NCBI GenBank assembly: GCA_030427085.1 | Contig: JAUHXH010000003.1 | Coordinates: 434,001 to 498,000 of the forward strand | Length of the DNA: 64,000 bases | Reading direction: 5' to 3' | Source of the DNA: Gammaproteobacteria bacterium | Lineage (GTDB): Bacteria > Pseudomonadota > Gammaproteobacteria > Pseudomonadales > Halieaceae | Part shown: one piece after another, positions 1 through 64,000 of the stretch | Layout: every line of letters begins with the position of its first letter | How positions within the stretch are numbered: position 1 is the stretch's first letter | The notes under the pieces: generated by a model | Databases searched by the model: none | Told to the model about the DNA's origin: nothing | What the model saw: only the letters and a program-made list of their open reading frames with translations | Position numbers and translations under genes: made by a program

Positions 1-1407
1 ACGCTGGATGTTACGGCGCTCTATGTGGATGTGGAGAACGGTTACGACGCTTTCAGCCTGGACAATACCCGCCACACGCTCTCCGATGAACCGGGCCAGG
101 ACAACCAGGAGTCGTCCGCACTGGGTTTGCACTGGCGCAGTGAATTGCAGCACTTCGATATGGAAGCCCTGGGCAGCGTGGCTACCAGCGAGACCGACTA
201 CAGTTACGACGAAGACTGGAGTTTTGTGGGCATTCATCCCTGGGGCTATAGCTCTTTTGATCGCTATTTACGGGACCGCGACAGCTATAGTGCCGAGCTG
301 CGCCTGCTCTCCAACGACAACAGCCGCCTGTTCGGCGACCGGGCGGACTGGGTAAGCGGTGTGTACTATCTGGCTAACCGGGAAGACTTACAACGCCAGT
401 ACACCTACCTCGACGGGGATTACTTCAGCCAGTACGACACCGACACCCTGGCCCTGTTCGGGCAACTGGACACCGCGCTGACCGAGCAATTAACGCTGGT
501 CACAGGTTTGCGCGCCGAGCGCCGCAGTACCGACTACGGCGACAGCAATGGGGTTGCCTTCGACCCGGACAAAAACCTCTGGGGTGGTCGTATCAGCCTG
601 GAATACCGCAGCGAATCCGATGCGCTGGTTTACGCCACCATCTCCCGCGGTTATCGCGCGAACGGCGTCAACGCCGAGATACTCGCCAGCATCGACACCA
701 CTGACGACCCGGCTTTGATCGATTCCCTGGAGGGCGTGCGCAGCTACGACGAGGAGTCCCTGCTGAACTACGAACTGGGCTACAAGGCCGGTCTGTTGGC
801 GAACACCTTACAGGTGCGCGGCGCGCTGTTTTACATGGACCGCCAGGACCAGCAAGTCAAAGGCTCCTTCGTGATTCCCCAGGACGATGGCGGCACCAGT
901 TTTATCGACTACACCAACAACGCGGCCGCCGGCAATAACTACGGCCTGGAACTCGAGCTGAACTGGCTCCCGACCGACGCTCTCAGCCTCTACGCCAGCC
1001 TCGGCTTGCTGCACACAGAGCTGGAAGACTACGTGAACGCCGACGGCGTTGACCTGTCTGGCCGCGAGCAGGCGCACGCCCCGGGTTACCAGTTTGCTAC
1101 AGGCGGCCGACTGGATCTGGGCGGCGGTTTCTATGTACGGATGGACCTGGAGGGGAAAGACAGCTTCTACTTCTCGGACCGACACGACCTGAAGGCACCG
1201 TCGTATGAGTTGCTGCACGCCCGCGCCGGCTGGTCCAATGGTAAATGGTCCTTCGCGCTGTGGGGCCGCAACCTGACTGATGAGGATTATTTCGTCCGCG
1301 GCTTCGGCAGCTTCGGCAACGACCCGCGCAAGGACTATGTCACTGAACCCTACTTCCAGTTTGGCGATCCACGCACCCTGGGTGTGTATGCCAGTTACGA
1401 CTTCTAG
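1..1407 (+). CDS. TonB-dependent outer membrane receptor, C-terminal part (5' end outside window)
   Basis: The reading frame is open from base 1 and stops with TAG at 1405-1407, so only the C-terminal ~468 residues of the beta-barrel are visible; the plug and TonB box lie upstream. The sequence has alternating aromatic/polar strands, a TonB-receptor style segment near VYATISRGYRANGVNAEI, and ends in a short strand finishing with a terminal Phe (YASYDF), the usual signal for BAM-assembled barrels. It lies 11 bp ahead of a YkoF-like protein, a PnuT-like permease and a ThiK-like kinase, so the likely ligand is thiamine or a thiamine derivative. Barrel family membership is well supported; the ligand is inferred from neighbours. 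A TPP riboswitch, if there is one, would be upstream of base 1. Confidence 0.88.
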   Translation, partial: TLDVTALYVDVENGYDAFSLDNTRHTLSDEPGQDNQESSALGLHWRSELQHFDMEALGSVATSETDYSYDEDWSFVGIHPWGYSSFDRYLRDRDSYSAELRLLSNDNSRLFGDRADWVSGVYYLANREDLQRQYTYLDGDYFSQYDTDTLALFGQLDTALTEQLTLVTGLRAERRSTDYGDSNGVAFDPDKNLWGGRISLEYRSESDALVYATISRGYRANGVNAEILASIDTTDDPALIDSLEGVRSYDEESLLNYELGYKAGLLANTLQVRGALFYMDRQDQQVKGSFVIPQDDGGTSFIDYTNNAAAGNNYGLELELNWLPTDALSLYASLGLLHTELEDYVNADGVDLSGREQAHAPGYQFATGGRLDLGGGFYVRMDLEGKDSFYFSDRHDLKAPSYELLHARAGWSNGKWSFALWGRNLTDEDYFVRGFGSFGNDPRKDYVTEPYFQFGDPRTLGVYASYDF

Positions 1408-1418
1408 GGAGCAAACCC

Positions 1419-1688
1419 ATGTACCTGACTGCAGAACTGAGCCTGTATCCGCTCAACGAGGATTACATTCCAATCATCGAGCAGTTCATCCACGAACTGG
1501 CGCAGCATGACGATGTGCAGGTGATTACCAATGCCATGAGCACACAAATCTGTGGCGACTACGATCGCGTGTTCTCTGTGGTGTCGCAGATGCTGGCCAA
1601 GAGTTACCAGCAGTTCGGTAAACAGGTGCTGGTGTGCAAATTCATTGTGGGCGACCTCGATATCGGTAAGTGGAAACCGCAGACGTGA
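1419..1688 (+). CDS. YkoF-like thiamine/HMP-binding small protein
   Basis: An 89-residue protein resembling the YkoF/MTH1187 fold that binds thiamine or hydroxymethylpyrimidine. It starts MYLTAELSLYPL, typical of the first beta strand of this family, and carries a central VITNAMSTQICGDYD segment and a late CKFIVGDLDI strand. No signal peptide or membrane segment is visible, so it is probably cytoplasmic. It begins 11 bp after the TonB receptor and its stop overlaps the start of the permease, implying one transcript. Its role (sequestering or handing over imported vitamin) is inferred from the family and context. Confidence 0.7.
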   Translation: MYLTAELSLYPLNEDYIPIIEQFIHELAQHDDVQVITNAMSTQICGDYDRVFSVVSQMLAKSYQQFGKQVLVCKFIVGDLDIGKWKPQT

Positions 1689-2290
1689 CAGACGTGCTGC
1701 AACAGGCACTGGCCGCGATGAGTGGCTGGGAGGTGGTGGCGGTGCTACTCGGCGTTGCCTACCTCCTGCTGGCCATGCGCGAAAACCGCCTTTGCTGGTA
1801 TGCGGCTTTCGGCTCTACCGCCATTTATCTGGTACTGTTCTGGAACGTCTCGCTGCTGATGGAATCACTGCTGCAGGTGTATTACCTGGTGATGGCCGTT
1901 TACGGTTGGTGGCAGTGGCGCCATGGCGGTGAGTCAGTCGGACAGAACGAACTCGCCATCAGTCGCTGGCACTGGCAGCGACACATGCTCGTGATAGCTG
2001 CTGTCATTGCGACGGCAATGCTGCTGGGGCTCCTGCTTAGCCGCCACACCAACGCCGCACTACCCTACCTGGACTCCTTCACCACTCTCGGAAGTGTTGT
2101 TACAACCTACATGGTGGCGCGCAAAGTACTGGAAAACTGGCTCTACTGGCTGGTGATCGACAGCGCTTCCATCTACCTCTATATCGACCGCGAGTTATAC
2201 CTCACCGCGCTGCTGTTCGCTGCCTATCTGGTGATCGTGGTCTTTGGCTATATCCAATGGTTGAAACACTACCGCGCCCAGTCCGCCTGA
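1685..2290 (+). CDS. pnuT: PnuC/PnuT-family vitamin permease, probably thiamine
   Basis: A membrane protein of about 200 residues with roughly seven hydrophobic segments and the aromatic VYGWWQW motif of the PnuC family after the third helix. PnuC homologues move nicotinamide riboside by facilitated diffusion coupled to cytoplasmic phosphorylation; the PnuT branch next to thiamine genes is taken to move thiamine. I chose the GTG at 1685 because it forms a GTGA overlap with the upstream stop; an in-frame GTG at 1670 would add five residues. It sits between a thiamine-binding protein and a small-molecule kinase, which supports thiamine over nicotinamide riboside. Confidence 0.75.
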   Translation: MTDVLQQALAAMSGWEVVAVLLGVAYLLLAMRENRLCWYAAFGSTAIYLVLFWNVSLLMESLLQVYYLVMAVYGWWQWRHGGESVGQNELAISRWHWQRHMLVIAAVIATAMLLGLLLSRHTNAALPYLDSFTTLGSVVTTYMVARKVLENWLYWLVIDSASIYLYIDRELYLTALLFAAYLVIVVFGYIQWLKHYRAQSA

Positions 2291-3138
2291 GGCTGACGCA
2301 AACCCTGGCACAGTGGCCGCACTGGGCTGGTGCCGGGCTGCGCAGCGAGTCGCCCCGACTGGAAACAGTGCTACCCGGCGGCTACAGCAATACATCGGTA
2401 CTTGCCGTGCAGGGGAACGAGCGTTTTGTCATTCGCGTGGACGGCATCGACCCTCATGCGCTCGGCCTGCAGCGCCAGGTGGAATGGCGCATTTTGCAGG
2501 CCGCCTCCGAGGCCGGTCTGGCACCGCAGCCGATCTACCACAATCCTGAGCTGCAATGCCTGGTGACCCGCTATGCGCCGCGTGACCCGATCGCGGAGGA
2601 ATCTCCTGAAGCACTGGCACGACTGCTACAGCAAATCCATGCGCTGCCGGGCGTTCACCATCGGCTGGACCTGCCGGAGCGGCTCGCGCGCTATGAACAC
2701 CAGTTTCAGCGGAGCGAGTCTTCAGCGCTCGCTCGCCAGCTGAATGCCGTGAGCGAAATTGTGCGAGAGCGCGTACTGGCACTACCCGAGGCAGAACCCA
2801 AGCTGTGCCACAACGATCTTTTGCGCAGCAATCGCCTGCATAGTGACGGCAAACTGCTGGCTCTGGACTGGGAGTACGCAGCGATGGGAGACCCAGCCTT
2901 CGATCTGGCGGTGGTTATTGCCGGTGACGATATGCCGCCAGTCGCGACGCAGGCACTGCTGGACTTCTACGATGCCAGTCCTGACCTGCGCACCAGGGTT
3001 CGCACGCTGGTGCCGGTCTATCGCTATCTTGAACTGTTGTGGTACCTGATCCAACCCAGGCATACCGAACGCGACCAGTGGCTGCTGGAGCGATTGCCTC
3101 AACAACTAGCCTTACTGGCAAGAGAGATCGAAATCTGA
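2257..3138 (+). CDS. Thiamine kinase-like aminoglycoside/choline phosphotransferase family protein
   Basis: A 293-residue APH/choline-kinase fold protein. Visible kinase elements are the catalytic loop LCHNDLLRSN (Asp base and downstream Asn), the metal-binding ALDWEYAAMGDPAFDLA block, and an N-terminal LPGGYSNTSVLAV glycine/serine turn for nucleotide binding. ThiK phosphorylates thiamine to thiamine monophosphate, which would trap vitamin entering through the permease. The ATG at 2257 overlaps the permease gene by 34 bp, consistent with translational coupling. Choline, ethanolamine or an antibiotic could also be substrates for this fold; neighbours favour thiamine. Confidence 0.75.
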   Translation: MVETLPRPVRLRLTQTLAQWPHWAGAGLRSESPRLETVLPGGYSNTSVLAVQGNERFVIRVDGIDPHALGLQRQVEWRILQAASEAGLAPQPIYHNPELQCLVTRYAPRDPIAEESPEALARLLQQIHALPGVHHRLDLPERLARYEHQFQRSESSALARQLNAVSEIVRERVLALPEAEPKLCHNDLLRSNRLHSDGKLLALDWEYAAMGDPAFDLAVVIAGDDMPPVATQALLDFYDASPDLRTRVRTLVPVYRYLELLWYLIQPRHTERDQWLLERLPQQLALLAREIEI

Positions 3139-3148
3139 TTGCCAGCGA

Positions 3149-3631
3149 TTAATCGCGAAAATTATTGAACTGCAAGGGGGCACCTACATCCGCCTCGCGT
3201 AACAACGCGATAACCTGCTGCAAGTCGTCACGTTTCTTGCCCGTGACCCGCACCTGCTCACCCTGAATCTGAGCTTGCACTTTCAGCTTCGCATCCTTGA
3301 TTTTTTTGACAATGTCCTTGCATTGGGCCGAGTCGAGCCCGTTTTTCAGTCGCACCTGCTGACGCACCGTCTTACCCGATTCCACTGGCGCTTCGCTGTC
3401 CATCGCCAGGGGGTCGATATCACACTTGATCAGCGCGCTGCGCAGCATGTCCTCCATCTGGGCCACCTGGAACTCGGCCTCAGCCCTGATAATCACCACA
3501 TGACCTTCCCGCTCGAAGGCGGCATCAACACCTTTGAAGTCGAAGCGGTTGGTCACAATCCTGCCTGCCTGATCGACCGCATTGGTCAACTGATGTAAAT
3601 CCACTTCCGATACCACGTCGAATGATGGCAT
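3149..3631 (-). CDS. yajQ: YajQ family nucleotide/cyclic-di-GMP-binding protein
   Basis: 160 residues, the family length, beginning MPSFDVVSEVDLHQLTNAVD and containing RFDFKGVDAAFE, both hallmark YajQ segments. YajQ proteins have two ferredoxin-like domains; some homologues (Xanthomonas, Pseudomonas) bind cyclic di-GMP and act with LysR regulators, others bind nucleotides or tRNA. It is convergent with the kinase gene ending at 3138, with 10 bp between them. Whether this copy binds cyclic di-GMP cannot be read from the sequence. Confidence 0.93.
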   Translation of the reverse strand: MPSFDVVSEVDLHQLTNAVDQAGRIVTNRFDFKGVDAAFEREGHVVIIRAEAEFQVAQMEDMLRSALIKCDIDPLAMDSEAPVESGKTVRQQVRLKNGLDSAQCKDIVKKIKDAKLKVQAQIQGEQVRVTGKKRDDLQQVIALLREADVGAPLQFNNFRD

Positions 3632-3712
3632 AGTGCCCTCCGATTGAACTGTCTATTGGGGCAACATGATAGCGAGCACGGCCGCCATTACAATTGCCGG
3701 AATGACTTCAAC

Positions 3713-4639
3713 GTGAGCGAATGCTGGCACATACTGGGGGCAGGCGCGATAGGGGGTCTGTGCAGCGCTCGGCTGGCCGCCGCCGGGGCAGAGATTTCAC
3801 TGATTTGCCGCAGTGAAAGTTCACTACAACAATTTGCCGGGAACGCCCTGATCTTGCGAGAACAAGACGGTTCGGAATCCCATTGGGGGCCACCGAACCT
3901 GCGCCTTGAGCTTCCCTCTTCAACCGCCCCAATCGAACGACTGCTGGTAGCAACCAAGGCACACCAGGCAGTACCCGCACTGGCGGCGGTTAGCCAACGC
4001 CTCACCCCCGACAGCGATCTCCTGCTACTGGTTAACGGTATGGGCGTGGCGGAACAAATCCAGCAGCGCTGGCCCGGCCTGCATTTGTATTGTGGTACTA
4101 CCACCGAAGGCGCCTGGCGCCCCACCGCGGGTGTAATCCAGCATGCGGGCAAGGGCACCACCCGTATCGGGCGGTGGCAGCTGGGCGGGCCCGCCCCCAG
4201 CTGGTTCTCGCACTGGCAAAACAGCGCATTACAAGCCAGCTGGGAGGAAAACATCGAACACGTGCTGTGGCAAAAGCTGAGTATCAACTGTGTTATCAAT
4301 CCGCTCAGCGCCCTTCACGACTGTCCCAATGGAGGATTGCTGGAGAGACCGGAACTGCGGCGGCAGTTGCCCGGACTGTGCCGGGAGGTAGAACGCGTGT
4401 CTCAGGCTGCCGGCATGCCCACACCTGAGGAGGGCGTACTGGCACTGGTGGAATCCGTCATTCGCAATACAGCGCGCAATATCTCTTCCATGCTCCAGGA
4501 TCGCAGGGCCGGCCAGGCCACGGAAATCGACTACATCAATGGTTATTTCTGCCAGCAGGCTGAGCAATTGGGCATCGACGTACCACTGCATCGGGCTTTG
4601 TTGGCAAAGGCCCGTTCAGTTTTGCAGGCGACGAACTAG
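3713..4639 (+). CDS. 2-dehydropantoate 2-reductase family protein (PanE-like)
   Basis: An N-terminal Rossmann motif (WHILGAGAIGGLCSARLAAAG) and a C-terminal helical domain with the LWQKLSINCVINPLSAL segment place it in the ketopantoate reductase family, which reduces 2-dehydropantoate to pantoate with NADPH for coenzyme A synthesis. I chose the GTG at 3713, directly before the Rossmann fold, giving 308 residues (the usual ~300); the longer frame from 3644 adds an N-terminus that looks non-coding. Its last 24 bp overlap the end of the convergent kinase gene. The substrate is inferred from family; some relatives act on other 2-oxoacids. Confidence 0.85.
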   Translation: MSECWHILGAGAIGGLCSARLAAAGAEISLICRSESSLQQFAGNALILREQDGSESHWGPPNLRLELPSSTAPIERLLVATKAHQAVPALAAVSQRLTPDSDLLLLVNGMGVAEQIQQRWPGLHLYCGTTTEGAWRPTAGVIQHAGKGTTRIGRWQLGGPAPSWFSHWQNSALQASWEENIEHVLWQKLSINCVINPLSALHDCPNGGLLERPELRRQLPGLCREVERVSQAAGMPTPEEGVLALVESVIRNTARNISSMLQDRRAGQATEIDYINGYFCQQAEQLGIDVPLHRALLAKARSVLQATN

Positions 4640-6061
4640 TGAGCGAACGCCCTGGTGCCACTGCTCAATCGGTGCGTCCGCAAACAGCGTCAGCTGTTCC
4701 TCCTGGTATCCCCGCGAGTTCTGTTTCCCCAGATCGAGCAAACAGAAGGCCTGTGAACAGCGCAGTCTGATGGAGTAAGTCGCTTCCGGTTCCCGTGGCG
4801 CCGGGCGCTGAGCCTCAACCCCGGCGGCCGCACTTTCGTTATCAAGCAGGTCGACCACTCGAACCGGGCCTTCTTCGGCCGTCAGCGCCTCCTCGAGCTT
4901 GTCCACCAACCAGCGCGCGCCCACCTCACGAGGCAACACTTGCCCGCCCCTGATCGAAATTTCGGGAGGTGCAATCACCACCAGCGTTCCCGGCTGTCCA
5001 TCAAACCACCAACGCAGCCCCAACCAGGGCAGCACCAGCAACAGACCAATCAGTACCGCGCGTAAAGCGAGCGCAGGCCATCGTATGCTGCCAAAGGACC
5101 ACAATTCATCGAGCCGAAACGGCCTGATTTGCGAGCGCCCGTGTTTCAACAGGTCGCGAGGTAGTCGGGCGGACATGGGCGGCACCGGATCGGGGCGAAA
5201 CAAGTGGCGCGTTTCATCGGCCAGTCGCCGGTTCGCCGATATCGGCAATTGCCGTTGCATGCGCAACAAACGCTGACGAATTTCCACCGTACTGGCAGGC
5301 CGACGCGACGGATCCACTTCCAGCAACTGGTGTACGAGTTCGGGCAAATCAGGCGGGAATCCACCGCGTGGCGCATACTCATCGAGCGGGACGAAGTCGC
5401 CCCGCAACAAGGCCTGTCGATCAGGCCTCTCCCTGTCGCCAAAGGGTCTGCGACCGGTGAGCACGCGATAGTAGAGCACCCCCATCGCAAATAAATCCGA
5501 GCGATGATCCACAACACCGTGGACGTAGTGTTCCGGTGTCATCGCGGTGGGGCTACACAACCGTGGCTGCTGTGAGACCACATCCGTCATCAGGTTGGGG
5601 CGCAGTGCCACACCAAAGTCGGTCAGGCGCGCCCGTCCATCCTCACCCAACAGCACGTTCGCCGCTTTCAGGTCACCGTGAACCAGGCATTGCTGGCGAG
5701 CGGCGGCCAACCCTTGCGCCAGATCCTGACAGACACCGAGCGCCGTTGGCAGCGTCAGTCGCTGTTCACTCAGGGCATCTTCGAGATCGCAGCCCGGGAC
5801 ATATTCCATCACCATAGCCAGGTGTCGGGGCGATTCCACCAGATCGAAAACAGACACCACCGCAGGGTGCTCGATACTGGCCAGCGCCTGCGCTTCCGCC
5901 TTCACCGCGCGACGCGCCTGACGTTGGTCGGGTAGGCGGTACAACTTAACGGCGACGTAGCGTGATAGCCGCTCATCGTAGGCTAGAAATACGCTGCCCT
6001 GACCGCCGGCGCGCACCTGTCGCAGGAGCCGGTACGGCCCGATATGATCGCGCGCAGGCAT
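4616..6061 (-). CDS. Membrane Ser/Thr protein kinase (Hanks type)
   Basis: 481 residues. The kinase domain spans about 7-275: glycine loop AGGQGSVF, Lys39 in VAVKLYR, catalytic loop HGDLKAANVLL with Asp130 and Asn135, DFG at 148-150, and a TPE motif. The catalytic loop has HGD instead of HRD, so it is a non-RD kinase and activation-loop phosphorylation may not be the switch. A single hydrophobic segment (ALRAVLIGLLLVLPWLGLRWWF, near 340-360) separates a C-terminal ~110-residue domain with one cysteine pair, probably periplasmic and sensory. It starts 2 bp after the stop of an FHA-containing sigma-54 activator, so the two likely form a kinase/phosphopeptide-binding regulator pair. Confidence 0.9.
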   Translation of the reverse strand: MPARDHIGPYRLLRQVRAGGQGSVFLAYDERLSRYVAVKLYRLPDQRQARRAVKAEAQALASIEHPAVVSVFDLVESPRHLAMVMEYVPGCDLEDALSEQRLTLPTALGVCQDLAQGLAAARQQCLVHGDLKAANVLLGEDGRARLTDFGVALRPNLMTDVVSQQPRLCSPTAMTPEHYVHGVVDHRSDLFAMGVLYYRVLTGRRPFGDRERPDRQALLRGDFVPLDEYAPRGGFPPDLPELVHQLLEVDPSRRPASTVEIRQRLLRMQRQLPISANRRLADETRHLFRPDPVPPMSARLPRDLLKHGRSQIRPFRLDELWSFGSIRWPALALRAVLIGLLLVLPWLGLRWWFDGQPGTLVVIAPPEISIRGGQVLPREVGARWLVDKLEEALTAEEGPVRVVDLLDNESAAAGVEAQRPAPREPEATYSIRLRCSQAFCLLDLGKQNSRGYQEEQLTLFADAPIEQWHQGVRSLVRRLQN

Positions 6062-6063
6062 GA

Positions 6064-7611
6064 CTAGATGGGCTGGTTTCTTCGACGCAGCCCGCGCTGC
6101 ATCGCAGCCGGGGAAATACGCAGCTCCCGGGCAGCCCGCGATACGTCTCCGTCAGCCAGGCGCAGCGCCCGTTCCAGTTCCTGCCGTGGAATATCTTCCG
6201 CCCGACGCTGGTTGGGCAAAGTTTCCAGGCGTCGGTACAGGGCCTGACGGGAAACCGCCAGGTGGCGAGCTGCTTCGCTGACATTCCAGTTGGCCTGTTC
6301 AAGGGCTTCCTGCACCTGACCATTGCTGTATTCAGACATACTGCGGATCGGCTGGGAAGCGCGCGGGGGCGTATCGGAGCCTGCCTTACCCGCTGCAACA
6401 GAGAGGTCGAGGGATTGCCTGATCGTGACAAAGTCCCGCACCGTTCCCAGCGTCAATCGCTGCGCAACATTACGCAACTCGCGCACATTTCCCGGCCAGG
6501 CGTAGGCCATGAAGTGCTCCATCAAGGTGAGCCACAAACAAATATCCTCGGCGGAAGCGTCCGGGCCTGGCCGCGGCGCTTCGGGGGCCAGAAAGTGAAA
6601 CAGCAAGGTGCCGATGTCCTCACGCCGTTCTCTCAGTGGCGGCAAACACAGTTCCAACTGGCCCAGACGGTGCCGCAGGGCGGTACGGAAATTCGCCCCC
6701 TCATCGAGCGCCGCATCGGTTGCCGAGATAACCGTAAGATCAACCGACTGAGTGGCTCCACCCACCACCTGAATCTCTCGCTCCTGCAGCGCGCGCAACA
6801 ATTGCGGTTGCACCACAGGCGCTACATCGCCAATTTCATCGAGGAATAGACTGCCTCCTGCGGCTTCCCGGAAGTAGCCTGGCCGCGCGCTGTCGGCTCC
6901 GGTATACGCACCGCGCACTACGCCAAACAATGCAGCGGCAGCCAGTTCTTCCGGTACCGCCGCGATATTCACTGCGATAAACGGCCCCGTCGAACGCACT
7001 CCTTGACGATGCAGGGCACGCGCCACCAGTTCCTTGCCGGTTCCGGACTCTCCGCGCAGCAACACATCGCCACCGGCTTCGGCAAAGCGCTGTATCGCCT
7101 CGCGCAGCACAGCCATGGCGGGACTATTGCCCAGCAACTCGCCGTGATTGCGAAAGGAGTGTGTTGCGACCGCATGATCGTGGGGAATAACGCGCAGGTG
7201 TAGCAGTACCCGCTCGCCCAGGGTCAGTGACAACCCTTGTTCCATTTGTTCGGTGCTGAGCGGTAACTCCCCTTCCACCCTGCCCGCAGGAGTTCGGAGA
7301 GTACTACTGTTCGGGGGAATGGCCAGCAGCCAACGCCCGCGCCGCACACTAAGGGTAAAGGCTTCGCGACTGACATGAGGGTCGAGCAGCGCCAGGCCGG
7401 CCCCCTCCCCGGGATGTGCAAAGACCGGCTCGCTGCGACCGATACTCAGCGCCCGACCGGCCCGGGGCATTTCCACGCGAACGTTCTGACCGATGCGGGC
7501 GGGGTCGGGATGAAACACAATGGTGAGGCACAGGACGCCAGCGCCCGGCTTCGCCGTGGGATTTTGCCGCTCCAGCGGTAGCGTCGTATCGTCTGAACAG
7601 TCCCTGTTCAT
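6064..7611 (-). CDS. Sigma-54-dependent activator with N-terminal FHA domain and two C-terminal Fis-type HTHs
   Basis: 515 residues from the ATG at 7611, chosen because GAGGAAGG lies just upstream; a TTG at 7623 is the longer alternative. An FHA domain (about 50-120) shows SIGR and DPHVSRE, the phosphothreonine-binding motifs. The AAA+ domain has Walker A GESGTGKE (187-194), a sigma-54 contact loop reading GAYTGA instead of GAFTGA (234-239), SLFLDEIGD (Walker B) and YAWPGNVREL. Two Fis-like helix-turn-helix units follow in tandem, near 433-465 (NVSEAARHLAVSRQALYRRL) and 478-511 (DVSRAARELRISPAAMQRGL); one is normal. No response-regulator receiver is present, so input probably comes through FHA binding to phosphorylated protein, plausibly the adjacent kinase. 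Confidence 0.9.
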   Translation of the reverse strand: MNRDCSDDTTLPLERQNPTAKPGAGVLCLTIVFHPDPARIGQNVRVEMPRAGRALSIGRSEPVFAHPGEGAGLALLDPHVSREAFTLSVRRGRWLLAIPPNSSTLRTPAGRVEGELPLSTEQMEQGLSLTLGERVLLHLRVIPHDHAVATHSFRNHGELLGNSPAMAVLREAIQRFAEAGGDVLLRGESGTGKELVARALHRQGVRSTGPFIAVNIAAVPEELAAAALFGVVRGAYTGADSARPGYFREAAGGSLFLDEIGDVAPVVQPQLLRALQEREIQVVGGATQSVDLTVISATDAALDEGANFRTALRHRLGQLELCLPPLRERREDIGTLLFHFLAPEAPRPGPDASAEDICLWLTLMEHFMAYAWPGNVRELRNVAQRLTLGTVRDFVTIRQSLDLSVAAGKAGSDTPPRASQPIRSMSEYSNGQVQEALEQANWNVSEAARHLAVSRQALYRRLETLPNQRRAEDIPRQELERALRLADGDVSRAARELRISPAAMQRGLRRRNQPI

Positions 7612-7630
7612 AGCCTTCCTCAATCCAATA

Positions 7631-8457
7631 TCAGAACAACACGACCCATAGTGAAATGATCAGCACCCAAGCCACCGCTGCCCGACCAAAGAGCCCCTGA
7701 ATGGCCTCCGCCTCTTCCGCAGCATTGCATTCGGCGTCGTTGACCGGCTCTTCACCAAGGCCAAGGCTGGCCCGGGCGACCGTAATCAGTACGTTCTCAG
7801 CGGGTCGGTGAAAGTCGTCCAGCGAAGCCAACAGGCTATTGCTGCTGGCAACGAAATCTCCGGTAAGGGTAAACACGGCACACAGCGCGCGACAGGGTAA
7901 CCAGTCCACCCAGTGCAGCACTTCGGGTGCTGGACTATCGGGCGTTTCCGACGCGTACAACTGCAGCAAGCGATAGGCCACGGCGCCCGCCGGACCCAGC
8001 AATAGAAACCAGAACAGCACTGCGAACCAGCGCTGATAACCCAGGTAACACAGCCGCTGCTGTAGCCAGTGGTGAAAACCTTCCGCTTCCAGCACTTCCG
8101 GATCGGCGTTTAAACGCTCCAGCGCGAATTGCTGCAGGGGTTCACTGTCACCCTCGCTACAGCTATTACGATATTGCGCCAGCAAGTCCTGATAGGCACC
8201 GCGGCCAAACGCGTAAAGTAGTGCCGCCGTCGCCAGTGCCAGCCACAGCAAGCCAAACAACCACCAGTGTACTTTCCCCAGCAGCCACCACAGCGCCATG
8301 GACGGCAGTATTACCGCTACAGCACACACCAGGCCTCCGGGCATGCCGAGCCCCGCCAGCCAGCGGCACCAATCGCGGAACCAGCCGTCCTGTTGCAGTG
8401 CGCTCCCCGCATCGCCCATCTGCCTGATCAGCAGCGCGGCAATCATGGCCAGAAAAC

Positions 8458-8461
<4 letters not shown>
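7631..8461 (-). CDS. ampE: AmpE-family inner membrane protein
   Basis: 276 residues with four to five hydrophobic segments and a final membrane helix (AAVAWVLIISLWVVLF). Similarity to AmpE/CobD-like proteins is seen in the segments HHWLQQRLCYLGYQRWFAVLFWFLLLGP and ENVLITVARASLGLG. AmpE is a putative sensory membrane partner of AmpD in cell-wall recycling and beta-lactamase induction; its biochemical role is unsettled. It overlaps ampD by 4 bp, the standard ampDE arrangement. The FHA activator and kinase follow immediately downstream on the same strand. Confidence 0.88.
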
Positions 8462-9974
<1,513 letters not shown>

Positions 9975-9979
9975 GCCTT

Positions 9980-10465
9980 CTATAACAGGCGCTCGGTGCT
10001 AACCAGCACGCCATTATTGTCGGCATAAACGAAGTCACCGGGACGCACTTTGCAGCCCCCGAACCGCAGCGGGATGCCCTGCTGCCCCACACCCAACTTA
10101 TCCGTTTTCAGGGGGACGCTGCCGAGCGCCTGCACACCCAGTGGGATCTGGGCCAGTTGATCCACGTCACGCACTACGCCGTTAATCACCATGCCAGCCC
10201 AACCATTTTTCGCCGCAGTCTCGGCCAGCATGTCGCCGAGTAAGGCGCGGCGCATCGAGCCGCCACCGTCCACGACCAGCACACGCCCTTCCCCCGGTTC
10301 GCCCACCAACTGCTTCACGAGGGAGTTATCCTCGTGGCACTTGACGGTTTCCACGGGGCCACCGAAGCAGTACCTGCCGCCGAAATTACGCCAGGGTAAT
10401 TCCAGCGCGACAACGGCAGGATGCTCATCTGCCAGATCCGGCGTAGAGAAATCGGTGATATCCAT
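9980..10465 (-). CDS. rraA: RraA family protein (RNase E inhibitor / HMG-oxaloacetate aldolase-like)
   Basis: 161 residues matching the RraA fold: DLADEHP near the start, [21 protein letters not shown] (glycine-rich loop), and [25 protein letters not shown]. Proteobacterial RraA binds RNase E and lowers its activity, and related proteins are class II pyruvate aldolases. The VVRD motif, which the aldolases use for divalent metal, is intact here, so fold alone does not settle function. It starts 6 bp before the end of the acyl-CoA dehydrogenase gene, so the two are likely cotranscribed. Confidence 0.9.
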
Positions 10466-10471
10466 ATCGCT

Positions 10472-12241
10472 TTAAATCCAGTCGAGGGAGTAATCGAGCA
10501 AGGCACCGTGCGCCGTTTGCACCGCGCGGGCGCAGCCTTCGGCACGGGGCATAACCTGCTCACAGTAGAAACGAGCCGTGGCAATTTTTGCCTGATAGAA
10601 GGTATCGCTTTCCCCCGCGGCCAGTCGCTCTGAAGCGACCAGTGCCGAACGGGCAAGTTGCACACCGCCGAGTACATAACCGCATTGCATCAGGAACTCG
10701 AAGGAGCCACCCATCGCCGCAGCGGACCCTTCACTTGAGCGCTGCAACAGATAGCTCACCGAGGACTGCAATGCCGCCAACGCTTCGGACAGTGCGTCGC
10801 CCATTGCTGACAGCGCTTTGTCATCCTGTGCACGCAGTTGCGCCACCACTTCGGCCGCCCGCGCCAGCTCCGCTTCCATTCCAGCACCGCCGTCACCGGC
10901 CAGCTTACGGCCTGCCAAATCGGCAGCCTGAATCCCGTTGGTACCCTCGTAGATAGAGGTGATTCGCACATCGCGGAAAAACTGCGCGGCACCGGTTTCC
11001 TCGATGTAACCCATCCCCCCGTGCACCTGAACACCCAGGGAGGTCAGTTCCTGGCCGACTTCAGTCAACCAGCCTTTGATGATGGGAATCAGCAAATCGA
11101 CCCGCTGCTGCTGTTCGGGGCGCGCCGCCTCGTCACCGTGATGTGCGAGATCGAGGCTCAAGGCGGCATCATAAGCCAACGCGCGCATCGCTTCGGTGAG
11201 CGCCTTCATGGTCAGCAACATGCGTTTCACATCTGCGTGCTCAATGATCGGCACTCCGCCTTGCACGCGTTCGCGGGCGTACTCCCGGGCCTGCTGGTAC
11301 GCGCCTTCCGCCGCGCCCAGGCCTTGAATACCCACTTTCAGGCGGGCTTCGTTCATCATTGTAAACATGCAACGCAGACCCTCGTTTTCCTGACCGACGA
11401 GGTAGCCGATGGCACCCTCGTTGTCACCAAAGGCCATCACACAGGTGGGGCTGCCGTGGATACCGAGTTTGTGTTCGACGGAGACCGGATAAACATCGTT
11501 GCGCTCGCCCAGGCTGCCGTCGGCATTGACCAGAAATTTCGGCACAAGAAACAGGGAAATGCCGCGGCTACCCTCAGGCGCATCGGGCAGCTTGGCCAAT
11601 ACTAGGTGGACCAGGTTTTCAGCGGCGTCGTGATCGCCCCAGGTAATGAATATCTTTTGCCCGGAGATGCGGTAGTGGTCCCCTTCGGGCACCGCGCGAG
11701 CCTTCATCACACCGAGGTCGGAACCGGCGCCGGCCTCGGTCAGGTTCATGGTGCCACTCCACTGGCCGCTGTGCATTTTCTCCAGATAGGTGGCCTTCAG
11801 TTCCTCACTGCCGTGAGCGTGGATGGCCAGCGCAGCGCCAATCGAGAGCATGGGCTCCAGCGAGAAGGCCACATCGGCGGCGGCCCACATTTCACAGGTA
11901 GCAGTGCCATACAGCTCCGGCAGGCCCTGGCCACCATAAGCGGGATCAGCCGCTATTCCCTTCCAGCCACCGGCGGAAAACTGCTGAATGACCTCGGCGT
12001 AGCCCGGGGATGGGATAACAGCGCCGTTTTCGCAGCGTGCCGGATGTTCATCGCCCACTCGCCGCAATGGCGCAACCTCACTACCGGCGAAGCGGGCGGC
12101 CTCGTCCAGCAGCGCAGCAGCCAGTTCCTGACCCACGCCGGCCTCGGCAAAGGTGGGCAGCTGCCCCAGCTTCGCTTCCGACTGGAGCAGTTCATTGATC
12201 ACGAAATTCATATCTTCTACGGGGGCGCGGTAGGTTCCCAT
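10472..12241 (-). CDS. Acyl-CoA dehydrogenase, long DmdC-like subfamily
   Basis: 589 residues from ATG 12241, which has GAGGAAG upstream. It has the long acyl-CoA dehydrogenase layout seen in 3-methylmercaptopropionyl-CoA dehydrogenases: N-terminal helical domain, middle beta domain (NLTEAGAGSDLG, QKIFITWGDHD), FAD/substrate helical domain (HGGMGYIEETGAAQFFRDVRI), and YEGTNGIQA with the probable catalytic Glu, followed by an extra C-terminal helical region of ~120 residues. FAD-dependent alpha,beta-desaturation of an acyl-CoA is expected. DMSP-derived thio-acyl-CoA is one candidate substrate, but many DmdC-like genes act in general fatty acid breakdown and nothing nearby fixes the substrate. 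It is divergent from a LysR regulator. Confidence 0.9.
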   Translation of the reverse strand: MGTYRAPVEDMNFVINELLQSEAKLGQLPTFAEAGVGQELAAALLDEAARFAGSEVAPLRRVGDEHPARCENGAVIPSPGYAEVIQQFSAGGWKGIAADPAYGGQGLPELYGTATCEMWAAADVAFSLEPMLSIGAALAIHAHGSEELKATYLEKMHSGQWSGTMNLTEAGAGSDLGVMKARAVPEGDHYRISGQKIFITWGDHDAAENLVHLVLAKLPDAPEGSRGISLFLVPKFLVNADGSLGERNDVYPVSVEHKLGIHGSPTCVMAFGDNEGAIGYLVGQENEGLRCMFTMMNEARLKVGIQGLGAAEGAYQQAREYARERVQGGVPIIEHADVKRMLLTMKALTEAMRALAYDAALSLDLAHHGDEAARPEQQQRVDLLIPIIKGWLTEVGQELTSLGVQVHGGMGYIEETGAAQFFRDVRITSIYEGTNGIQAADLAGRKLAGDGGAGMEAELARAAEVVAQLRAQDDKALSAMGDALSEALAALQSSVSYLLQRSSEGSAAAMGGSFEFLMQCGYVLGGVQLARSALVASERLAAGESDTFYQAKIATARFYCEQVMPRAEGCARAVQTAHGALLDYSLDWI

Positions 12242-12283
12242 GGGCACTTCCTCAATACTGAAACAACGCCCGGACGGGCATGC

Positions 12284-12311
12284 TTGGCAATTCTAGTGGT
12301 GTCGCTATAAT
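12284..12311 (+). promoter_or_regulatory. Sigma-70 promoter of the LysR gene
   Basis: TTGGCA at 12284-12289 and a perfect TATAAT at 12306-12311 are separated by 16 bp, predicting transcription from about 12318 and a ~44-nt leader before the TTG start. The -10 box overlaps the AT-rich motif at 12309-12320 that recurs before glcB, so the regulator may control itself. Confidence 0.55.
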
Positions 12312-12320
12312 TTATCTAAT
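12309..12320. promoter_or_regulatory. Candidate LysR-regulator site, copy 1
   Basis: AATTTATCTAAT lies over the -10 of the LysR promoter. The reverse complement of 13371-13382, in front of glcB, reads AATTTAGCTAAT, an 11 of 12 match. Sharing between the two promoter regions flanking one LysR gene suggests an operator; this is inference from two copies only, and AT-rich matches arise by chance. Confidence 0.3.
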
Positions 12321-12361
12321 CAATGAACACGATTTCCGCCATTCATTCATAGAATACAAAT

Positions 12362-13318
12362 TTGAATATCAACCGCATCGATCTCAACCTGTTGGTCTAC
12401 CTTGACGTATTGCTCCGCGAGCGCAATGTAACGCAAGCCGCCAACCAGCTAAACCTGTCCCAGCCGGCCATGAGCAATGGCCTGCGACGGCTGCGCGAAC
12501 TGTTCGACGACCCCATTCTGGTGCGTACCAGCGAGGGCATGACACCCACCGAGCGGGCACTGGAACTGGAACCCGTGGTACGGGAGGTACTGACCAACAT
12601 CGACCGTGCAGTGCAACCGAAGGCCGAATTCCAGCCGGAAAAGGCCCAGCGCGTCTTCCGCATCATGGCCAGCGATTACGCCGAGTCCACTCTGCTGCCC
12701 ACCGTACTGAGCAAGTTGCGCAACGTGGCGCCAGGGCTGGCGCTGGACATCATGACCCCGTCCGACGTCAGCTTCCTGGATGTGGAGCGCGGCAAAGTCG
12801 ACATGGTGATCAACCGGTTTGATGCCATGCCCCAGTCCTTCCACCAGATCACCCTGTGGCACGACACCTTCTCCTGCCTGCTCAGCCCCGAGAACCCGGT
12901 GTTGGACAACTGGACTCTCGACGGCTACCTGGAAGCATCCCACGTCTGGGTGAGCAAAACGGGGATGGGCGTGGGCGTCGGCATGGACCCAAGCGATGTG
13001 CAGCGCCTGGGCTGGGTAGACGGCGCCCTGAACAAGCTCGGTAAGAAGCGCCAAATCCGCGTCTTCACGCGCCACTACCAGGCCGCCATGACACTGGCTG
13101 AGCAGAACGACCTGATCGTCACCCTCCCCACCCGTGCAGCTCAGTTGAAGTCCAACAACCCCCGTGTGGTGCTGCGTGAACCACCGCTGGAGATCCCGCC
13201 GCTGGAGCTGAAAATGGCGTGGAGCCCGCTGCTGCAACAAAACCCCGCCAATCGCTGGTTGCGACGGCTAATTACCGATACCGCCCGGGCGCTGGATGGC
13301 AAGGAACCCGCGGCCTGA
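12362..13318 (+). CDS. LysR-family transcriptional regulator (NodD/LinR-like)
   Basis: 318 residues with an N-terminal winged helix (about 1-65; NVTQAANQLNLSQPAMSNGLRRLRELFDDPILVRTSEGMTPT, given here as segments NVTQAANQLNLSQ and PAMSNGLRRLRELF) and a periplasmic-binding-like effector domain from ~90. The start is a TTG at 12362 without a clear Shine-Dalgarno; the next residues NINRIDLNLLVYLDVLL fit the family N-terminus exactly. It lies between a divergent acyl-CoA dehydrogenase and glcB on the same strand 115 bp downstream, so it may govern one or both in acetyl-CoA or glyoxylate metabolism. Ligand unknown. Confidence 0.92.
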   Translation: MNINRIDLNLLVYLDVLLRERNVTQAANQLNLSQPAMSNGLRRLRELFDDPILVRTSEGMTPTERALELEPVVREVLTNIDRAVQPKAEFQPEKAQRVFRIMASDYAESTLLPTVLSKLRNVAPGLALDIMTPSDVSFLDVERGKVDMVINRFDAMPQSFHQITLWHDTFSCLLSPENPVLDNWTLDGYLEASHVWVSKTGMGVGVGMDPSDVQRLGWVDGALNKLGKKRQIRVFTRHYQAAMTLAEQNDLIVTLPTRAAQLKSNNPRVVLREPPLEIPPLELKMAWSPLLQQNPANRWLRRLITDTARALDGKEPAA

Positions 13319-13343
13319 CAAGGCCTTATCGATCCATTCAGGG

Positions 13344-13382
13344 TTTTTATGGCGGCGATAAAAACGATAAATTAGCTAAATT
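13344..13382. promoter_or_regulatory. glcB upstream region: inverted repeat and candidate LysR site, copy 2
   Basis: The 115 bp between the LysR stop and glcB contain a 7-bp inverted repeat (TTTTTAT at 13344-13350, ATAAAAA at 13358-13364, spacer GGCGGCG) followed by ATTAGCTAAATT at 13371-13382, whose centre TTAGCTAA is palindromic and whose complement matches the motif before the LysR gene. No convincing -35/-10 pair was found by eye, in keeping with an activator-dependent promoter. Confidence 0.3.
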
Positions 13383-13433
13383 TTAGTCCCATCCCTATCA
13401 TCCCGACATTAGATTGCATGTCGAGGACAGACC

Positions 13434-15608
13434 ATGAGCAAGCGCATCCAGGCGGGCGACCTGCAGGTTGCACCGGTACTACACCAATTGTTGGAAAGTG
13501 AGATTGCACCGGGCACCGGTGTCGAGCCCACTGCGTTCTGGACAGCGCTAAGCGCCATCGTCAAGGAACTGACCCCGCGCAATCGCGCCCTACTGGCGCA
13601 CCGTGACGAAATTCAGGCCAAAATAGATCAGTGGCATACCGAAAATCCCGGCGCCGACTACGACCGCGCGGCCTACAAAGCCTTTTTGACCGATATCGGG
13701 TACTTGCTGCCCGAGGGTGAGGACTTCGCGATCGCCACCGAAAACGTGGATGCGGAAGTCGCCACATTGGCAGGACCGCAATTGGTGGTGCCGGTAATGA
13801 ACGCCCGCTATGCGCTGAATGCCGCCAACGCCCGCTGGGGCAGCCTGTACGATGCGCTCTACGGTACCGACGTGATTCCCGAGGACGATGGTGCCGAACG
13901 CGCCGGCGCTTACAACCCCGTGCGCGGCGAGCGGGTCATCAACTACGCCAAAGAGTTCCTCAATCAACACTTCCCGCTGGCCGAAGGAAACCACAGCGGT
14001 GCCACCGCCTACTGTGTGGTAGGCAGTGAACTCAAAGTCACGCTGGACAGTGGCGCCGTCGCGTCGCTCGCCACACCCGATCAGTTTCGCGGCTATCGCG
14101 GCCAGCCGGAATCTCCCGAAGCCGTTTTGCTGTGCCACAACGGACTGCATCTGGAAATCCAGATCGATAACACCAGCCCCATTGGCGCAACGGACCCCGC
14201 CGGCGTAAAAGACCTGCTACTGGAGTCGGCACTTACCACCATCCAGGATTGCGAGGATTCCGTCGCCGCTGTGGATGCCGAAGACAAGGCGGTGGTGTAT
14301 GGCAACTGGCTGGGCCTGATGCGCGGTGACTTGTCTGAATCCTTCAAGAAGGGGGGCAACACGCTCACCCGTACGCTGAATCCGGATCGCATATACGAGG
14401 GTGCCGACGGCACCGAGCTGCGCCTGCCCGGTCGCAGCCTGATGTTCGTGCGCAACGTGGGCCACCTGATGACCAACGAAGCCATCCTGGACAGCAATGG
14501 CGACGAAATTTTCGAAGGCATCATGGATGCCATGTTCACCGCCCTGATCGCCCTGCACGACCTGCGTGGCGACGGTGCCGGTCGTAACTCGCGCGAGGGC
14601 AGCGTTTACATCGTCAAACCAAAAATGCATGGCCCCGAGGAAGTCGCCTTCACCTGCGAATTATTTGATCGCGTGGAAGACGCCCTGGGCATGGCGCGCA
14701 ACACCCTCAAACTGGGCATCATGGACGAGGAGCGTCGCACCACCGTTAACCTGAAGGAATGCATCCGCATCGCGCGTGAGCGCGTGGTGTTCATCAATAC
14801 CGGCTTCCTGGACCGCACCGGCGACGAGATCCACACCAGCATGCTGGCGGGCGCCATGACGCCCAAAGGCGCCATGAAAGGCGAGGCCTGGATCACCGCC
14901 TATGAAGACTGGAACGTGGACACCGGCATCCTCTGTGGCCTGCGCGGCCATGCCCAGATCGGCAAAGGCATGTGGGCCATGCCGGACCGCATGGCCGAAA
15001 TGATGACTGCGAAGATCGCCCATCCTCAAGCGGGCGCCAGTACCGCCTGGGTACCTTCTCCTACTGCCGCTACCCTGCACGCCATGCATTATCACAATGT
15101 AAATGTGGCCGCACGACAGGACGAACTCGCCCAACGCCAGCGAGCCAGCCTCGACGACATCCTCAGCATTCCGCTCAAAGGCGCGGCAGGTCTATCGGAA
15201 GAGGATATCCAGCGAGAGTTGGACAACAACGCCCAGGGCATCCTCGGCTACGTCGTGCGCTGGATCGACCACGGCGTGGGCTGCTCCAAGGTACCGGATA
15301 TCAACAATGTCGGCCTGATGGAAGACCGCGCCACGCTGCGCATCTCCAGTCAGCACCTGGCGAACTGGCTCCATCACGGCGTTTGTAGTGAAGCACAGGT
15401 GCGTGAAAGCCTGGAACGGATGGCGGCTGTGGTGGATACCCAGAATGCGGGGGATCCGGATTACCGCGATATGGCGCCCAACTTCGACGATTCCGTGGCA
15501 TTCCAGGCCGCTTGCGATCTGGTATTCCGCGGCAAGGAACAGCCCAACGGTTACACCGAGCCAGTGCTGCACGCCCGTCGCCGTGAGGCCAAACAGCGTT
15601 ACGCCTGA
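13434..15608 (+). CDS. glcB: Malate synthase G
   Basis: 724 residues, matching isoform G (about 720) and not isoform A (about 530). It condenses glyoxylate with acetyl-CoA to malate. Family marks include [64 protein letters not shown] with acidic metal ligands, and [24 protein letters not shown] containing the probable catalytic Asp. It follows a LysR regulator on the same strand and is closed by a hairpin terminator at 15628. No isocitrate lyase or glycolate oxidase gene is in the window. Confidence 0.97.
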
Positions 15609-15627
15609 GGCCCGAAGCAACTACAAA

Positions 15628-15662
15628 AACGCCGCGTTGCATGAGCTTCGCGGCGTTTTTTT
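15628..15662 (+). terminator. Rho-independent terminator after glcB, probably bidirectional
   Basis: Nine-bp perfect stem AACGCCGCG (15628-15636) with CGCGGCGTT (15649-15657), 12-nt loop, then a T run to 15662. On the minus strand the same stem is followed by TTTTTG, so it can also stop the alanine dehydrogenase transcript, whose stop codon is at 15686. Confidence 0.85.
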
Positions 15663-15685
15663 ATGGCTTTAAGGTCGCGATAAGG

Positions 15686-16801
15686 CTATTCGCGCAAGGC
15701 CTCCACCGGGTCGACAAAAGGGCAGCCCAGTGCCTCCGCGACAGGGCGGTTGGTGATCTGCCCGTTGTGGACATTAAGACCCGCCCGGAGGTGTTCATCC
15801 TGGGCCAGCGCCAACACGCCGGACGAAGCCAGGCGCAGCACGTAGGGCAAGGTGGCATGCGTCAATGCACGCGTTGATGTGCGCGCGACACTGCCCGGCA
15901 TATTTGCCACACAGTAGTGCACCACGCCGTCAACCACGTAAGTGGGATCTTCGTGGGTTGTAGCGCGGCTAGTTTCGAAACAACCACCCTGGTCGATAGC
16001 CACATCCACCATCACGGCGCCGCGCTTCATACGCGACAGTAGATCGCGGGTGATCAGCTTGGGCGCGGCGGCACCGGGAATCAGCACCGCACCGATCACC
16101 AGATCGGCGTCCACAGCGTGGCGTTCGATGGCATCAGTGGTGGAGTACACCGTGCGCAAGCGGCCTCCGAAGAGCATGTCCAGTTGCTGCAGCCGTTCGA
16201 TGGAACGGTCGAGCAGGACCACTTCCGCACCCAGGCCCATGGCCATTCGGGCAGCATTCACACCAACCACACCACCACCGATAACCAGCACCTTGGCCGG
16301 CTCCACACCCGGAACACCACCGAGCAAAGTGCCGTTACCACCCTGGGCGCGCTCCAGGTGATGCGCTCCTGCCTGAATGGACATGCGCCCCGCCACTTCG
16401 GACATCGGCGCCAGCAGGGGCAGGCCGCCGCGGGCATCAGTCACGGTTTCATAGGCGATACAGGTGGCACCGGATTCCTGCAGCAGGCGAGCCTGTTCGG
16501 GGTCAGGTGCCAGGTGCAGGTAGGTGAACAGCAACTGGCCTGGACGCAGCATCCGGCACTCGTCGGGCTGCGGCTCCTTGACCTTGATGATCATCTCCGC
16601 CGAGGCAAAAATCTCCGCAGCCGTGTCCGCTATACTCGCTCCTGCGGCGGTGTAGTCGGCATCTTCAAAGCCAATCGCCGCACCGCCATCGTGCTGCACC
16701 ACCACCTGGTGGCCCTGCCCGGTCAGTTCTTTGACACCCGCTGGCGTCAGGCCAATGCGGTACTCATTATTCTTGATTTCCTTGGGTACACCGATCAGCA
16801 C
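15686..16801 (-). CDS. ald: Alanine dehydrogenase
   Basis: 371 residues from GTG 16801, chosen because AAGGAGG lies six bases upstream and because [20 protein letters not shown] is the family N-terminus; a GTG at 16816 would place the ribosome site inside the gene. It catalyses NAD-dependent interconversion of L-alanine with pyruvate and ammonia. The catalytic-domain YLHLAPDP segment (His), [20 protein letters not shown] (Rossmann), and VDVAIDQGG are visible. It is convergent with glcB. Confidence 0.96.
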
Positions 16802-16848
16802 GGCGGCCTCCTTCACAAGGGATGGATTTCGCCAAAGTGTAGCCCGGT

Positions 16849-17724
16849 TTACTCCGGGTCGCCGATACCCGAATCCTTGTACTGTAAATTGGTTATCTGT
16901 TCAGAGATCAGGCCAATGAGGAATACGATGAAGGCCGACAACATCATCAGGGTTGTCATGTTGGTGAAGCGAGCGCCGGTAAAGAAGGTATAGCCGTAGT
17001 TGCACAGGCCCAACAGGAACAGCAGGGCAGACGCGGGAAAGTAAATTTTCAATGGCGAATAGAGCGTACCGATCTTGAAGATAATCAACAGGAAGCGCAC
17101 GCCATCGCGCACCAGGTTCATGTGGCTTTTGCCGACTCGCTGAGCGGCGGTGATGGGCACGAAGCCCACAGAGTAGCCCGCACGGAAGAAGGCCATGGTG
17201 GAGGTAGTTGGATAGCTGAAACCGTTGGGCAACAGGTATAGAAACTCGAGGAAACGGCGGCGACGCACCGCGCGAAAGCCGGAGGTCAGATCCTCGATGG
17301 GCTGCCCCACCATCCAGCTCGCCACCCGGTTGTAAAGGGTGTTGGCACTCCAGCGCGCCATGCTGGCCTGGGATTCACGGCCCTGACGGGCTCCCACCAC
17401 CAGGTCGTAACCGCCCTCGCTCATCCTCTCCAGCAAGCGAGGCACGTCATCCGCCGCGTGTTGCCCGTCACCATCCATAAACACGATAACATCGCCGGTC
17501 GCGGCCCGGGCACCGGTCTTGATGGCGGCACCGTTGCCTTTGGAGTATGGGTGGGAGATAACCGTGGCGCCGGCGTCTGCCGCTACCGCTGCGGTATCAT
17601 CGTCGGAGCCGTCATCCACCAGCAGTATTTGCGCCTCGGGATACAACTCGTGCAGGCGCGGAATCAGGTCCGCCAGGCCTTCGGCTTCGTTCTTGGCCGG
17701 GATGACAATGGAAAGTGTAGTCAT
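16849..17724 (-). CDS. Family 2 glycosyltransferase, polyprenyl-phosphate sugar synthase type
   Basis: 291 residues. The GT2 domain (1-~225) shows SIVIPAKNEAEGL, LLVDDGSDDDT, and the DXD metal site in VFMDGDGQHAADDV. Two C-terminal hydrophobic segments (PASALLFLLGLCNYGYTFF and MMLSAFIVFLIGLIS) anchor it in the inner membrane. Enzymes of this shape charge undecaprenyl- or dolichol-phosphate with a hexose from a nucleotide sugar. It overlaps the upstream membrane GT-C gene by 4 bp, so it probably makes the lipid-linked donor used by the two GT-C proteins in the operon below the pilin gene. Confidence 0.88.
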   Translation of the reverse strand: MTTLSIVIPAKNEAEGLADLIPRLHELYPEAQILLVDDGSDDDTAAVAADAGATVISHPYSKGNGAAIKTGARAATGDVIVFMDGDGQHAADDVPRLLERMSEGGYDLVVGARQGRESQASMARWSANTLYNRVASWMVGQPIEDLTSGFRAVRRRRFLEFLYLLPNGFSYPTTSTMAFFRAGYSVGFVPITAAQRVGKSHMNLVRDGVRFLLIIFKIGTLYSPLKIYFPASALLFLLGLCNYGYTFFTGARFTNMTTLMMLSAFIVFLIGLISEQITNLQYKDSGIGDPE

Positions 17725-19604
17725 GGCTTGGCTGCCTGATCCTGAAAGTAAGACAAATTGATTTGCTCCTGGCGGTTAAGCTTACCTTGAGCCTGTAAGG
17801 ATTGCAGTGCCTGTAACAGGTCACGCACGCGATCGTCGCGCTGCAAGGCACTGGCGAAATACAGCTGCATCATCAGTCCACGCTTGTCGCCGGGGTAGCG
17901 GGCCAACAGTCGCTCCATGTAGGCGTAGGCGATCTCGTAGCGCTCAAGGTGGTTCTCCAGCAGTGCTGCCACTGTATACATCCGCCCTGACGCGGGCACG
18001 GCACTCGGACCCAGAAAGTTTTCTGCGAATCGATCAGCCAGGGCTACGCGATCAACGTTGGGGCAGTTGTCCTCCTGCAGGAAGCGCACCAGCGTGGCCA
18101 TACCGGCATTCACCCGGCGATGCTGGGTGTCCTCGACCTCAAACTGCAGCGCAGCCAAACGTTCGGGTTCTACCGGCGTGTCAGCCAGGCAGTACATCAC
18201 CAGCTCACGCATAGCACGCGCCCGCGGCTCCCGGCCTTGCTGTAGGCTGTCGGCCCGTGCGGAATAATCGAGGGCTTCCTCGAGGGCGCCTTGTTCCGCC
18301 AGCAATACCGCCATCTCCACATTGGCTCGCGGGGAGTTGGGGTGTGCCGTTACCGAGGTCAGAGTTCTCAGCTCACCTTGCGACCAGACAAATGCCTGGG
18401 AGGCCAGCTGCGTGGCCACGATCACCAGCATCAAAGTAGCCGCCGCAGCCAGAGGAGGAAACACCTGAGGCCAGTGGCGTATCAATAATCCCACCAACAG
18501 CACCGGCAGTAACACCACACCCATCGCAGGCAAATAGTTTCTGTGCTCGAAATACAACTCCAACGGCAGGATGGTGGACTCCATCGCATGACCCGCCAGG
18601 AAAAACAGCGGACAGAAAGCCAGCAAACGACCAATGGGATAGCGCCAGCCCCACACGCTGGCCAGCGCCACCGCCAAGCAACCCAGGAGGGCATAAAGTG
18701 TTGTTACTGGTTCGCGCCAGCTACTGGACAGCACGATGTCATCGTGAACAACACCAAGTCGCGATAAATTCGGCAGAAAAAACTGACCGACATAATCCCA
18801 GAGAATGCGCGCTTCGGTGAACAGGCGTTCGGCAAGCGTGAAATCTCGCAGGCTATAGCTACCCAGCAAATAGCCATAGCCGCCAAAGAGGACGAGTGCC
18901 CCCAATCCAGCCGCAGCCACGCCACCCCAGAACGCCCAGCGCAACCACGGAACAATCTCGCCCCGGGCATTGCGAAACTGGAACCAGCAGGCCTCCAGCA
19001 GGAAGATCAGGGGGACTGCCAGCACGCCGTTTTCCTTGGCCAGAACTGCACAGACCACGAGCGGTGGAACCAGCAGAAATGCGGGCCAGGCGGCTTTATT
19101 GGCCAGAGTGAGCTGACGTCCGTGGGTGTATGCCAGTAGCGCCGCCAGCGCGTACAAGGTAGACAACTGCGCCATGCGCTGCACGGCATACAGCACCGTG
19201 CTGACAAACAGCGGCGCCAGCAGCCAGAAGCCGCCGGCAGCTATTGCAAGCCAGATGGCATGCGGAATGCCTACCTGCCGCAGCAGCAGTCCAGCCCACA
19301 CCGCAAACAGCGATCCGATCAGCAAGTGAATCAGCAGATTGGTTCGCTTGATCCCGAACAGGCTGTCGTGCCAGTAGAGTCGCTCCAGAGTAAAGCTGAG
19401 CATCGATATCGGGCGGCCCAGTGGACCGCTCTCATTGCCCCAGACCACATCACTGGCGATCGCAGGGTTGCCATCGAGCGCGGTCAATACGCGCAGGTTT
19501 TCCGCATCGTCGAGCACCGTGGGTCCGGACAGTCCCGGCCAGTACGCCCAGGCGCAAAGGGCCAGCAACAGACACCAACCGAGCGTTGGCAGCAGGCGGC
19601 TCAC
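17721..19604 (-). CDS. Polytopic GT-C-like membrane glycosyltransferase with TPR-like C-terminus (paralogue 1)
   Basis: 627 residues with about ten membrane segments in the first ~420 and a soluble helical tail resembling tetratricopeptide repeats. An acidic pair follows the first helix (TVLDDAENL), as in GT-C enzymes that use polyprenyl-phosphate sugars. Segments shared with the neighbouring 641-residue protein are SGPLGRPISMLSF, VSTVLYAVQRMAQLSTLYAL, AKENGVLAVPL, VHDDIVLSSSWREPVTTLYAL and EHRNYLPAMGV. These resemble TMTC/DUF1736-type O-mannosyltransferase proteins. It overlaps both neighbours by 4 bp. Position below pilA suggests pilin or surface-protein O-glycosylation; this is inference. 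Confidence 0.75.
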   Translation of the reverse strand: MSRLLPTLGWCLLLALCAWAYWPGLSGPTVLDDAENLRVLTALDGNPAIASDVVWGNESGPLGRPISMLSFTLERLYWHDSLFGIKRTNLLIHLLIGSLFAVWAGLLLRQVGIPHAIWLAIAAGGFWLLAPLFVSTVLYAVQRMAQLSTLYALAALLAYTHGRQLTLANKAAWPAFLLVPPLVVCAVLAKENGVLAVPLIFLLEACWFQFRNARGEIVPWLRWAFWGGVAAAGLGALVLFGGYGYLLGSYSLRDFTLAERLFTEARILWDYVGQFFLPNLSRLGVVHDDIVLSSSWREPVTTLYALLGCLAVALASVWGWRYPIGRLLAFCPLFFLAGHAMESTILPLELYFEHRNYLPAMGVVLLPVLLVGLLIRHWPQVFPPLAAAATLMLVIVATQLASQAFVWSQGELRTLTSVTAHPNSPRANVEMAVLLAEQGALEEALDYSARADSLQQGREPRARAMRELVMYCLADTPVEPERLAALQFEVEDTQHRRVNAGMATLVRFLQEDNCPNVDRVALADRFAENFLGPSAVPASGRMYTVAALLENHLERYEIAYAYMERLLARYPGDKRGLMMQLYFASALQRDDRVRDLLQALQSLQAQGKLNRQEQINLSYFQDQAAKP

Positions 19605-21526
19605 GGTTGACTCTCCGATACGAATAGCTGACGTACTGTGGCGGTTTCCCGCCGCGCTGTATCAGCACGCACCAGGGCAGCAGCCGTTTCAACCACCTGA
19701 CCGCGCTCGCCTTGCGCGAACTGAGCTTCCATCAAACGCAGATAGGCAGGCCGATAATGCGGATGCTCCGTCACCAGATTCTGGAGTATGCCCTGCGCAG
19801 TCACCAGGTCGCCTTGAGCTTGCAGGTACCGCGCATGCAATGCTGCCAAATTCAGAGACGAACCGGGCACTTCTGCAGCCCGTTGGTACAACGCACTCAC
19901 CCGTTCACGTGGCGCCGTGCAGTAACCCGCTTCGAAGCACTGGGTGAGCAATTGGAAGGCGTTATTATCCTGCGCCTTCAACACACCCCCACCCAGACGC
20001 TGCTCAATTTGCGTTAACCAGTCCTCTCGCTGCCCTAGCGCCGGAAAATAACGGCTATCCAGATAGTAGAGACTGATCGGCCCCACCAGCCCCGCGGGAT
20101 CAAGTTCAATCAGGCGCTCATAGAGTCGGCGCGAGGCGATGAACAACTCTCGCGCCTGCTCAGCATCGGTTTCCTCCTCGGCGCGGCGCAAGGTGGTGTT
20201 GGCGAAATGGTAGGCGGCTCGGGGCGATTCAGGATGCCGCGCCGCCTGATGAGCGGCAAACTGCCATTCGTCTGACCAATGTGAGGCGCGCAGTGCTAAC
20301 AGCACGCCCAGCAGTGCCAGCACTATTGCAACAGCTGCAGGCAAGCTCTCTGTGCGCAGCTGTTCAACGCCAGTCACCAGCAGCGCGGCCAGCAATACAC
20401 TCAGACCCACTGCCGGCAGGTAGTTACGGTGTTCGTATACCAGCTCCAGCGCCAGCGGCCCTGATTCCAGGGAATGCCCGATCAGGAAAAACAGCAGCGC
20501 AAAAATCAGCAGCGGCCAACGATTGCGGAATATCACCGCCACGCCGATAACCCCCAACCAGGCTAATACCGCCAGCAAGGTCGTGATTGGTTGCAGCCAG
20601 CCCGAGGACACCACGATGTCGTCGTGGTGTAAGCCCATCGCGGTCAGGTCGGGAACCATGAACCAGCCCAGGTACCGCCACAACACCCGCGCCTCGGTCC
20701 ACAAGCGCTCTTCGAATCCGAAGTCACGGGCGGCGTAGCCCGCGAGCACCCACTGCCCATCGACAGCCATGTAGACGACAAACAGTACCAGTGGCGCTAC
20801 CAGCGCACACCAGGCAAGGCGGCGCAGCCAGGTATAGCATTGCCCCCCCCACTCTCCGCGAAAGAAGCACACCTCCAGCAATGGGGTGAGCCAGAGCAGC
20901 AGTACACCATTTTCCTTGGAATACAGCGCAGCCAGCAGAGCGAGCGAATACCAGAGCGCGCCCGCCGCTACGGCGCCGGGTGTTGGCGCATGCCGTGCCC
21001 ACCGGCCGCGGTAGTGCATGTAGCACCACAGGCCCAGCAGCACGAAACAGGTGGAGAACTGTGCCATGCGCTGGACCGTGTAGAGCACGGTACTCACGTG
21101 CAGGGGATGCAATAACCAGATCAGAGCCGCCACCAGGGCGATGCGAGAGGCTTGCTCCCCACTACCAGACCAAACCGTTGAATTGCTCAGGCAGGTACGA
21201 ACGAAACCGAAGATCAGGCCAGCCGTTAGCAAGTGGATCAGCAGATTAACGGCCTTCAGGGCCCAGGGAGAGGACGCACCCTGAATCGCGTATTGCGCAG
21301 CGAAGCTCAACATGGGAATCCGCCGCCCGAGGGGGCCAGACTCAGAGGACAGCGCCGCCCGGCGCCAGTCATCCAGCACTTCACCATCGATGGCTATCGC
21401 AGCGTTCTGGGCCAGTGCCACGCGGCTATCGAACATCAGATGCCCGCCTGCATTCAGGAGGTAAATCAGCGCTGCTGCCAGTACCGCTATGGCGGCCAGC
21501 AGGGGGAGAACTCTGGACTGCATCAA
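19601..21526 (-). CDS. Polytopic GT-C-like membrane glycosyltransferase with TPR-like C-terminus (paralogue 2)
   Basis: 641 residues, the same architecture as the downstream paralogue: N-terminal membrane region with SGPLGRRIPMLSFAAQ, VSTVLYTVQRMAQFST, YSKENGVLLLWLTPLLE, HHDDIVVSSGWLQPITTLLA and YEHRNYLPAVGL, then a helical repeat tail of ~200 residues. The first-loop acidic motif is weaker (MFDSRVAL, a single Asp, against DDAEN in paralogue 1), so this copy may differ in donor or be less active. It is first in a tightly coupled three-gene unit 158 bp after pilA, separated from it by a hairpin terminator, so expression needs read-through or its own promoter. Confidence 0.75.
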   Translation of the reverse strand: MMQSRVLPLLAAIAVLAAALIYLLNAGGHLMFDSRVALAQNAAIAIDGEVLDDWRRAALSSESGPLGRRIPMLSFAAQYAIQGASSPWALKAVNLLIHLLTAGLIFGFVRTCLSNSTVWSGSGEQASRIALVAALIWLLHPLHVSTVLYTVQRMAQFSTCFVLLGLWCYMHYRGRWARHAPTPGAVAAGALWYSLALLAALYSKENGVLLLWLTPLLEVCFFRGEWGGQCYTWLRRLAWCALVAPLVLFVVYMAVDGQWVLAGYAARDFGFEERLWTEARVLWRYLGWFMVPDLTAMGLHHDDIVVSSGWLQPITTLLAVLAWLGVIGVAVIFRNRWPLLIFALLFFLIGHSLESGPLALELVYEHRNYLPAVGLSVLLAALLVTGVEQLRTESLPAAVAIVLALLGVLLALRASHWSDEWQFAAHQAARHPESPRAAYHFANTTLRRAEEETDAEQARELFIASRRLYERLIELDPAGLVGPISLYYLDSRYFPALGQREDWLTQIEQRLGGGVLKAQDNNAFQLLTQCFEAGYCTAPRERVSALYQRAAEVPGSSLNLAALHARYLQAQGDLVTAQGILQNLVTEHPHYRPAYLRLMEAQFAQGERGQVVETAAALVRADTARRETATVRQLFVSESQP

Positions 21527-21630
21527 TGCCCGATCTGTTTATTCGATTTATCCGCCATATGGCGGTGCGCGGGCCAGTATACGGGGGGGACCTTAAGGCT
21601 GCACAGGGCTAGATGGAGATTTCAGGCAAG

Positions 21631-21660
21631 AAAAAACCCGGCGCGATCGCTCGCACCGGG
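21631..21660 (-). terminator. Rho-independent terminator after pilA
   Basis: On the minus strand a GC-rich hairpin (complement of 21637-21660, ends CCCGG/CCGGG with inner GCGA/TCGC pairing) is followed by TTTTTT (complement of 21631-21636). It lies 25 bp after the pilA stop and would allow high pilA mRNA with lower read-through into the glycosyltransferase genes. Confidence 0.8.
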
Positions 21661-21684
21661 CTTCGGGGTACAACTACTGCTGGC

Positions 21685-22122
21685 TTAGCCGCGGCAGTTG
21701 GCGGGCAGGTACTTGGGCTCCAAAGTGCCTGGAACACACACCCACTCAGGAGAACCAGAGGAAGTGTCGATCAGAGACAGTTGGAAAGTCTGGCCGTCCA
21801 CATTGGCGTTGATGCCAGTGGCCAGAGTGATTGTCAGGATACCGGTGTTGGTGTAGTTCAAAGAAGCTACGATGTCAGTATCGATGTTGGTGCGGATACC
21901 AGCGGCATCTTCATCAACCGGCAGACGACCATTAGTGATGTAGTACTCGCTCACGGAAGTCTTGCCTTCGCCCAGCAGAGCCAGGGGCTCAGACATCTTG
22001 GCGCGGATGGTGTAGTCCTGGTAAGCGGGCAGGGCCACGGCTGCCAGGATGCCAACGATCGCGATCACGATCATCAGTTCGATCAGGGTAAAACCAGACT
22101 GCTGCTTTTTCTGGATGTTCAT
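21685..22122 (-). CDS. pilA: Type IV major pilin
   Basis: 145-residue prepilin. The leader [10 protein letters not shown] is cut after Gly10; the mature protein starts [20 protein letters not shown] with Glu5, the class IVa signature. Cys129 and Cys143 would close a C-terminal disulfide loop (D-region). It forms the pilus fibre after processing by PilD, encoded at 25627. A near-consensus sigma-54 promoter sits 87 bp upstream and a terminator directly downstream. The D-region and Thr/Ser-rich stretch ([15 protein letters not shown]) are candidate glycosylation areas given the adjacent glycosyltransferases. Confidence 0.95.
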
Positions 22123-22208
22123 GTCTCACACTCCATTAAGTTTTTAAGTATTCAGCCCGCCCCAGTACCACTTAGGTGAACGGCACCGACTTGGGACATG
22201 AGCTACCT

Positions 22209-22224
22209 TGCTATTTCCGTGCCA
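22209..22224 (-). promoter_or_regulatory. Sigma-54 promoter of pilA
   Basis: On the minus strand TGGCACGGAAATAGCA matches the RpoN consensus TGGCACG-N4-TTGCW at every position but one (A for T in the -12 element), with exact GG-to-GC spacing. It predicts a start near 22197 and a ~75-nt leader before the pilA ATG, which has GGAG just upstream. pilA in Pseudomonas is known to need RpoN and PilR; PilR is not in this window. Confidence 0.85.
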
Positions 22225-22613
22225 ACATTGCGCAGCATCGCCTGCGAACTAGAGATTCTGGAATTGAGGCGCCAATTGATGTCCCCTCGAGCGATCAGTG
22301 ATTCTGAAAGTGTGACCGAGTCCACGCCGGCCCCCCAATACCCGTTCGGACTCCACCTCGGACATTAGTGACGTTTTTTGTCAGTTGTCGTCGTCATGCG
22401 TCATATTCTGCCCCCGGCACCCCTCCCTGTGCAGGGGAGGACCTTCCGTTTTGTCCCAATACGAGCTAACACAGGCCAATTCACAGGAAGAAAAAAGAAT
22501 TGAAAATCATGCAATTAGTTGGACTTCGGCACTATTAGCATTAGCTATGGCTCGCTATACTGCGGCCATAAAGCGAATCCGAGCAGCATCCTTTACGGGG
22601 AATTCGGGCAAAC
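22225..22613. other. pilA-pilB divergent intergenic region
   Basis: About 490 bp lie between the pilA and pilB starts. Besides the sigma-54 promoter it contains an AT-rich patch before pilB with a possible -10 (TATACT, 22556-22561) but only a poor -35, so the pilB promoter is not settled. A CCTCCC/GGGAGG hairpin near 22423-22443 is not followed by a T run and is not called a terminator. No open frame here looks coding. Confidence 0.5.
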
Positions 22614-24335
22614 ATGAACGACAAGGCGATTGGGCAACTTAGTGGTCTCGCCGGCCGATTGGTCGCGGAGGGGCTGATCTCTGCGCAGCTGGCTTCCGAC
22701 GCCCAGCGCGATGCGAAAGAAGCCCGCATGCCCTTTGTCCAGTTCCTGGTGGAAAACCAGCGAATGGACAGCCAGCGGCTGGCCGAAGTTGCCTCCCAGG
22801 AATTCGGTGTACCCCTGTTCGACATCGGCGCTTTCAATAAACACACTATGCCCGATGGCCTGGTGGACGCGCGGCTCATCGCCAAGCACCACGCCCTGCC
22901 ACTGCTGAAGCGAGGTAATCGCCTCTTTATAGCCGTTTCGGATCCAACCAACCTTGCCGCCCTCGACGAGATCAAATTTCACACTGGTATCAATACCGAT
23001 GCCGTGCTGGTGGAAGAAGCCGCCCTGTCGAAGGCGATCACCGAATATGTCGAGGCACGCGATTCCCTCGAGGGCGATCTGGGGGGACTGGAAGATTCCG
23101 ATCTGGATGGGCTGGACGTCGAGGCCATTGAGGAAGGCGAATCCGGAGACGACGACGGCGCTGATGGCCTGGATGAAACCCCCATCGTACGCTTCGTCAA
23201 CAAGGTGTTGATCGACGCCATCAAGACCGGCGCTTCCGATATTCACTTCGAGCCGTATGAGAAAGCCTACCGGGTGCGCTTCCGCACCGACGGCATTCTC
23301 AAGGAAATGGTCAAGCCGCCGAAGAACCTGTCGGCACGACTGGCAGCTCGCCTGAAAGTGATGTCGCAGATGGACATCTCGGAACGGCGCGTTCCCCAGG
23401 ATGGCCGCATTCAGATGAAGCTGTCCCGCAACCGGGCCATCGACTTCCGGGTCAACACGCTGCCGACGCTGTTCGGTGAGAAGATCGTGCTGCGGATCCT
23501 CGATCCCTCCAGTGCCCAGATGGGCATCGACGCGCTCGGCTATGAACCCGAACAGAAAGATATGTATGTGCGGGCACTCCACCAACCGCAGGGAATGATT
23601 CTGGTAACGGGCCCAACCGGTTCCGGTAAGACCGTGTCGCTGTACACCGGCCTGAATATGCTCAACACACCCGAGCGTAACATTTCCACCGCCGAGGACC
23701 CGGTAGAGATCAACCTGGAGGGCATCAACCAGGTTCACGTAAACCCCAAGGTGGGGCTCAACTTTGCCGAGGCGCTGCGCTCTTTCCTGCGTCAGGATCC
23801 CGACATCATCATGGTCGGTGAGATCCGGGACCTCGAAACCGCGGAAATCGCCATCAAGGCCGCCCAAACCGGCCACATGGTGATGTCGACCCTCCACACC
23901 AATAGCGCCGCCGAAACCATTACGCGGATGCTCAACATGGGCGTGCCCTCGTTCAACCTCGCCACTTCGGTCAACCTGATCATCGCCCAGCGACTGGCGC
24001 GCCGACTGTGCAAGGAATGCGCAGAGCCCGCTGACATTCCGCAGGATGTGCTGCTCAAGGAAGGCATGACCGAAGAGATGATCGAAAACGCCACCATGAA
24101 GAAGGCAGTAGGCTGCAATCTCTGCAATGGCGGCTATAAGGGTCGCGTTGGCGTTTACGAAGTGGTGCGGATTACGCCCTCACTGGCACGGATCATCATG
24201 GAGGAAGGGAACTCCATTGAAATTTCCAAGCAGGCACGCGCCGAGGGATTTAATGACTTGCGGACCTCAGCGCTGCTGAAGGCCGCCCAGGGCCTGACCA
24301 CCCTGGAAGAGGTTAATCGAATAACGATAGATTAA
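22614..24335 (+). CDS. pilB: Type IV pilus extension ATPase PilB
   Basis: 573 residues. An N-terminal MshEN-like domain (about 1-150; family members bind cyclic di-GMP) and an acidic linker (GESGDDDGADGLDE) precede the secretion ATPase core: GPTGSGKT (Walker A), AEDPVEI (Asp box), RSFLRQDPDIIMVGEIRD (Walker B) and the His box AQTGHMVMSTLHTN. A zinc tetracysteine is formed by CKEC and CNLC, which separates PilB from the retraction ATPase PilT. It powers pilin polymerisation at the inner membrane. pilC follows 48 bp downstream. Confidence 0.97.
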   Translation: MNDKAIGQLSGLAGRLVAEGLISAQLASDAQRDAKEARMPFVQFLVENQRMDSQRLAEVASQEFGVPLFDIGAFNKHTMPDGLVDARLIAKHHALPLLKRGNRLFIAVSDPTNLAALDEIKFHTGINTDAVLVEEAALSKAITEYVEARDSLEGDLGGLEDSDLDGLDVEAIEEGESGDDDGADGLDETPIVRFVNKVLIDAIKTGASDIHFEPYEKAYRVRFRTDGILKEMVKPPKNLSARLAARLKVMSQMDISERRVPQDGRIQMKLSRNRAIDFRVNTLPTLFGEKIVLRILDPSSAQMGIDALGYEPEQKDMYVRALHQPQGMILVTGPTGSGKTVSLYTGLNMLNTPERNISTAEDPVEINLEGINQVHVNPKVGLNFAEALRSFLRQDPDIIMVGEIRDLETAEIAIKAAQTGHMVMSTLHTNSAAETITRMLNMGVPSFNLATSVNLIIAQRLARRLCKECAEPADIPQDVLLKEGMTEEMIENATMKKAVGCNLCNGGYKGRVGVYEVVRITPSLARIIMEEGNSIEISKQARAEGFNDLRTSALLKAAQGLTTLEEVNRITID

Positions 24336-24383
24336 AGGGGTATTCGCCAGCGGCAGGGTATGCGCTAGCGGAAGGGGAAATTT

Positions 24384-25604
24384 ATGGCAACGTCAGCAAT
24401 CAAGGCATACACCTTTACCTTCAATGGTATCGACAAAAATGGCCGCAGCACCAAGGGTGAGATCGAGGCCTCCAGCCAATCCATGGCAAAGGCCCAGTTG
24501 CGGCGCCAGGGAATCAAACCCAAAAGTGTCAAACGCAAGTCGAAACCACTGTTTGGCAGCAGCGGCAAGGCGATCAAGCCGGCCGACATCGCCGTATTCA
24601 CGCGCCAACTGGCCACCATGATGAAAGCGGGTGTGCCGCTGGTGCAAAGTTTCGACGTGGTAGCCGATGGCCTGGATCACGCCAACCTGCGCACGCTGGT
24701 GAACTCCATCAAGAACGACGTAGCCTCGGGCAGCGGCCTGGCGCCGGCACTGGAGAAACACCCCAAGTACTTTGACGACCTGTTTTGCAGCCTGATCGCT
24801 TCCGGTGAGGCCTCCGGTACGCTGGAAGTAATGCTGGACCGGGTAGCAACTTACAAAGAAAAGTCTGAGCAATTAAAAGCCAAGATCAAGAAGGCAATGA
24901 CTTACCCCATCGCGGTAATCATCGTCGCCCTGGTTGTGACCGGTATCCTGTTGGTGAAGGTGGTACCCCAGTTTGCCGAGACCTTCTCCAGCTTTGGCTC
25001 GGAACTTCCCGCATTTACCCTGTTCGTACTGAGCATTTCGAACTTTGCCCAGGAATGGTGGTTCATCATCCTGCTCGGCATCATCGCCACGGTGTATGCC
25101 TTCAAGGAGGCAAAGCGGCGCTCGGTGGCCTTCAGTGAAGCTCTGGATCGCCTGGCGCTGAAGGCCCCCATTATCGGCGACATTGTTTTCAACTCAGTGG
25201 TGGCACGTTTTTCCCGAACCCTGGCCACCACCTTCGCAGCGGGTGTCCCGCTGGTAGAAGCGCTCGAATCGACCGCCGGCGCTGCCGGTAACTCTGTCTA
25301 CACCAAAGCCATCAACCAGATCAAAGACGACGTGACCACCGGTTCGTCGCTCTACAACTCCATCAAAGCGACCGGCCTGTTCCCCAACATGCTGTTGCAG
25401 ATGGTATCGATTGGTGAAGAGTCCGGGTCACTCGACGAGATGCTGGACAAGGTGGCCAATCACTATGAAGAAATGGTGGATAACGCCGTCGACAGCCTGA
25501 GCTCGCTGATGGAACCGATCATCATGTCGATCCTCGGGGTGCTGGTTGGCGGCCTGATGATCGCGATGTATCTGCCGATCTTCATGCTGGGTTCAGTCGT
25601 CTAG
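24384..25604 (+). CDS. pilC: Type IV pilus inner-membrane platform protein PilC
   Basis: 406 residues with two repeated GspF domains. The first carries FTRQLATMMKAGVPLVQSFDVV, the second FSRTLATTFAAGVPLVEALEST, and membrane segments sit at about 175-200, 225-245 and 375-400 (LGVLVGGLMIAMYLPIF). It couples the PilB motor to the growing pilus. It lies between pilB and pilD on the same strand and shares their transcript. Confidence 0.97.
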   Translation: MATSAIKAYTFTFNGIDKNGRSTKGEIEASSQSMAKAQLRRQGIKPKSVKRKSKPLFGSSGKAIKPADIAVFTRQLATMMKAGVPLVQSFDVVADGLDHANLRTLVNSIKNDVASGSGLAPALEKHPKYFDDLFCSLIASGEASGTLEVMLDRVATYKEKSEQLKAKIKKAMTYPIAVIIVALVVTGILLVKVVPQFAETFSSFGSELPAFTLFVLSISNFAQEWWFIILLGIIATVYAFKEAKRRSVAFSEALDRLALKAPIIGDIVFNSVVARFSRTLATTFAAGVPLVEALESTAGAAGNSVYTKAINQIKDDVTTGSSLYNSIKATGLFPNMLLQMVSIGEESGSLDEMLDKVANHYEEMVDNAVDSLSSLMEPIIMSILGVLVGGLMIAMYLPIFMLGSVV

Positions 25605-25626
25605 TTCGCCAATAGAAGAGCTCACC

Positions 25627-26490
25627 ATGATCGAAGCGCTGAACCAGAACTTCTGGCTGCTGGCCACGTTTGTCTTTCTGCTAAGCCTCTGTGTCGGTAG
25701 CTTCCTCAACGTGGTGATCTATCGCCTGCCGTTGATGATGGAGCGCCAGTGGCGCAGCGACTGCTGCGAGTTGCTGGAAGTGCCGCCGGAAAAAGAAGAA
25801 AAGCCAATCGGCCTGGCCTTTCCTAATTCCCACTGTCCGCACTGCCAATCCAATATCGCCCCCTGGCAAAACATACCCGTCATTTCCTACCTGATTCTGG
25901 GCGGCAAGTGCGCCGTGTGCCGCGAGCGGATTTCGCTGCGCTACCCGCTGATTGAATTGATCACAGCGGGCCTGTCACTATTGCTGGTATGGGAGTTCGG
26001 TGCATCCTGGGCACTGGTCGGCTCACTATTGCTGACCTGGGCCTTGATTGCACTGACCATGATCGACTTCGATCATAAACTCCTCCCGGATGACATCACT
26101 CTACCGCTGCTGTGGCTCGGCCTTGCCTTCAACCTACAGAGTGCGTTTGCACCGCTGCCGGAAGCGGTGCTGGGAGCCATGCTGGGCTATCTCTCGCTGT
26201 GGAGCGTTTACTGGCTGTTCAAACTGCTGACCGGCAAGGAAGGCATGGGCCACGGCGACTTTAAATTACTGGGCGCTCTTGGCGCCTGGCTGGGTTGGCA
26301 GGCCGTACCGGTAATCATCCTGCTGTCATCGGTGGTGGGCGCATTGTGCGGCATCGCGTTGATCGTACTGAAGCGCAGTGGCCGCGATGTACCGATCCCT
26401 TTCGGCCCCTATCTGGCGGCAGCGGGATGGATCTACCTGGTTTGGGGCGACACCATCACACAGACCTTGTTCGGACCGGGCGGCCTGTAA
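25627..26490 (+). CDS. pilD: Prepilin peptidase / N-methyltransferase PilD
   Basis: 287 residues, eight membrane segments. The cytoplasmic loop has two cysteine pairs, CPHC and CAVC, which bind zinc in bifunctional enzymes. The two catalytic aspartates of this GxGD-type protease appear in MIDFDHKLLPD and GMGHGDFKLL. It cuts the pilA leader after Gly10 and methylates the new Phe. It is followed 4 bp later by coaE. Confidence 0.97.
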   Translation: MIEALNQNFWLLATFVFLLSLCVGSFLNVVIYRLPLMMERQWRSDCCELLEVPPEKEEKPIGLAFPNSHCPHCQSNIAPWQNIPVISYLILGGKCAVCRERISLRYPLIELITAGLSLLLVWEFGASWALVGSLLLTWALIALTMIDFDHKLLPDDITLPLLWLGLAFNLQSAFAPLPEAVLGAMLGYLSLWSVYWLFKLLTGKEGMGHGDFKLLGALGAWLGWQAVPVIILLSSVVGALCGIALIVLKRSGRDVPIPFGPYLAAAGWIYLVWGDTITQTLFGPGGL

Positions 26491-26494
26491 AAAC

Positions 26495-27100
26495 ATGTTG
26501 GTGATCGGTGTGACAGGCGGCATTGGCAGCGGCAAGTCCGCCGTCACCGACGCCTTCGAAGCCCTGGGCATTACTGTGGTGGATGCCGACCTCGCCGCCC
26601 GCGTAATCATGGAACCAGGCCGGGAAGCCCTGGAGAAAGTGGCTGAGCATTTTGGGCGGGAAGTCATACTTCCGGATGGCCAACTCGACCGAGCGGAACT
26701 GCGCCGCCGGGTCTTTGCCGACCCGGAGCAGCGGCGCTGGCTGGAAGCCTTAACGCACCCCCTGATCGGTGAAGAAATTAAAGCCCAGCTCAGCGCATCG
26801 ACTTCTACCTACACTATTCTCAGCTCGCCGCTGCTACTGGAAACCTCCCAGGCGCAGCGTGCCCACAAAGTACTGGTAATCGACGTGCCGGAATCAGTCC
26901 AGTTGGAACGCACCATGCAACGGGACGCCAATGATGAGGCGCAGGTGCGGCGTATCATGGCGGCGCAAATGCCCCGCGAACAGCGCCTGGAAAAAGCAGA
27001 TTACGTCCTGGACAACAGTGGTTCGCTGGCTGATATTCCGGAAAAAGTTGCCAATTTGCACCGCGAATTCACCGCACTGGCGAATCAACGCGAAAGATAA
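26495..27100 (+). CDS. coaE: Dephospho-CoA kinase
   Basis: 201 residues from ATG 26495, directly before the P-loop MLVIGVTGGIGSGKS; a longer frame from 26378 runs inside pilD. The enzyme phosphorylates dephospho-CoA in the last step of CoA synthesis. VDADLAARVIMEPG and the HPLI lid segment (ALTHPLIGEEI) are typical. The pilB-C-D-coaE order is common in gammaproteobacteria. Its last 16 bp overlap the end of the convergent NUDIX gene. Confidence 0.96.
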   Translation: MLVIGVTGGIGSGKSAVTDAFEALGITVVDADLAARVIMEPGREALEKVAEHFGREVILPDGQLDRAELRRRVFADPEQRRWLEALTHPLIGEEIKAQLSASTSTYTILSSPLLLETSQAQRAHKVLVIDVPESVQLERTMQRDANDEAQVRRIMAAQMPREQRLEKADYVLDNSGSLADIPEKVANLHREFTALANQRER

Positions 27101-27483
27101 TCCTGCAGTGCCTCAACGATTGGCAGGTTGGCCGCGGGGAAGGCGTAATCGCCAAGGTCATCGGCTGCTACCCAGGCCAGGGGCTGCTGCTCCCGACCGC
27201 GTGGCTCACCGCTGAAATCCAGCACCAGCCAGGTATCCAGCAAGACCTGCTTGTCGCCGTAGTCGTGCCTAACTTCGATCAGGGGCTCCGTGCGCTGCGG
27301 CTGAATACCCAACTCCTCGTCGAGCTCCCGGGCCAGCGCCTCCGTCAGTTTCTCTCCACCTTCGAGTTTGCCACCTGGAAATTCCCACAGGCCACCCTGA
27401 TGAGAGTCCACATGGCGGCGGCTGAGTAAAACCTTGCCCTGGGCATCGAGGATGACACCGACAGCGACGTGAACGATCGACAC
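27085..27483 (-). CDS. mutT: NUDIX hydrolase, MutT type (8-oxo-dGTP diphosphatase)
   Basis: 132 residues with a full Nudix box GGKLEGGEKLTEALARELDEELG (given as GGKLEGGE then RELDEELG), and WEFPGGK before it. MutT hydrolyses 8-oxo-dGTP to the monophosphate and prevents A-to-C changes. The GTG start at 27483 overlaps the argJ stop by one base (TAGTG), so the two are coupled. The argJ-mutT neighbourhood downstream of secA is common in gammaproteobacteria. Confidence 0.92.
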   Translation of the reverse strand: MSIVHVAVGVILDAQGKVLLSRRHVDSHQGGLWEFPGGKLEGGEKLTEALARELDEELGIQPQRTEPLIEVRHDYGDKQVLLDTWLVLDFSGEPRGREQQPLAWVAADDLGDYAFPAANLPIVEALQDYLSR

Positions 27484-28706
27484 TAGGTGCGATACTCCGC
27501 GTTGATGCGCACGTAGTCATACGAAAAATCGGTGGTCCAGACCGTGGCCTTGGCGGCACCCCGGCCAAGATCGATGGCGATGGTGATTTCCTCTGGCGCC
27601 ATCGCAGCGACCCCTGATTCCTCGGTGTAGCTGGCAGCTCGTTGGCCCTGTTCAGCTATCAGAACGTCGTTGATGCGAACGGAAACCCCTTCCACATCCA
27701 GATCGGCCAGCCCCGCGCGGCCGATCGCCGCCAGCAGTCGACCCCAGTTGGGATCGCTGGCAAACAAAGCCGTTTTGACCAATGGGGAGTGGGCGATGGT
27801 GAACGCCACTTCGAGGCATTCGCTTTCGCTGGCGCCACCACTCACTTCCAGCGCTACAAATTTGGATACACCCTCACCGTCGCGTACCAACTCCTGCGCC
27901 AGGCCAACGCACACCTCCTGCAGAGCCTCGGCCAAGGCCAGTGCCAGCGGTGAATCTGCGTCATCTACAACGGCATTCCCCGCCGCGCCAGTGGCTGCAA
28001 TGACGCAGGCGTCGTTGGTAGACGTGTCACCGTCAACGGAAACCCGGTTGAAAGAAATGTTCACTGCCTCGGCCAGCAGTTGCTGCAACAGCGCCGGCGC
28101 TACCGCGAGATCAGTGCCAATATAAGCGAGCATGGTCGCCATATTGGGTCGGATCATGCCGGCTCCCTTAGCGATACCACTGATGGTAAAGCTCACGCCA
28201 TCTACCTCACGTTGCACACTGCGCCCTTTGGGGCGTGTGTCCGTAGTCAGGATGCCCTCGGCCGCGCTGGCCCAGTTGTCCTCGGACAGGGCCGCCAGTG
28301 CATCCGGCAATGCGGCGCAGATTTTTTCAACGGGTAGATGCTCACCGATTACGCCGGTGGAAAAGGGCAGCACGTCCGCGACATCGGCGCCAACCTGTTC
28401 GGCCAGCGCAGCACAACAACGTTTAGCGTCTTCAATACCGCGTGCGCCAGTACCGGCATTGGCATTGCCGGTGTTCACCAGCCAGTACCGTGTGGCGCCG
28501 TCACTGGCGAGATGCTTTTTGGCCACCGTCACCGGTGCGGCGCAAAACGCGTTTTGCGTGAACACACCTGCGACTGCACTCTCTGCGGCCAGTTCGAACA
28601 CTACCAGATCGCGCCTGCCCGGCTTTTTAATACCGGCACTGGCACTCGCCATGCGCAGCCCCGCAACCGGGTGGATGGGGGGCAGGTTTTCATTGCCTAT
28701 GGCCAT
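27483..28706 (-). CDS. argJ: Arginine biosynthesis bifunctional protein ArgJ
   Basis: 407 residues. ArgJ transfers acetyl from N-acetylornithine to glutamate and in some species also uses acetyl-CoA. The self-cleavage site is visible in GMIRPNMATMLAYIGTD, where the Thr after Ala becomes the N-terminal nucleophile of the beta chain. SVDGDTSTNDACVI and the C-terminal SYDYVRINAEYRT are also conserved. It follows secA by 12 bp. Confidence 0.96.
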   Translation of the reverse strand: MAIGNENLPPIHPVAGLRMASASAGIKKPGRRDLVVFELAAESAVAGVFTQNAFCAAPVTVAKKHLASDGATRYWLVNTGNANAGTGARGIEDAKRCCAALAEQVGADVADVLPFSTGVIGEHLPVEKICAALPDALAALSEDNWASAAEGILTTDTRPKGRSVQREVDGVSFTISGIAKGAGMIRPNMATMLAYIGTDLAVAPALLQQLLAEAVNISFNRVSVDGDTSTNDACVIAATGAAGNAVVDDADSPLALALAEALQEVCVGLAQELVRDGEGVSKFVALEVSGGASESECLEVAFTIAHSPLVKTALFASDPNWGRLLAAIGRAGLADLDVEGVSVRINDVLIAEQGQRAASYTEESGVAAMAPEEITIAIDLGRGAAKATVWTTDFSYDYVRINAEYRT

Positions 28707-28718
28707 GTGTAGGTCTCG

Positions 28719-31445
28719 TCAGATCTTGCCGTGGCACTGCTTGAATTTTTTGCCCGAGCCACAGGGGCAGGGTTCGTTCCGACCGACCTTTCGACCGTCG
28801 CGGGTTACCGGTTGTGCCTGCGGAGCCTGGTCGGCCTCGCCTTCCGGGGGCGCCTGCTGGGGTGCCATTCCGGATGCAGCGGCATGCTGGAAGGCCAGCT
28901 TTTCACGCTCGGCGGCCTCCCGACGGCGCTGCTCAATCAGTTCGGCCTCGTCCTGACGCTGAATCTGTACATGGCTGAGGAACTTCACTACCTCGTACTT
29001 CAGGTTATCCAGTAACTGCTGGAACAGTTCGAAGGCCTCGCGCTTGTACTCCTGCTTGGGGTTTTTGTTGGCGTAGGCGCGCAAACCAATACCCTGACGC
29101 AGATGATCCATGGTCGCCAGATGCTCTTTCCACAGCGTGTCCAGCACCTGCAACATGATCTGCTTTTCGATCTTGCGCATATCGGGGCCAACAGCCTCCG
29201 CCTTGGTGTTGTAAGCATCGGTCACCTCTTTCACGATGCGCTCGCGCAGCGCTTCCTCGTGCAGTGAATCGTCGCTGTCCAGCCACTGCTGCACTGGCAG
29301 GCTGATGGCAAACTCTGCCTCCAGCTGTTTCTCCAGGCCGGGCACGTCCCACTGCTCTTCCACACTCATGGGCGGAATGAAACTATTGATGGCGCTGTTG
29401 ACCACGTCGTCGCGAATCGCGTCGATCGTTTCCGAGATATCGCCTTCATTCAGCAATTCGTCACGCTGCTGGTAAATGATCTGGCGCTGGTCGTTGGCCA
29501 CATCGTCGTATTCCAGCAACTGCTTACGAATGTCGAAGTTGCGCCCCTCTACCTTGCGCTGGGCCTTTTCGATGGCATTGGTGACCATGCGGTGCTCAAT
29601 CGCCTCGCCCTTCTCCATGCCCATGGCCTGCATGAAATTCTTCACCCGGTCGGAGGCGAAGATGCGCATCAGGTTGTCTTCCAGCGACAGGTAAAAGCGT
29701 GACACACCGGGGTCGCCCTGACGGCCGGCACGGCCACGCAGCTGGTTGTCGATGCGGCGGGATTCATGTCGCTCCGTCCCGAGAATATGCAAGCCGCCCG
29801 CTTCCAGTACCTGCTGGTGACGTTGTTGCCAGGCCTCACGCAGGGCGCTCTCGTCACCGCCAACCAACTGGCCTTTGGATTCCAGTTCGGCTTCCAGGTT
29901 GCCACCCAGCACAATATCGGTACCGCGGCCCGCCATGTTGGTGGCGATGGTCACTACCCCCGGCCGGCCTGCCTGGGCAATGATTTCCGCTTCCTGAGCG
30001 TGGTATTTCGCGTTCAGTACCTTGTGTTCAATGCCCGACTGCTTGAAGCGACGGGACATTTCCTCCGAGGTTTCCACCGAAGCGGTACCCACCAGCACCG
30101 GCGCGCCCTTTTCCATGCACTCTTTTACGTCCGCCACAATGGCGTCGTACTTCTCGTCCTTGGTCAGGTAGACCACATCATTCAGGTCGTCCCGTTGGGT
30201 CGCCTTGTTGGTGGGAATTACCAGCACTTCCAGCCCGTAAATAGAGCGGAATTCGAAGGCCTCGGTATCCGCCGTACCGGTCATGCCGGCCAGTTTGTCG
30301 TAGAGGCGGAAGTAGTTCTGGAAGGTGGTGGACGCCAGCGTCTGGCTCTCACTCTGGATCGCCACGCCCTCTTTCGCCTCGATGGCCTGGTGCAGGCCCT
30401 CTGACAGACGGCGGCCCGGCATGGTACGGCCAGTGTGTTCGTCGATCAGTACTACCTGGTTGTCCTGCACGATGTATTCAATATCGCGGTGGAACAGCAC
30501 ATGTGCACGCAGACCTGAATGCACGTGGTGCAGCAGGGACAGGTTGGTGGCGGAGTACAGGCTGTCGCCTTCCGGGAGCAGGCGTTCGCCGATCAACAGC
30601 TCTTCGATGTACTGGTGGCCAGCTTCAGTCAGTTCCACATGGCGCTGCTTTTCGTCGATGGTGTAGTGACCTTCACCGTCGCCCTCACCCTCTTCCGGCT
30701 GTGGTTGCAGCTTCGGCACCAGTTTATTGATGCGCTTGTAGAGCTCAGAAGAATCTTCCGCAGCGCCGGAAATAATCAGCGGCGTACGGGCCTCGTCGAT
30801 CAGGATGGAGTCGACCTCATCGACAATGGCAAAGGCAAGGTTACCCTGCGCGCGGTCTTCCAGGCGGAAGGCCATATTGTCGCGTAAATAGTCAAAGCCG
30901 AACTCGTTGTTGGTGCCATAAACAATATCGCAGGCATAGGCGTCGCGTTTTTCCTGCGGGGACTGGCCCGACTTGATCACACCGACGTTCACACCGAGGA
31001 AGTTGTACAGCGGAGCCATCCATCCGGCATCGCGACTGGCCAGGTAGTCGTTAACGGTGATCAGGTGAACGCTGTTGCCGGTCAGGCTGTTCAGGTAGGC
31101 CGGCAAGGTGGCCACCAGGGTCTTACCTTCACCGGTGCGCATCTCGGAGATTTTGCCTTCGTGCAGTACCATGCCCCCGATCATCTGCACGTCGAAGTGA
31201 CGCATACCCAGTGCACGCTGGCCCGCTTCGCGCACGGCGGCAAAGGCTTCAGGGAGGATGTCGTCGAGGCTCTCGCCACCGGCAAGGCGCTCGCGGAAGG
31301 CCGGCGTCAGCGACGCCAGCTCTTCGTCAGACAGCGCCTGCATCTGCTCTTCGAGAGCGTTGATTTGTTTGACCACTTTGCCCAGACGCTTGAGCTGCCG
31401 GTCATTGCGAGTACCGAATACGGACTTCAGAATTTTAGAAAACAT
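28719..31445 (-). CDS. secA: Preprotein translocase ATPase SecA
   Basis: 908 residues. Walker A lies in [17 protein letters not shown], the DEAD-like box is [20 protein letters not shown], and [13 protein letters not shown] is present in motor domain 2. The tail ends with a zinc-binding [15 protein letters not shown], used for SecB and lipid contact. SecA drives unfolded precursors through SecYEG. No secM-like arrest gene is upstream; an M23 peptidase gene occupies that slot. Confidence 0.98.
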
Positions 31446-31519
31446 ACCGTGTTAAACCGAAATATATGGGAACGCTTCGCCACGGGTTGGCGAAGGGCGA
31501 AAAAGATTTGGGCGTTAAA

Positions 31520-32458
31520 TCAGCGCCGGGTGCGGCGCAGGTAGCTGGCGGGATCGACCGGACGGCCGTGTTTATAGACTTCGTAATGTACGTGAGCACC
31601 GGTGGATCGGCCGGTTGAGCCCATGAGAGCAATGGTTTCGCCCTTCTTCACCAGATCGCCGGTTTTCACCAGGTTTTCCTGGTTGTGACCGTAGCGAGTG
31701 ACATAGCCGTCGCTGTGGGTGATTTCCACCATCTGGCCATAACCGCTGCGCTCACCCGTCCAGGTGACCACACCGCCCGCTACTGCCAGGATATCGGAGC
31801 CGGCCTTGCCCGCAATGTCTACGCCTTTATGGATCGCCGGCGCGCCGGTGAAAGGATCTATGCGTTTGCCGTAAGGGGAAGACACCCAGCCCCAGTTGAC
31901 CGGGCGACCCGACAACCAGGTTTGTTCTTCCAGTTCGCGATTGCTCAGCAGGTCCTGGAGAATGTCCAGCTGCTGCTCGCGATTGAACAGGCGCTCTTCA
32001 AAGCTCTCCAGTTCAATTGAAACTTCTTCGATTTCATAGGAAGCCAGAGGGGCATCCTGCAGCGGGCCACCCATGGCGGGTGCTTCGCTGAAGTCGAACT
32101 CGCCTTCGTCCAGGCCAGCGACCTCAGTCAGATGTTCGCCGAGGGCATCCAGGCGCACCATGCGAGCCTGCAGCTCCGCCAGCCCCATGGTCAGGGCCTG
32201 CAATTTGCGCTGGGCCTCTTCGCGCAGGCGACCCACTTCGCGCACCTGCGTGTCCAGTTCTTTCGCCATACCCTCGAGCGAGCTGTCGCGCACACTGCGT
32301 GTTTCGCTCTCGCTGCCTAACTCGTAACCCACCGCCAGCAACCCCAGTGGCAGCCCAAGGCAGCACAGGGATAGCAGCGCGCGCGACCACCGCCCCAACT
32401 CGAGGGAACGGGAGCCACCGTGCTTACGGTTGACGAGGATGACTTTCATATCGGCCAT
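31520..32458 (-). CDS. M23 family peptidase (LytM domain), membrane-anchored
   Basis: About 312 residues if it starts at ATG 32458; ATG 32449 (MKVILVNRKHGG) is equally possible and a TTG at 32500 is less likely. One N-terminal membrane helix (ALLSLCCLGLPLGLLAVGYEL) is followed by a coiled-coil region rich in Glu, Arg and Leu (about 40-160), then a LytM domain with HKGVDIAG and HVHYEVYKHG supplying the zinc His and Asp. This active-site set suggests a real glycyl- or DD-endopeptidase and not a degenerate activator. It lies between lpxC and secA, a position held by the same kind of gene in many pseudomonads and relatives. Confidence 0.88.
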   Translation of the reverse strand: MADMKVILVNRKHGGSRSLELGRWSRALLSLCCLGLPLGLLAVGYELGSESETRSVRDSSLEGMAKELDTQVREVGRLREEAQRKLQALTMGLAELQARMVRLDALGEHLTEVAGLDEGEFDFSEAPAMGGPLQDAPLASYEIEEVSIELESFEERLFNREQQLDILQDLLSNRELEEQTWLSGRPVNWGWVSSPYGKRIDPFTGAPAIHKGVDIAGKAGSDILAVAGGVVTWTGERSGYGQMVEITHSDGYVTRYGHNQENLVKTGDLVKKGETIALMGSTGRSTGAHVHYEVYKHGRPVDPASYLRRTRR

Positions 32459-32543
32459 TGTGGACAAAAGGCAGCGCACTATGCCACAAGAAACGCGCAA
32501 ATACTACGCTTTGTAGTGAGTGCTTACTTACATGCCTGAACGA

Positions 32544-33461
32544 TCAGCCAGCAACCGGCACCGGGTTGGACACGTAGGAAATCGGTGCCTTGGCGTCGTC
32601 TTCAAAGGTGACCATCTCCCAGGCATCGGTCTGGGCGATCAGGGTACGCAGGGAATTGTTGTTGAGGCCGTGGCCGGATTTGTAGGCACGGAACTCACCG
32701 ATCAGGCTGTGGCCGAGCAGGTACAGGTCGCCGATGGCATCCAGTACCTTGTGTTTGACGAACTCGTCGTCGTAACGCAGGCCGTCCTGATTGAGAATGC
32801 GGAATTCGTCGACCACGATGGCATTGTCGACGCTACCGCCCCGGGCCAGGCCCTTGGAGCGGAGGTACTCAAAGTCGTGCATGAAGCCAAAAGTACGGGC
32901 CCGGCTGACCTCTTTCACGAAAGACGTGGTAGAGAAGTCGACCTCGGCGTGGGCAGTGTGATCGCGAAAAACGGGGTGGTCAAAGTCGATGGTAAAGGAG
33001 ACCTTGAAGCCATCAAAGGGGAGGAAGCTGGCGACTTTGTCTCCATCCTCAACCGTGACCGGCCGCTTGATGCGAATGAACTTCTTGGGCGCGTTCTGTT
33101 CCTCGATGCCAGCACTCTGGATCAGGAACACAAAGGGCCCCGCACTGCCATCCATGATCGGCACTTCCGGCGCACTGACGTCGATATAGGCATTGTCAAT
33201 GCCCAAACCGGCCATAGCGCTGAGCAGATGCTCAACCGTGGATACACGCTCGTTGCCTACAACCAGACTGGTGGACAGAGTCGTATCACCGACATTTTCC
33301 GCGCGCGCCGGAATCTCCAGCACCGGGTCGAGATCGACCCGGCGAAACACGATACCGGTATCCACTGGAGCAGGGCTCAGGGTGAGGTAAACCTTCTCAC
33401 CCGTGTGCAGGCCTACACCGGTGGCCTTGATCGCGTTGCGCAGCGTTCTCTGTCGAATCAT
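32544..33461 (-). CDS. lpxC: UDP-3-O-acyl-N-acetylglucosamine deacetylase
   Basis: 305 residues. The first committed step of lipid A synthesis. Zinc ligands appear as His79 in TVEHLLSA, and His and Asp in [14 protein letters not shown]; the catalytic His is in SGHGLNN. The N-terminal [21 protein letters not shown] is diagnostic. It lies 121 bp after ftsZ, closing the classical dcw order; that gap contains a possible TATACC -10 but no clear terminator. Confidence 0.97.
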
Positions 33462-33582
33462 AACGTTTCCGTATCCGTTGTCTGGTTCAGCCGGTAACCA
33501 CTGCGTAACACACAGGGTATACCCTTGCTTTATGGGCCAGCTGTTGCCGGTACCTGTTAAGGGCCGGCTTCAACGAGCCGGA

Positions 33583-34725
33583 TCAGTCTGCCTGGCGGCG
33601 CAGGAACGTCGGGACGTCAAAAATGTCCCCGTCCGTTGCCAGATCAGGTGCTGCCGCGGCGCCCGCTGCTTTGCGGTGGACCGCCGGGCGACGCTCCAAC
33701 TCGCGGTAATTGGGCTCCGCATTGGCAGTTTTGGGTGTTTCCACCACCTGCAACGGTGCCCGGGCCGCTTCCGCACCCAGTCCTGTGGCAACAACTGTAA
33801 CTTTTAGTTCATCGCTCATTTCGGGATCGATAACCGTCCCGACGACGACAGTGGCCTCTTCGGAGGCAAATTCCTCGATCTTGTCGCCAACTTCTGAGAA
33901 TTCGCCAAGAGAGAGGTCGAGGCCAGCGGTGATATTCACCAGAATGCCACGGGCGCCCTGGAGGTCGATGTCCTCCAACAGCGGGCTGTTGATGGCTTTT
34001 TCCGCCGCTTCGGCGGCCCGGTTTTCGCCCTTGGCGCTACCGGTGCCCATCATGGCCATGCCCATCTCTGACATCACGGTACGTACGTCCGCGAAGTCGA
34101 CATTGATCATTCCGGGACGGATGATCAAGTCAGCGATACCCTGAACAGCCCCCAACAATACATCATTTGCCTCCCTGAAGGCATCCATCAGGCTGGTATT
34201 TTTGCCCAATACCTCCAGCAGCTTCTCGTTGGGAATGGTGATCAGCGAATCCACATTTTGCTGCAATTCAGACAGTCCCTCAGCCGCCACTTTCATCCGC
34301 TTCTTGCCCTCGAAAGGGAAGGGACGGGTGACAACGGCAACGGTGAGAATGCCCAATTCACGGGCCACTTCCGCCACCACCGGCGCACCACCGGTGCCCG
34401 TACCACCACCCATACCGGCGGTGATGAACACCATATCGGCGCCGCGCAGGGATTCCGCGATACGATCGCGATCTTCCATCGCGGCTGCCCGACCCACTTC
34501 CGGGTTGGCCCCGGCACCGAGCCCCTTGGTGATGTCACCGCCCAACTGCAGCACGGTCCGGGACTCAATGTCGGACAGCGCCTGGGCGTCGGTGTTGGCG
34601 CAGATGAAATCCACCCCTTCCACCTCGTTGTCGATCATGTGTTTGACAGCGTTACCGCCGCCGCCACCTACGCCGACCACCTTTATTACTGCGTTCTGAG
34701 GTACGTTATCGATCAATTCAAACAT
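33583..34725 (-). CDS. ftsZ: Cell division tubulin FtsZ
   Basis: 380 residues. The tubulin signature [17 protein letters not shown] binds GTP; the T7 loop [15 protein letters not shown] completes the site on the next subunit. A variable linker (about 315-365) leads to the conserved C-terminal peptide [11 protein letters not shown], which binds FtsA and ZipA. It assembles the Z-ring. Confidence 0.98.
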
Positions 34726-34776
34726 GGTTTATCTCCCCTTTGGTAAAACATCGCCGTAGCGATACTTTGGTACTGC

Positions 34777-36015
34777 CTAAAAATTGCTTTGTATCCAGGC
34801 TTTCAATCGCCCGAACACGCTTTCGGTCGGGGCGCTGTTGCTACGCGCCGCCGAACCGCCGTTTTCCTGATGCTCGGCACCGAAGTGCAATAGACCCACA
34901 CCGGTGGCGTAGATCGGGTTGCGCACGATGTCGTTGAGCCCCTGCACCTGCTGGGGCATACCCACACGCACCGGCATGTGGAATATTTCTTCGGCCAGCT
35001 CTACTACCCCTTCCATTTTTGAGGTACCGCCCGTCAGCACGATGCCCGCCGGGATCATGTCCTCGAAACCGCTGCGGCGCAGTTCCGCCTGCACCAGGGT
35101 GAACAGCTCGTCGTAGCGTGGCTCAACCACCTCCGCCAGCGCCTGCCGGGACAGGTCGCGAGAGGGGCGATCACCCACACTGGGCACCTTGATGGTTTCG
35201 TCGGCTCCGGCCAGTTGCGTCAGCGCGCAGGCGTATTTGATCTTGATGTCCTCGGCGTGCTGGGTCGGCGTGCGCAGGGCCATGGCGATATCGTTGGTTA
35301 CCTGATCACCGGCAATCGGGATCACCCCGGTGTGCCGAATGGAGCCCTCGGTGAAAATGGCGATATCGGTGGTGCCACCGCCGATGTCCACGATGCACAC
35401 GCCCAGCTCTTTCTCATCCTCGGTGAGCACGGCATAGCTGGAGGCGAGTTGCTCGAGAATGATCTCTTCCACTTCCAGGCCGCAGCGGCGGATACACTTC
35501 TCGATGTTCTGCGCTGCATTGACAGCACAGGTCACCAGGTGAACTTTCGCCTCGAGCCGCACCCCCGACATACCCAGGGGTTCTTTGATCCCTTCCTGGT
35601 TGTCGATGATGTATTCCTGCGGCAGCACGTGGAGCACTTTCTGGTCGGCCGGAATCGCCACCGCCTGGGCAGCGTCGATGACTCGCTCCAGATCCAGTGG
35701 AATCACCTCGCGGTCGCGGATAGCCACGATTCCATGCGAATTAAGGCTGCGAATGTGGCTGCCGGCGATACCGACGTAAACCGAGTGAATCTGGCAGCCG
35801 GCCATCAGCTCCGCTTCCTCGATCGCGCGCTGAATCGACTGCACGGTGGATTCGATGTTGACCACCACGCCGCGCTTGAGCCCCTTGGACGGGTGCGAAC
35901 CGATGCCGACAATCTCGATGTCTCCCTCTGGGCTGATTTCACCCACGATGGCGACCACCTTGGATGTCCCGATATCCAGGCCGACGATCATGTTCTGCTC
36001 CTGTGTGCTGCCCAT
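34777..36015 (-). CDS. ftsA: Cell division actin homologue FtsA
   Basis: 412 residues of the actin/Hsp70 fold: phosphate 1 loop VGLDIGTSKVVAIVGE, CIVDIGGGTTDIAIF (phosphate 2), and VLTGGTSKMEGV (adenosine). The C-terminal amphipathic helix FGRLKAWIQSNF tethers FtsZ filaments to the membrane. It sits 51 bp before ftsZ. Confidence 0.98.
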   Translation of the reverse strand: MGSTQEQNMIVGLDIGTSKVVAIVGEISPEGDIEIVGIGSHPSKGLKRGVVVNIESTVQSIQRAIEEAELMAGCQIHSVYVGIAGSHIRSLNSHGIVAIRDREVIPLDLERVIDAAQAVAIPADQKVLHVLPQEYIIDNQEGIKEPLGMSGVRLEAKVHLVTCAVNAAQNIEKCIRRCGLEVEEIILEQLASSYAVLTEDEKELGVCIVDIGGGTTDIAIFTEGSIRHTGVIPIAGDQVTNDIAMALRTPTQHAEDIKIKYACALTQLAGADETIKVPSVGDRPSRDLSRQALAEVVEPRYDELFTLVQAELRRSGFEDMIPAGIVLTGGTSKMEGVVELAEEIFHMPVRVGMPQQVQGLNDIVRNPIYATGVGLLHFGAEHQENGGSAARSNSAPTESVFGRLKAWIQSNF

Positions 36016-36051
36016 GGCAGTCTGTCTCCCGTTACGCAGGCCCTGAGCCCG

Positions 36052-36846
36052 TTATATTCCCGCCACTTCCACTGGCGTTTTGTAAGCCACCGCCAAACCG
36101 TTGCGATAGCGCAGATCAACCCGTGCCACCTGCTCCACCTGCGCGGCCAGGCTCGCACGATAAACCGCGGCGAAACGCGCCACTCGCTGATCCAGGTCCC
36201 GATCACCGATGTTCAACTCAATACCGTTGCCGAGACCGGCACGCATGCCGCCACGGGCATCCATCTCCAGACTCGCCACCGTCAACTCCAGAGGGCTCAG
36301 CAACTTCATCAACTGCTGGTAGCTAGCCACCACCTGCGCTTCGCGCCCTTCCGGGCCGGATAGCAAAGGCAAACGCACGGCGCCTTCCACCCGGTTGGAC
36401 TGGAACACCTCGCCCTCGTGGTTGAGAAAGCCACTGTCACCCCAACGGGCGATCGGCAACTGCTCCACCACTTCGATCTGCAACGAGGCTGGCCATTGAC
36501 GGCGCACCTGGGCGCTGAATATCCACGGCAGCAATTCAAGCTGAGTCCGCAATTCATTGAGGTCGGTGCGCAGGAAGCCGCCCGCCAGCGCCGGTTGCAC
36601 CAGGGCTTCCAACTCCGCTGAACTGGTGTGCTGCACATCCCCTTCGATGATCACGCGCTCCACCGGCAGTTCTGCCAGATGAGACCAGGCCAGCGAGGAC
36701 ACAAAACCCACCACGCCGACCGCGCACAGAATCAGGCCGCGGTTCAACCAGGTACCCCAGGGCAACTGCCGCGCCGGCGCTCTGGATGCGCGGCGTGCCT
36801 GAGGGCGCTTGGCTCGAACAGCGGTTTTGTCACTGCGAATCTGCAT
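36052..36846 (-). CDS. ftsQ: Cell division protein FtsQ
   Basis: About 264 residues: basic cytoplasmic N-terminus, one membrane helix (GLILCAVGVVGFVSSLAW), a POTRA domain starting VERVIIEGDVQHTS, and a beta domain (VDLRYRNGLAVAY). FtsQ recruits FtsB and FtsL to the divisome. The ATG at 36846 overlaps the ddl stop in TGATG; an immediately preceding GTG is an alternative start. Confidence 0.95.
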   Translation of the reverse strand: MQIRSDKTAVRAKRPQARRASRAPARQLPWGTWLNRGLILCAVGVVGFVSSLAWSHLAELPVERVIIEGDVQHTSSAELEALVQPALAGGFLRTDLNELRTQLELLPWIFSAQVRRQWPASLQIEVVEQLPIARWGDSGFLNHEGEVFQSNRVEGAVRLPLLSGPEGREAQVVASYQQLMKLLSPLELTVASLEMDARGGMRAGLGNGIELNIGDRDLDQRVARFAAVYRASLAAQVEQVARVDLRYRNGLAVAYKTPVEVAGI

Positions 36847-37760
36847 CACGATGGCCGCCCTCCCGCCAGACTCAGTTGCACCACCCGATCCACCAGTGCC
36901 GGCAATTCCAGCCCGGCCACACGCGCCGCCATCGGCACCAGCGAGTGCGAGGTCATGCCGGGTATCGTGTTCACTTCCAGTAACTGGAATACACCGTTGG
37001 CGTCGCGCATCACATCAACGCGACCCCACACACTGCAACCCAGTGATTCGAAGGCGGCCAGCGACAGTTCACCCAGCGCCGCTTCGTCGTCTGCAGAGAG
37101 ATCACTGGGGCAGTGATAGCGCGTGTCGTCGGAGATGTACTTGGCGTCGTAGTCGTAAAACTCGTTGTCGGTTTCCATGTGAATGGACGGCAGTGCCTGA
37201 TCACCGAGGATACCCACGGTGTACTCGGGACCATCGATGAATTGTTCGGCCATTACCCGGCCTGAATAGGGACGCGCCAGTTCATACGCCGCACGCAATC
37301 CTGCGGGCGTATCCGCCGCGCTCATGCCGATGCTGGAACCTTCAGTCGCCGGCTTCACAAAGAGTTTGCCGTAGCGATCCACCAGCGCATCCCAGTCGCT
37401 ACCGTCATGCAACTCAACAAAACCCGCTGTGGGCAGGCCCATACCCTGCCACAGGCGTTTGCAACGCAGCTTGTCCATGGCCATGGCGGAACCGAGTACA
37501 CCACTGCCGGAATACGGCAGGCCCAGCAGCTGCAGCGCGCCCTGCATGGCACCGTCCTCGCCACCGGGCCCATGCAGTGAGTTGAAGACAAAGTCCACGC
37601 CGTGAAGCTGCTCCATCCAGTCGGACTGCGCTGGGTCGACCACGCGGGTGTTGTAGCCGGCGGCCTGCAGAGCCTCATTGACTGTGGCACCACTTTGCAG
37701 GGACACCTCGCGCTCAGCGGAATTGCCACCCATCAATACGGCAATATTCATCGTCGTCAT
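36846..37760 (-). CDS. ddl: D-alanine--D-alanine ligase
   Basis: 304 residues, DdlB type (short). ATP-grasp fold with [17 protein letters not shown] at the N-terminus, [27 protein letters not shown] and [18 protein letters not shown] carrying Mg ligands and the Ser/Lys that orient D-Ala. It makes the dipeptide used by MurF. It overlaps murC by 4 bp. Confidence 0.97.
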
Positions 37761-39190
37761 TGCGCGCCTCCTGGCAGTTCCGAATCGCTCAGGAGATTGG
37801 CGAGGGCCGTAACATTGCCCGCCCCCTGGGTAATCACCACGTCACCGTCGCGGACCAGGGCCGCGAGAATATCGGGAACGGCATCGATATCCTCGGCAAA
37901 CACCGGATCCACCGCGCCGAGCTGCCGGATACTGCGACTGAGGCTGCGGCTATCGGCACCGGGAATGGGCGCTTCGCCCGCTGGGTATACCTCCAACAAC
38001 ACCAGCACGTCGCACTGTGCCAGCACCGCCACGAAGTCGTCGTAGAGATCGCGCGTACGGCTATAACGGTGGGGCTGGTAAATCATTACCCGTCGATGCT
38101 CTGGCCACGCCTGTCGCGCGGCTTCCAAAGTGGCGCGAATTTCTGTCGGATGATGACCGTAGTCATCTACCAGTAGCGCGCTGCCCTGGGCCAATGGCAG
38201 TTCGCCGCGCAGTTCAAAGCGACGTCCGACACCGGAGAACTGGGCCAGTCCGGTAATAATCGCGGCGTCATCCAGTCCTTCATCGCAGGCCACGGCGACC
38301 GCCGCAGTGGCATTTAACACGTTGTGCATGCCCGGCATATTCAGCTCTACCGACAGATTTCCACGCCCGGGGCGCTCAACATCGAAGGCGGTGGTCAGAC
38401 CTTTCGGTTGTACATTGACGATGCGGTAGTCCGCTTCAGGTGCCGTGCCATAAGTCAGGCTCGGCCGGGTCAGCTCCGGCAGCAGATCCGCTACAACCGG
38501 GTCATCCAGACAGAGCACCGCGATACCGTAGAACGGCAGGTTGTGCAGGAATTCGAGGAAGGTGCGACGCAACACCTGGAAGTCGCCACCGTAAGTTGCC
38601 ATGTGGTCCGCTTCAATGTTGGTCACCACCGCCACCATCGGCTGCAAATGCAGGAAGGAGGCATCGCTCTCGTCGGCCTCGGCGATCAGGAAACGACTCT
38701 CCCCCAACTGGGCGTTGGTGCCAGCGCTGTTGACGCGGCCACCGATAACAAAGGTGGGGTCCAGGTCAGCCTGTGCAAAAATGGCAGCGATGAGACTCGT
38801 GGTGGTTGTTTTACCGTGGGTGCCAGCCACTGCGATCCCGTGGCGATAGCGCATCAGCTCCGCCAGCATTTCCGCACGCGGTACAACTGGAATGCGTTGT
38901 TCACGTGCAGCAATCACTTCCGGGTTGGACTCGTCCACGGCGCTGGAACTCACCACCACGTCAGCATTGCCCACGTTGTCTGCATGATGGCCGATAGCCA
39001 CCTCGATACCGAGCGCCTCCAGGCGGCGCGTAACCACGCTGGCACGAATGTCGGAACCAGACATCTGATAGCCCAGGTTTTGCAGCACTTCCGCAATACC
39101 ACTCATGCCGGAACCGCCAATGCCGATCATGTGGATGCCCTTGATCCGGCGCATCTCCGGCACCCGATACGAACTCTGGTCAGGCTGCAT
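37757..39190 (-). CDS. murC: UDP-N-acetylmuramate--L-alanine ligase
   Basis: 477 residues from ATG 39190, which overlaps the murG stop by 11 bp; the open frame runs further upstream inside murG, but the family N-terminus [21 protein letters not shown] follows this Met closely. ATP loop [13 protein letters not shown], and the C-terminal [16 protein letters not shown] are visible. It adds the first amino acid to UDP-MurNAc. Confidence 0.97.
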
Positions 39191-40295
39191 GAACCACCTC
39201 CTCACAGACATCGCAGATGTCACGGGTTGCATGTGGCCGCGCCGCATGGCGGGCAGCGGCCGCAATGGCAGCCAGCTGGGTGGGTTGCTGCAAAAAGCCC
39301 TGTATGCGTTCGGCCAGATGCTCTGCATCCAACCTGGACTGTGGCAATACAATGGCACCACCACTACTGGCCAGAGCGCGGGCATTGGCTGTCTGGTGAT
39401 CGTCGATCGCATGCGGCAGGGGTACCAGCAAACTCGGGCGCCCCATCACTGCCAGTTCCGCTACCGTGAGCGCACCGGCACGACACAACACCAGATCTGC
39501 CCAGGCGTAGGCTTCGGCCATATCCTCGATAAACGCCTCCAGCCGACAGTGTGGGCCGGGGGCGGGATCGAACAGAGCGCTGGTCGCTGCCAAATGCGCG
39601 TCACCGGTTTGGTGCCACAATTCCAGCGCCTCGCTACCTGCCTTTTGCTCAATCAACTTAAGCGCAGCGGGAACAACTTCATTGAGCGGCCGGGCACCCA
39701 GGCTACCGCCCAGTACCAACAGGCGCAGAGGACGCTGGCCGAGATAATCATAGTTCGCCGCAGCACCGCGCTGGACCAGGGTTTCACGCACCGGGTTGCC
39801 AATAACCTGAACCGGTCGGCCGTCGGTAAAGGCGGCCTCAAAGCCGCACAGCACACGACGGGCCAATGGCGCCAAAAGGCGGTTGGCGGTGCCTGCCACC
39901 GCGTTTTGCTCATGGATCACCAGGGGGCGACGTAGCAACCAGGCGGCGAAGCCTCCCGGCGCCGAGGCGTAGCCACCCAGACCCACCACGCAACGCGGGC
40001 GCAGGCGCAACATCAACACCAGCGCCTGAACTTGTGCGACACACAGTGTTGCCACACCCCGCAGGCGCTGCCACAGCCCCTTGCCGCGCACACCGCGCAC
40101 CGCCAAACGGTGCAGCGGGATACCGGCCTCTGGGACCACACGATTTTCCAGACCGTGCCGGCCTCCAACCCAGTGCAGTTCATAACCCCGGTTCATCAAT
40201 TCCTGCGCAATGGCCAGCGCGGGAAAGACATGCCCTCCCGTGCCTCCAGCCATCATCAGCACGCGGCCCATGGACTCACCCGTTGCCACAGTCAT
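39180..40295 (-). CDS. murG: Lipid II synthase, N-acetylglucosaminyltransferase MurG
   Basis: 371 residues, GT-B fold. [19 protein letters not shown] (first glycine loop), [13 protein letters not shown] (third glycine loop) and [16 protein letters not shown] (UDP-GlcNAc site) are present. The ATG at 40295 overlaps the ftsW stop (ATGA); the Met at 40271 is a shorter alternative. It converts lipid I to lipid II on the inner face of the membrane. Confidence 0.97.
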
Positions 40296-41437
40296 GACCC
40301 CGCACCCGCTCTTTCCAGGGGCATTTCACGCTGCACGCGCAGCACCAACGCCAACAGACAACAACTGGCAATAACGCTGCTGCCGCCGTAACTGATCAAC
40401 GGCAAGGTCAGGCCCTTGGTGGGCAACAGTCCCGCACTCATGCCCATGTTGATGAATGCCTGCCCGGCAAAAATGATGGTAACGCCGTGGCACAGATGCG
40501 CCCCGAACAGATTGCCCCGGCGAGACGATTCGCGGGCAATCCAAAGGATGCGGCCGATCAGGGCGAGGTACAGAGCGATCACGATGAACACGCCGACGAA
40601 TCCGGTTTCCTCCGCCCAGATGGCAAACACAAAGTCAGTGTGCGCCTCCGGCAGGTACAGCAGCTTTTGAATACTGCTGCCAAGGCCAACACCAAACCAC
40701 TCACCGCGCCCGTAGGCGATGAGTGACTGGGTAAGGTGGAAGCCTGTATTGAAGGGGTCCGCCCAGGGATCGGTGAAGGCCGTCAATCGCTGTACGCGAT
40801 AGGGCTCGGCCACCGCCAGCACTCCCATCGCCATTACTGCACCCAGCACCACCAACAGGAAGTGACCGAGACGCACACCAGCCAGAAACAGCATGCCGAA
40901 TGCGATGGCCACAACCATCACTGTGGCGCCAAAGTCCGGCTCCAGAAGCAGCAGCAGCGTTAAAGCGAACAGCAGTACCATTGGATTGAGGAAACCACGC
41001 CACTCGCTGCGTACGAGTTGCTCCCGGCGTACCAGGTAGCCGGCCAGATACACCACCAGCGCGATTTTGGCGAACTCTGATGGCTGCAAGGTCAGCGGGC
41101 CGAACACCAGCCAGCGCTGGCTGCCGTTGACCTCGCGACCGATGCCCGGCAGCAGTACCAGCAACAGCAACACCAGCGCACCGAACAGGCACAACCAGCC
41201 ACTGCGCTGCCAGAACCCCAGCGAAAACTGATAAGTCACCGCACCAGCCACCAGTGCTACCACCAGATAGATGGCATGCCGCTTGGCATTGAACCACGGA
41301 TCACCATAGTTGATCTGGGCATACTCAACCGAGGCAGAGCTAATGGCGACCAGACCGATGGCGAGCAGGGTCAGCGCCAGACCCATCAGCACGCGATCAG
41401 GCAGTTGCATTGCAGTCACGGCGGCGGCACGACTCAT
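40292..41437 (-). CDS. ftsW: Peptidoglycan glycosyltransferase FtsW (SEDS)
   Basis: 381 residues with about ten membrane segments. SEDS-family marks are NGSQRWLVFGPLTLQPSEFAK and LGSSIQKLLYLPEAHTDFVFAI, containing the conserved Glu/Asp of the catalytic loop, and LLPTKGLTLPLISYGGSS. It polymerises septal glycan with FtsI. It overlaps murD by 4 bp. Confidence 0.97.
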   Translation of the reverse strand: MSRAAAVTAMQLPDRVLMGLALTLLAIGLVAISSASVEYAQINYGDPWFNAKRHAIYLVVALVAGAVTYQFSLGFWQRSGWLCLFGALVLLLLVLLPGIGREVNGSQRWLVFGPLTLQPSEFAKIALVVYLAGYLVRREQLVRSEWRGFLNPMVLLFALTLLLLLEPDFGATVMVVAIAFGMLFLAGVRLGHFLLVVLGAVMAMGVLAVAEPYRVQRLTAFTDPWADPFNTGFHLTQSLIAYGRGEWFGVGLGSSIQKLLYLPEAHTDFVFAIWAEETGFVGVFIVIALYLALIGRILWIARESSRRGNLFGAHLCHGVTIIFAGQAFINMGMSAGLLPTKGLTLPLISYGGSSVIASCCLLALVLRVQREMPLERAGAGS

Positions 41438-42804
41438 TCGGCTGCCTCCTGCCCCAGGGACTGAACAGCGCGGGCGAACTGATCACCGCGATCACGATAA
41501 TTCTCGAACATATCAAAGCTGGCACACGCCGGGGACAGCAGGACCAGGTCCCCCGGCTCAGCCAGAGCTACGGCGTGCGCCACCGCCTCAGGCATGTCAA
41601 CGGCGCGCTGCACCGGCAAGGTCGCAGCGAAATGTCGCTCCAGCTCAGCCGTCGCGCGCCCGATGGCCACCACAGCGCGACCGTGCCTGACCAGCGCTGG
41701 GGACAATTCGGACAGGTCCGCGCCCTTGGCATCGCCACCGGCGATTAACACCACATTATTCACGCCACCCAGCCCCTCGAGCGCGGCGATGGTGGCACCC
41801 GTGTTGGTTCCTTTGGAATCATTTACGAAACGAATGCCCTGCCAGTCGCGCACGATCTGGCAGCGATGCGGCAGTCCAGAAAATTGGCGCAGCGCTTGCA
41901 ACATGGCATCCAGGGGCAATCCGGCGGCGTCGCCGAGCGCCAGTGCGGCCAGAGCGTTGGCCAGATTGTGCCGGCCGGGCAGGGCCAGATCGCTCACTGG
42001 CATCAGGGCGGACAGACCCTGGCCTATCCACGTCTCCCCGGATTGCTCCAGCAGACCAAATCCAGACAGGTCCGGTGCTCCCATACGCCAGGTGTGCTGC
42101 GTGACGCTAGCCGGTAACAGCGGCATGGTCAGCGGGTCTGCCGGATTGAACACGGCATGCTGACAGCCACGGAAAATCCGGTGCTTGGCAGCGTGGTAGT
42201 TGGACAAAGTACCGTGGCGATCCAGATGGTCCGGGCTGACATTCAACACCGTGGCCACCGCCAGATTGAGCGGCAGGGCGCGCTCCAACTGAAAACTGGA
42301 CAATTCCAGCACGTAGAGTTCGACGTCGTCTGACAACAGGTCGAGTGCCGGGGTACCCAGATTGCCGCCAACGGCAACACGTCGGCCGGCAGCCCGCGCC
42401 ATTTCGCCGAGCAACTCGGTCACCGTTGACTTGGCGTTGGAGCCGGTAATACCGATCACCGGGGCTGCCGCTTCGCGACAGAACAGGTCGATGTCGCCCA
42501 ACAGGGCCGCACCCTGGTCGCGGGCTGCGATCAGGGCAGGCAGATCCAGGGGCAGTCCCGGACTGACCACCAGTTCGCTTGCACTGTTCAGAATCTCAGA
42601 CGGCGCCTCCCCCAGATACAGGGGAACATCGGGCAATTCCTTGCGGACGGTTTCCAGGCCGGGTGGCTCGGTACGGGTATCCCAGATCGAGAACGGCAAG
42701 CCCTGACGCTGCAAATAGCGCGCACACGACAGCCCCGTCACCCCGAGGCCGATGACGACCCGGTGTTCGGTGCTGGCTATGATGTCGCTACTCACGCGTG
42801 TCAT
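41434..42804 (-). CDS. murD: UDP-N-acetylmuramoyl-L-alanine--D-glutamate ligase
   Basis: 456 residues from ATG 42804, two bases after the mraY stop. The N-terminal HRVVIGLGVTGLSCARYL binds the UDP substrate; the P-loop reads GSNAKSTVTELLGEMA, the Ala variant found in Pseudomonas MurD in place of the Gly in E. coli. NDSKGTNTGATIAAL is the conserved central block. It adds D-Glu to the stem. Confidence 0.96.
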   Translation of the reverse strand: MTRVSSDIIASTEHRVVIGLGVTGLSCARYLQRQGLPFSIWDTRTEPPGLETVRKELPDVPLYLGEAPSEILNSASELVVSPGLPLDLPALIAARDQGAALLGDIDLFCREAAAPVIGITGSNAKSTVTELLGEMARAAGRRVAVGGNLGTPALDLLSDDVELYVLELSSFQLERALPLNLAVATVLNVSPDHLDRHGTLSNYHAAKHRIFRGCQHAVFNPADPLTMPLLPASVTQHTWRMGAPDLSGFGLLEQSGETWIGQGLSALMPVSDLALPGRHNLANALAALALGDAAGLPLDAMLQALRQFSGLPHRCQIVRDWQGIRFVNDSKGTNTGATIAALEGLGGVNNVVLIAGGDAKGADLSELSPALVRHGRAVVAIGRATAELERHFAATLPVQRAVDMPEAVAHAVALAEPGDLVLLSPACASFDMFENYRDRGDQFARAVQSLGQEAAE

Positions 42805-42806
42805 AC

Positions 42807-43889
42807 CTATCTCAGTTTCAGCGTCGCCAGCCCGAACAGGACCAGCATCACAGTGATAATCCAGAAGCGCACGATCACGCGCGGTTCCGGCCAACCTTTC
42901 AATTCAAAATGATGATGAATGGGCGCCATGCGGAAGATGCGCTTGCCAGTGAGCTTGAACGACGCCACCTGCAGCATCACCGAAACCGTCTCCAGCACAA
43001 AAATGCCGCCCATGATGAAGAACACGATTTCGTGGCGCGTGATAACCGCCACTGTGCCCAGCGCCGCACCGAGGGCGAGTGCGCCCACGTCACCCATGAA
43101 GACCTGTGCGGGGTAGGTGTTAAACCACAGGAAGCCCAAACCCGCACCAGCCAGCGCGCCACAGAACACCGACAACTCACCACTACCGGCGATGTAGGGG
43201 ATATGCAGGTAGTCCGCAAACTCTACGTGGCCCACCAGGTAGGCAATGATGCCCAGCGCCGTTCCCACCAGAACGGATGGCAGAATCGCCAGGCCGTCGA
43301 GGCCATCGGTCAAATTCACCGCATTGCTGGCACCAACGATCACAAAATAGGTCAACACCACGAACAGCGGGCCGAGACTCCAGGCCACATCTTTAAAGAA
43401 AGGCACGAACAACTGCGTGGTCGCCGGCGATTCCGCCGCCAGATACAGGAACAAGGCGGCGGCAAGGCCGGCCACCGACTGCCAGAAATATTTCCACCGT
43501 GCCGGTAGGCCGCGGGAGTCCTTTTCCACCACCTTGCGGTAATCATCCACCCAGCCCACGGCACCAAATACGGCAGTGACCAGCAGCACCACCCAGACAT
43601 AGGGGTTGCGCAAATCGGCCCACAGCAGGGTGCTGATGGCGATAGCCACCAGAATCAGGGCACCGCCCATTGTCGGGGTGCCGGATTTACTGAGATGGGA
43701 CTCGGGACCATCACTGCGCACCGCCTGCCCCACCTGGTGGTAGTTCAGCTTGCGAATCATGTATGGCCCGACCAACAGGGAAATGGCCAGCGCGGTACCC
43801 GCCGCCAAAATGCCGCGAAAGGTAAGGTAGGAGAACACCTGGAAAGCGCTCTCGTACTGTGAAAGAAATTCAGCCAGAAATACCAGCAC
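42807..43889 (-). CDS. mraY: Phospho-N-acetylmuramoyl-pentapeptide transferase
   Basis: 360 residues, ten membrane segments. Conserved loops: [48 protein letters not shown] (catalytic Asp cluster) and the His motif [13 protein letters not shown]. It makes lipid I from UDP-MurNAc-pentapeptide and undecaprenyl phosphate. Confidence 0.98.
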
Positions 43890-43891
43890 GC

Positions 43892-45274
43892 CTAGTTCCC
43901 CGTCCCCGCATTCGCGTCTTGTTGTAGTTCTTCATTGAGTAGTTGGGACAGAACCGCTTCCATGCCGGCACTGCGTGAGCCCTTGATAAGTACCGTGTCG
44001 CCGTCTGTCAGTTGTGGATCAATACCCACCAGCAAGGCTTCGCGGCTTTCAAACCAGCGCCCGCCTTCACCGAAGGCCGTAATGGCCGGCGCCACTTCGG
44101 GGCCGGCTCCCCACAGTTCATCGATACCAGCAGCTTTGGCCGCGGCGCCTACCTCTGCATGAAGCCGCTCACTATCCGCGCCCAACTCAGCCATCCAGCC
44201 CAGCACCAGAATACGGCGCCCGGGGTTACTGGCCAGCCAGTCGATGGCGGCGCGTACCGAACCGGGATTGGCGTTGTAGCAGTCATCCACCACCACCGCG
44301 CCGCTGGCCAGGGTGTGTCGTTGCATCCGGCCGGCCACGGCAGTAACTGACTCGAGGCCCAATCGGATATCAGCCAGCGATACACCTGCGGCGAGTGCGG
44401 CGGCGGCCGCCGCCAGCGCATTGAACACGTTATGCTTACCCAGCACCGACAACTGAACCACGACCTCGCCCTGTTCGGTCACGAGGGTAAAAGTCGGGCC
44501 TGAAGCATTTTCGCGAATGTCCTGCGCACGCACCGCTGCAGTAGGTGACAGTCCAAATTCAACGACCTGTGCCTCACCTGCCCGTTCACGCCACAGATCG
44601 GCATAGGGCGAGTCGGCATTGATAACTGCCACCCCTTGCTCACCCAGACGCTCGAATATCTCGCCTTTGGTGGCAGCGACGGCATCGATGCTGCCGAAAC
44701 CTTCCAGATGAGCCGGCATGGCATTGGTCAACACAGCAATATCTGGCCGACCCAACTGGCATAAATAATCGATGTCGCCCGGCTTGGCCGCGCCCATTTC
44801 CACTACCGCAAAGCGGTGCTCCGGCGCCAAACGCAGTAGCGTCAAAGGCACACCGATTTCGTTATTGAAATTACCCTCGGTGGCCAGGGTTTCGCCCTGC
44901 CGGGCAAAGATAGCGCTGAGCATGTTCTTGACCGAAGTTTTGCCACTGCTGCCGGTGACAGCCACCAACGGCCCGGCGAACAAATCGCGATTCAATCGGC
45001 CCAACTTGCCCAGAGCGCGCTGGGTGTCCTGTACCCGCAGCAAGCTCAGTGGCGTGTTTACGTCGCGGCTGACCACAGCGCCCACTGCACCTTTGTCAGC
45101 CACCTGATCGAGGTAGGCATGTCCGTCGAAGCGCTCACCGCTGAGCGCCACGAACACCTCGCCCGGACGCAGATTCCGGCTGTCTGTAGAGAAGCCCTCA
45201 GCAACAGCGTTGCGCCCCAACAAATGCGCCTGCAGCGGCATTTCCAGTTCTTCCAACGACCAGTGGCGCATCAT
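43892..45274 (-). CDS. murF: UDP-MurNAc-tripeptide--D-alanyl-D-alanine ligase
   Basis: 460 residues. ATP loop [31 protein letters not shown] and the [15 protein letters not shown] block identify MurF. It joins the dipeptide from Ddl to the tripeptide from MurE. It overlaps murE by 4 bp, with mraY 2 bp downstream. Confidence 0.97.
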
Positions 45275-46758
45275 GACGGCGCCCTCGCCAACAGTGCCGC
45301 CTGGGCCTGTTCACGGTCGGAGAAATGGAGGCGCTGTGCACCCACCAATTGATAGTCCTCATGCCCCTTGCCCGCGATCAGCACACAATCTCCCGGCTGC
45401 GCGCTACCTACCGCATGGCGAATCGCTTCAGCCCGATCGGCAATCACGATGTGGTCGCCACTGCAGCCGCGGGCGATGTCGGCCAGAATCGCGTCGGGAT
45501 CTTCGCCGCGCGGATTGTCGCTGGTTAGCACCGCGCGATCGGCCAGATCCGTGGCAATGCGACCCATCACCGGCCGCTTCTGGGCATCCCTGTCACCACC
45601 GCACCCAAATACCACCCACAGCTGACCTTCCACATGAGGGCTGGCTGCACGCAGCACCTGCTCCAGCGCATCGGGTGTGTGCGCGTAATCAATCAACACC
45701 GCCAATCCGGCCTCGTTGGGCACCGACTCCATCCGCCCCGGCACGCCGCGCAGTTGCGGCACTCGCGCCAACACCGCCGGCAGTGCATCCCCCGACACGG
45801 CGCAGACAGCAATCGCCGCCACCAGATTATCCAGGTTGAAAGCCCCAGGCAGCGGGCTGTCAATCCACCCTTCACCCCACGGACTATGCAGAATGGCCCG
45901 GGCGCCACCGGTGTGGTATTCGATGTCGCTCAAGTAAAGGCCCGCAGTCGAATCGCTGCGGCTATAGGAAAGCAAGGTGTCGCCACCGAGCCGCTGAGCC
46001 AGCGTGGCGCCATAGGCGTCGTCGATGTTAATAATCGCGTGGCGCAATTCGGGCCACTGAAACAGGCGCGCTTTGGCCTGACCATAAGCGACCATATCGC
46101 CGTGGTAGTCCAGATGGTCGTGACTGAGATTAGTAAACACCGCCGTGTCGAACTGCATGCCCGCTACTCGCCCCTGTACCAGAGCGTGGGAAGAAACTTC
46201 CATCGCGACACGCGGCACCCCGGCGCTGCGCCATTCACTCAGTTGACGCTGCAACAGCACCGGATCGGGCGTGGTATTACGGCTCTCCGCCACCTCATCG
46301 CTCAGCGTCATGCCCAGCGTGCCGATCACGCCGCAGGGTTTTTCACCCAGGCGGGATAATTGCGCGATGAGTCGGGAGACCGTAGTTTTGCCATTGGTCC
46401 CAGTAACACCCGTCACCGACAGTGTTGCCGACGGATTCCCGTAAAAACGAGCCGCAATCTCGCCCACCTCGTGAGCCAGTTCCGGTATTTCCACCAGCGG
46501 CACGGGCAGCGCATCGACAAAGCCAGCGACCGGCGCCTCCGCCACGACCGCAGCCGCACCACCGGCCACCGCCTGCTCGATAAACTGCCGCCCGTCGTGC
46601 TGCTCGCCCGACACGGCGAGGAACAAATCACCCGGGCGCACATTGCGACTGTCGAGCGTGAGCCCGCTCACCTTGGTTTCCGGCGCGTCACCGGCAAACC
46701 CGGGCAGTAATTGCGCCAGGGTTTTCAGATGCCCCAGGTCGGCTTGCTGTGCCATCAC
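45271..46758 (-). CDS. murE: UDP-MurNAc-L-Ala-D-Glu--meso-diaminopimelate ligase
   Basis: 495 residues. VTGTNGKTTVSRLIAQL is the ATP loop and TSDNPRGEDP contains the DNPR motif, diagnostic for meso-diaminopimelate over lysine as third residue. SHALVQGRVAGMQFDTAVFTNLSHDHLDYHG (as segments SHALVQGRVAG and NLSHDHLDYHG) includes the carbamylated-Lys region neighbours. It overlaps ftsI by 4 bp. Confidence 0.97.
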   Translation of the reverse strand: MMAQQADLGHLKTLAQLLPGFAGDAPETKVSGLTLDSRNVRPGDLFLAVSGEQHDGRQFIEQAVAGGAAAVVAEAPVAGFVDALPVPLVEIPELAHEVGEIAARFYGNPSATLSVTGVTGTNGKTTVSRLIAQLSRLGEKPCGVIGTLGMTLSDEVAESRNTTPDPVLLQRQLSEWRSAGVPRVAMEVSSHALVQGRVAGMQFDTAVFTNLSHDHLDYHGDMVAYGQAKARLFQWPELRHAIINIDDAYGATLAQRLGGDTLLSYSRSDSTAGLYLSDIEYHTGGARAILHSPWGEGWIDSPLPGAFNLDNLVAAIAVCAVSGDALPAVLARVPQLRGVPGRMESVPNEAGLAVLIDYAHTPDALEQVLRAASPHVEGQLWVVFGCGGDRDAQKRPVMGRIATDLADRAVLTSDNPRGEDPDAILADIARGCSGDHIVIADRAEAIRHAVGSAQPGDCVLIAGKGHEDYQLVGAQRLHFSDREQAQAALLARAPS

Positions 46759-48527
46759 TGCATCGCCCCCCCGCTAGCCAGAGTCGCCACATCGAATCGC
46801 TCACCGCTACGCGGCGCCACATCAAGAAGGCGCAGAACACCATCATTCACTCGCGCCGAAACCGGCGCGGCCGCGGCACCCCCGCCGTAGGCATCACCCT
46901 TCGGTTCGTGGATCACCACAACTGTCACCACGCGTGGGTCATCGGCCGGGGCAACCCCGGCAAACAGCGCGACATATTTGTTGTCTTCGTAACCCTGGCT
47001 ACCGACCTTGTGCACCGTTCCGGTCTTGCCGCCAACGCGATGTCCCGGCACCCGCGCCCGCGTGCCAGTGCCGTCGCTCTCGGTTACCGCCTGCAGTACC
47101 GACATAATTTCGCGCGCCGTTTCCGGCTGCATCACGCGGTCGGCATGGGGTAACTCATCGCCCACTGCCAGCATCGACACCGGACGCAGCAATCCCCCAT
47201 TGGCAAAAGCCGAGTAGGCGCGTGCAATCTGCAGTGGTGTTGCCGTAAGGCCATAGCCATAAGCCAGCGTTACCTGCTCGGTCAAATGCCAGCGCGGCCG
47301 GTTTGGCAGCAGACCCGCACTCTCACCCGGGAAGCCCGAGCCTGTTACCTGTCCCAGCCCCATACGGGCGAACACATCCCAGATTGGCTCGTGGCCGAGA
47401 TCGAGTGCGACTTTGCTGATGCCCACCTGGCTGGATTTTTCCACCACGCGGCCCAAGGTGATTTCCCCGTAATTACGCGGATCCGGAATGGTCTTGCCGC
47501 CAACGCGAATCCAGCCCGGCGAGGTGTCGATCATGCTTTGCGTGGTGTAGCGGCCACTTTCCAGTGCCGCCACCAGCGTTAGCGGCTTCATCGTAGAGCC
47601 AGGCTCAACCACGTCCGTCATGGCGCGGTTGCGCGTAGTACCCGGGCGAATTTCCTGGCGCGCGTTAGGGTTGTAAACCGGATGGTTTGCCATCGCGAGC
47701 ACTTCGCCGGTGTGTACATCCAGCGTGACTACAGAGCCAGACTCCGCACCGCTGATCCGCACTGCGCGCTGCAATTCACGGTGTAAATGATGCTGCAGGC
47801 GCAAATCGATACTCAACTGAAGGTCCCGCCCTGGCTGCGCGCTGCTGACCTCACCGATCTCACGCACTACGTCGCCGCGCAGACCCTTGATGATCTTCTT
47901 GCGCCCCGGCACGCCACGCAGCCACTCGTCGTAGGCCAGTTCCATACCGGAAATGCCCTGATCGTCGAGGTTGGTCATGCCCACCAGCTGCGCCGCCACT
48001 TCACCTGCCGGATAGAAGCGGCGATATTCCCGCTCCCCCCGAACGCCCTTCACACCCAGCGCCAACACCTCACGTGCAGTGCTGGGCACCAGATGGCGCG
48101 CAAGATACATAAACTGCTTGTTGCGGTAGTTGTGAAGCTTTTCACCCAGCGCCGCGGAAGTCGTGTTCAGCGCCTGCGCCAAACGCGCAATCTGCCCCGC
48201 CTTCTCTTGCGCCAACACCTGCGGATTGGCCCATAGCGACACCACCGGCGTGCTGACAGCCAACGGCTCCCCATTGCGGTCAGTGATCAAGCCGCGGTAG
48301 GCGGGAATCTCCGCCGTGCGCACCGTGCGGGCATCACCCTGCCCCTGCAAAAATTCGCGGCCGCGATCAGTATCGAGCACCTGCAGCGACAACACCCGCC
48401 CCAGCAACACCGTGAATGCGGCCAGAATCAGACCGCATACAAGGTAGAACCGCCACGGCGCCACCGGCACACCCCGCGCGGCCGCACCGCGCCGGCGGCC
48501 TTTTTTGACCTCGGGCTTGCGGCTCAT
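46755..48527 (-). CDS. ftsI: Septal peptidoglycan transpeptidase FtsI (PBP3)
   Basis: 590 residues. Short basic cytoplasmic tail, membrane helix 26-50, pedestal domain, then the transpeptidase: SxxK as Ser311-Thr-Met-Lys314 in VEPGSTMKPLTL, second motif Ser365-Ser366-Gln367 (KSSQVG, where E. coli has SSN), and KTGT at 501-504. It cross-links septal wall with FtsW. The Gln in the SxN motif is confirmed by the CAG codon (complement of 47427-47429). It overlaps ftsL by 4 bp. Confidence 0.97.
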   Translation of the reverse strand: MSRKPEVKKGRRRGAAARGVPVAPWRFYLVCGLILAAFTVLLGRVLSLQVLDTDRGREFLQGQGDARTVRTAEIPAYRGLITDRNGEPLAVSTPVVSLWANPQVLAQEKAGQIARLAQALNTTSAALGEKLHNYRNKQFMYLARHLVPSTAREVLALGVKGVRGEREYRRFYPAGEVAAQLVGMTNLDDQGISGMELAYDEWLRGVPGRKKIIKGLRGDVVREIGEVSSAQPGRDLQLSIDLRLQHHLHRELQRAVRISGAESGSVVTLDVHTGEVLAMANHPVYNPNARQEIRPGTTRNRAMTDVVEPGSTMKPLTLVAALESGRYTTQSMIDTSPGWIRVGGKTIPDPRNYGEITLGRVVEKSSQVGISKVALDLGHEPIWDVFARMGLGQVTGSGFPGESAGLLPNRPRWHLTEQVTLAYGYGLTATPLQIARAYSAFANGGLLRPVSMLAVGDELPHADRVMQPETAREIMSVLQAVTESDGTGTRARVPGHRVGGKTGTVHKVGSQGYEDNKYVALFAGVAPADDPRVVTVVVIHEPKGDAYGGGAAAAPVSARVNDGVLRLLDVAPRSGERFDVATLASGGAMQ

Positions 48528-48835
48528 GGTGTCACCAGGCGCAATTGCGACAGAGCGGGAGCAGCGAATTTGAGCTTGTCACGGGCTTCCGTCGCCACGC
48601 GATGGTGGGAGCCCCAGTAACTTTTCTCCAGCAACAAGCGCCCGTGATCCTCTTGCAGGAACCACTGCCGCGCCTCAAGCACCTGCAGACGGGCATAGAG
48701 CTGACGAGTTTCGTGCGTGGAGCGGATCACCACAAAGGCGCTGAGCACACACAGCAGTGCGAGCAGCGCGGCCAGCACTCGCTGTGCCGGACTGGCTACC
48801 GCTGTCGGCTGCGCCAACTTGCCCTGTCCACTCAC
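48524..48835 (-). CDS. ftsL: Cell division protein FtsL
   Basis: 103 residues: cytoplasmic tail, one membrane helix ([19 protein letters not shown]), and a periplasmic coiled coil ([19 protein letters not shown]). FtsL joins FtsB and FtsQ and activates FtsWI. Identified by size, topology and its place between rsmH and ftsI, overlapping both by 4 bp. Confidence 0.93.
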
Positions 48836-49758
48836 GCCAATTTCTCCGCGACCCGCATGATCGCACTGCGCGACCGCACATTGGCGGCCACTTCCTCACT
48901 GGAGGCACGCACCGCGCGCCCCACCGTTTTCATTCGTTTATCCAGCGCCTCATCGCGCACCGGCACACCACGTGGCAGCGCCTTGCCCCGGGACTGATCC
49001 CGCATAAAGCGCTTGACCAGCCGATCCTCCAGCGAGTGGAAGCTGATCACCACCAGACGCCCTCCTACCGCCAGCAAGTCCAGCGATTGCGAGAGCAGAT
49101 CCACCAGATCATCCAGCTCGCGATTCACCTGGATGCGCAGCGCCTGAAAGGTGCGCGTAGCCGGGTGCTTGTGTTTCTCCCACGCCGGATTGGCCTCACT
49201 GACCAGTTTCGCCAACTCACCGGTTGTCGTGATCGGCCCCTCGGCCAACGCGCTGACTATTGCCCCGGCTATCCGCCGTGCGAAGCGCTCCTCGCCGTAC
49301 TCTTTCAGTACCGTGGCGATCTCACTCTCTTCCGCCTGCGCCAACCACTCGGCTGCCGTCAGCCCCCGGCTGTTGTCCATGCGCATATCCAGCGGGCCGT
49401 CCTGAATAAAGCTGAAACCTCGCTCTCCCTCGTCCAACTGCGGACTGGACACACCCAGATCCAGCAAAATCCCGTCAACGGCCTCAATACCCTGAGACGC
49501 CAAATGCGCCCCGAGGTCGGCAAAAGAGCCGTGGTAAAACTGAAAACGCGGGTCCTCGTTAGCGAGGTCCCGCGCTTCGGCAGCGGCCTGCGGATCCTTG
49601 TCGATTCCCAGCAGGCCGCCCTGTTCCGACAGGCAGCCGAGGATGGCGCGGCTATGCCCGCCCCTCCCGAAGGTCCCGTCCACGTAATACCCTTGCGGAT
49701 GTGTCACCAGAGCCTCTACCGCCTCCTGTAACAAAACCGTTTGATGCATGCGCTCCAC
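48832..49758 (-). CDS. rsmH: 16S rRNA m4C1402 methyltransferase RsmH
   Basis: 308 residues. SAM-binding [34 protein letters not shown], and [15 protein letters not shown] identify the MraW/RsmH family, which N4-methylates C1402 in the ribosomal P site. The start is one base past the mraZ stop, and it overlaps ftsL by 4 bp. Confidence 0.97.
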
Positions 49759-50214
49759 CTACAAGGTCAGCGACATCAATTCTTCGGGTAGCTCGGCATC
49801 GTCTGTGGCCTCGGCCAGCGCTGCATCGCGCTCGGCCAGCCACTGCTGCTCCGCCCATAACTCCAGCTTCTTCCCCTGCCCTACCAGCACCAGCTCTTTC
49901 TCCAGCCCAGCGTATTCACGCAGGGAAGCCGGCAACAGCACGCGGCCGTTACCGTCCAACTCGAGATCGGTGGCATAACCCAGGAACAACCGCTGAAAGC
50001 GCTTCACTGCTGGCTTCATCGCCGGCATGTCCTGCACTTGCTTCTCCAGTCGCTCCCATTCGGGCAAGGGGTACACCAACAGGCAGCGCGCCTGGGTGTC
50101 GATGGTGATAACGATCTGTCCTTCGCTTACAGACAGCAACGGATCGCGAAGACGGGTCGGCATTGCGAACCGCCCCTTCGCGTCCATATTGATGTGCTGT
50201 ACTCCGCGAAACAC
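49759..50214 (-). CDS. mraZ: Transcriptional repressor MraZ
   Basis: 151 residues with two SpoVT/AbrB-like MraZ domains: FRGVQHINMDAKGRFAMPTRLRD at the start (key residues DAKGR) and ATDLELDGNGRVLLPASLREY later. The start is GTG 50214, with GGGGAAG upstream. MraZ binds direct repeats in its own promoter and down-regulates the dcw operon. Such repeats are visible at 50244-50278. Confidence 0.96.
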   Translation of the reverse strand: MFRGVQHINMDAKGRFAMPTRLRDPLLSVSEGQIVITIDTQARCLLVYPLPEWERLEKQVQDMPAMKPAVKRFQRLFLGYATDLELDGNGRVLLPASLREYAGLEKELVLVGQGKKLELWAEQQWLAERDAALAEATDDAELPEELMSLTL

Positions 50215-50243
50215 GCCAGCTTCCCCACCTGATGGGTCTTGGG

Positions 50244-50278
50244 TACCACTTTTTGCCCTTTTGACCCATTACTTTCCA
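50244..50278 (-). promoter_or_regulatory. MraZ operator: four TGGGN-like boxes at 10-bp spacing
   Basis: On the minus strand, boxes TGGAA (50278-50274), TGGGT (50268-50264), GGGCA (50258-50254) and TGGTA (50248-50244) recur every 10 bp with 5-bp spacers. E. coli MraZ recognises TGGGN repeats separated by 5 bp between promoter and gene. Only the second box is perfect; the period and location support the call. Confidence 0.65.
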
Positions 50279-50287
50279 CTTTTCGAC

Positions 50288-50317
50288 ACTATAGGTAGTC
50301 GCCGGGAAGCCTGTCAA
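50288..50317 (-). promoter_or_regulatory. Sigma-70 promoter of the dcw cluster (Pmra)
   Basis: Perfect TTGACA (complement of 50312-50317) and TATAGT (complement of 50288-50293) with an 18-bp spacer. Predicted start near 50281, immediately before the MraZ boxes, giving a ~65-nt leader. It is the strongest sigma-70 promoter I see in the window and would drive mraZ onward. Confidence 0.85.
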
Positions 50318-50552
50318 GCAAGAGAATGCAAAAAATCTATGCATATCAGGCCTTTAGCGCGATTTTGCGGGCTTGAATCGGAGCTTTCAAGGGTGTTTTT
50401 GGGAGTGAAATCTGACGGAAAACAGTCGGGTATGGGGTTGTTGTGAGAATTTACTTTAAGTTTGGAGCGGGTCCGGGGACGGGCTCATTGTGGACGCTTT
50501 TGATTTTGGGCTATTTGATATGGCGAACCTTGGTGTACGGAGCGCTGTTGCC
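50318..50552. other. Non-coding stretch upstream of the dcw promoter
   Basis: About 235 bp between Pmra and the first repeat unit. A 68-codon open frame beginning at 50443 runs into the repeat but has no ribosome site and no recognisable protein. I see no promoter or hairpin that I would call. Confidence 0.5.
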
Positions 50553-50671
50553 GCATTCGAACGTGAACATCAATTTACCGGGACCGCCAAAAAGCGTCGT
50601 CCGTGACAGGCTGCGCTCCGGCCATCCATGGCCGGAGAGCTCCCTGTAAATTGATGTTCACGTTCGAATGC
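50553..50671 (+). repeat. Structured repeat unit 1: conserved 67-nt core inside a perfect 26-bp inverted repeat
   Basis: Left arm 50553-50578 and right arm 50646-50671 are exact reverse complements (26 bp). The 67-nt interior (50579-50645) contains AAAAAGCGTCGTCCGTGACA and an 18-nt hairpin at 50618-50635 (CCGGCCAT, CC, ATGGCCGG). The same core, inverted, occurs in unit 2. The core also allows short outer pairing (GGGA with TCCC). Nothing like a transposase or reverse transcriptase lies nearby. I do not recognise the family. Confidence 0.85.
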
Positions 50672-50805
50672 TACTGATGGAGCGTAATTCCTGGCTTCAC
50701 GTTAGCCGGGAGTGATCGGTGGCACAGAACCACCGCGATGTTAGCCAACAACACATCTGGGAGAACCAGGACGAGAGCACACTGCCAAAGTCTTGCGAGG
50801 TTCGA
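50672..50805. other. Spacer between the two repeat units
   Basis: 134 bp without a plausible gene. It contains a short inverted repeat (GGTGG/CCACC, near 50719-50735) and no similarity to the repeat core or arms that I can see. Confidence 0.5.
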
Positions 50806-50922
50806 GCACTTGCTCTCAATTCCCTTTTGCAGGGAGCTCTGCGGCCATGGATGGCCGCAGCGCAGCCTGTCACGGACGACGCTTTTTGGCGGTCCCAGCA
50901 AAAGGGAATTGAGAGCAAGTGC
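50806..50922 (-). repeat. Structured repeat unit 2: inverted copy of the same core, unrelated 25-bp arms
   Basis: Arms 50806-50830 and 50898-50922 are exact reverse complements (25 bp) enclosing exactly 67 nt (50831-50897). The reverse complement of the core matches unit 1 at 64 of 67 positions. Two of the three differences are the closing pair of the inner hairpin (50841-50858, GCGGCCAT and ATGGCCGC), changed from C-G to G-C; the third is the terminal core base. The arms share no extended sequence with unit 1 beyond an outer GCA, yet have almost the same length and are perfectly paired. Confidence 0.85.
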
Positions 50923-51027
50923 GTATGACTGGCACCGCTTTACGAAATCCGATGAATAGGCATACGGGATCGAGGCGTAGCAGCATAACGAACCACCAGC
51001 CAAGGCCAGCGGCAAAAAAATAAAAAA

Positions 51028-51372
51028 GAGTCAGTCGATAAGCCGGGTTCTGTCGCGGACGATCATTCCTCTGCGACGGCCGTCACCGACCGCCTGTAGC
51101 AACCTACCCGAACCCACCGCGGGCCGCGGCAAAGGGTTCCTATTTGGTCTTGCTCCGAGTGGGGTTTACCATCGCCACGCCTGTTACCAGCCGCGCGGTG
51201 CGCTCTTACCGCACCTTTTCACCCTTACCTGATCACGCAAGCGCGACCGGGCGGTATCCTTTCTGCTGCACTTTCCGTAGGCTCACGCCCCCCAGGTGTT
51301 ACCTGGCACTCTGCCCTATGGAGCCCGGACTTTCCTCCCTTTCCGAAGAAAGAGCGATCGCCTGACCAACTC
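51028..51372 (-). ncRNA. rnpB: RNase P RNA, bacterial class A
   Basis: About 345 nt, read on the minus strand. Conserved segments in order: GAGGAAAGTCCGGGCTCC (P4 5' side), AGGGCAGAGTGCCAGGTAAC, GATCAGGTAAGGGTGAAA, GGTGCGGTAAGAGCGCACCG, GCTGGTAACAG, GGTAAACCCCA, GAGCAAGACCAAATAGG, and ACAGAACCCGGCTTATCG (P4 3' side). Both ends pair to form P1 (51372-51364 with 51028-51036, two G-U pairs), which fixes the boundaries. A T run (complement of 51022-51027) follows. It is the catalytic RNA that trims tRNA 5' leaders. Confidence 0.97.
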
Positions 51373-51380
51373 CGCGCGCA

Positions 51381-51409
51381 AGGGTACTCGCGCGGGGCAG
51401 GCAAGGCAA
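51381..51409 (-). promoter_or_regulatory. Sigma-70 promoter of rnpB
   Basis: TTGCCT (complement of 51404-51409) and TACCCT (complement of 51381-51386) with a 17-bp spacer, six to nine bases before the mapped-by-pairing RNA 5' end. The discriminator TGCGCGCGG is GC-rich, as in stringently controlled stable RNA promoters. It lies just outside the GNAT coding end. Confidence 0.6.
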
Positions 51410-51414
51410 GAAAC

Positions 51415-52011
51415 TCAGGTGGTTGGAGTACGGGCCATTTTGGCCAGCAGGCCATCCCGCACCGCGGGCCATTCAGGATCGATAATGGAGAAGTACACCG
51501 AATCGCGCTGGTAGTCGCCCTGCACGCGCATGTGATTGCGCAGCACGCCTTCGCGGGTGGCGCCGATGCGGGCCAGGGCGGCCTGGGAGCGCTCGTTGCG
51601 GGCATCGGTTTTGAATTCCACGCGGCGGCATTTGAGGGTTTCGAAGGCGTGGCGCAGGAGCAGGTACTTGGCTTCGGTGTTTACCGGAGTGCGCTGCCAG
51701 TCGCGGCCCAGCCAGGTCCAGCCAATCTCCAGACGGCTGTGCCGGGGCTCGATGGACAGGTAACGGGTGCTGCCGATAGCGCGATCCTGACTACGCTCGA
51801 TGATGGCGAAGGCGCAGTGGCCCGGCGTCTCGAGCGCTTCCGCGATCCACTGTTTGGTGTCCGGCAGGTCAATGAAGCAGGGGCGCGGCATCCAGGCCCA
51901 GTCGGCGGCTTCCTGGCCACGATTGTACAAGCCCTGGGAGTGTTCGGGGGCCAGCGGCTCCAATCGCACGTGCTCACCCTGGAGCACCACGGGCTTTACC
52001 CACTCGCTCAC
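51415..52011 (-). CDS. GNAT N-acetyltransferase, RimJ/RimL type
   Basis: 198 residues. N-terminal VVLQGEHVRLEPLAPEHSQGL and the acetyl-CoA segment TEAKYLLLRHAFETLKCRRVEFKTDARNERSQAAL (key parts YLLLRHAFE and RVEFKTD) followed by LARIGATREGVLRNHM are typical of RimJ/RimL-like enzymes. The usual RNxRS reads RNERS here. Substrate may be a ribosomal protein N-terminus, an antibiotic or a small molecule. It overlaps the upstream CBS-domain gene by 4 bp. Confidence 0.9.
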   Translation of the reverse strand: MSEWVKPVVLQGEHVRLEPLAPEHSQGLYNRGQEAADWAWMPRPCFIDLPDTKQWIAEALETPGHCAFAIIERSQDRAIGSTRYLSIEPRHSRLEIGWTWLGRDWQRTPVNTEAKYLLLRHAFETLKCRRVEFKTDARNERSQAALARIGATREGVLRNHMRVQGDYQRDSVYFSIIDPEWPAVRDGLLAKMARTPTT

Positions 52012-53120
52012 GGGCTGGTCTCGCTTTCCGTAGTGCCGTTTTCCGGCGTCTCCTCATCGGGTTGGAGGATACCCAGAGAGCGGGCCCGCATTTCCCAGTT
52101 GCGGCGGGCCAGGGCCTGCATGTCTTCGGAGCGGTCGAGCTCATCGACGATTTCCAGCCCGAGCATGGTTTCGATCACGTCTTCCAGGGTAACGATGCCG
52201 GACATACCGCCGAATTCGTTCACCACCAGTGCGATGTGTTCGCGGCGCTCAAGGAAGTGGTTGAACAGCCGAGGGATGGGGTAGTCGCGATCGATCACGA
52301 GGATGTCGCGGCGCAGGCTCTCCAGGGTCTCTTCGCCACCGCCATCGGCCATACGGCGCAACACCTGGTCTTTGCGGACGTAGCCCACCACGTTGTCGCC
52401 ACGGGCGTCGCTGTACAGCGGGATGCGGGTGAAGCGCTGCAAAGGCCGGCTGTCGAAGAATTCCTGCACGGTCATGGACTCCGGAACCATAAAGGTCACG
52501 GTGCGTGGTGTCATGATGTCGCGCGCCAATACTTTGTTGAAGCGCAGCAGGTTTTGGATGATTTCGGATTCGCTGGGGTCGAACACGCCTTCCTTGGCAC
52601 CCGCTTCGGCCATGGCCATGAACTCGGTGCGTGAAAACATGCTCCCGCTGTGGTCCTTTCGTAATGAGCGGGTAACCCCTTCACTCAACCAGATCAGCGG
52701 CGCCATGATGCGGATCAGTATGGTCAGGGAGTGCACGGTGAAAGGTGCCAGCTCTTTCCAGTAGTTTGCACCGACGGTTTTGGGAATGATCTCGGACAGG
52801 ATCAGCACGGCCAGGGTCATCACTGCCGGTACCAACAGTTGGGTAATCAGGGGATTGGTGGCTGACCAGATGTGCGAGGCCTGCTCGCCCACACCGATAG
52901 CACCCACGGTGTGGGCAATGGTGTTGAGGGTGAGGATGGCGGCCAAGGGGCGATCGATATTCGCCTTGAAGGACGTCAATCGGCGCCCGATGCTGGTCCC
53001 CTGGGACTCCTGCAAGTGCGCATAGGAAGGCGTTATGCTGAGCAGGACGGATTCCCACAGGGAGCACAGGAACGAGAACAGGATCGCCACGCCGGCGAAC
53101 AGAAAGAGGACGGATAGCAT
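52008..53120 (-). CDS. CNNM-domain transporter with CBS pair, CorC domain missing
   Basis: 370 residues. An N-terminal CNNM/DUF21 membrane domain (three or four helices, about 1-170, with NTIAHTVGAIGVG and SEIIPKTVGANYW) is followed by two CBS domains (about 195-320: DIMTPRTVTFMVPES and HIALVVNEFGGMSGIVTLEDVIE). The usual C-terminal CorC/HlyC domain is absent and the protein ends in an acidic tail. The family is linked to Mg or Co efflux, with adenosine nucleotides sensed by CBS. It starts 3 bp after the quinone reductase stop, so it may be cotranscribed with it. Confidence 0.92.
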   Translation of the reverse strand: MLSVLFLFAGVAILFSFLCSLWESVLLSITPSYAHLQESQGTSIGRRLTSFKANIDRPLAAILTLNTIAHTVGAIGVGEQASHIWSATNPLITQLLVPAVMTLAVLILSEIIPKTVGANYWKELAPFTVHSLTILIRIMAPLIWLSEGVTRSLRKDHSGSMFSRTEFMAMAEAGAKEGVFDPSESEIIQNLLRFNKVLARDIMTPRTVTFMVPESMTVQEFFDSRPLQRFTRIPLYSDARGDNVVGYVRKDQVLRRMADGGGEETLESLRRDILVIDRDYPIPRLFNHFLERREHIALVVNEFGGMSGIVTLEDVIETMLGLEIVDELDRSEDMQALARRNWEMRARSLGILQPDEETPENGTTESETSP

Positions 53121-53122
53121 TA

Positions 53123-54097
53123 TCAGGCTGGCACGATAAGGGAGGATCCGGTGGTTTGTCTGGACTCGATATCGCGGTGGGCTTGCACCACCTGGTCCAG
53201 TGAATAACGCTGGTTGATCGTAACCTGTAGCGTGCCATCCAGCACACGATCAAACACCGCGGCAGCGCTGGCGCGCAACTCTTCGGTGGTTGCGGTGTAA
53301 CTCAATAGTGTCGGCCGGGTCACGTACAACGAGCCGCGCACGCTGAGCTCCTGCAAATCGAACGGCTCTGGCGCGCCGGAGGCGTTACCGAAACTAACCA
53401 GCAGGCCGCGCGGGCGCAGCAGATCGAGGGAGAGTTTGAAGGTGGCCCGACCGACGCCGTCGTAGACCACGGAAAATTTTTCGCCCCCGGTGCAGGCCAG
53501 AATTTGCTCCTGCACATCGTCGTCGCTGTAGTTCACCACCTGGTCGAAACCGTTCGCCAGGGCCAGCTCAATTTTAGCGGCTGAGCCTGCGGTGCCGATG
53601 GTTTCAATGCCCAGGGCCCTGGCCCACTGGCCGAACAGCAGGCCGACACCACCCGCGGCGGCGTGGAACAGGCAACGGTCGCCTGCCTGCAAGTTTGCCG
53701 TCCGGTGCAGCAGGTACTCCACAGTCTGGCCCTTGAGCATCACGGCCGCTGCGACTTCGGCACTCACGCCCTCTGGCAGGGGCACCAAACGTGACGCGGG
53801 AAGGTTGATGGCTTCGGCGTAGGCACCAAAGCCGGCACTGCAATACGCGACGCGATCGCCCGGCGCGAAATCGGCGCCCTCGCCCACGGCTTCCACAACC
53901 CCGGCTGCCTCCATGCCAATACCCGTCGGCAGCGGCAAGGGGTACAGGCCACTGCGGTGGTAGGTATCGATGTAGTTCAACCCGATGGCCTGGTTGCGCA
54001 CGGTCACCATGCCCGGCCCGGGGGCCTCCAGCGGCAGGTCTTCCAGTTGCATTACCTCGGCTCCACCAACCTGGTGGATCCTGACTGCCTTGACCAT
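53123..54097 (-). CDS. qor: NADPH:quinone oxidoreductase (zinc-free MDR family)
   Basis: 324 residues from ATG 54097, preceded by GGAGG; longer in-frame starts lack this. GroES-like domain (VKAVRIHQVGGAEVMQLEDL, RNQAIGLNYIDTYHRSGLYP), and nucleotide loop LFHAAAGGVGLLFGQWAR. The cysteines of zinc-dependent alcohol dehydrogenases are missing. It likely reduces quinones or enones with NADPH. Confidence 0.93.
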   Translation of the reverse strand: MVKAVRIHQVGGAEVMQLEDLPLEAPGPGMVTVRNQAIGLNYIDTYHRSGLYPLPLPTGIGMEAAGVVEAVGEGADFAPGDRVAYCSAGFGAYAEAINLPASRLVPLPEGVSAEVAAAVMLKGQTVEYLLHRTANLQAGDRCLFHAAAGGVGLLFGQWARALGIETIGTAGSAAKIELALANGFDQVVNYSDDDVQEQILACTGGEKFSVVYDGVGRATFKLSLDLLRPRGLLVSFGNASGAPEPFDLQELSVRGSLYVTRPTLLSYTATTEELRASAAAVFDRVLDGTLQVTINQRYSLDQVVQAHRDIESRQTTGSSLIVPA

Positions 54098-54198
54098 TGC
54101 GCCTCCGCGTAAAACTTGTTCAAGCATGGTAGCACAGGGATAGCACAACTGCGGCAACAGGCAGGGCTGAGCTAGAATGGACAGGCACCCGGGCCAAC

Positions 54199-55827
54199 GT
54201 GGCAACCATGACGCAACTCACCGCCTTTGAACGATTCCTGTCGCTCTTCACCAACCTGCGGCCGAGAGAAGGCTATTCTGCGGGCCTGCTGTGCCTACAG
54301 GCCTTCTGCCTGATGTTCTCCTATTACCAGCTGAAAGTGCTGCGGGAGCCCCTGGTGCTGGCCGATGGCTCGGCGCTGGTAAAGAACTATGCCACGGGTG
54401 CTCAGGCTCTGATCCTCCTGATTGTCGTACCCCTGTTCGCGCGCGCCTATCTGGCGGCCAGCCGGCAGGAAGAGCGCTTCCACCTGTTCCGGCGAGTCAT
54501 GCTGTTCTTTGTGGCGAACTTGCTGCTGTTTATGGCCGCCTATGGGTCGGGGGTCGCCATCGGCGTTGCGTTCTATATCTGGCTGGGCATATTTTCGGTG
54601 ATGGCCCTGGCTACTTTCTGGGCCTACGCCGCCGACCTTTACAATCCCCGTTCTGGCCAGCGCCTGTTCCCCTTGATTGCAGCAGCGGCAGCACTTGGCG
54701 CTTTTATCGGCTCGGGGGTGACCGCGCCGATAGATACCGTGGTCGGGCACCTCGGGGTAATGTTGATGGCCACGGCCTTGCTGCTGGTTCCCGTGTGGCT
54801 CTGCCCGCGGGTTGAAGGACACATTCCCGCTGGCTCGCGAGCACCCAATGGCGACGGCGCGAACGCTGCGCAACCCTCAAACCTGTTTCGCGGCTTTGCG
54901 CTGGTCATGCAGAGTCCCTATCTGCTGCGCATCGCGCTGCTGGTTATCCTGCTCAACCTGATCAATACCAACGGCGATTTCATTCTCACCAGCTTTGTGG
55001 AAAACCAGGCGAACACGATGGCGCTGGATGCAGAGAGTCGTGATCGCTTCATCACCGACTTTTTCGGGGGTTATATCGCCCTCTACACCCTGCTCAGTTT
55101 TTTAATACAGTTGTTTCTGGTGTCACGGGTTTATGACGCTATTGGCGTTCGTGGCGCCCTGTTGATACTGCCCATTGTGATGATACTGGGCTACGCCGCT
55201 ATGGCGCTCTTCCCTCTGCTATGGGTCGTTCGAGCCGCGCTCACCGCAGAAAACAGCTTCGCCTATTCGCTGGAATCTACCACCCGCCACGCCTTGTTTC
55301 TGCCACTGCAACGGGAGGAAAAGTACGTCGGCAAGCACACCATCGACACGTTTTTCTTCCGTCTGGGTGACATCCTCTCCACGGCAACGGTTTACACAGC
55401 GCGGGAGGTTCTGCGCCTGAGCATTGGCGCCTTTATCGGCATCAATATCCTGCTGGCGTTGATCCTGCTGGTGGTCTCCATCGGGATCGGCCAGCGCCAC
55501 AGCGGTGCCATGCGAAAAAACCTGGGGAACCTGCCGCCCGTTCCCACACGCAAGATAGACGACCTGCAGATTCCCGTTGGTGAACTCACCCGCTACTCCC
55601 TGGGCGAGCATCTGTTTGAAGATCCGGATGAAGGGGACGCGCTCAGCTATGCAGCCTATCTGGGTGAGCGAAAACAACTACCCCGCTGGGTGCGCTTTGA
55701 CGCCCTGCGCCGGGAATTCCGCTTCGAGCCACCGGCACACACCCGTGGCGAACTGGACATCCTCGTGATCGCCCGTGACTTTCAGGGGCTGGAAGCCACG
55801 GTGCGCTTCAGGGTTCAGCTTCACTGA
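54199..55827 (+). CDS. ATP/ADP translocase (NTT)-like transporter fused to a C-terminal cadherin-like domain
   Basis: 542 residues from GTG 54199 (ATG 54208 gives 539). About twelve membrane helices fill residues 25-430; YYQLKVLREPLVLADG, the WAYAADLY segment and LESTTRHALFLPLQREEKYVGKHTIDTFFFRLGD (parts ESTTRHALFLPLQ and HTIDTFFFRLGD) match the nucleotide-transporter family of Npt/Tlc proteins. The last ~98 residues form a dystroglycan-type cadherin-like (CADG) domain: FEDPDEGDALSYAAYLG, LPRWVRFDALRREFRFEP, GELDILVIARDFQGLEATV. By an even helix count this domain would be cytoplasmic, unusual for CADG. It overlaps its convergent paralogue by 20 bp. Confidence 0.75.
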   Translation: MATMTQLTAFERFLSLFTNLRPREGYSAGLLCLQAFCLMFSYYQLKVLREPLVLADGSALVKNYATGAQALILLIVVPLFARAYLAASRQEERFHLFRRVMLFFVANLLLFMAAYGSGVAIGVAFYIWLGIFSVMALATFWAYAADLYNPRSGQRLFPLIAAAAALGAFIGSGVTAPIDTVVGHLGVMLMATALLLVPVWLCPRVEGHIPAGSRAPNGDGANAAQPSNLFRGFALVMQSPYLLRIALLVILLNLINTNGDFILTSFVENQANTMALDAESRDRFITDFFGGYIALYTLLSFLIQLFLVSRVYDAIGVRGALLILPIVMILGYAAMALFPLLWVVRAALTAENSFAYSLESTTRHALFLPLQREEKYVGKHTIDTFFFRLGDILSTATVYTAREVLRLSIGAFIGINILLALILLVVSIGIGQRHSGAMRKNLGNLPPVPTRKIDDLQIPVGELTRYSLGEHLFEDPDEGDALSYAAYLGERKQLPRWVRFDALRREFRFEPPAHTRGELDILVIARDFQGLEATVRFRVQLH

Positions 55828-57178
55828 TCGTGTCTGACTGAGCCCGCTCCGCGCTTTCCTGGTCTGCGAGCAATTGCTTGCGCTCTCGCAGAATCAGCAT
55901 CGCCACGGTTAGCGAACCGGCTGCCATAACCGCGGCTACCGGCACGAAGTTCACCGCCTCCATGGCCAGCCAGTTCAAGCCGACAAACACCAGACCGGCC
56001 TGCAGTAAATCACCCAGCCTCACGCCAAAGGAATCGATAACCGCACGGGCTTCGTACTTCTCCTGCCGGGACAAGGGCAGGTACAACATCTGACGCATGG
56101 TGTTCTGCAGGGAGTAGTCCAGGCTGTTCTCCACGATTTTGTAGTAGCGAAACAAGGCTATCGCCGGCAGCACCAGCAAGGCGCTGTAACCGAGGAACAC
56201 GATCGCCGGGGTAAAGGCGAAGGCCACTGCGAAGCCGGCAAAACGGAGCAGGCGCGACACTACAAAGTACTGAATCAACACACCCGCCAGATTCACCGTG
56301 AAATAGAACAGGCTGTAGAACGCGCCGACATAACTGCTCTTGCTGACGGTGACCGCACCGGCGGCACTCTCCCGCGCGTAGTCCGCTTCGAGGAAGGCGG
56401 CCAATAGGTACTCGCCGGTGGTGTTCACCAGATTGATCAGGATGACAAAAGCCGCCAATAACAGCAGGTAACGGCGACTGAGCACCAGCTTGAAACCGGC
56501 CAGTAAAGAGGGTTCCGATTTGGCCTGGTCCTCGCCACCCTGCGACGACGCCGGGATGCGCCCGGCCGCCCAATGCGCTGGAATCAATGACAGAAAGAGC
56601 ACACCGGCACCCGCCAGAATGAGCCCGTAAGCGTCGAAGTGATTCACCAGTTCCCGCGCCACTGCCGATCCCACCCAGGCACCCAGCGAAGCGCCCAGCG
56701 CAACGATCACAAACAGGCGCTCGCCGGCCTCGCGGTTGTAGAGGTTGGAGGCAAAGGCCCAGAACTGCGCCACCACCATTACACCGTATACGCCCATCCA
56801 CACGAAGTAGGCGACCGATACCGATAGTCCCGCCTTGCCGGCCGCGGCAAACGCCACCAGAATCGCCACGAAAGCCAGTGTGACAATCTGCATGTAGCGG
56901 CGGGTATCAAAGCCTCGCGACAAACGGCCGTACACGGGTATGAAGAACAACAGGAACAGCGCCTGTGCGGCGACCGCGTAACTGCGAATTTCCGCGGTAC
57001 CCTCGGTGAGGATGAGCATTTCGCGAGCGGGCTTGAGCAAATAGGCGGTGAACAGAATCAGGAACAGGCTGGCAAACATCCCCAGCACGCTGCTCAGCTC
57101 ACCGGGGCGCAACTCCACCCCCAACAGGGCGGTTCGCTTCAGCCACGCAGTGAAGGTGGTGCCGTTGGCCATGGTCAA
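55808..57178 (-). CDS. ATP/ADP translocase (NTT)-like transporter, short paralogue
   Basis: 456 residues with about twelve membrane helices. It parallels the plus-strand neighbour through AYLLKPAREMLILTEGTAEI, WAFASNLYNREAGERLF and LDYSLQNTMRQMLYLPLSRQEKYEARAVIDSFGVRLGD (key parts SLQNTMRQMLYLPLS and VIDSFGVRLGD), and lacks the cadherin-like tail. Known NTT proteins exchange ATP and ADP across a membrane; substrates of these free-living bacterial relatives are largely untested. Its start is one base after the stop of the exported phosphatase/kinase gene, so the two are almost certainly translated from one mRNA. Confidence 0.78.
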   Translation of the reverse strand: MTMANGTTFTAWLKRTALLGVELRPGELSSVLGMFASLFLILFTAYLLKPAREMLILTEGTAEIRSYAVAAQALFLLFFIPVYGRLSRGFDTRRYMQIVTLAFVAILVAFAAAGKAGLSVSVAYFVWMGVYGVMVVAQFWAFASNLYNREAGERLFVIVALGASLGAWVGSAVARELVNHFDAYGLILAGAGVLFLSLIPAHWAAGRIPASSQGGEDQAKSEPSLLAGFKLVLSRRYLLLLAAFVILINLVNTTGEYLLAAFLEADYARESAAGAVTVSKSSYVGAFYSLFYFTVNLAGVLIQYFVVSRLLRFAGFAVAFAFTPAIVFLGYSALLVLPAIALFRYYKIVENSLDYSLQNTMRQMLYLPLSRQEKYEARAVIDSFGVRLGDLLQAGLVFVGLNWLAMEAVNFVPVAAVMAAGSLTVAMLILRERKQLLADQESAERAQSDTISEAEP

Positions 57179-57179
57179 C

Positions 57180-59069
57180 TTACTCCCCGGTGCGCTGTGC
57201 TTCTTTGAAGATCAGGTCTCGCCGTTCCACGATGGCTTCGATCTGCTTAGGGTGCAAATAGGGGCCCAACTGCGTGGTCAGGTTTTCTTCATTCAGCGCC
57301 TGCAATTGCTCTGCAAACAAATCGGACAGCAAAATCGGCACCTTTCGATACTGCTTGGGGCGATCGTCCCGGGTTCGGAAGGCCAGGGTGTGATCGATAA
57401 AGCGCATCATGAAGTCGTCCTTGGTCCACAGGATATTGGTGAGATTGCGGTCTTCGTTGTAAATCAGGATGTCGAAGATAAAGCGCAAGCGATACTGCTC
57501 GTTTTTCTTGCAGTAGCTGTTAAACGGGACTTCATCTTCCATCCGGTCGCGCTCATTGATTGTGCCGGTGAGCCAATCCCCCAACGCACCCTCATCCCCT
57601 CGGACCTTACGTAGCACCGAAACCGGCACCAGCTGTAAATCCAGCATGCGATCTAGCTTGTAGGCTGCCACGTCGTAAATGAAGCGATCGCTTTTATCAT
57701 TGCGGCGCCGGTTATAGGACGATCGGCTTTCTATTCCCGGATTGGTGTCCTCATATTTGAATACGGCATCACGTTGTTCACCATTCGCAGATAGCGTGAC
57801 ACGCTTGGGCTTGGTAATCCCGGTGCCGATATCCTGTACATTGACGATCTCACCCCTCTCCATGAAAGCTTCCAGGGCACCGTCGCTCATGCTCGCCGTG
57901 CTCTGGGACAGACTGCGCTGTTCGGCCCGCGGCTCCGCACGACCAGTGCCCAGATAGTGCACCCAGGTTTCACCCCCTGCGGACACCAGTGCGGACGCCC
58001 TTCCCTTGTACACGCTTTTCAACATACCGGTATCCAGGCGGATCACCCGTCCACCCATACGCTGCACCACGTCCCCGGAAGTGGGTGTATGTCCCACCAC
58101 CAATTGGCTCGCGCCCACTTTCTTCAGGAAACGCTCGGTGTTGAATGCCTCCGAGTAGGGATGGCACAGGGACGAACCCCGATACCAGTTGGGACTGTCC
58201 TGACCGAAGAGAAAATACTCCTGCGCGTCGAACAGTACCTGCAGCGGTGTGAACCACTCTGCCCGCTCCTTGGGATTGGCGGCAGCAAACTCCTCCGCTC
58301 GCGCGTTGAGAAAGTCCAGGCGCTCATGGAAAGGAACGAAGCGCGGCATCACGCCAGCCGCCTCCAGCGCCTCCAGGGCGTCGAGATAGCCCTTTAAATC
58401 ACTGGCCGCCTTCTCATTGAGGCTACCGATGGTTTCCGTGCTGTTAGCGGAGGCGATACCCCCGTGCATGTAAGCCTTGTCGTTGACCTTGACCACCAGG
58501 GGCTGGCGGATCAGCCATTTGCCCAAATGACCGTCCGGCGCGTAGGCCTTCTTCAAACCAATAAACCCGGGGGGAACTTTGCGATCGAATTCCGCCCGTA
58601 ATGCGGAAGCATCCACATCGGGATTGAAGCGGCGATACTCGGCAAACAATGCCTCCCGCTCCGCAGCCGTTTCCATGTCAGCAAAACTGGCGAATTCCTG
58701 AGGGCTGACGTAGCGCAGGTCACCGGTCAGCACCATCACTTCATGGTTGCCGAGGGTCAGGTGGACTGCGCCGCCCGCTGCTTGTGCCTGCTGCTCAAGT
58801 TGCATCAGCAGCTCCACGACCTGCCGCGATCCCGGACCGCGATCGATCAGGTCGCCCACGCTCACCAGGTGCGCGTTGCCGCCACTCCAGTTGTTCTGGT
58901 TGTCGATGACGCCCAGTTCACGCAGCAGGGCGACCCAGTCATCATATGCCCCGTGCACATCGCCGAAGGCCACCACACGCCCGGGGGCAGTGAACTCCTG
59001 TGCCTGGCCAGGAACGGCAAGAACCGAAACACACAGGGCAATAGCAATCAGTCGAAGCAGCAAGCGCAT
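57180..59069 (-). CDS. Exported metallophosphoesterase fused to a FAM20/HipA-like kinase domain
   Basis: 629 residues. A Sec signal peptide (RLIAIALCVSVLAVPGQAQ) is followed by a calcineurin-like phosphatase (30-~380): GDVHG (Asp37, His39), GDLIDRG (Asp73), GNHE (Asn108, His109), MHGG (His202) and VVGHTPT. From ~395 a kinase-like domain shows GTGITKPKRVTL, VFKYED (Lys438), IYDVAAYKLDRMLDLQLVP, DILIYNEDRNLTNIL (Asp540, Asn545) and RFIDHTLAF (Asp559), matching the Lys/catalytic Asp/metal Asp plan of FAM20, HipA and PI3K-like kinases. Both activities are predicted, none proven. It would act in the periplasm; the adjacent NTT-like gene could supply nucleotide. Confidence 0.8.
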   Translation of the reverse strand: MRLLLRLIAIALCVSVLAVPGQAQEFTAPGRVVAFGDVHGAYDDWVALLRELGVIDNQNNWSGGNAHLVSVGDLIDRGPGSRQVVELLMQLEQQAQAAGGAVHLTLGNHEVMVLTGDLRYVSPQEFASFADMETAAEREALFAEYRRFNPDVDASALRAEFDRKVPPGFIGLKKAYAPDGHLGKWLIRQPLVVKVNDKAYMHGGIASANSTETIGSLNEKAASDLKGYLDALEALEAAGVMPRFVPFHERLDFLNARAEEFAAANPKERAEWFTPLQVLFDAQEYFLFGQDSPNWYRGSSLCHPYSEAFNTERFLKKVGASQLVVGHTPTSGDVVQRMGGRVIRLDTGMLKSVYKGRASALVSAGGETWVHYLGTGRAEPRAEQRSLSQSTASMSDGALEAFMERGEIVNVQDIGTGITKPKRVTLSANGEQRDAVFKYEDTNPGIESRSSYNRRRNDKSDRFIYDVAAYKLDRMLDLQLVPVSVLRKVRGDEGALGDWLTGTINERDRMEDEVPFNSYCKKNEQYRLRFIFDILIYNEDRNLTNILWTKDDFMMRFIDHTLAFRTRDDRPKQYRKVPILLSDLFAEQLQALNEENLTTQLGPYLHPKQIEAIVERRDLIFKEAQRTGE

Positions 59070-59132
59070 GGCTTCTCTCCAGAATTCAATTCAATCTCAG
59101 TCTAGCCTACAACGCACCCCTGCCAATGCATA

Positions 59133-61295
59133 CTAATCCTGCCAGTGCAGAACATTGCGCAAAACAGACCAGCGCGGTTGATGTTCACGTACCGCACCAC
59201 CGCGCATCCAGTATTCGAACAGGCGCGCACTGCTGCCGTCTTCCCGCTTGAGCGCAATCCAGCTGCTGACGAACTCCGCCAGGGTCAGTTCTCCCCGCGG
59301 TAGCGCATAGCCCACCGGCACCTTCACACCACTGGCCGAGGGTACAACCGTGTAGGCGGGATAACGGAAGCTGTAGGCAGTCCCCTCTTCGGCCGTAAGC
59401 AGCAGCGCTCGATGGGTGTTGGTGTCAGCGTCTCTACCGGTCTCGGTAAAGAAGTCTTCCGCCGCCTCCAGCCACTCGATGCGAGCCTTGGGCAGCATTT
59501 TTTGCAGCCCGGGCACGAAGTAATGTGAGCTAACCACATAAATGACGACATTGTCTGCGTCGCGCAGTCGCGCCAGATCGGAGAACAGCGAGCGCTTGTG
59601 GTCTTCCACGATGAAGGCCTGATTCAATTCCAGATAGGGGCGGGAGAAGGCCATACGCGACATGCGGTCGGGCAAGGTTGAAATACAGGACATGGCAATG
59701 TCCAACTGTCCGGTTTCCAGCATTTCCGGCAGATCAGGGAACCTGAAGGGCGAGAACTCCAGCTCGACACCAATGTCGCGAGCCAGGAAGTGGGCCATCT
59801 GTACGTCGTAACCGACCAGTTCCCCCTCAGAGGTCAAGAAGCTGCACGGCAGGTTACGTGCCCGATAGCCTACGCGCAGCACGCCGCGGCGCATCACCTG
59901 ATCGAGTCGGTTGCGCACATCGTCACTGACTGGATCTGCCTGCGGGTTGTCTACGAGGCGAGCATCAACGGGCTCCTCCAACAGGTGAAGCCCGGCGAGC
60001 ACTTCTTCGCGTGGGCGGGGCTCCGGCACCGCCACAGCAAAGTAGGCGCGCAGCAACAACACCAGTGCCAGCGTGCCTGCCAGCGTCAGCAGGAGGTACC
60101 GTCCGATTGAGCGAAGGTTCAATGTCAGCCCCCCGGTGACCGCCAGCGTGCCCAGTACGCCCAGTACGATAATGTGCAGGGCAGCCAGCATGGCCCCGAA
60201 ACGCGCCACTACGATCCCCGTCACCAGGAAGAGTTGGAACATGTCAGAGGGGATACGCAGGGAGTTCAACAGGTGTGGTACAGCAACGTTGATGGAGCCG
60301 AACAGGCTGAACAGGCCGTTGAAAGCCAGGGAAAATCGCTGTGAGAGCTCCAGCGGCGTGTCGGTAAACCAGGCCGCAAACAGCACGAACAACAGTACCA
60401 GCATCTTGCCCAACGAGGGGAAGTTGAAAGAAACCGGCACAATGATATCCACCGAGGATTCAGTCTGTTCTGAATCGATGCCTCGCCTGGCCAGCAGCGT
60501 TTTACAGTTCTCGGCAATCTGCGGCAGCACTACAAACTGATTGCCGGTGGCAAACGCGGTCACCAGAGTGTCGCGGAAAGTCACCAGCACTTCCCGGAAG
60601 GGAATGCCTGACAGGGCACTGATCAGCCCAGGGAATACCCAGAACGTGACCATCAGCGCCAGCGCCACGTAGGTCACCAGATAGACCTGCACCTGCTCCA
60701 GTTCATCAATGGTCAGCGTTCCCGCGGCGGCAGCGGCGATGGCAAAAATACCGTAGGGGGTGAGGCTGACGATAATCTGGTTGATCCGGGCAAAGGCCTT
60801 CGTGAGAGCCTCGAAAATGGCCAGCACCTGTTTTTTGTCGTCGGGATCGACTGATATCAGCGCCACCCCCACCAGGATGCTGAACAACACCACGGCGGGC
60901 ACCATGTTGTTAGCCAGTGAGAAGAAGATGTTGGCGGGAATGTAGAGTTCGATCAGGTTCGGCTGTTCCGGAGCAGCCAGGCCCGGCGCCCCGTAGAAGG
61001 CCGCTCGCTCCAGAGCTGGGAAGGCCGTCGCGACCAGGAACACCAGTAACAGCGCCAGCGCCCAGATGGCCAGCAATATCAGCCCCGCGCGGCCAGCCAG
61101 CAGGCGGGCATCCCTGAGTTGCAATCGGCCCAGCCCCGCGATCAGAGATACGACGATGTAGGGCAGCACTGTAATCTGCAACAATTTGACGAACAGGTCA
61201 CCCACGGTCTTCAGCGGGGCTGCCAGTTCGCCAAAGAACAGACCGGTAGCAATACCGGCCAGCAGGCCGATAATGATTCGCGCAGACAAACTCAT
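59133..61295 (-). CDS. Dicarboxylate/amino acid:cation symporter fused to a periplasmic solute-binding domain
   Basis: 720 residues from ATG 61295. Residues 1-~430 form a GltP/DAACS symporter: LLQITVLPYIVVSLIAGLG, NNMVPAVVLFSILVGVAL, TAFATGNQFVVLPQI and VPVSFNFPSLGK. From ~465 a family 3 solute-binding domain follows (GVLRVGYRARNLPCSFLTSEGELVGYDVQMAHFLA, key parts LRVGYRARNLPCSF and LVGYDVQMAHFLA; LDIAMSCISTLPDRMSRMAFSRPYLE). Such domains bind amino acids or opines. A symporter with a built-in binding domain is unusual. Located 63 bp upstream of the phosphatase/kinase gene on the same strand. Confidence 0.88.
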   Translation of the reverse strand: MSLSARIIIGLLAGIATGLFFGELAAPLKTVGDLFVKLLQITVLPYIVVSLIAGLGRLQLRDARLLAGRAGLILLAIWALALLLVFLVATAFPALERAAFYGAPGLAAPEQPNLIELYIPANIFFSLANNMVPAVVLFSILVGVALISVDPDDKKQVLAIFEALTKAFARINQIIVSLTPYGIFAIAAAAAGTLTIDELEQVQVYLVTYVALALMVTFWVFPGLISALSGIPFREVLVTFRDTLVTAFATGNQFVVLPQIAENCKTLLARRGIDSEQTESSVDIIVPVSFNFPSLGKMLVLLFVLFAAWFTDTPLELSQRFSLAFNGLFSLFGSINVAVPHLLNSLRIPSDMFQLFLVTGIVVARFGAMLAALHIIVLGVLGTLAVTGGLTLNLRSIGRYLLLTLAGTLALVLLLRAYFAVAVPEPRPREEVLAGLHLLEEPVDARLVDNPQADPVSDDVRNRLDQVMRRGVLRVGYRARNLPCSFLTSEGELVGYDVQMAHFLARDIGVELEFSPFRFPDLPEMLETGQLDIAMSCISTLPDRMSRMAFSRPYLELNQAFIVEDHKRSLFSDLARLRDADNVVIYVVSSHYFVPGLQKMLPKARIEWLEAAEDFFTETGRDADTNTHRALLLTAEEGTAYSFRYPAYTVVPSASGVKVPVGYALPRGELTLAEFVSSWIALKREDGSSARLFEYWMRGGAVREHQPRWSVLRNVLHWQD

Positions 61296-61384
61296 CAAAG
61301 GACGTCCCTGTGTCGCTTGTTGTATGCCTGAAGCATGATAACAGGTAGCATTGCGAGGCGAGATACCCCAATGCGGAGTCAACC

Positions 61385-62710
61385 GTGTTTCCCGAAACAG
61401 AACTGGACCGCCGCCTGCGTCTCGGCCTGGAAGCCACCGGCCACGGGCAGGCGACAGAAGTCCAACAGGCCGTACTGACGCCGGCGCTGGCGGGACGCGA
61501 TGTCCTCGTCAGTGCCGCCACCGGCAGCGGCAAAACCCTGGCCTACCTGGTACCCGCTGCCCAGCGCATCCTCGCGGCCGAGGGTCGCGCCAAATCCGGT
61601 GCCCTGCTACTGGTGCTTACACCCACCCGGGAACTCGCCCGGCAGGTGGCTTCGGTATGTACCGCCCTGACTGAAAAATCCCCTCTGCGGGTCGAAGTTA
61701 TCACCGGCGGGGCCGAACAAAAATACCAGCGCGCCCAACTTCGCCGCGACCCTGAAGTCGTTGTTGGCACCCCGGGGCGCCTGCTGGAGATGTGCCAGAA
61801 GAAAGCGCTCGACCTCTCCGCCCTGTCCACCCTGGTGATCGATGAAGCCGATCGTATGCTGGACCTGGGGATGCAGGAGGAGGTATTAGCCATTCTTGAG
61901 CACCTGCCAGCGGCCAAACCTCAGGTGATGCTGCTGTCCGCCACCCTGAAACACCGCGGCCTGTCCGCCGTTATCAAACACGCACTGAACGACCCGGCAG
62001 AAGTGCGCATAGGCCCCCGGCGTCGAGCCCACAGCAATATCCAGCACCAGCGCATCCTCGCCGATCACGAGGCGCACAAGGAAGAGCTACTACTGGCACT
62101 GGCAGGTGATGAGCGCTACCGCAAGATTCTGGTGTTCACCAACAAGCGCGTACGTAGCGAAAAACTGGCCGGCAACCTGCGCGCCGCCGGTTTGCGCAGT
62201 GCCGCCCTGCACGGCGAGATGAGCACTGAGGACCGCAAGCGCGTGGTCAACCAGTTACGCGAAGGCGCCCTGCGTGTTGTTTGTGCCAGCGACGTCGCCG
62301 CCCGCGGTCTGGATATTGACGGTATCGATCTGGTGATCAACTTCGATGTCCCCACCAGCGGCGACGACTACCTGCACCGCAGTGGTCGCACCGGGCGCGG
62401 CAGTGCCGAGGGCGTGGCGATCTCGCTGGTTCAGGCCCGCGAATGGAACCTGATGGCCAGCATCCAGCGCTATCTGGGCGAGACCTTCGAACTGCTTGCC
62501 CTGCCCGGCCTGAAGGCACGTTATGCAGGCCCGCGCAAAGTCAAAGGGTCCGGCAAGGCCGCAGGCAAGAAGAAGAAGGCCACGCCAGGGAAAAAATCCG
62601 CGGCTGGCAAGAAAGCGGCAACAAAATCGCGGCGAAAGCCCGCAGGTATAGGTGGGACAAAACCTTCCGGAGGCGCCGGCGACGGCTTCGCGCCACTGAA
62701 ACGCCGCTAG
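61385..62710 (+). CDS. DEAD-box ATP-dependent RNA helicase, RhlE-like
   Basis: 441 residues from GTG 61385. Motifs in order: Q motif region (GQATEVQQAVL), ATGSGKT (I), PTRELARQV (Ia), TPGRLLEM (Ib), VIDEADRML (II), SATLK (III), RGLDIDGIDLVINFD (V) and HRSGRTGRG (VI). A C-terminal ~80-residue Lys/Ala/Gly-rich tail probably binds RNA. Functions in ribosome assembly or mRNA decay are likely for this subgroup. It is divergent from the symporter fusion across 89 bp. Confidence 0.93.
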   Translation: MFPETELDRRLRLGLEATGHGQATEVQQAVLTPALAGRDVLVSAATGSGKTLAYLVPAAQRILAAEGRAKSGALLLVLTPTRELARQVASVCTALTEKSPLRVEVITGGAEQKYQRAQLRRDPEVVVGTPGRLLEMCQKKALDLSALSTLVIDEADRMLDLGMQEEVLAILEHLPAAKPQVMLLSATLKHRGLSAVIKHALNDPAEVRIGPRRRAHSNIQHQRILADHEAHKEELLLALAGDERYRKILVFTNKRVRSEKLAGNLRAAGLRSAALHGEMSTEDRKRVVNQLREGALRVVCASDVAARGLDIDGIDLVINFDVPTSGDDYLHRSGRTGRGSAEGVAISLVQAREWNLMASIQRYLGETFELLALPGLKARYAGPRKVKGSGKAAGKKKKATPGKKSAAGKKAATKSRRKPAGIGGTKPSGGAGDGFAPLKRR

Positions 62711-62827
62711 CCCACCACTTGTTGTGTGCACGCGAGCCTGTGCTGAGCTCGCACGCTGTAACACAGTTGCATGCTAAAGCTACTATGCTTACAGGCCACT
62801 CTCCACAACGGACTAGCGGAGCAAACT

Positions 62828-63538
62828 ATGAGCGGTATTCATTTCATTGGCGGCGAAAAGGGCGGTGTCGGTAAATCAGTTGTTTCACGGCTGCTCTCAC
62901 AGTACTTCATCGACCAGGGCCAAACCTATCTCGGCCTCGATGCGGACCAGTCCCACGGCACCCTGGCGCGCTTTTACCCCGAGTTCACCCGCCCCATCTC
63001 GCTCGATTCATTTGAAAGCATCGACCAGATCATGGAGTCCGCACTGGAGAATGAGCTGCAAATCGTGGTTGACCTGCCCGCGCAAAGCGAACGCTTTCTC
63101 GAACGCTGGCTCGAGGAAAGTGGCGTGCTCTCGCTGTGCGAGGAAACCGGCACTCACTTTTCCTACTGGTACGTAGTGGATGACGGTGTGGATTCAGGCC
63201 GCCTGTTACAGCGCTTCCTCGCCGAGTATCACAACCAGATGCGCTGCATCGTGGTGAAGAATCACGGCTGTGGCAGTAATTTCAGCGCAGTGGAAGCCGT
63301 GATAGCCGCCAACAACCCGGCGCCAGAGTCGATCGACCTGCCGGGACTGCACGCGGAAACCATGCGCAAGATCGACCAGCTGAGCTTCAACTTCTGGGCG
63401 GCGCAAAACCTGAAAGACACCGGCACTGAGCACCTGAGCCTGATGGAACGGCAACGGGCGCGCATCTGGCTGAAAAAAAGCCATCAGACGATGGGGGGCG
63501 TGCTGGCCTCACGCCACCTGCAAGAACAACTTCAGTAA
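62828..63538 (+). CDS. ParA/TraL-like P-loop ATPase
   Basis: 236 residues from ATG 62828, with GGAG upstream. Deviant Walker A in HFIGGEKGGVGKSVVSRLL, followed by LGLDADQSHGTLARFYPEF and Walker B IVVDLPAQSERFL. It resembles the TraL/MobD-type SIMIBI ATPases of conjugative plasmids more than chromosomal ParA or MinD, but no transfer gene is nearby and no C-terminal membrane helix is visible. Role unknown; a solitary chromosomal gene between a helicase and a peptidase. Confidence 0.75.
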   Translation: MSGIHFIGGEKGGVGKSVVSRLLSQYFIDQGQTYLGLDADQSHGTLARFYPEFTRPISLDSFESIDQIMESALENELQIVVDLPAQSERFLERWLEESGVLSLCEETGTHFSYWYVVDDGVDSGRLLQRFLAEYHNQMRCIVVKNHGCGSNFSAVEAVIAANNPAPESIDLPGLHAETMRKIDQLSFNFWAAQNLKDTGTEHLSLMERQRARIWLKKSHQTMGGVLASRHLQEQLQ

Positions 63539-63556
63539 CAAACTCTACAACAACGC

Positions 63557-63603
63557 ATAAAAGCCCCGGGCGTCACCGACTAGTCAGCGGTGCCGCCCGG
63601 GGC
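63557..63603 (-). terminator. Rho-independent terminator of the S9 peptidase gene
   Basis: A 10-bp GC-only stem (GCCCCGGGCG at 63563-63572 with CGCCCGGGGC at 63594-63603), extended inward by TCACCG/CGGTG pairing. On the minus strand it is followed by TTTTAT. It lies just after the stop at 63609; it may also slow plus-strand transcripts from the ATPase gene. Confidence 0.8.
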
Positions 63604-63608
63604 CGCTA

Positions 63609-64000
63609 TTACTCTCCTGCTGCAATCGCTTCGTCCGCACCGCTGTACTGTTCAAACCAGGCCAGAATCGCGGCCACTTTGGCCATCAACTGGCTGGGAC
63701 GGTTGGCAATGCTGTGACCCGCACCTGGAATACGCACCATCGCGGAATCCACTCCACGCAATTTCAGCGCCTGATAGTACTGCTCGGTTTCGCCCATGGG
63801 CGTGCGCAAGTCGTTCTCGCCGGTTAACAGCATCGTTGGCGTGGTCACGTTACCCACCAGTGACAGCGGCGAGCGCGCCCAGTAGGCCTCGGGGTCTTCC
63901 CAGGGCATGCTGCCGAACCAGTAGCGAGTGAAGTAAGCGGCATTGTCCGCCGTCAGCGAGAAGCTGATCCAGTCGATCACCGGTTTGGCCACTACCGCGG
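63609..64000 (-). CDS. S9 family peptidase (prolyl oligopeptidase-like), C-terminal part
   Basis: Open to the window edge; only the last ~130 residues are present. The catalytic Asp lies in LTGENDLRTPMGETEQYYQAL and the His in IPGAGHSIANRP, the end of an alpha/beta hydrolase typical of dipeptidyl aminopeptidase/acylaminoacyl-peptidase enzymes. The nucleophile Ser and any propeller domain lie beyond base 64000. Confidence 0.88.
   Translation of the reverse strand, partial: AVVAKPVIDWISFSLTADNAAYFTRYWFGSMPWEDPEAYWARSPLSLVGNVTTPTMLLTGENDLRTPMGETEQYYQALKLRGVDSAMVRIPGAGHSIANRPSQLMAKVAAILAWFEQYSGADEAIAAGE

Follow-up and report, generated by a model that had tools for sequence, protein, structure and literature searches.

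The window analyzed here is a stretch of 64,000 nucleotides from a marine gammaproteobacterium of the family Halieaceae (contig JAUHXH010000003.1), in which the gene of a two-domain, apparently exported protein (designated PK) is directly followed by a transporter gene (T1), and the gene of a second transporter (T2) converges on the latter (Table 1). Both open reading frames proposed in the initial annotation (57180-59069, encoding 629 aa, and 55808-57178, both on the minus strand) were located as claimed. The start it had given to T1, one base after the PK stop codon, corresponds to a possible TTG at 57178, but the in-frame ATG at 57172, which lies 7 nt after that stop and 10 nt behind the GGGGAG stretch, is the likelier one. 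A promoter scan was unremarkable (1 found vs. 1.7 expected).

Table 1. Features of the PK/T1/T2 locus, in coordinates of the window
Feature	Position	Strand	Details
PK	57180..59069	-	629 aa; predicted signal peptide, followed by a PPP-type metallophosphatase and an atypical kinase resembling FAM20
Signal-peptide-like N-terminus, PK residues 1-23 (MRLLLR...GQA)	59001..59069	-	Hydrophobicity judged by eye
Metallophosphatase domain, PK residues 31-382	57924..58979	-	GDVHG, GDLIDRG, GNHE, H202, H327
Cys302 codon, phosphatase domain of PK	58164..58166	-	Cys in 30/30 rows
Atypical kinase domain, PK residues 395-629	57183..57887	-	K438, D466, D540-R-N-x-x-N545, D559; FAM20 first by Foldseek and VIA
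Cys520 codon, kinase domain of PK	57510..57512	-	Invariant Cys
GGGGAG, likely T1 ribosome-binding site	57183..57188	-	In the last codons of PK
T1, NTT/TLC-superfamily transporter	55808..57172	-	Directly behind PK; PF03219 47.2 bits; ATG start, TTG at 57178 possible
T2, second NTT-superfamily transporter	54199..55827	+	542 aa; TLC 26.6 bits; convergent with T1, 20 bp overlap

Homologues of PK were compared in a 31-row alignment, in which row L002 repeats the window gene, so that 30 distinct homologues remain; a contig-end fragment (L031) was excluded from the alignments, and alignment A2 has 21 rows. The calcineurin-type phosphatase domain recognized earlier is well borne out, as PF00149 (Metallophos) is matched at E 2e-12 (48.4 bits, above the cut-off of 21.5), the PPP-type motif set (GDxHG / GDxxDRG / GNHE) and the metal His residues are all present, and the solved structure 2z72 is matched at E 1.2e-34 in sequence and with a VIA Z of 31.1 (271-272 residues, rmsd 2.7) in fold. 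Residues D37, H39, G72, D73, D76, R77, N108, H109, E110, H202, and H327 are invariant in the 30 rows.

The C-terminal domain of PK had been described as kinase-like, with Lys438, Asp540, and Asp559 in the expected order. These positions are correct and correspond to the beta3 Lys, the catalytic Asp, and the metal Asp of FAM20 kinases, respectively; D540 is kept in all 30 distinct homologues, and K438 and D559 in 29 of them each. With a model of this domain only, all 24 Foldseek matches at E <=0.001 were FAM20-type chains (including 4kqa/4kqb, titled "Golgi casein kinase", which we take to be FAM20), and the VIA Z was 11.6 for FAM20 (rmsd 3.5, 188-192 residues), compared with 9.7 for PI4KII, 6.8 for HipA, and 6.0 for CotH. 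Confidence in this model is low near the active site (pLDDT 72). The full-length model is strong (pLDDT 90), but phosphatases fill its VIA list, and FAM20 and PI4KII tie in it. Profile searches gave fainter signals: HipA_2 (PF20613) reached 25.2 bits, just below the cut-off of 27 that homologue L108 passes at 31.0; PI3_PI4_kinase gave E 0.036; Fam20C (PF06702, cut-off 26.8) did not match the window PK and scored 13.5 and 15.6 bits in homologues L107 and L108; and CotH (PF08757) did not match PK at E 10. A search of the PDB with the kinase-domain profile returned nothing significant, the best three matches being FAM20 (E 0.63-0.85). The fold searches by Foldseek and VIA speak against a non-kinase fold, and the comparison with FAM20C, HipA, and PI4K suggested at the outset supports, on the basis of predicted structures, a kinase fold whose nearest relative in the domain-only model is FAM20.

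Whether this fold is catalytic may be judged from its conservation. Five divergent homologues (L131 in G840, L132 and L133 in G676, L081, and L082) have lost the kinase motifs while keeping most phosphatase motifs and a pair of Cys residues, and thus a non-catalytic role of the domain exists in the wider family, which could mean that in PK, too, it is a pseudokinase or another transferase (e.g., for AMP) that regulates the phosphatase. However, the near-complete retention of K438, D540, and D559 in the clade of the window speaks against this, as does L108, which has lost its phosphatase motifs but retained those of the kinase, so that the kinase has been selected on its own there; we consider this reading highly improbable. 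As read from their motifs, the phosphatase and kinase domains decay separately in different lineages, and PK seems, by prediction, capable of phosphorylation as well as dephosphorylation.

Several features are consistent with a location of PK outside the cytoplasm. A hydrophobic, signal-peptide-like N-terminus is present, as judged by eye, in the 30 aligned rows (the starts of L003, L005, and L030 were chosen by position and are not at ATG), and in this sense the previously proposed Sec signal peptide stands as a conserved export-type N-terminus; residues 15-21 form a low-confidence stretch in the AlphaFold model of PK. Exactly two Cys residues, one per domain, occur in 29 of the 30 mature proteins, as expected for an oxidizing compartment, and the pair is also retained in the degenerate homologues. 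Cys302 and Cys520 likely form an inter-domain disulfide, to judge from this pattern.

T1 had been called NTT-like, which agrees with its match to PF03219 (TLC, cut-off 21). When its profile (A4) was searched against the PDB at E 1, the only matches were 9j3n (ADP,ATP carrier protein 1; E 8.6e-15) and 9j3j (chloroplastic ADP,ATP carrier protein; E 1.5e-10), presumably from Chlamydia and Arabidopsis, respectively. The score against TIGR00769 (NTP/NDP exchange transporter) was 30.2 bits, far below the cut-off of 387.2, and the GKSGG stretch of solved NTTs is missing, with a 4-residue gap in the profile alignment. By sequence, T1 is a divergent NTT, far from the characterized ones. T2 falls into the same broader clade in a carrier tree built from sequences chosen for their likeness to T1 (a 139-aa fragment of L190 was left out, and L225 joined the L083 group on a long branch, its placement being unsure); it has a C-terminal extension with a He_PIG score of 17.2 bits, below the cut-off of 24, and its role in the PK/T1 system is uncertain.

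The pairing of PK with a carrier extends beyond one species, as the initial annotation had proposed to check. Among 29 loci (the window and 28 others, mostly in Halieaceae), an NTT-family gene in the same orientation immediately follows PK in 14, and in four of these the gene in that slot comes from a different NTT lineage. In all 11 genomes of the family with a carrier of at least 66% identity, it adjoins PK. Carriers of at least 35% identity, a threshold chosen once it was noticed that identities drop from 35% to 29% with none in between, are found in 26/31 PK-positive vs. 2/109 PK-negative family genomes; at the genus level, 11 have both, three PK only, one the carrier only, and 13 neither (Fisher P 1.7e-4). 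The idea that every PK needs an adjacent carrier is false, since 13 of the 29 loci have no adjacent TLC (i.e., no phmmer match at E 1e-5). Five of these 13 are in genomes lacking a carrier of at least 35% identity: four (G034, G035, G115, and G877) have distant ones only, and G014, which bears the kinase and is 91% complete, shows no match to NTTs at E 0.001. G048, where PK is found only as a contig-end fragment, has no carrier of at least 35% either. Two further genomes, in which the PK homologue is kinase-degenerate, have carriers too, one gene away in L081 and on another contig in G840.

Halieaceae widely share the gene order DCT-PK-(T)-QOR, with PK often lacking T, which might mean that PK and T1 are functionally uncoupled and are neighbors merely by shared descent of one gene order. 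Such family synteny is countered by a metagenome-assembled genome labeled Deltaproteobacteria (L107), in which the PK and T1 cassette lies amid other flanks, of equal G+C and on the same contig, by the second NTT lineage occupying the slot, and by the separate pairings of carriers with CotH kinases and with a gene pair, gA/gB, described below; we regard an absence of coupling as quite unlikely.

Outside Halieaceae, a sample of 369 genomes of the class contains three carriers scoring above 400 bits and a fourth that is split; each of the four comes immediately after the gene of an exported CotH kinase (PF08757, E 4e-60 to 2e-41). In a fifth copy of the operon a divergent TLC follows CotH. This polysaccharide-type operon ends in a carrier in five of the six copies found (the G576 copy has none), and four of the five CotH-TLC cases may come from one ancestral operon. 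A general pairing of CotH kinases with NTTs can be dismissed, as only five of the 27 CotH loci in the class sample show it and the other 22 have no TLC within about 1.5 kb; a chance estimate for this adjacency, which treated loci as independent and guessed 3000 genes per genome, carries no weight. In another context, an operon-like array combines a carrier that shares 44% identity with T1 and two exported proteins, namely a metallophosphatase (4e-14) and gA, which shows the motif order FK ... QQDRxGNxD ... LNDNDAG. The label kinase-like is given to gA on the order of its motifs only, because hhalign detected no significant similarity to the kinase domain (E 0.069, the alignment being confined to the VPVAV region); its profile had a single PDB match, a PapG lectin (E 0.75). 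Among the 38 carriers of the T1-containing clade, nine lack a recognized kinase or phosphatase neighbor.

A different substrate for T1 should also be considered. PK could make or break a periplasmic phosphorylated small molecule, and T1 could import or export that compound (nucleotide salvage, NAD precursors, or a sugar phosphate) rather than ATP for a kinase, which would suit the divergence of T1, its lack of GKSGG, and the acid phosphatases (PF03767) that adjoin three members of a related carrier group. This group comprises the five carriers ranking next in the class sample, and its other two members have unrelated neighbors. On the other hand, an exported ATP-dependent kinase needs periplasmic nucleotide regardless, carriers of the T1 group also follow CotH kinases in the glycan-type operon, and T1 is replaced in the PK slot by a TLC with greater similarity to solved NTTs (TLC 74.3 bits; 9j3j E 1.2e-14); we regard a small-molecule role as unlikely.

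The reading we prefer, to which we assign a probability of roughly 0.57, is that PK and T1 constitute a module for phosphorylation in the periplasm, with T1 as its dedicated nucleotide carrier. Its basis is the gene order, the predicted folds, the conserved catalytic and Cys residues, the transporter superfamily, and the recurrent carrier/exported-kinase pairing, from which we infer the kinase activity and the transport as follows. PK would be exported through Sec, with a single disulfide probably holding its two domains; the FAM20-like one would take phosphate from a nucleotide and pass it to a substrate, either protein or glycan, in the periplasm or at the cell surface, and its PPP-type domain would remove phosphate, probably from the same substrate, a predicted reversal that is plausible for a fused phosphatase. 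T1, in the inner membrane, would supply the nucleotide, most simply by moving ATP out and ADP or AMP back. The pairing of carriers with exported kinases suggests how ATP could be fed to reactions outside the inner membrane. In a broader form, which we consider an even bet, an NTT lineage in free-living bacteria would be a dedicated nucleotide supply for exported kinases, having been paired separately with FAM20-like kinase-phosphatases, with CotH in a polysaccharide-type operon, and with a gene pair in which the kinase-like protein and the metallophosphatase are separate; a second NTT lineage could hold the slot in both PK and CotH operons.

The periplasm is generally considered to lack ATP, which raises the question of how kinases outside the inner membrane are supplied with it; for this, the recurrent exported-kinase/NTT-carrier gene pairing offers a concrete and testable source. 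If true, it would suggest a function for the NTT genes of free-living bacteria and represent a bacterial counterpart of the ATP-fed phosphorylation of proteins or glycans in the Golgi. Experiments on the NTT family cover only a small fraction of its diversity, according to PMC5381601. The component families of PK and T1 are already known, whereas the carrier plus exported-kinase module is apparently new, no description of it having been found among the top-ranked matches in the open-access literature.

Several known systems may be compared with this module. FAM20 kinases, whose targets are secreted proteins or glycans, operate in the secretory pathway and depend on ATP being carried into that compartment; FAM20A/B/C are the best structural match to the kinase domain of PK, which differs from them in being bacterial, fused to a PPP phosphatase, and below the Fam20C Pfam cut-off. 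The Shewanella cold-active PPP-type protein-tyrosine phosphatase (2z72, 1v73) matches the phosphatase domain (E 1e-34, Z 31.1), but the 2z72 chain lacks a kinase domain, which PK has. T1 belongs with the NTT/TLC ATP-ADP carriers (PF03219; 9j3n, 9j3j) by Pfam cut-off and similarity to solved structures, and, unlike the classic NTTs of intracellular-parasite or plastid settings, it neighbors an exported kinase. CotH kinases (PF08757; Bacillus spore-coat and related) are bacterial atypical kinases, some of which are paired with the T1 transporter group, although they form a different kinase family from PK (VIA Z about 6) and have no fused phosphatase; we know of no NTT partner of CotH in Bacillus. 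Legionella HipT, HipA, and HipA_2-type kinases are distant fold relatives of PK (VIA Z about 7), a likeness that may mean a common arrangement only. In the review PMC12189002, CotH kinases are said to resemble Fam20C and HipA is described as a toxin acting inside the cell, whereas PK looks exported and carries a phosphatase domain.

In the protein encoded by the kinase-phosphatase gene PK, a metallophosphatase domain (PF00149, E 2e-12) is followed by a C-terminal region that weakly resembles HipA_2 and PI3/PI4-kinases in Pfam searches. In a full-length AlphaFold model based on a 30-sequence alignment (pLDDT 90, pTM 0.88), the N-terminal half folds like a cold-active phosphatase from Shewanella (VIA Z 31.1, rmsd 2.7, 271-272 residues). 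None of the metal-site residues in its GDVHG, GDLIDRG, and GNHE motifs varies across the alignment. Foldseek searches with the whole model returned Fam20C (5.1e-7), PI4KII-alpha (5.6e-7), and Fam20A (7.0e-7), and all 24 matches of the kinase domain alone at E <=0.001 were FAM20-type, including Golgi casein kinase entries that we presume to be of this type. The kinase-domain-only model was of middling confidence (pLDDT 72). The initial annotation had named FAM20C, HipA, and PI4K as folds for comparison, and a kinase fold was indeed obtained, with VIA Z scores for the kinase domain ranked as FAM20 11.6, PI4KII 9.7, CtkA 8.0, HipT 7.2, HipA 6.8, and CotH 6.0. The kinase-domain residues that it had pointed out are also conserved: D540 is present in all 30 distinct homologues, and K438 and D559 in 29 (the exception being the divergent L081 locus). 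Because of these structural rankings and conserved residues, the modeled C-terminal fold is considered that of a FAM20/PI4KII-like atypical kinase.

The proposed Sec signal peptide agrees with a hydrophobic signal-type N-terminal stretch seen by eye in all 30 aligned sequences, three of whose starts were set by position. Mature PK has exactly two cysteines in 29 of 30 sequences, both invariant and one per domain (C302 and C520). The pair is also found in L081 and in six homologues outside the alignment (L107, L108, L131-L133, and L082), and persists even where one domain has decayed, a pattern expected of a disulfide bond formed in that compartment, the periplasm.

The best start of the transporter gene T1 is an ATG at 57172, which lies 7 nt past the stop codon of PK and is preceded, at a distance of 10 nt, by GGGGAG. 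The second NTT-type gene, T2, carries a C-terminal extension with a weak He_PIG match; T2-type open frames exceed 900 aa in loci L085 and L110, and where T2 occurs away from PK, TPR and LMW-phosphatase-like genes are close to it in several loci. The symporter fusion upstream of PK adjoins it in many of the loci. Named relatives with PK loci are mostly Halieaceae, such as Parahaliea, Halioglobus, and Seongchinamella.

Features of the window and of related loci
Feature	Location	Strand	Remarks
PK	57180-59069	(-)	ORF, 629 aa
T1, transporter gene		(-)	same strand as PK, behind PK; PF03219 47.2 bits, cut-off 21
T2, second NTT-type gene	54199-55827	(+)	convergent with T1, 20-bp overlap
Sodium:dicarboxylate symporter (PF00375) fused to C-terminal extracellular solute-binding domain (PF00497)	59133-61382	(-)	PK upstream gene
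gA, gB, T1-like carrier	L118 6238-10110		operon-like array, genome G044
gA/gB in the window's own genome	L140 7536-10065		C2:165595 region
Exported protein	L132 9452-10546		adjoins kinase-degenerate PK homologue
Exported protein	L131 7333-8448		adjoins kinase-degenerate PK homologue
GT2 glycosyltransferase, unknown gene, GH113-type, unknown gene, exported CotH kinase	L184, L185, L186, L190, L225, L226		conserved operon of polysaccharide type

A profile of 12 T1-type sequences matched only two PDB entries at E <=1, namely 9j3n (ADP,ATP carrier protein 1, 8.6e-15) and 9j3j (a chloroplastic one, 1.5e-10), which we take to be Chlamydia and Arabidopsis proteins, respectively. T1 is divergent, reaching 30.2 bits against TIGR00769 where 387.2 are needed. 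In a tree of 55 NTT-type sequences, the ten T1 sequences, all adjoining PK, form one starred clade nested in a starred group of 38. This group includes the four T1-type carriers of CotH operons, the carrier beside gA/gB, the acid-phosphatase-linked carriers, and T2; for nine of its 38 members no adjacent gene was recognised as a kinase or phosphatase, and 12 further carriers of which the same is true fall outside it. The carriers that take the place of T1 behind PK lie on the far side of the tree, as does the CotH partner of G853, whose join involves a long branch.

Of 140 family genomes, 31 contain PK matches, that of the window being one of them (G047 has a degenerate copy and G048 a contig-end fragment), as do 10 of 390 order-sample genomes, of which the single one outside the family has a degenerate copy. 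A carrier of at least 66% identity is present in 11 family genomes, and in each of them it adjoins PK. At a threshold of at least 35% identity to T1 (covering T1 and T2 types), chosen once a gap down to 29% had become apparent, carriers occur in 26 of 31 PK-positive versus 2 of 109 other family genomes. At the genus level, 11 have both, 3 PK only, 1 the carrier only, and 13 neither (Fisher P 1.7e-4, kinship ignored). Among 29 PK loci (the window and 28 others), a TLC gene lies directly downstream on the same strand in 14. Ten of these genes are of T1 type, and the other four (L083, L084, L085, and L110) belong to a distant lineage with higher TLC scores (L083, 74.3 bits; 9j3j 1.2e-14). In L089, PK adjoins a convergent T2, and in L106 the TLC is upstream of PK. 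The remaining 13 loci have no TLC beside PK; eight of these genomes have a carrier of at least 35% identity elsewhere, four (G034, G035, G115, and G877) only distant TLCs, and in the G014 genome no TLC was found. Outside the family, a contig of a MAG labelled Deltaproteobacteria (L107) carries PK (58% in the kinase domain) with T1 (56%), free of the usual Halieaceae neighbours; its flanks and cassette are alike in G+C (0.42; window 0.60). The suggested genomic co-occurrence of kinase and transporter is seen in the family and in L107.

Some lineages have kept the kinase or the phosphatase alone, since L108 (a 'K189A clade' MAG) has lost the phosphatase motifs with the kinase intact (HipA_2 31.0 bits, above cut-off), whereas L131-L133, L081, and L082 have lost the kinase motifs and largely kept those of the phosphatase; the GNHE pattern was not found in L082. 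L131-L133 belong to G840 and G676, the only two other PK-bearing genomes in the class sample of 369. The two exported proteins that adjoin kinase-degenerate homologues are alike by eye; a CotH search matched that in L132 weakly (E 0.0057, below cut-off) and that in L131 not at all.

Carriers of this group also accompany other exported kinases. In 369 gammaproteobacterial genomes, the three carriers that exceed 400 bits and come from outside the family (G688, G712, and G631) each directly follow an exported CotH kinase, whose stop overlaps the carrier start (-4 nt); a fourth, a split gene in G693, starts 6 nt behind CotH. In a fifth operon copy (G853) the slot is held by a TLC of another lineage and in a sixth (G576) no TLC occupies it, so that an NTT-type carrier ends the operon in five of six copies. 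A general tie between CotH and NTTs was rejected, because the 27 CotH loci, which come from 20 of 369 genomes, include 22 that lack a TLC within roughly 1.5 kb. A third pairing is seen in G044, where the genes for an exported metallophosphatase, gB (PF00149, 4e-14), and the exported gA precede a carrier with 44% identity to T1. Six of 140 family genomes, among them that of the window, encode gA; gB is adjacent in all six, the carrier in G044 only. No Pfam family was above cut-off for gA; judged by motifs only, in the kinase order FK ... QQDRxGNxD ... LNDNDAG, it is putatively kinase-like.

In the proposed mechanism, PK would be exported and oxidised, its kinase domain would phosphorylate a periplasmic or surface substrate, its phosphatase domain would reverse that phosphorylation, and T1 would move the nucleotide through the inner membrane, in the simplest case by exchanging ATP for ADP or AMP. 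We give this coupled model a probability of about 0.57, somewhat better than even. The divergence of T1, the genomes with PK but no such carrier, and the carriers retained in genomes with kinase-degenerate homologues (L081 and G840) speak against it. So do related carriers that adjoin acid phosphatases, for which a salvage role would fit instead: of the five next-best carriers in the class sample (357-371 bits), three are beside acid phosphatases and two beside unrelated genes. The PF03767 acid phosphatases next to NTT-type carriers in L156, L187, and L189 have lipoprotein-type N-termini, and these carriers perhaps serve nucleotide or NAD salvage. For T1, nucleotide supply is preferred over uptake mainly because of the recurrent coupling with unrelated exported kinases.

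Among the top-ranked papers of an open-access library that covers few subscription journals, none describing a carrier-kinase module was found. In a Fam20 review (PMC7948968), bacterial or prokaryotic, CotH, and nucleotide-transporter wording occurs only once, in the reference list. According to published work, NTT genes occur in many free-living bacteria, and experiments have left most of that diversity unstudied (PMC5381601), CotH is an atypical kinase similar to Fam20C (PMC12189002), and the pel cluster of Streptococcus intermedius encodes a secreted CotH-domain protein whose mutant aggregates less (PMC12345266). Compared with the known systems, T1 differs from the solved NTTs in a four-residue gap at the position of their GKSGG stretch; membership of FAM20 proper is not claimed for PK because the Pfam Fam20C cut-off is unreached, yet FAM20 is the closest fold to its modeled kinase domain.
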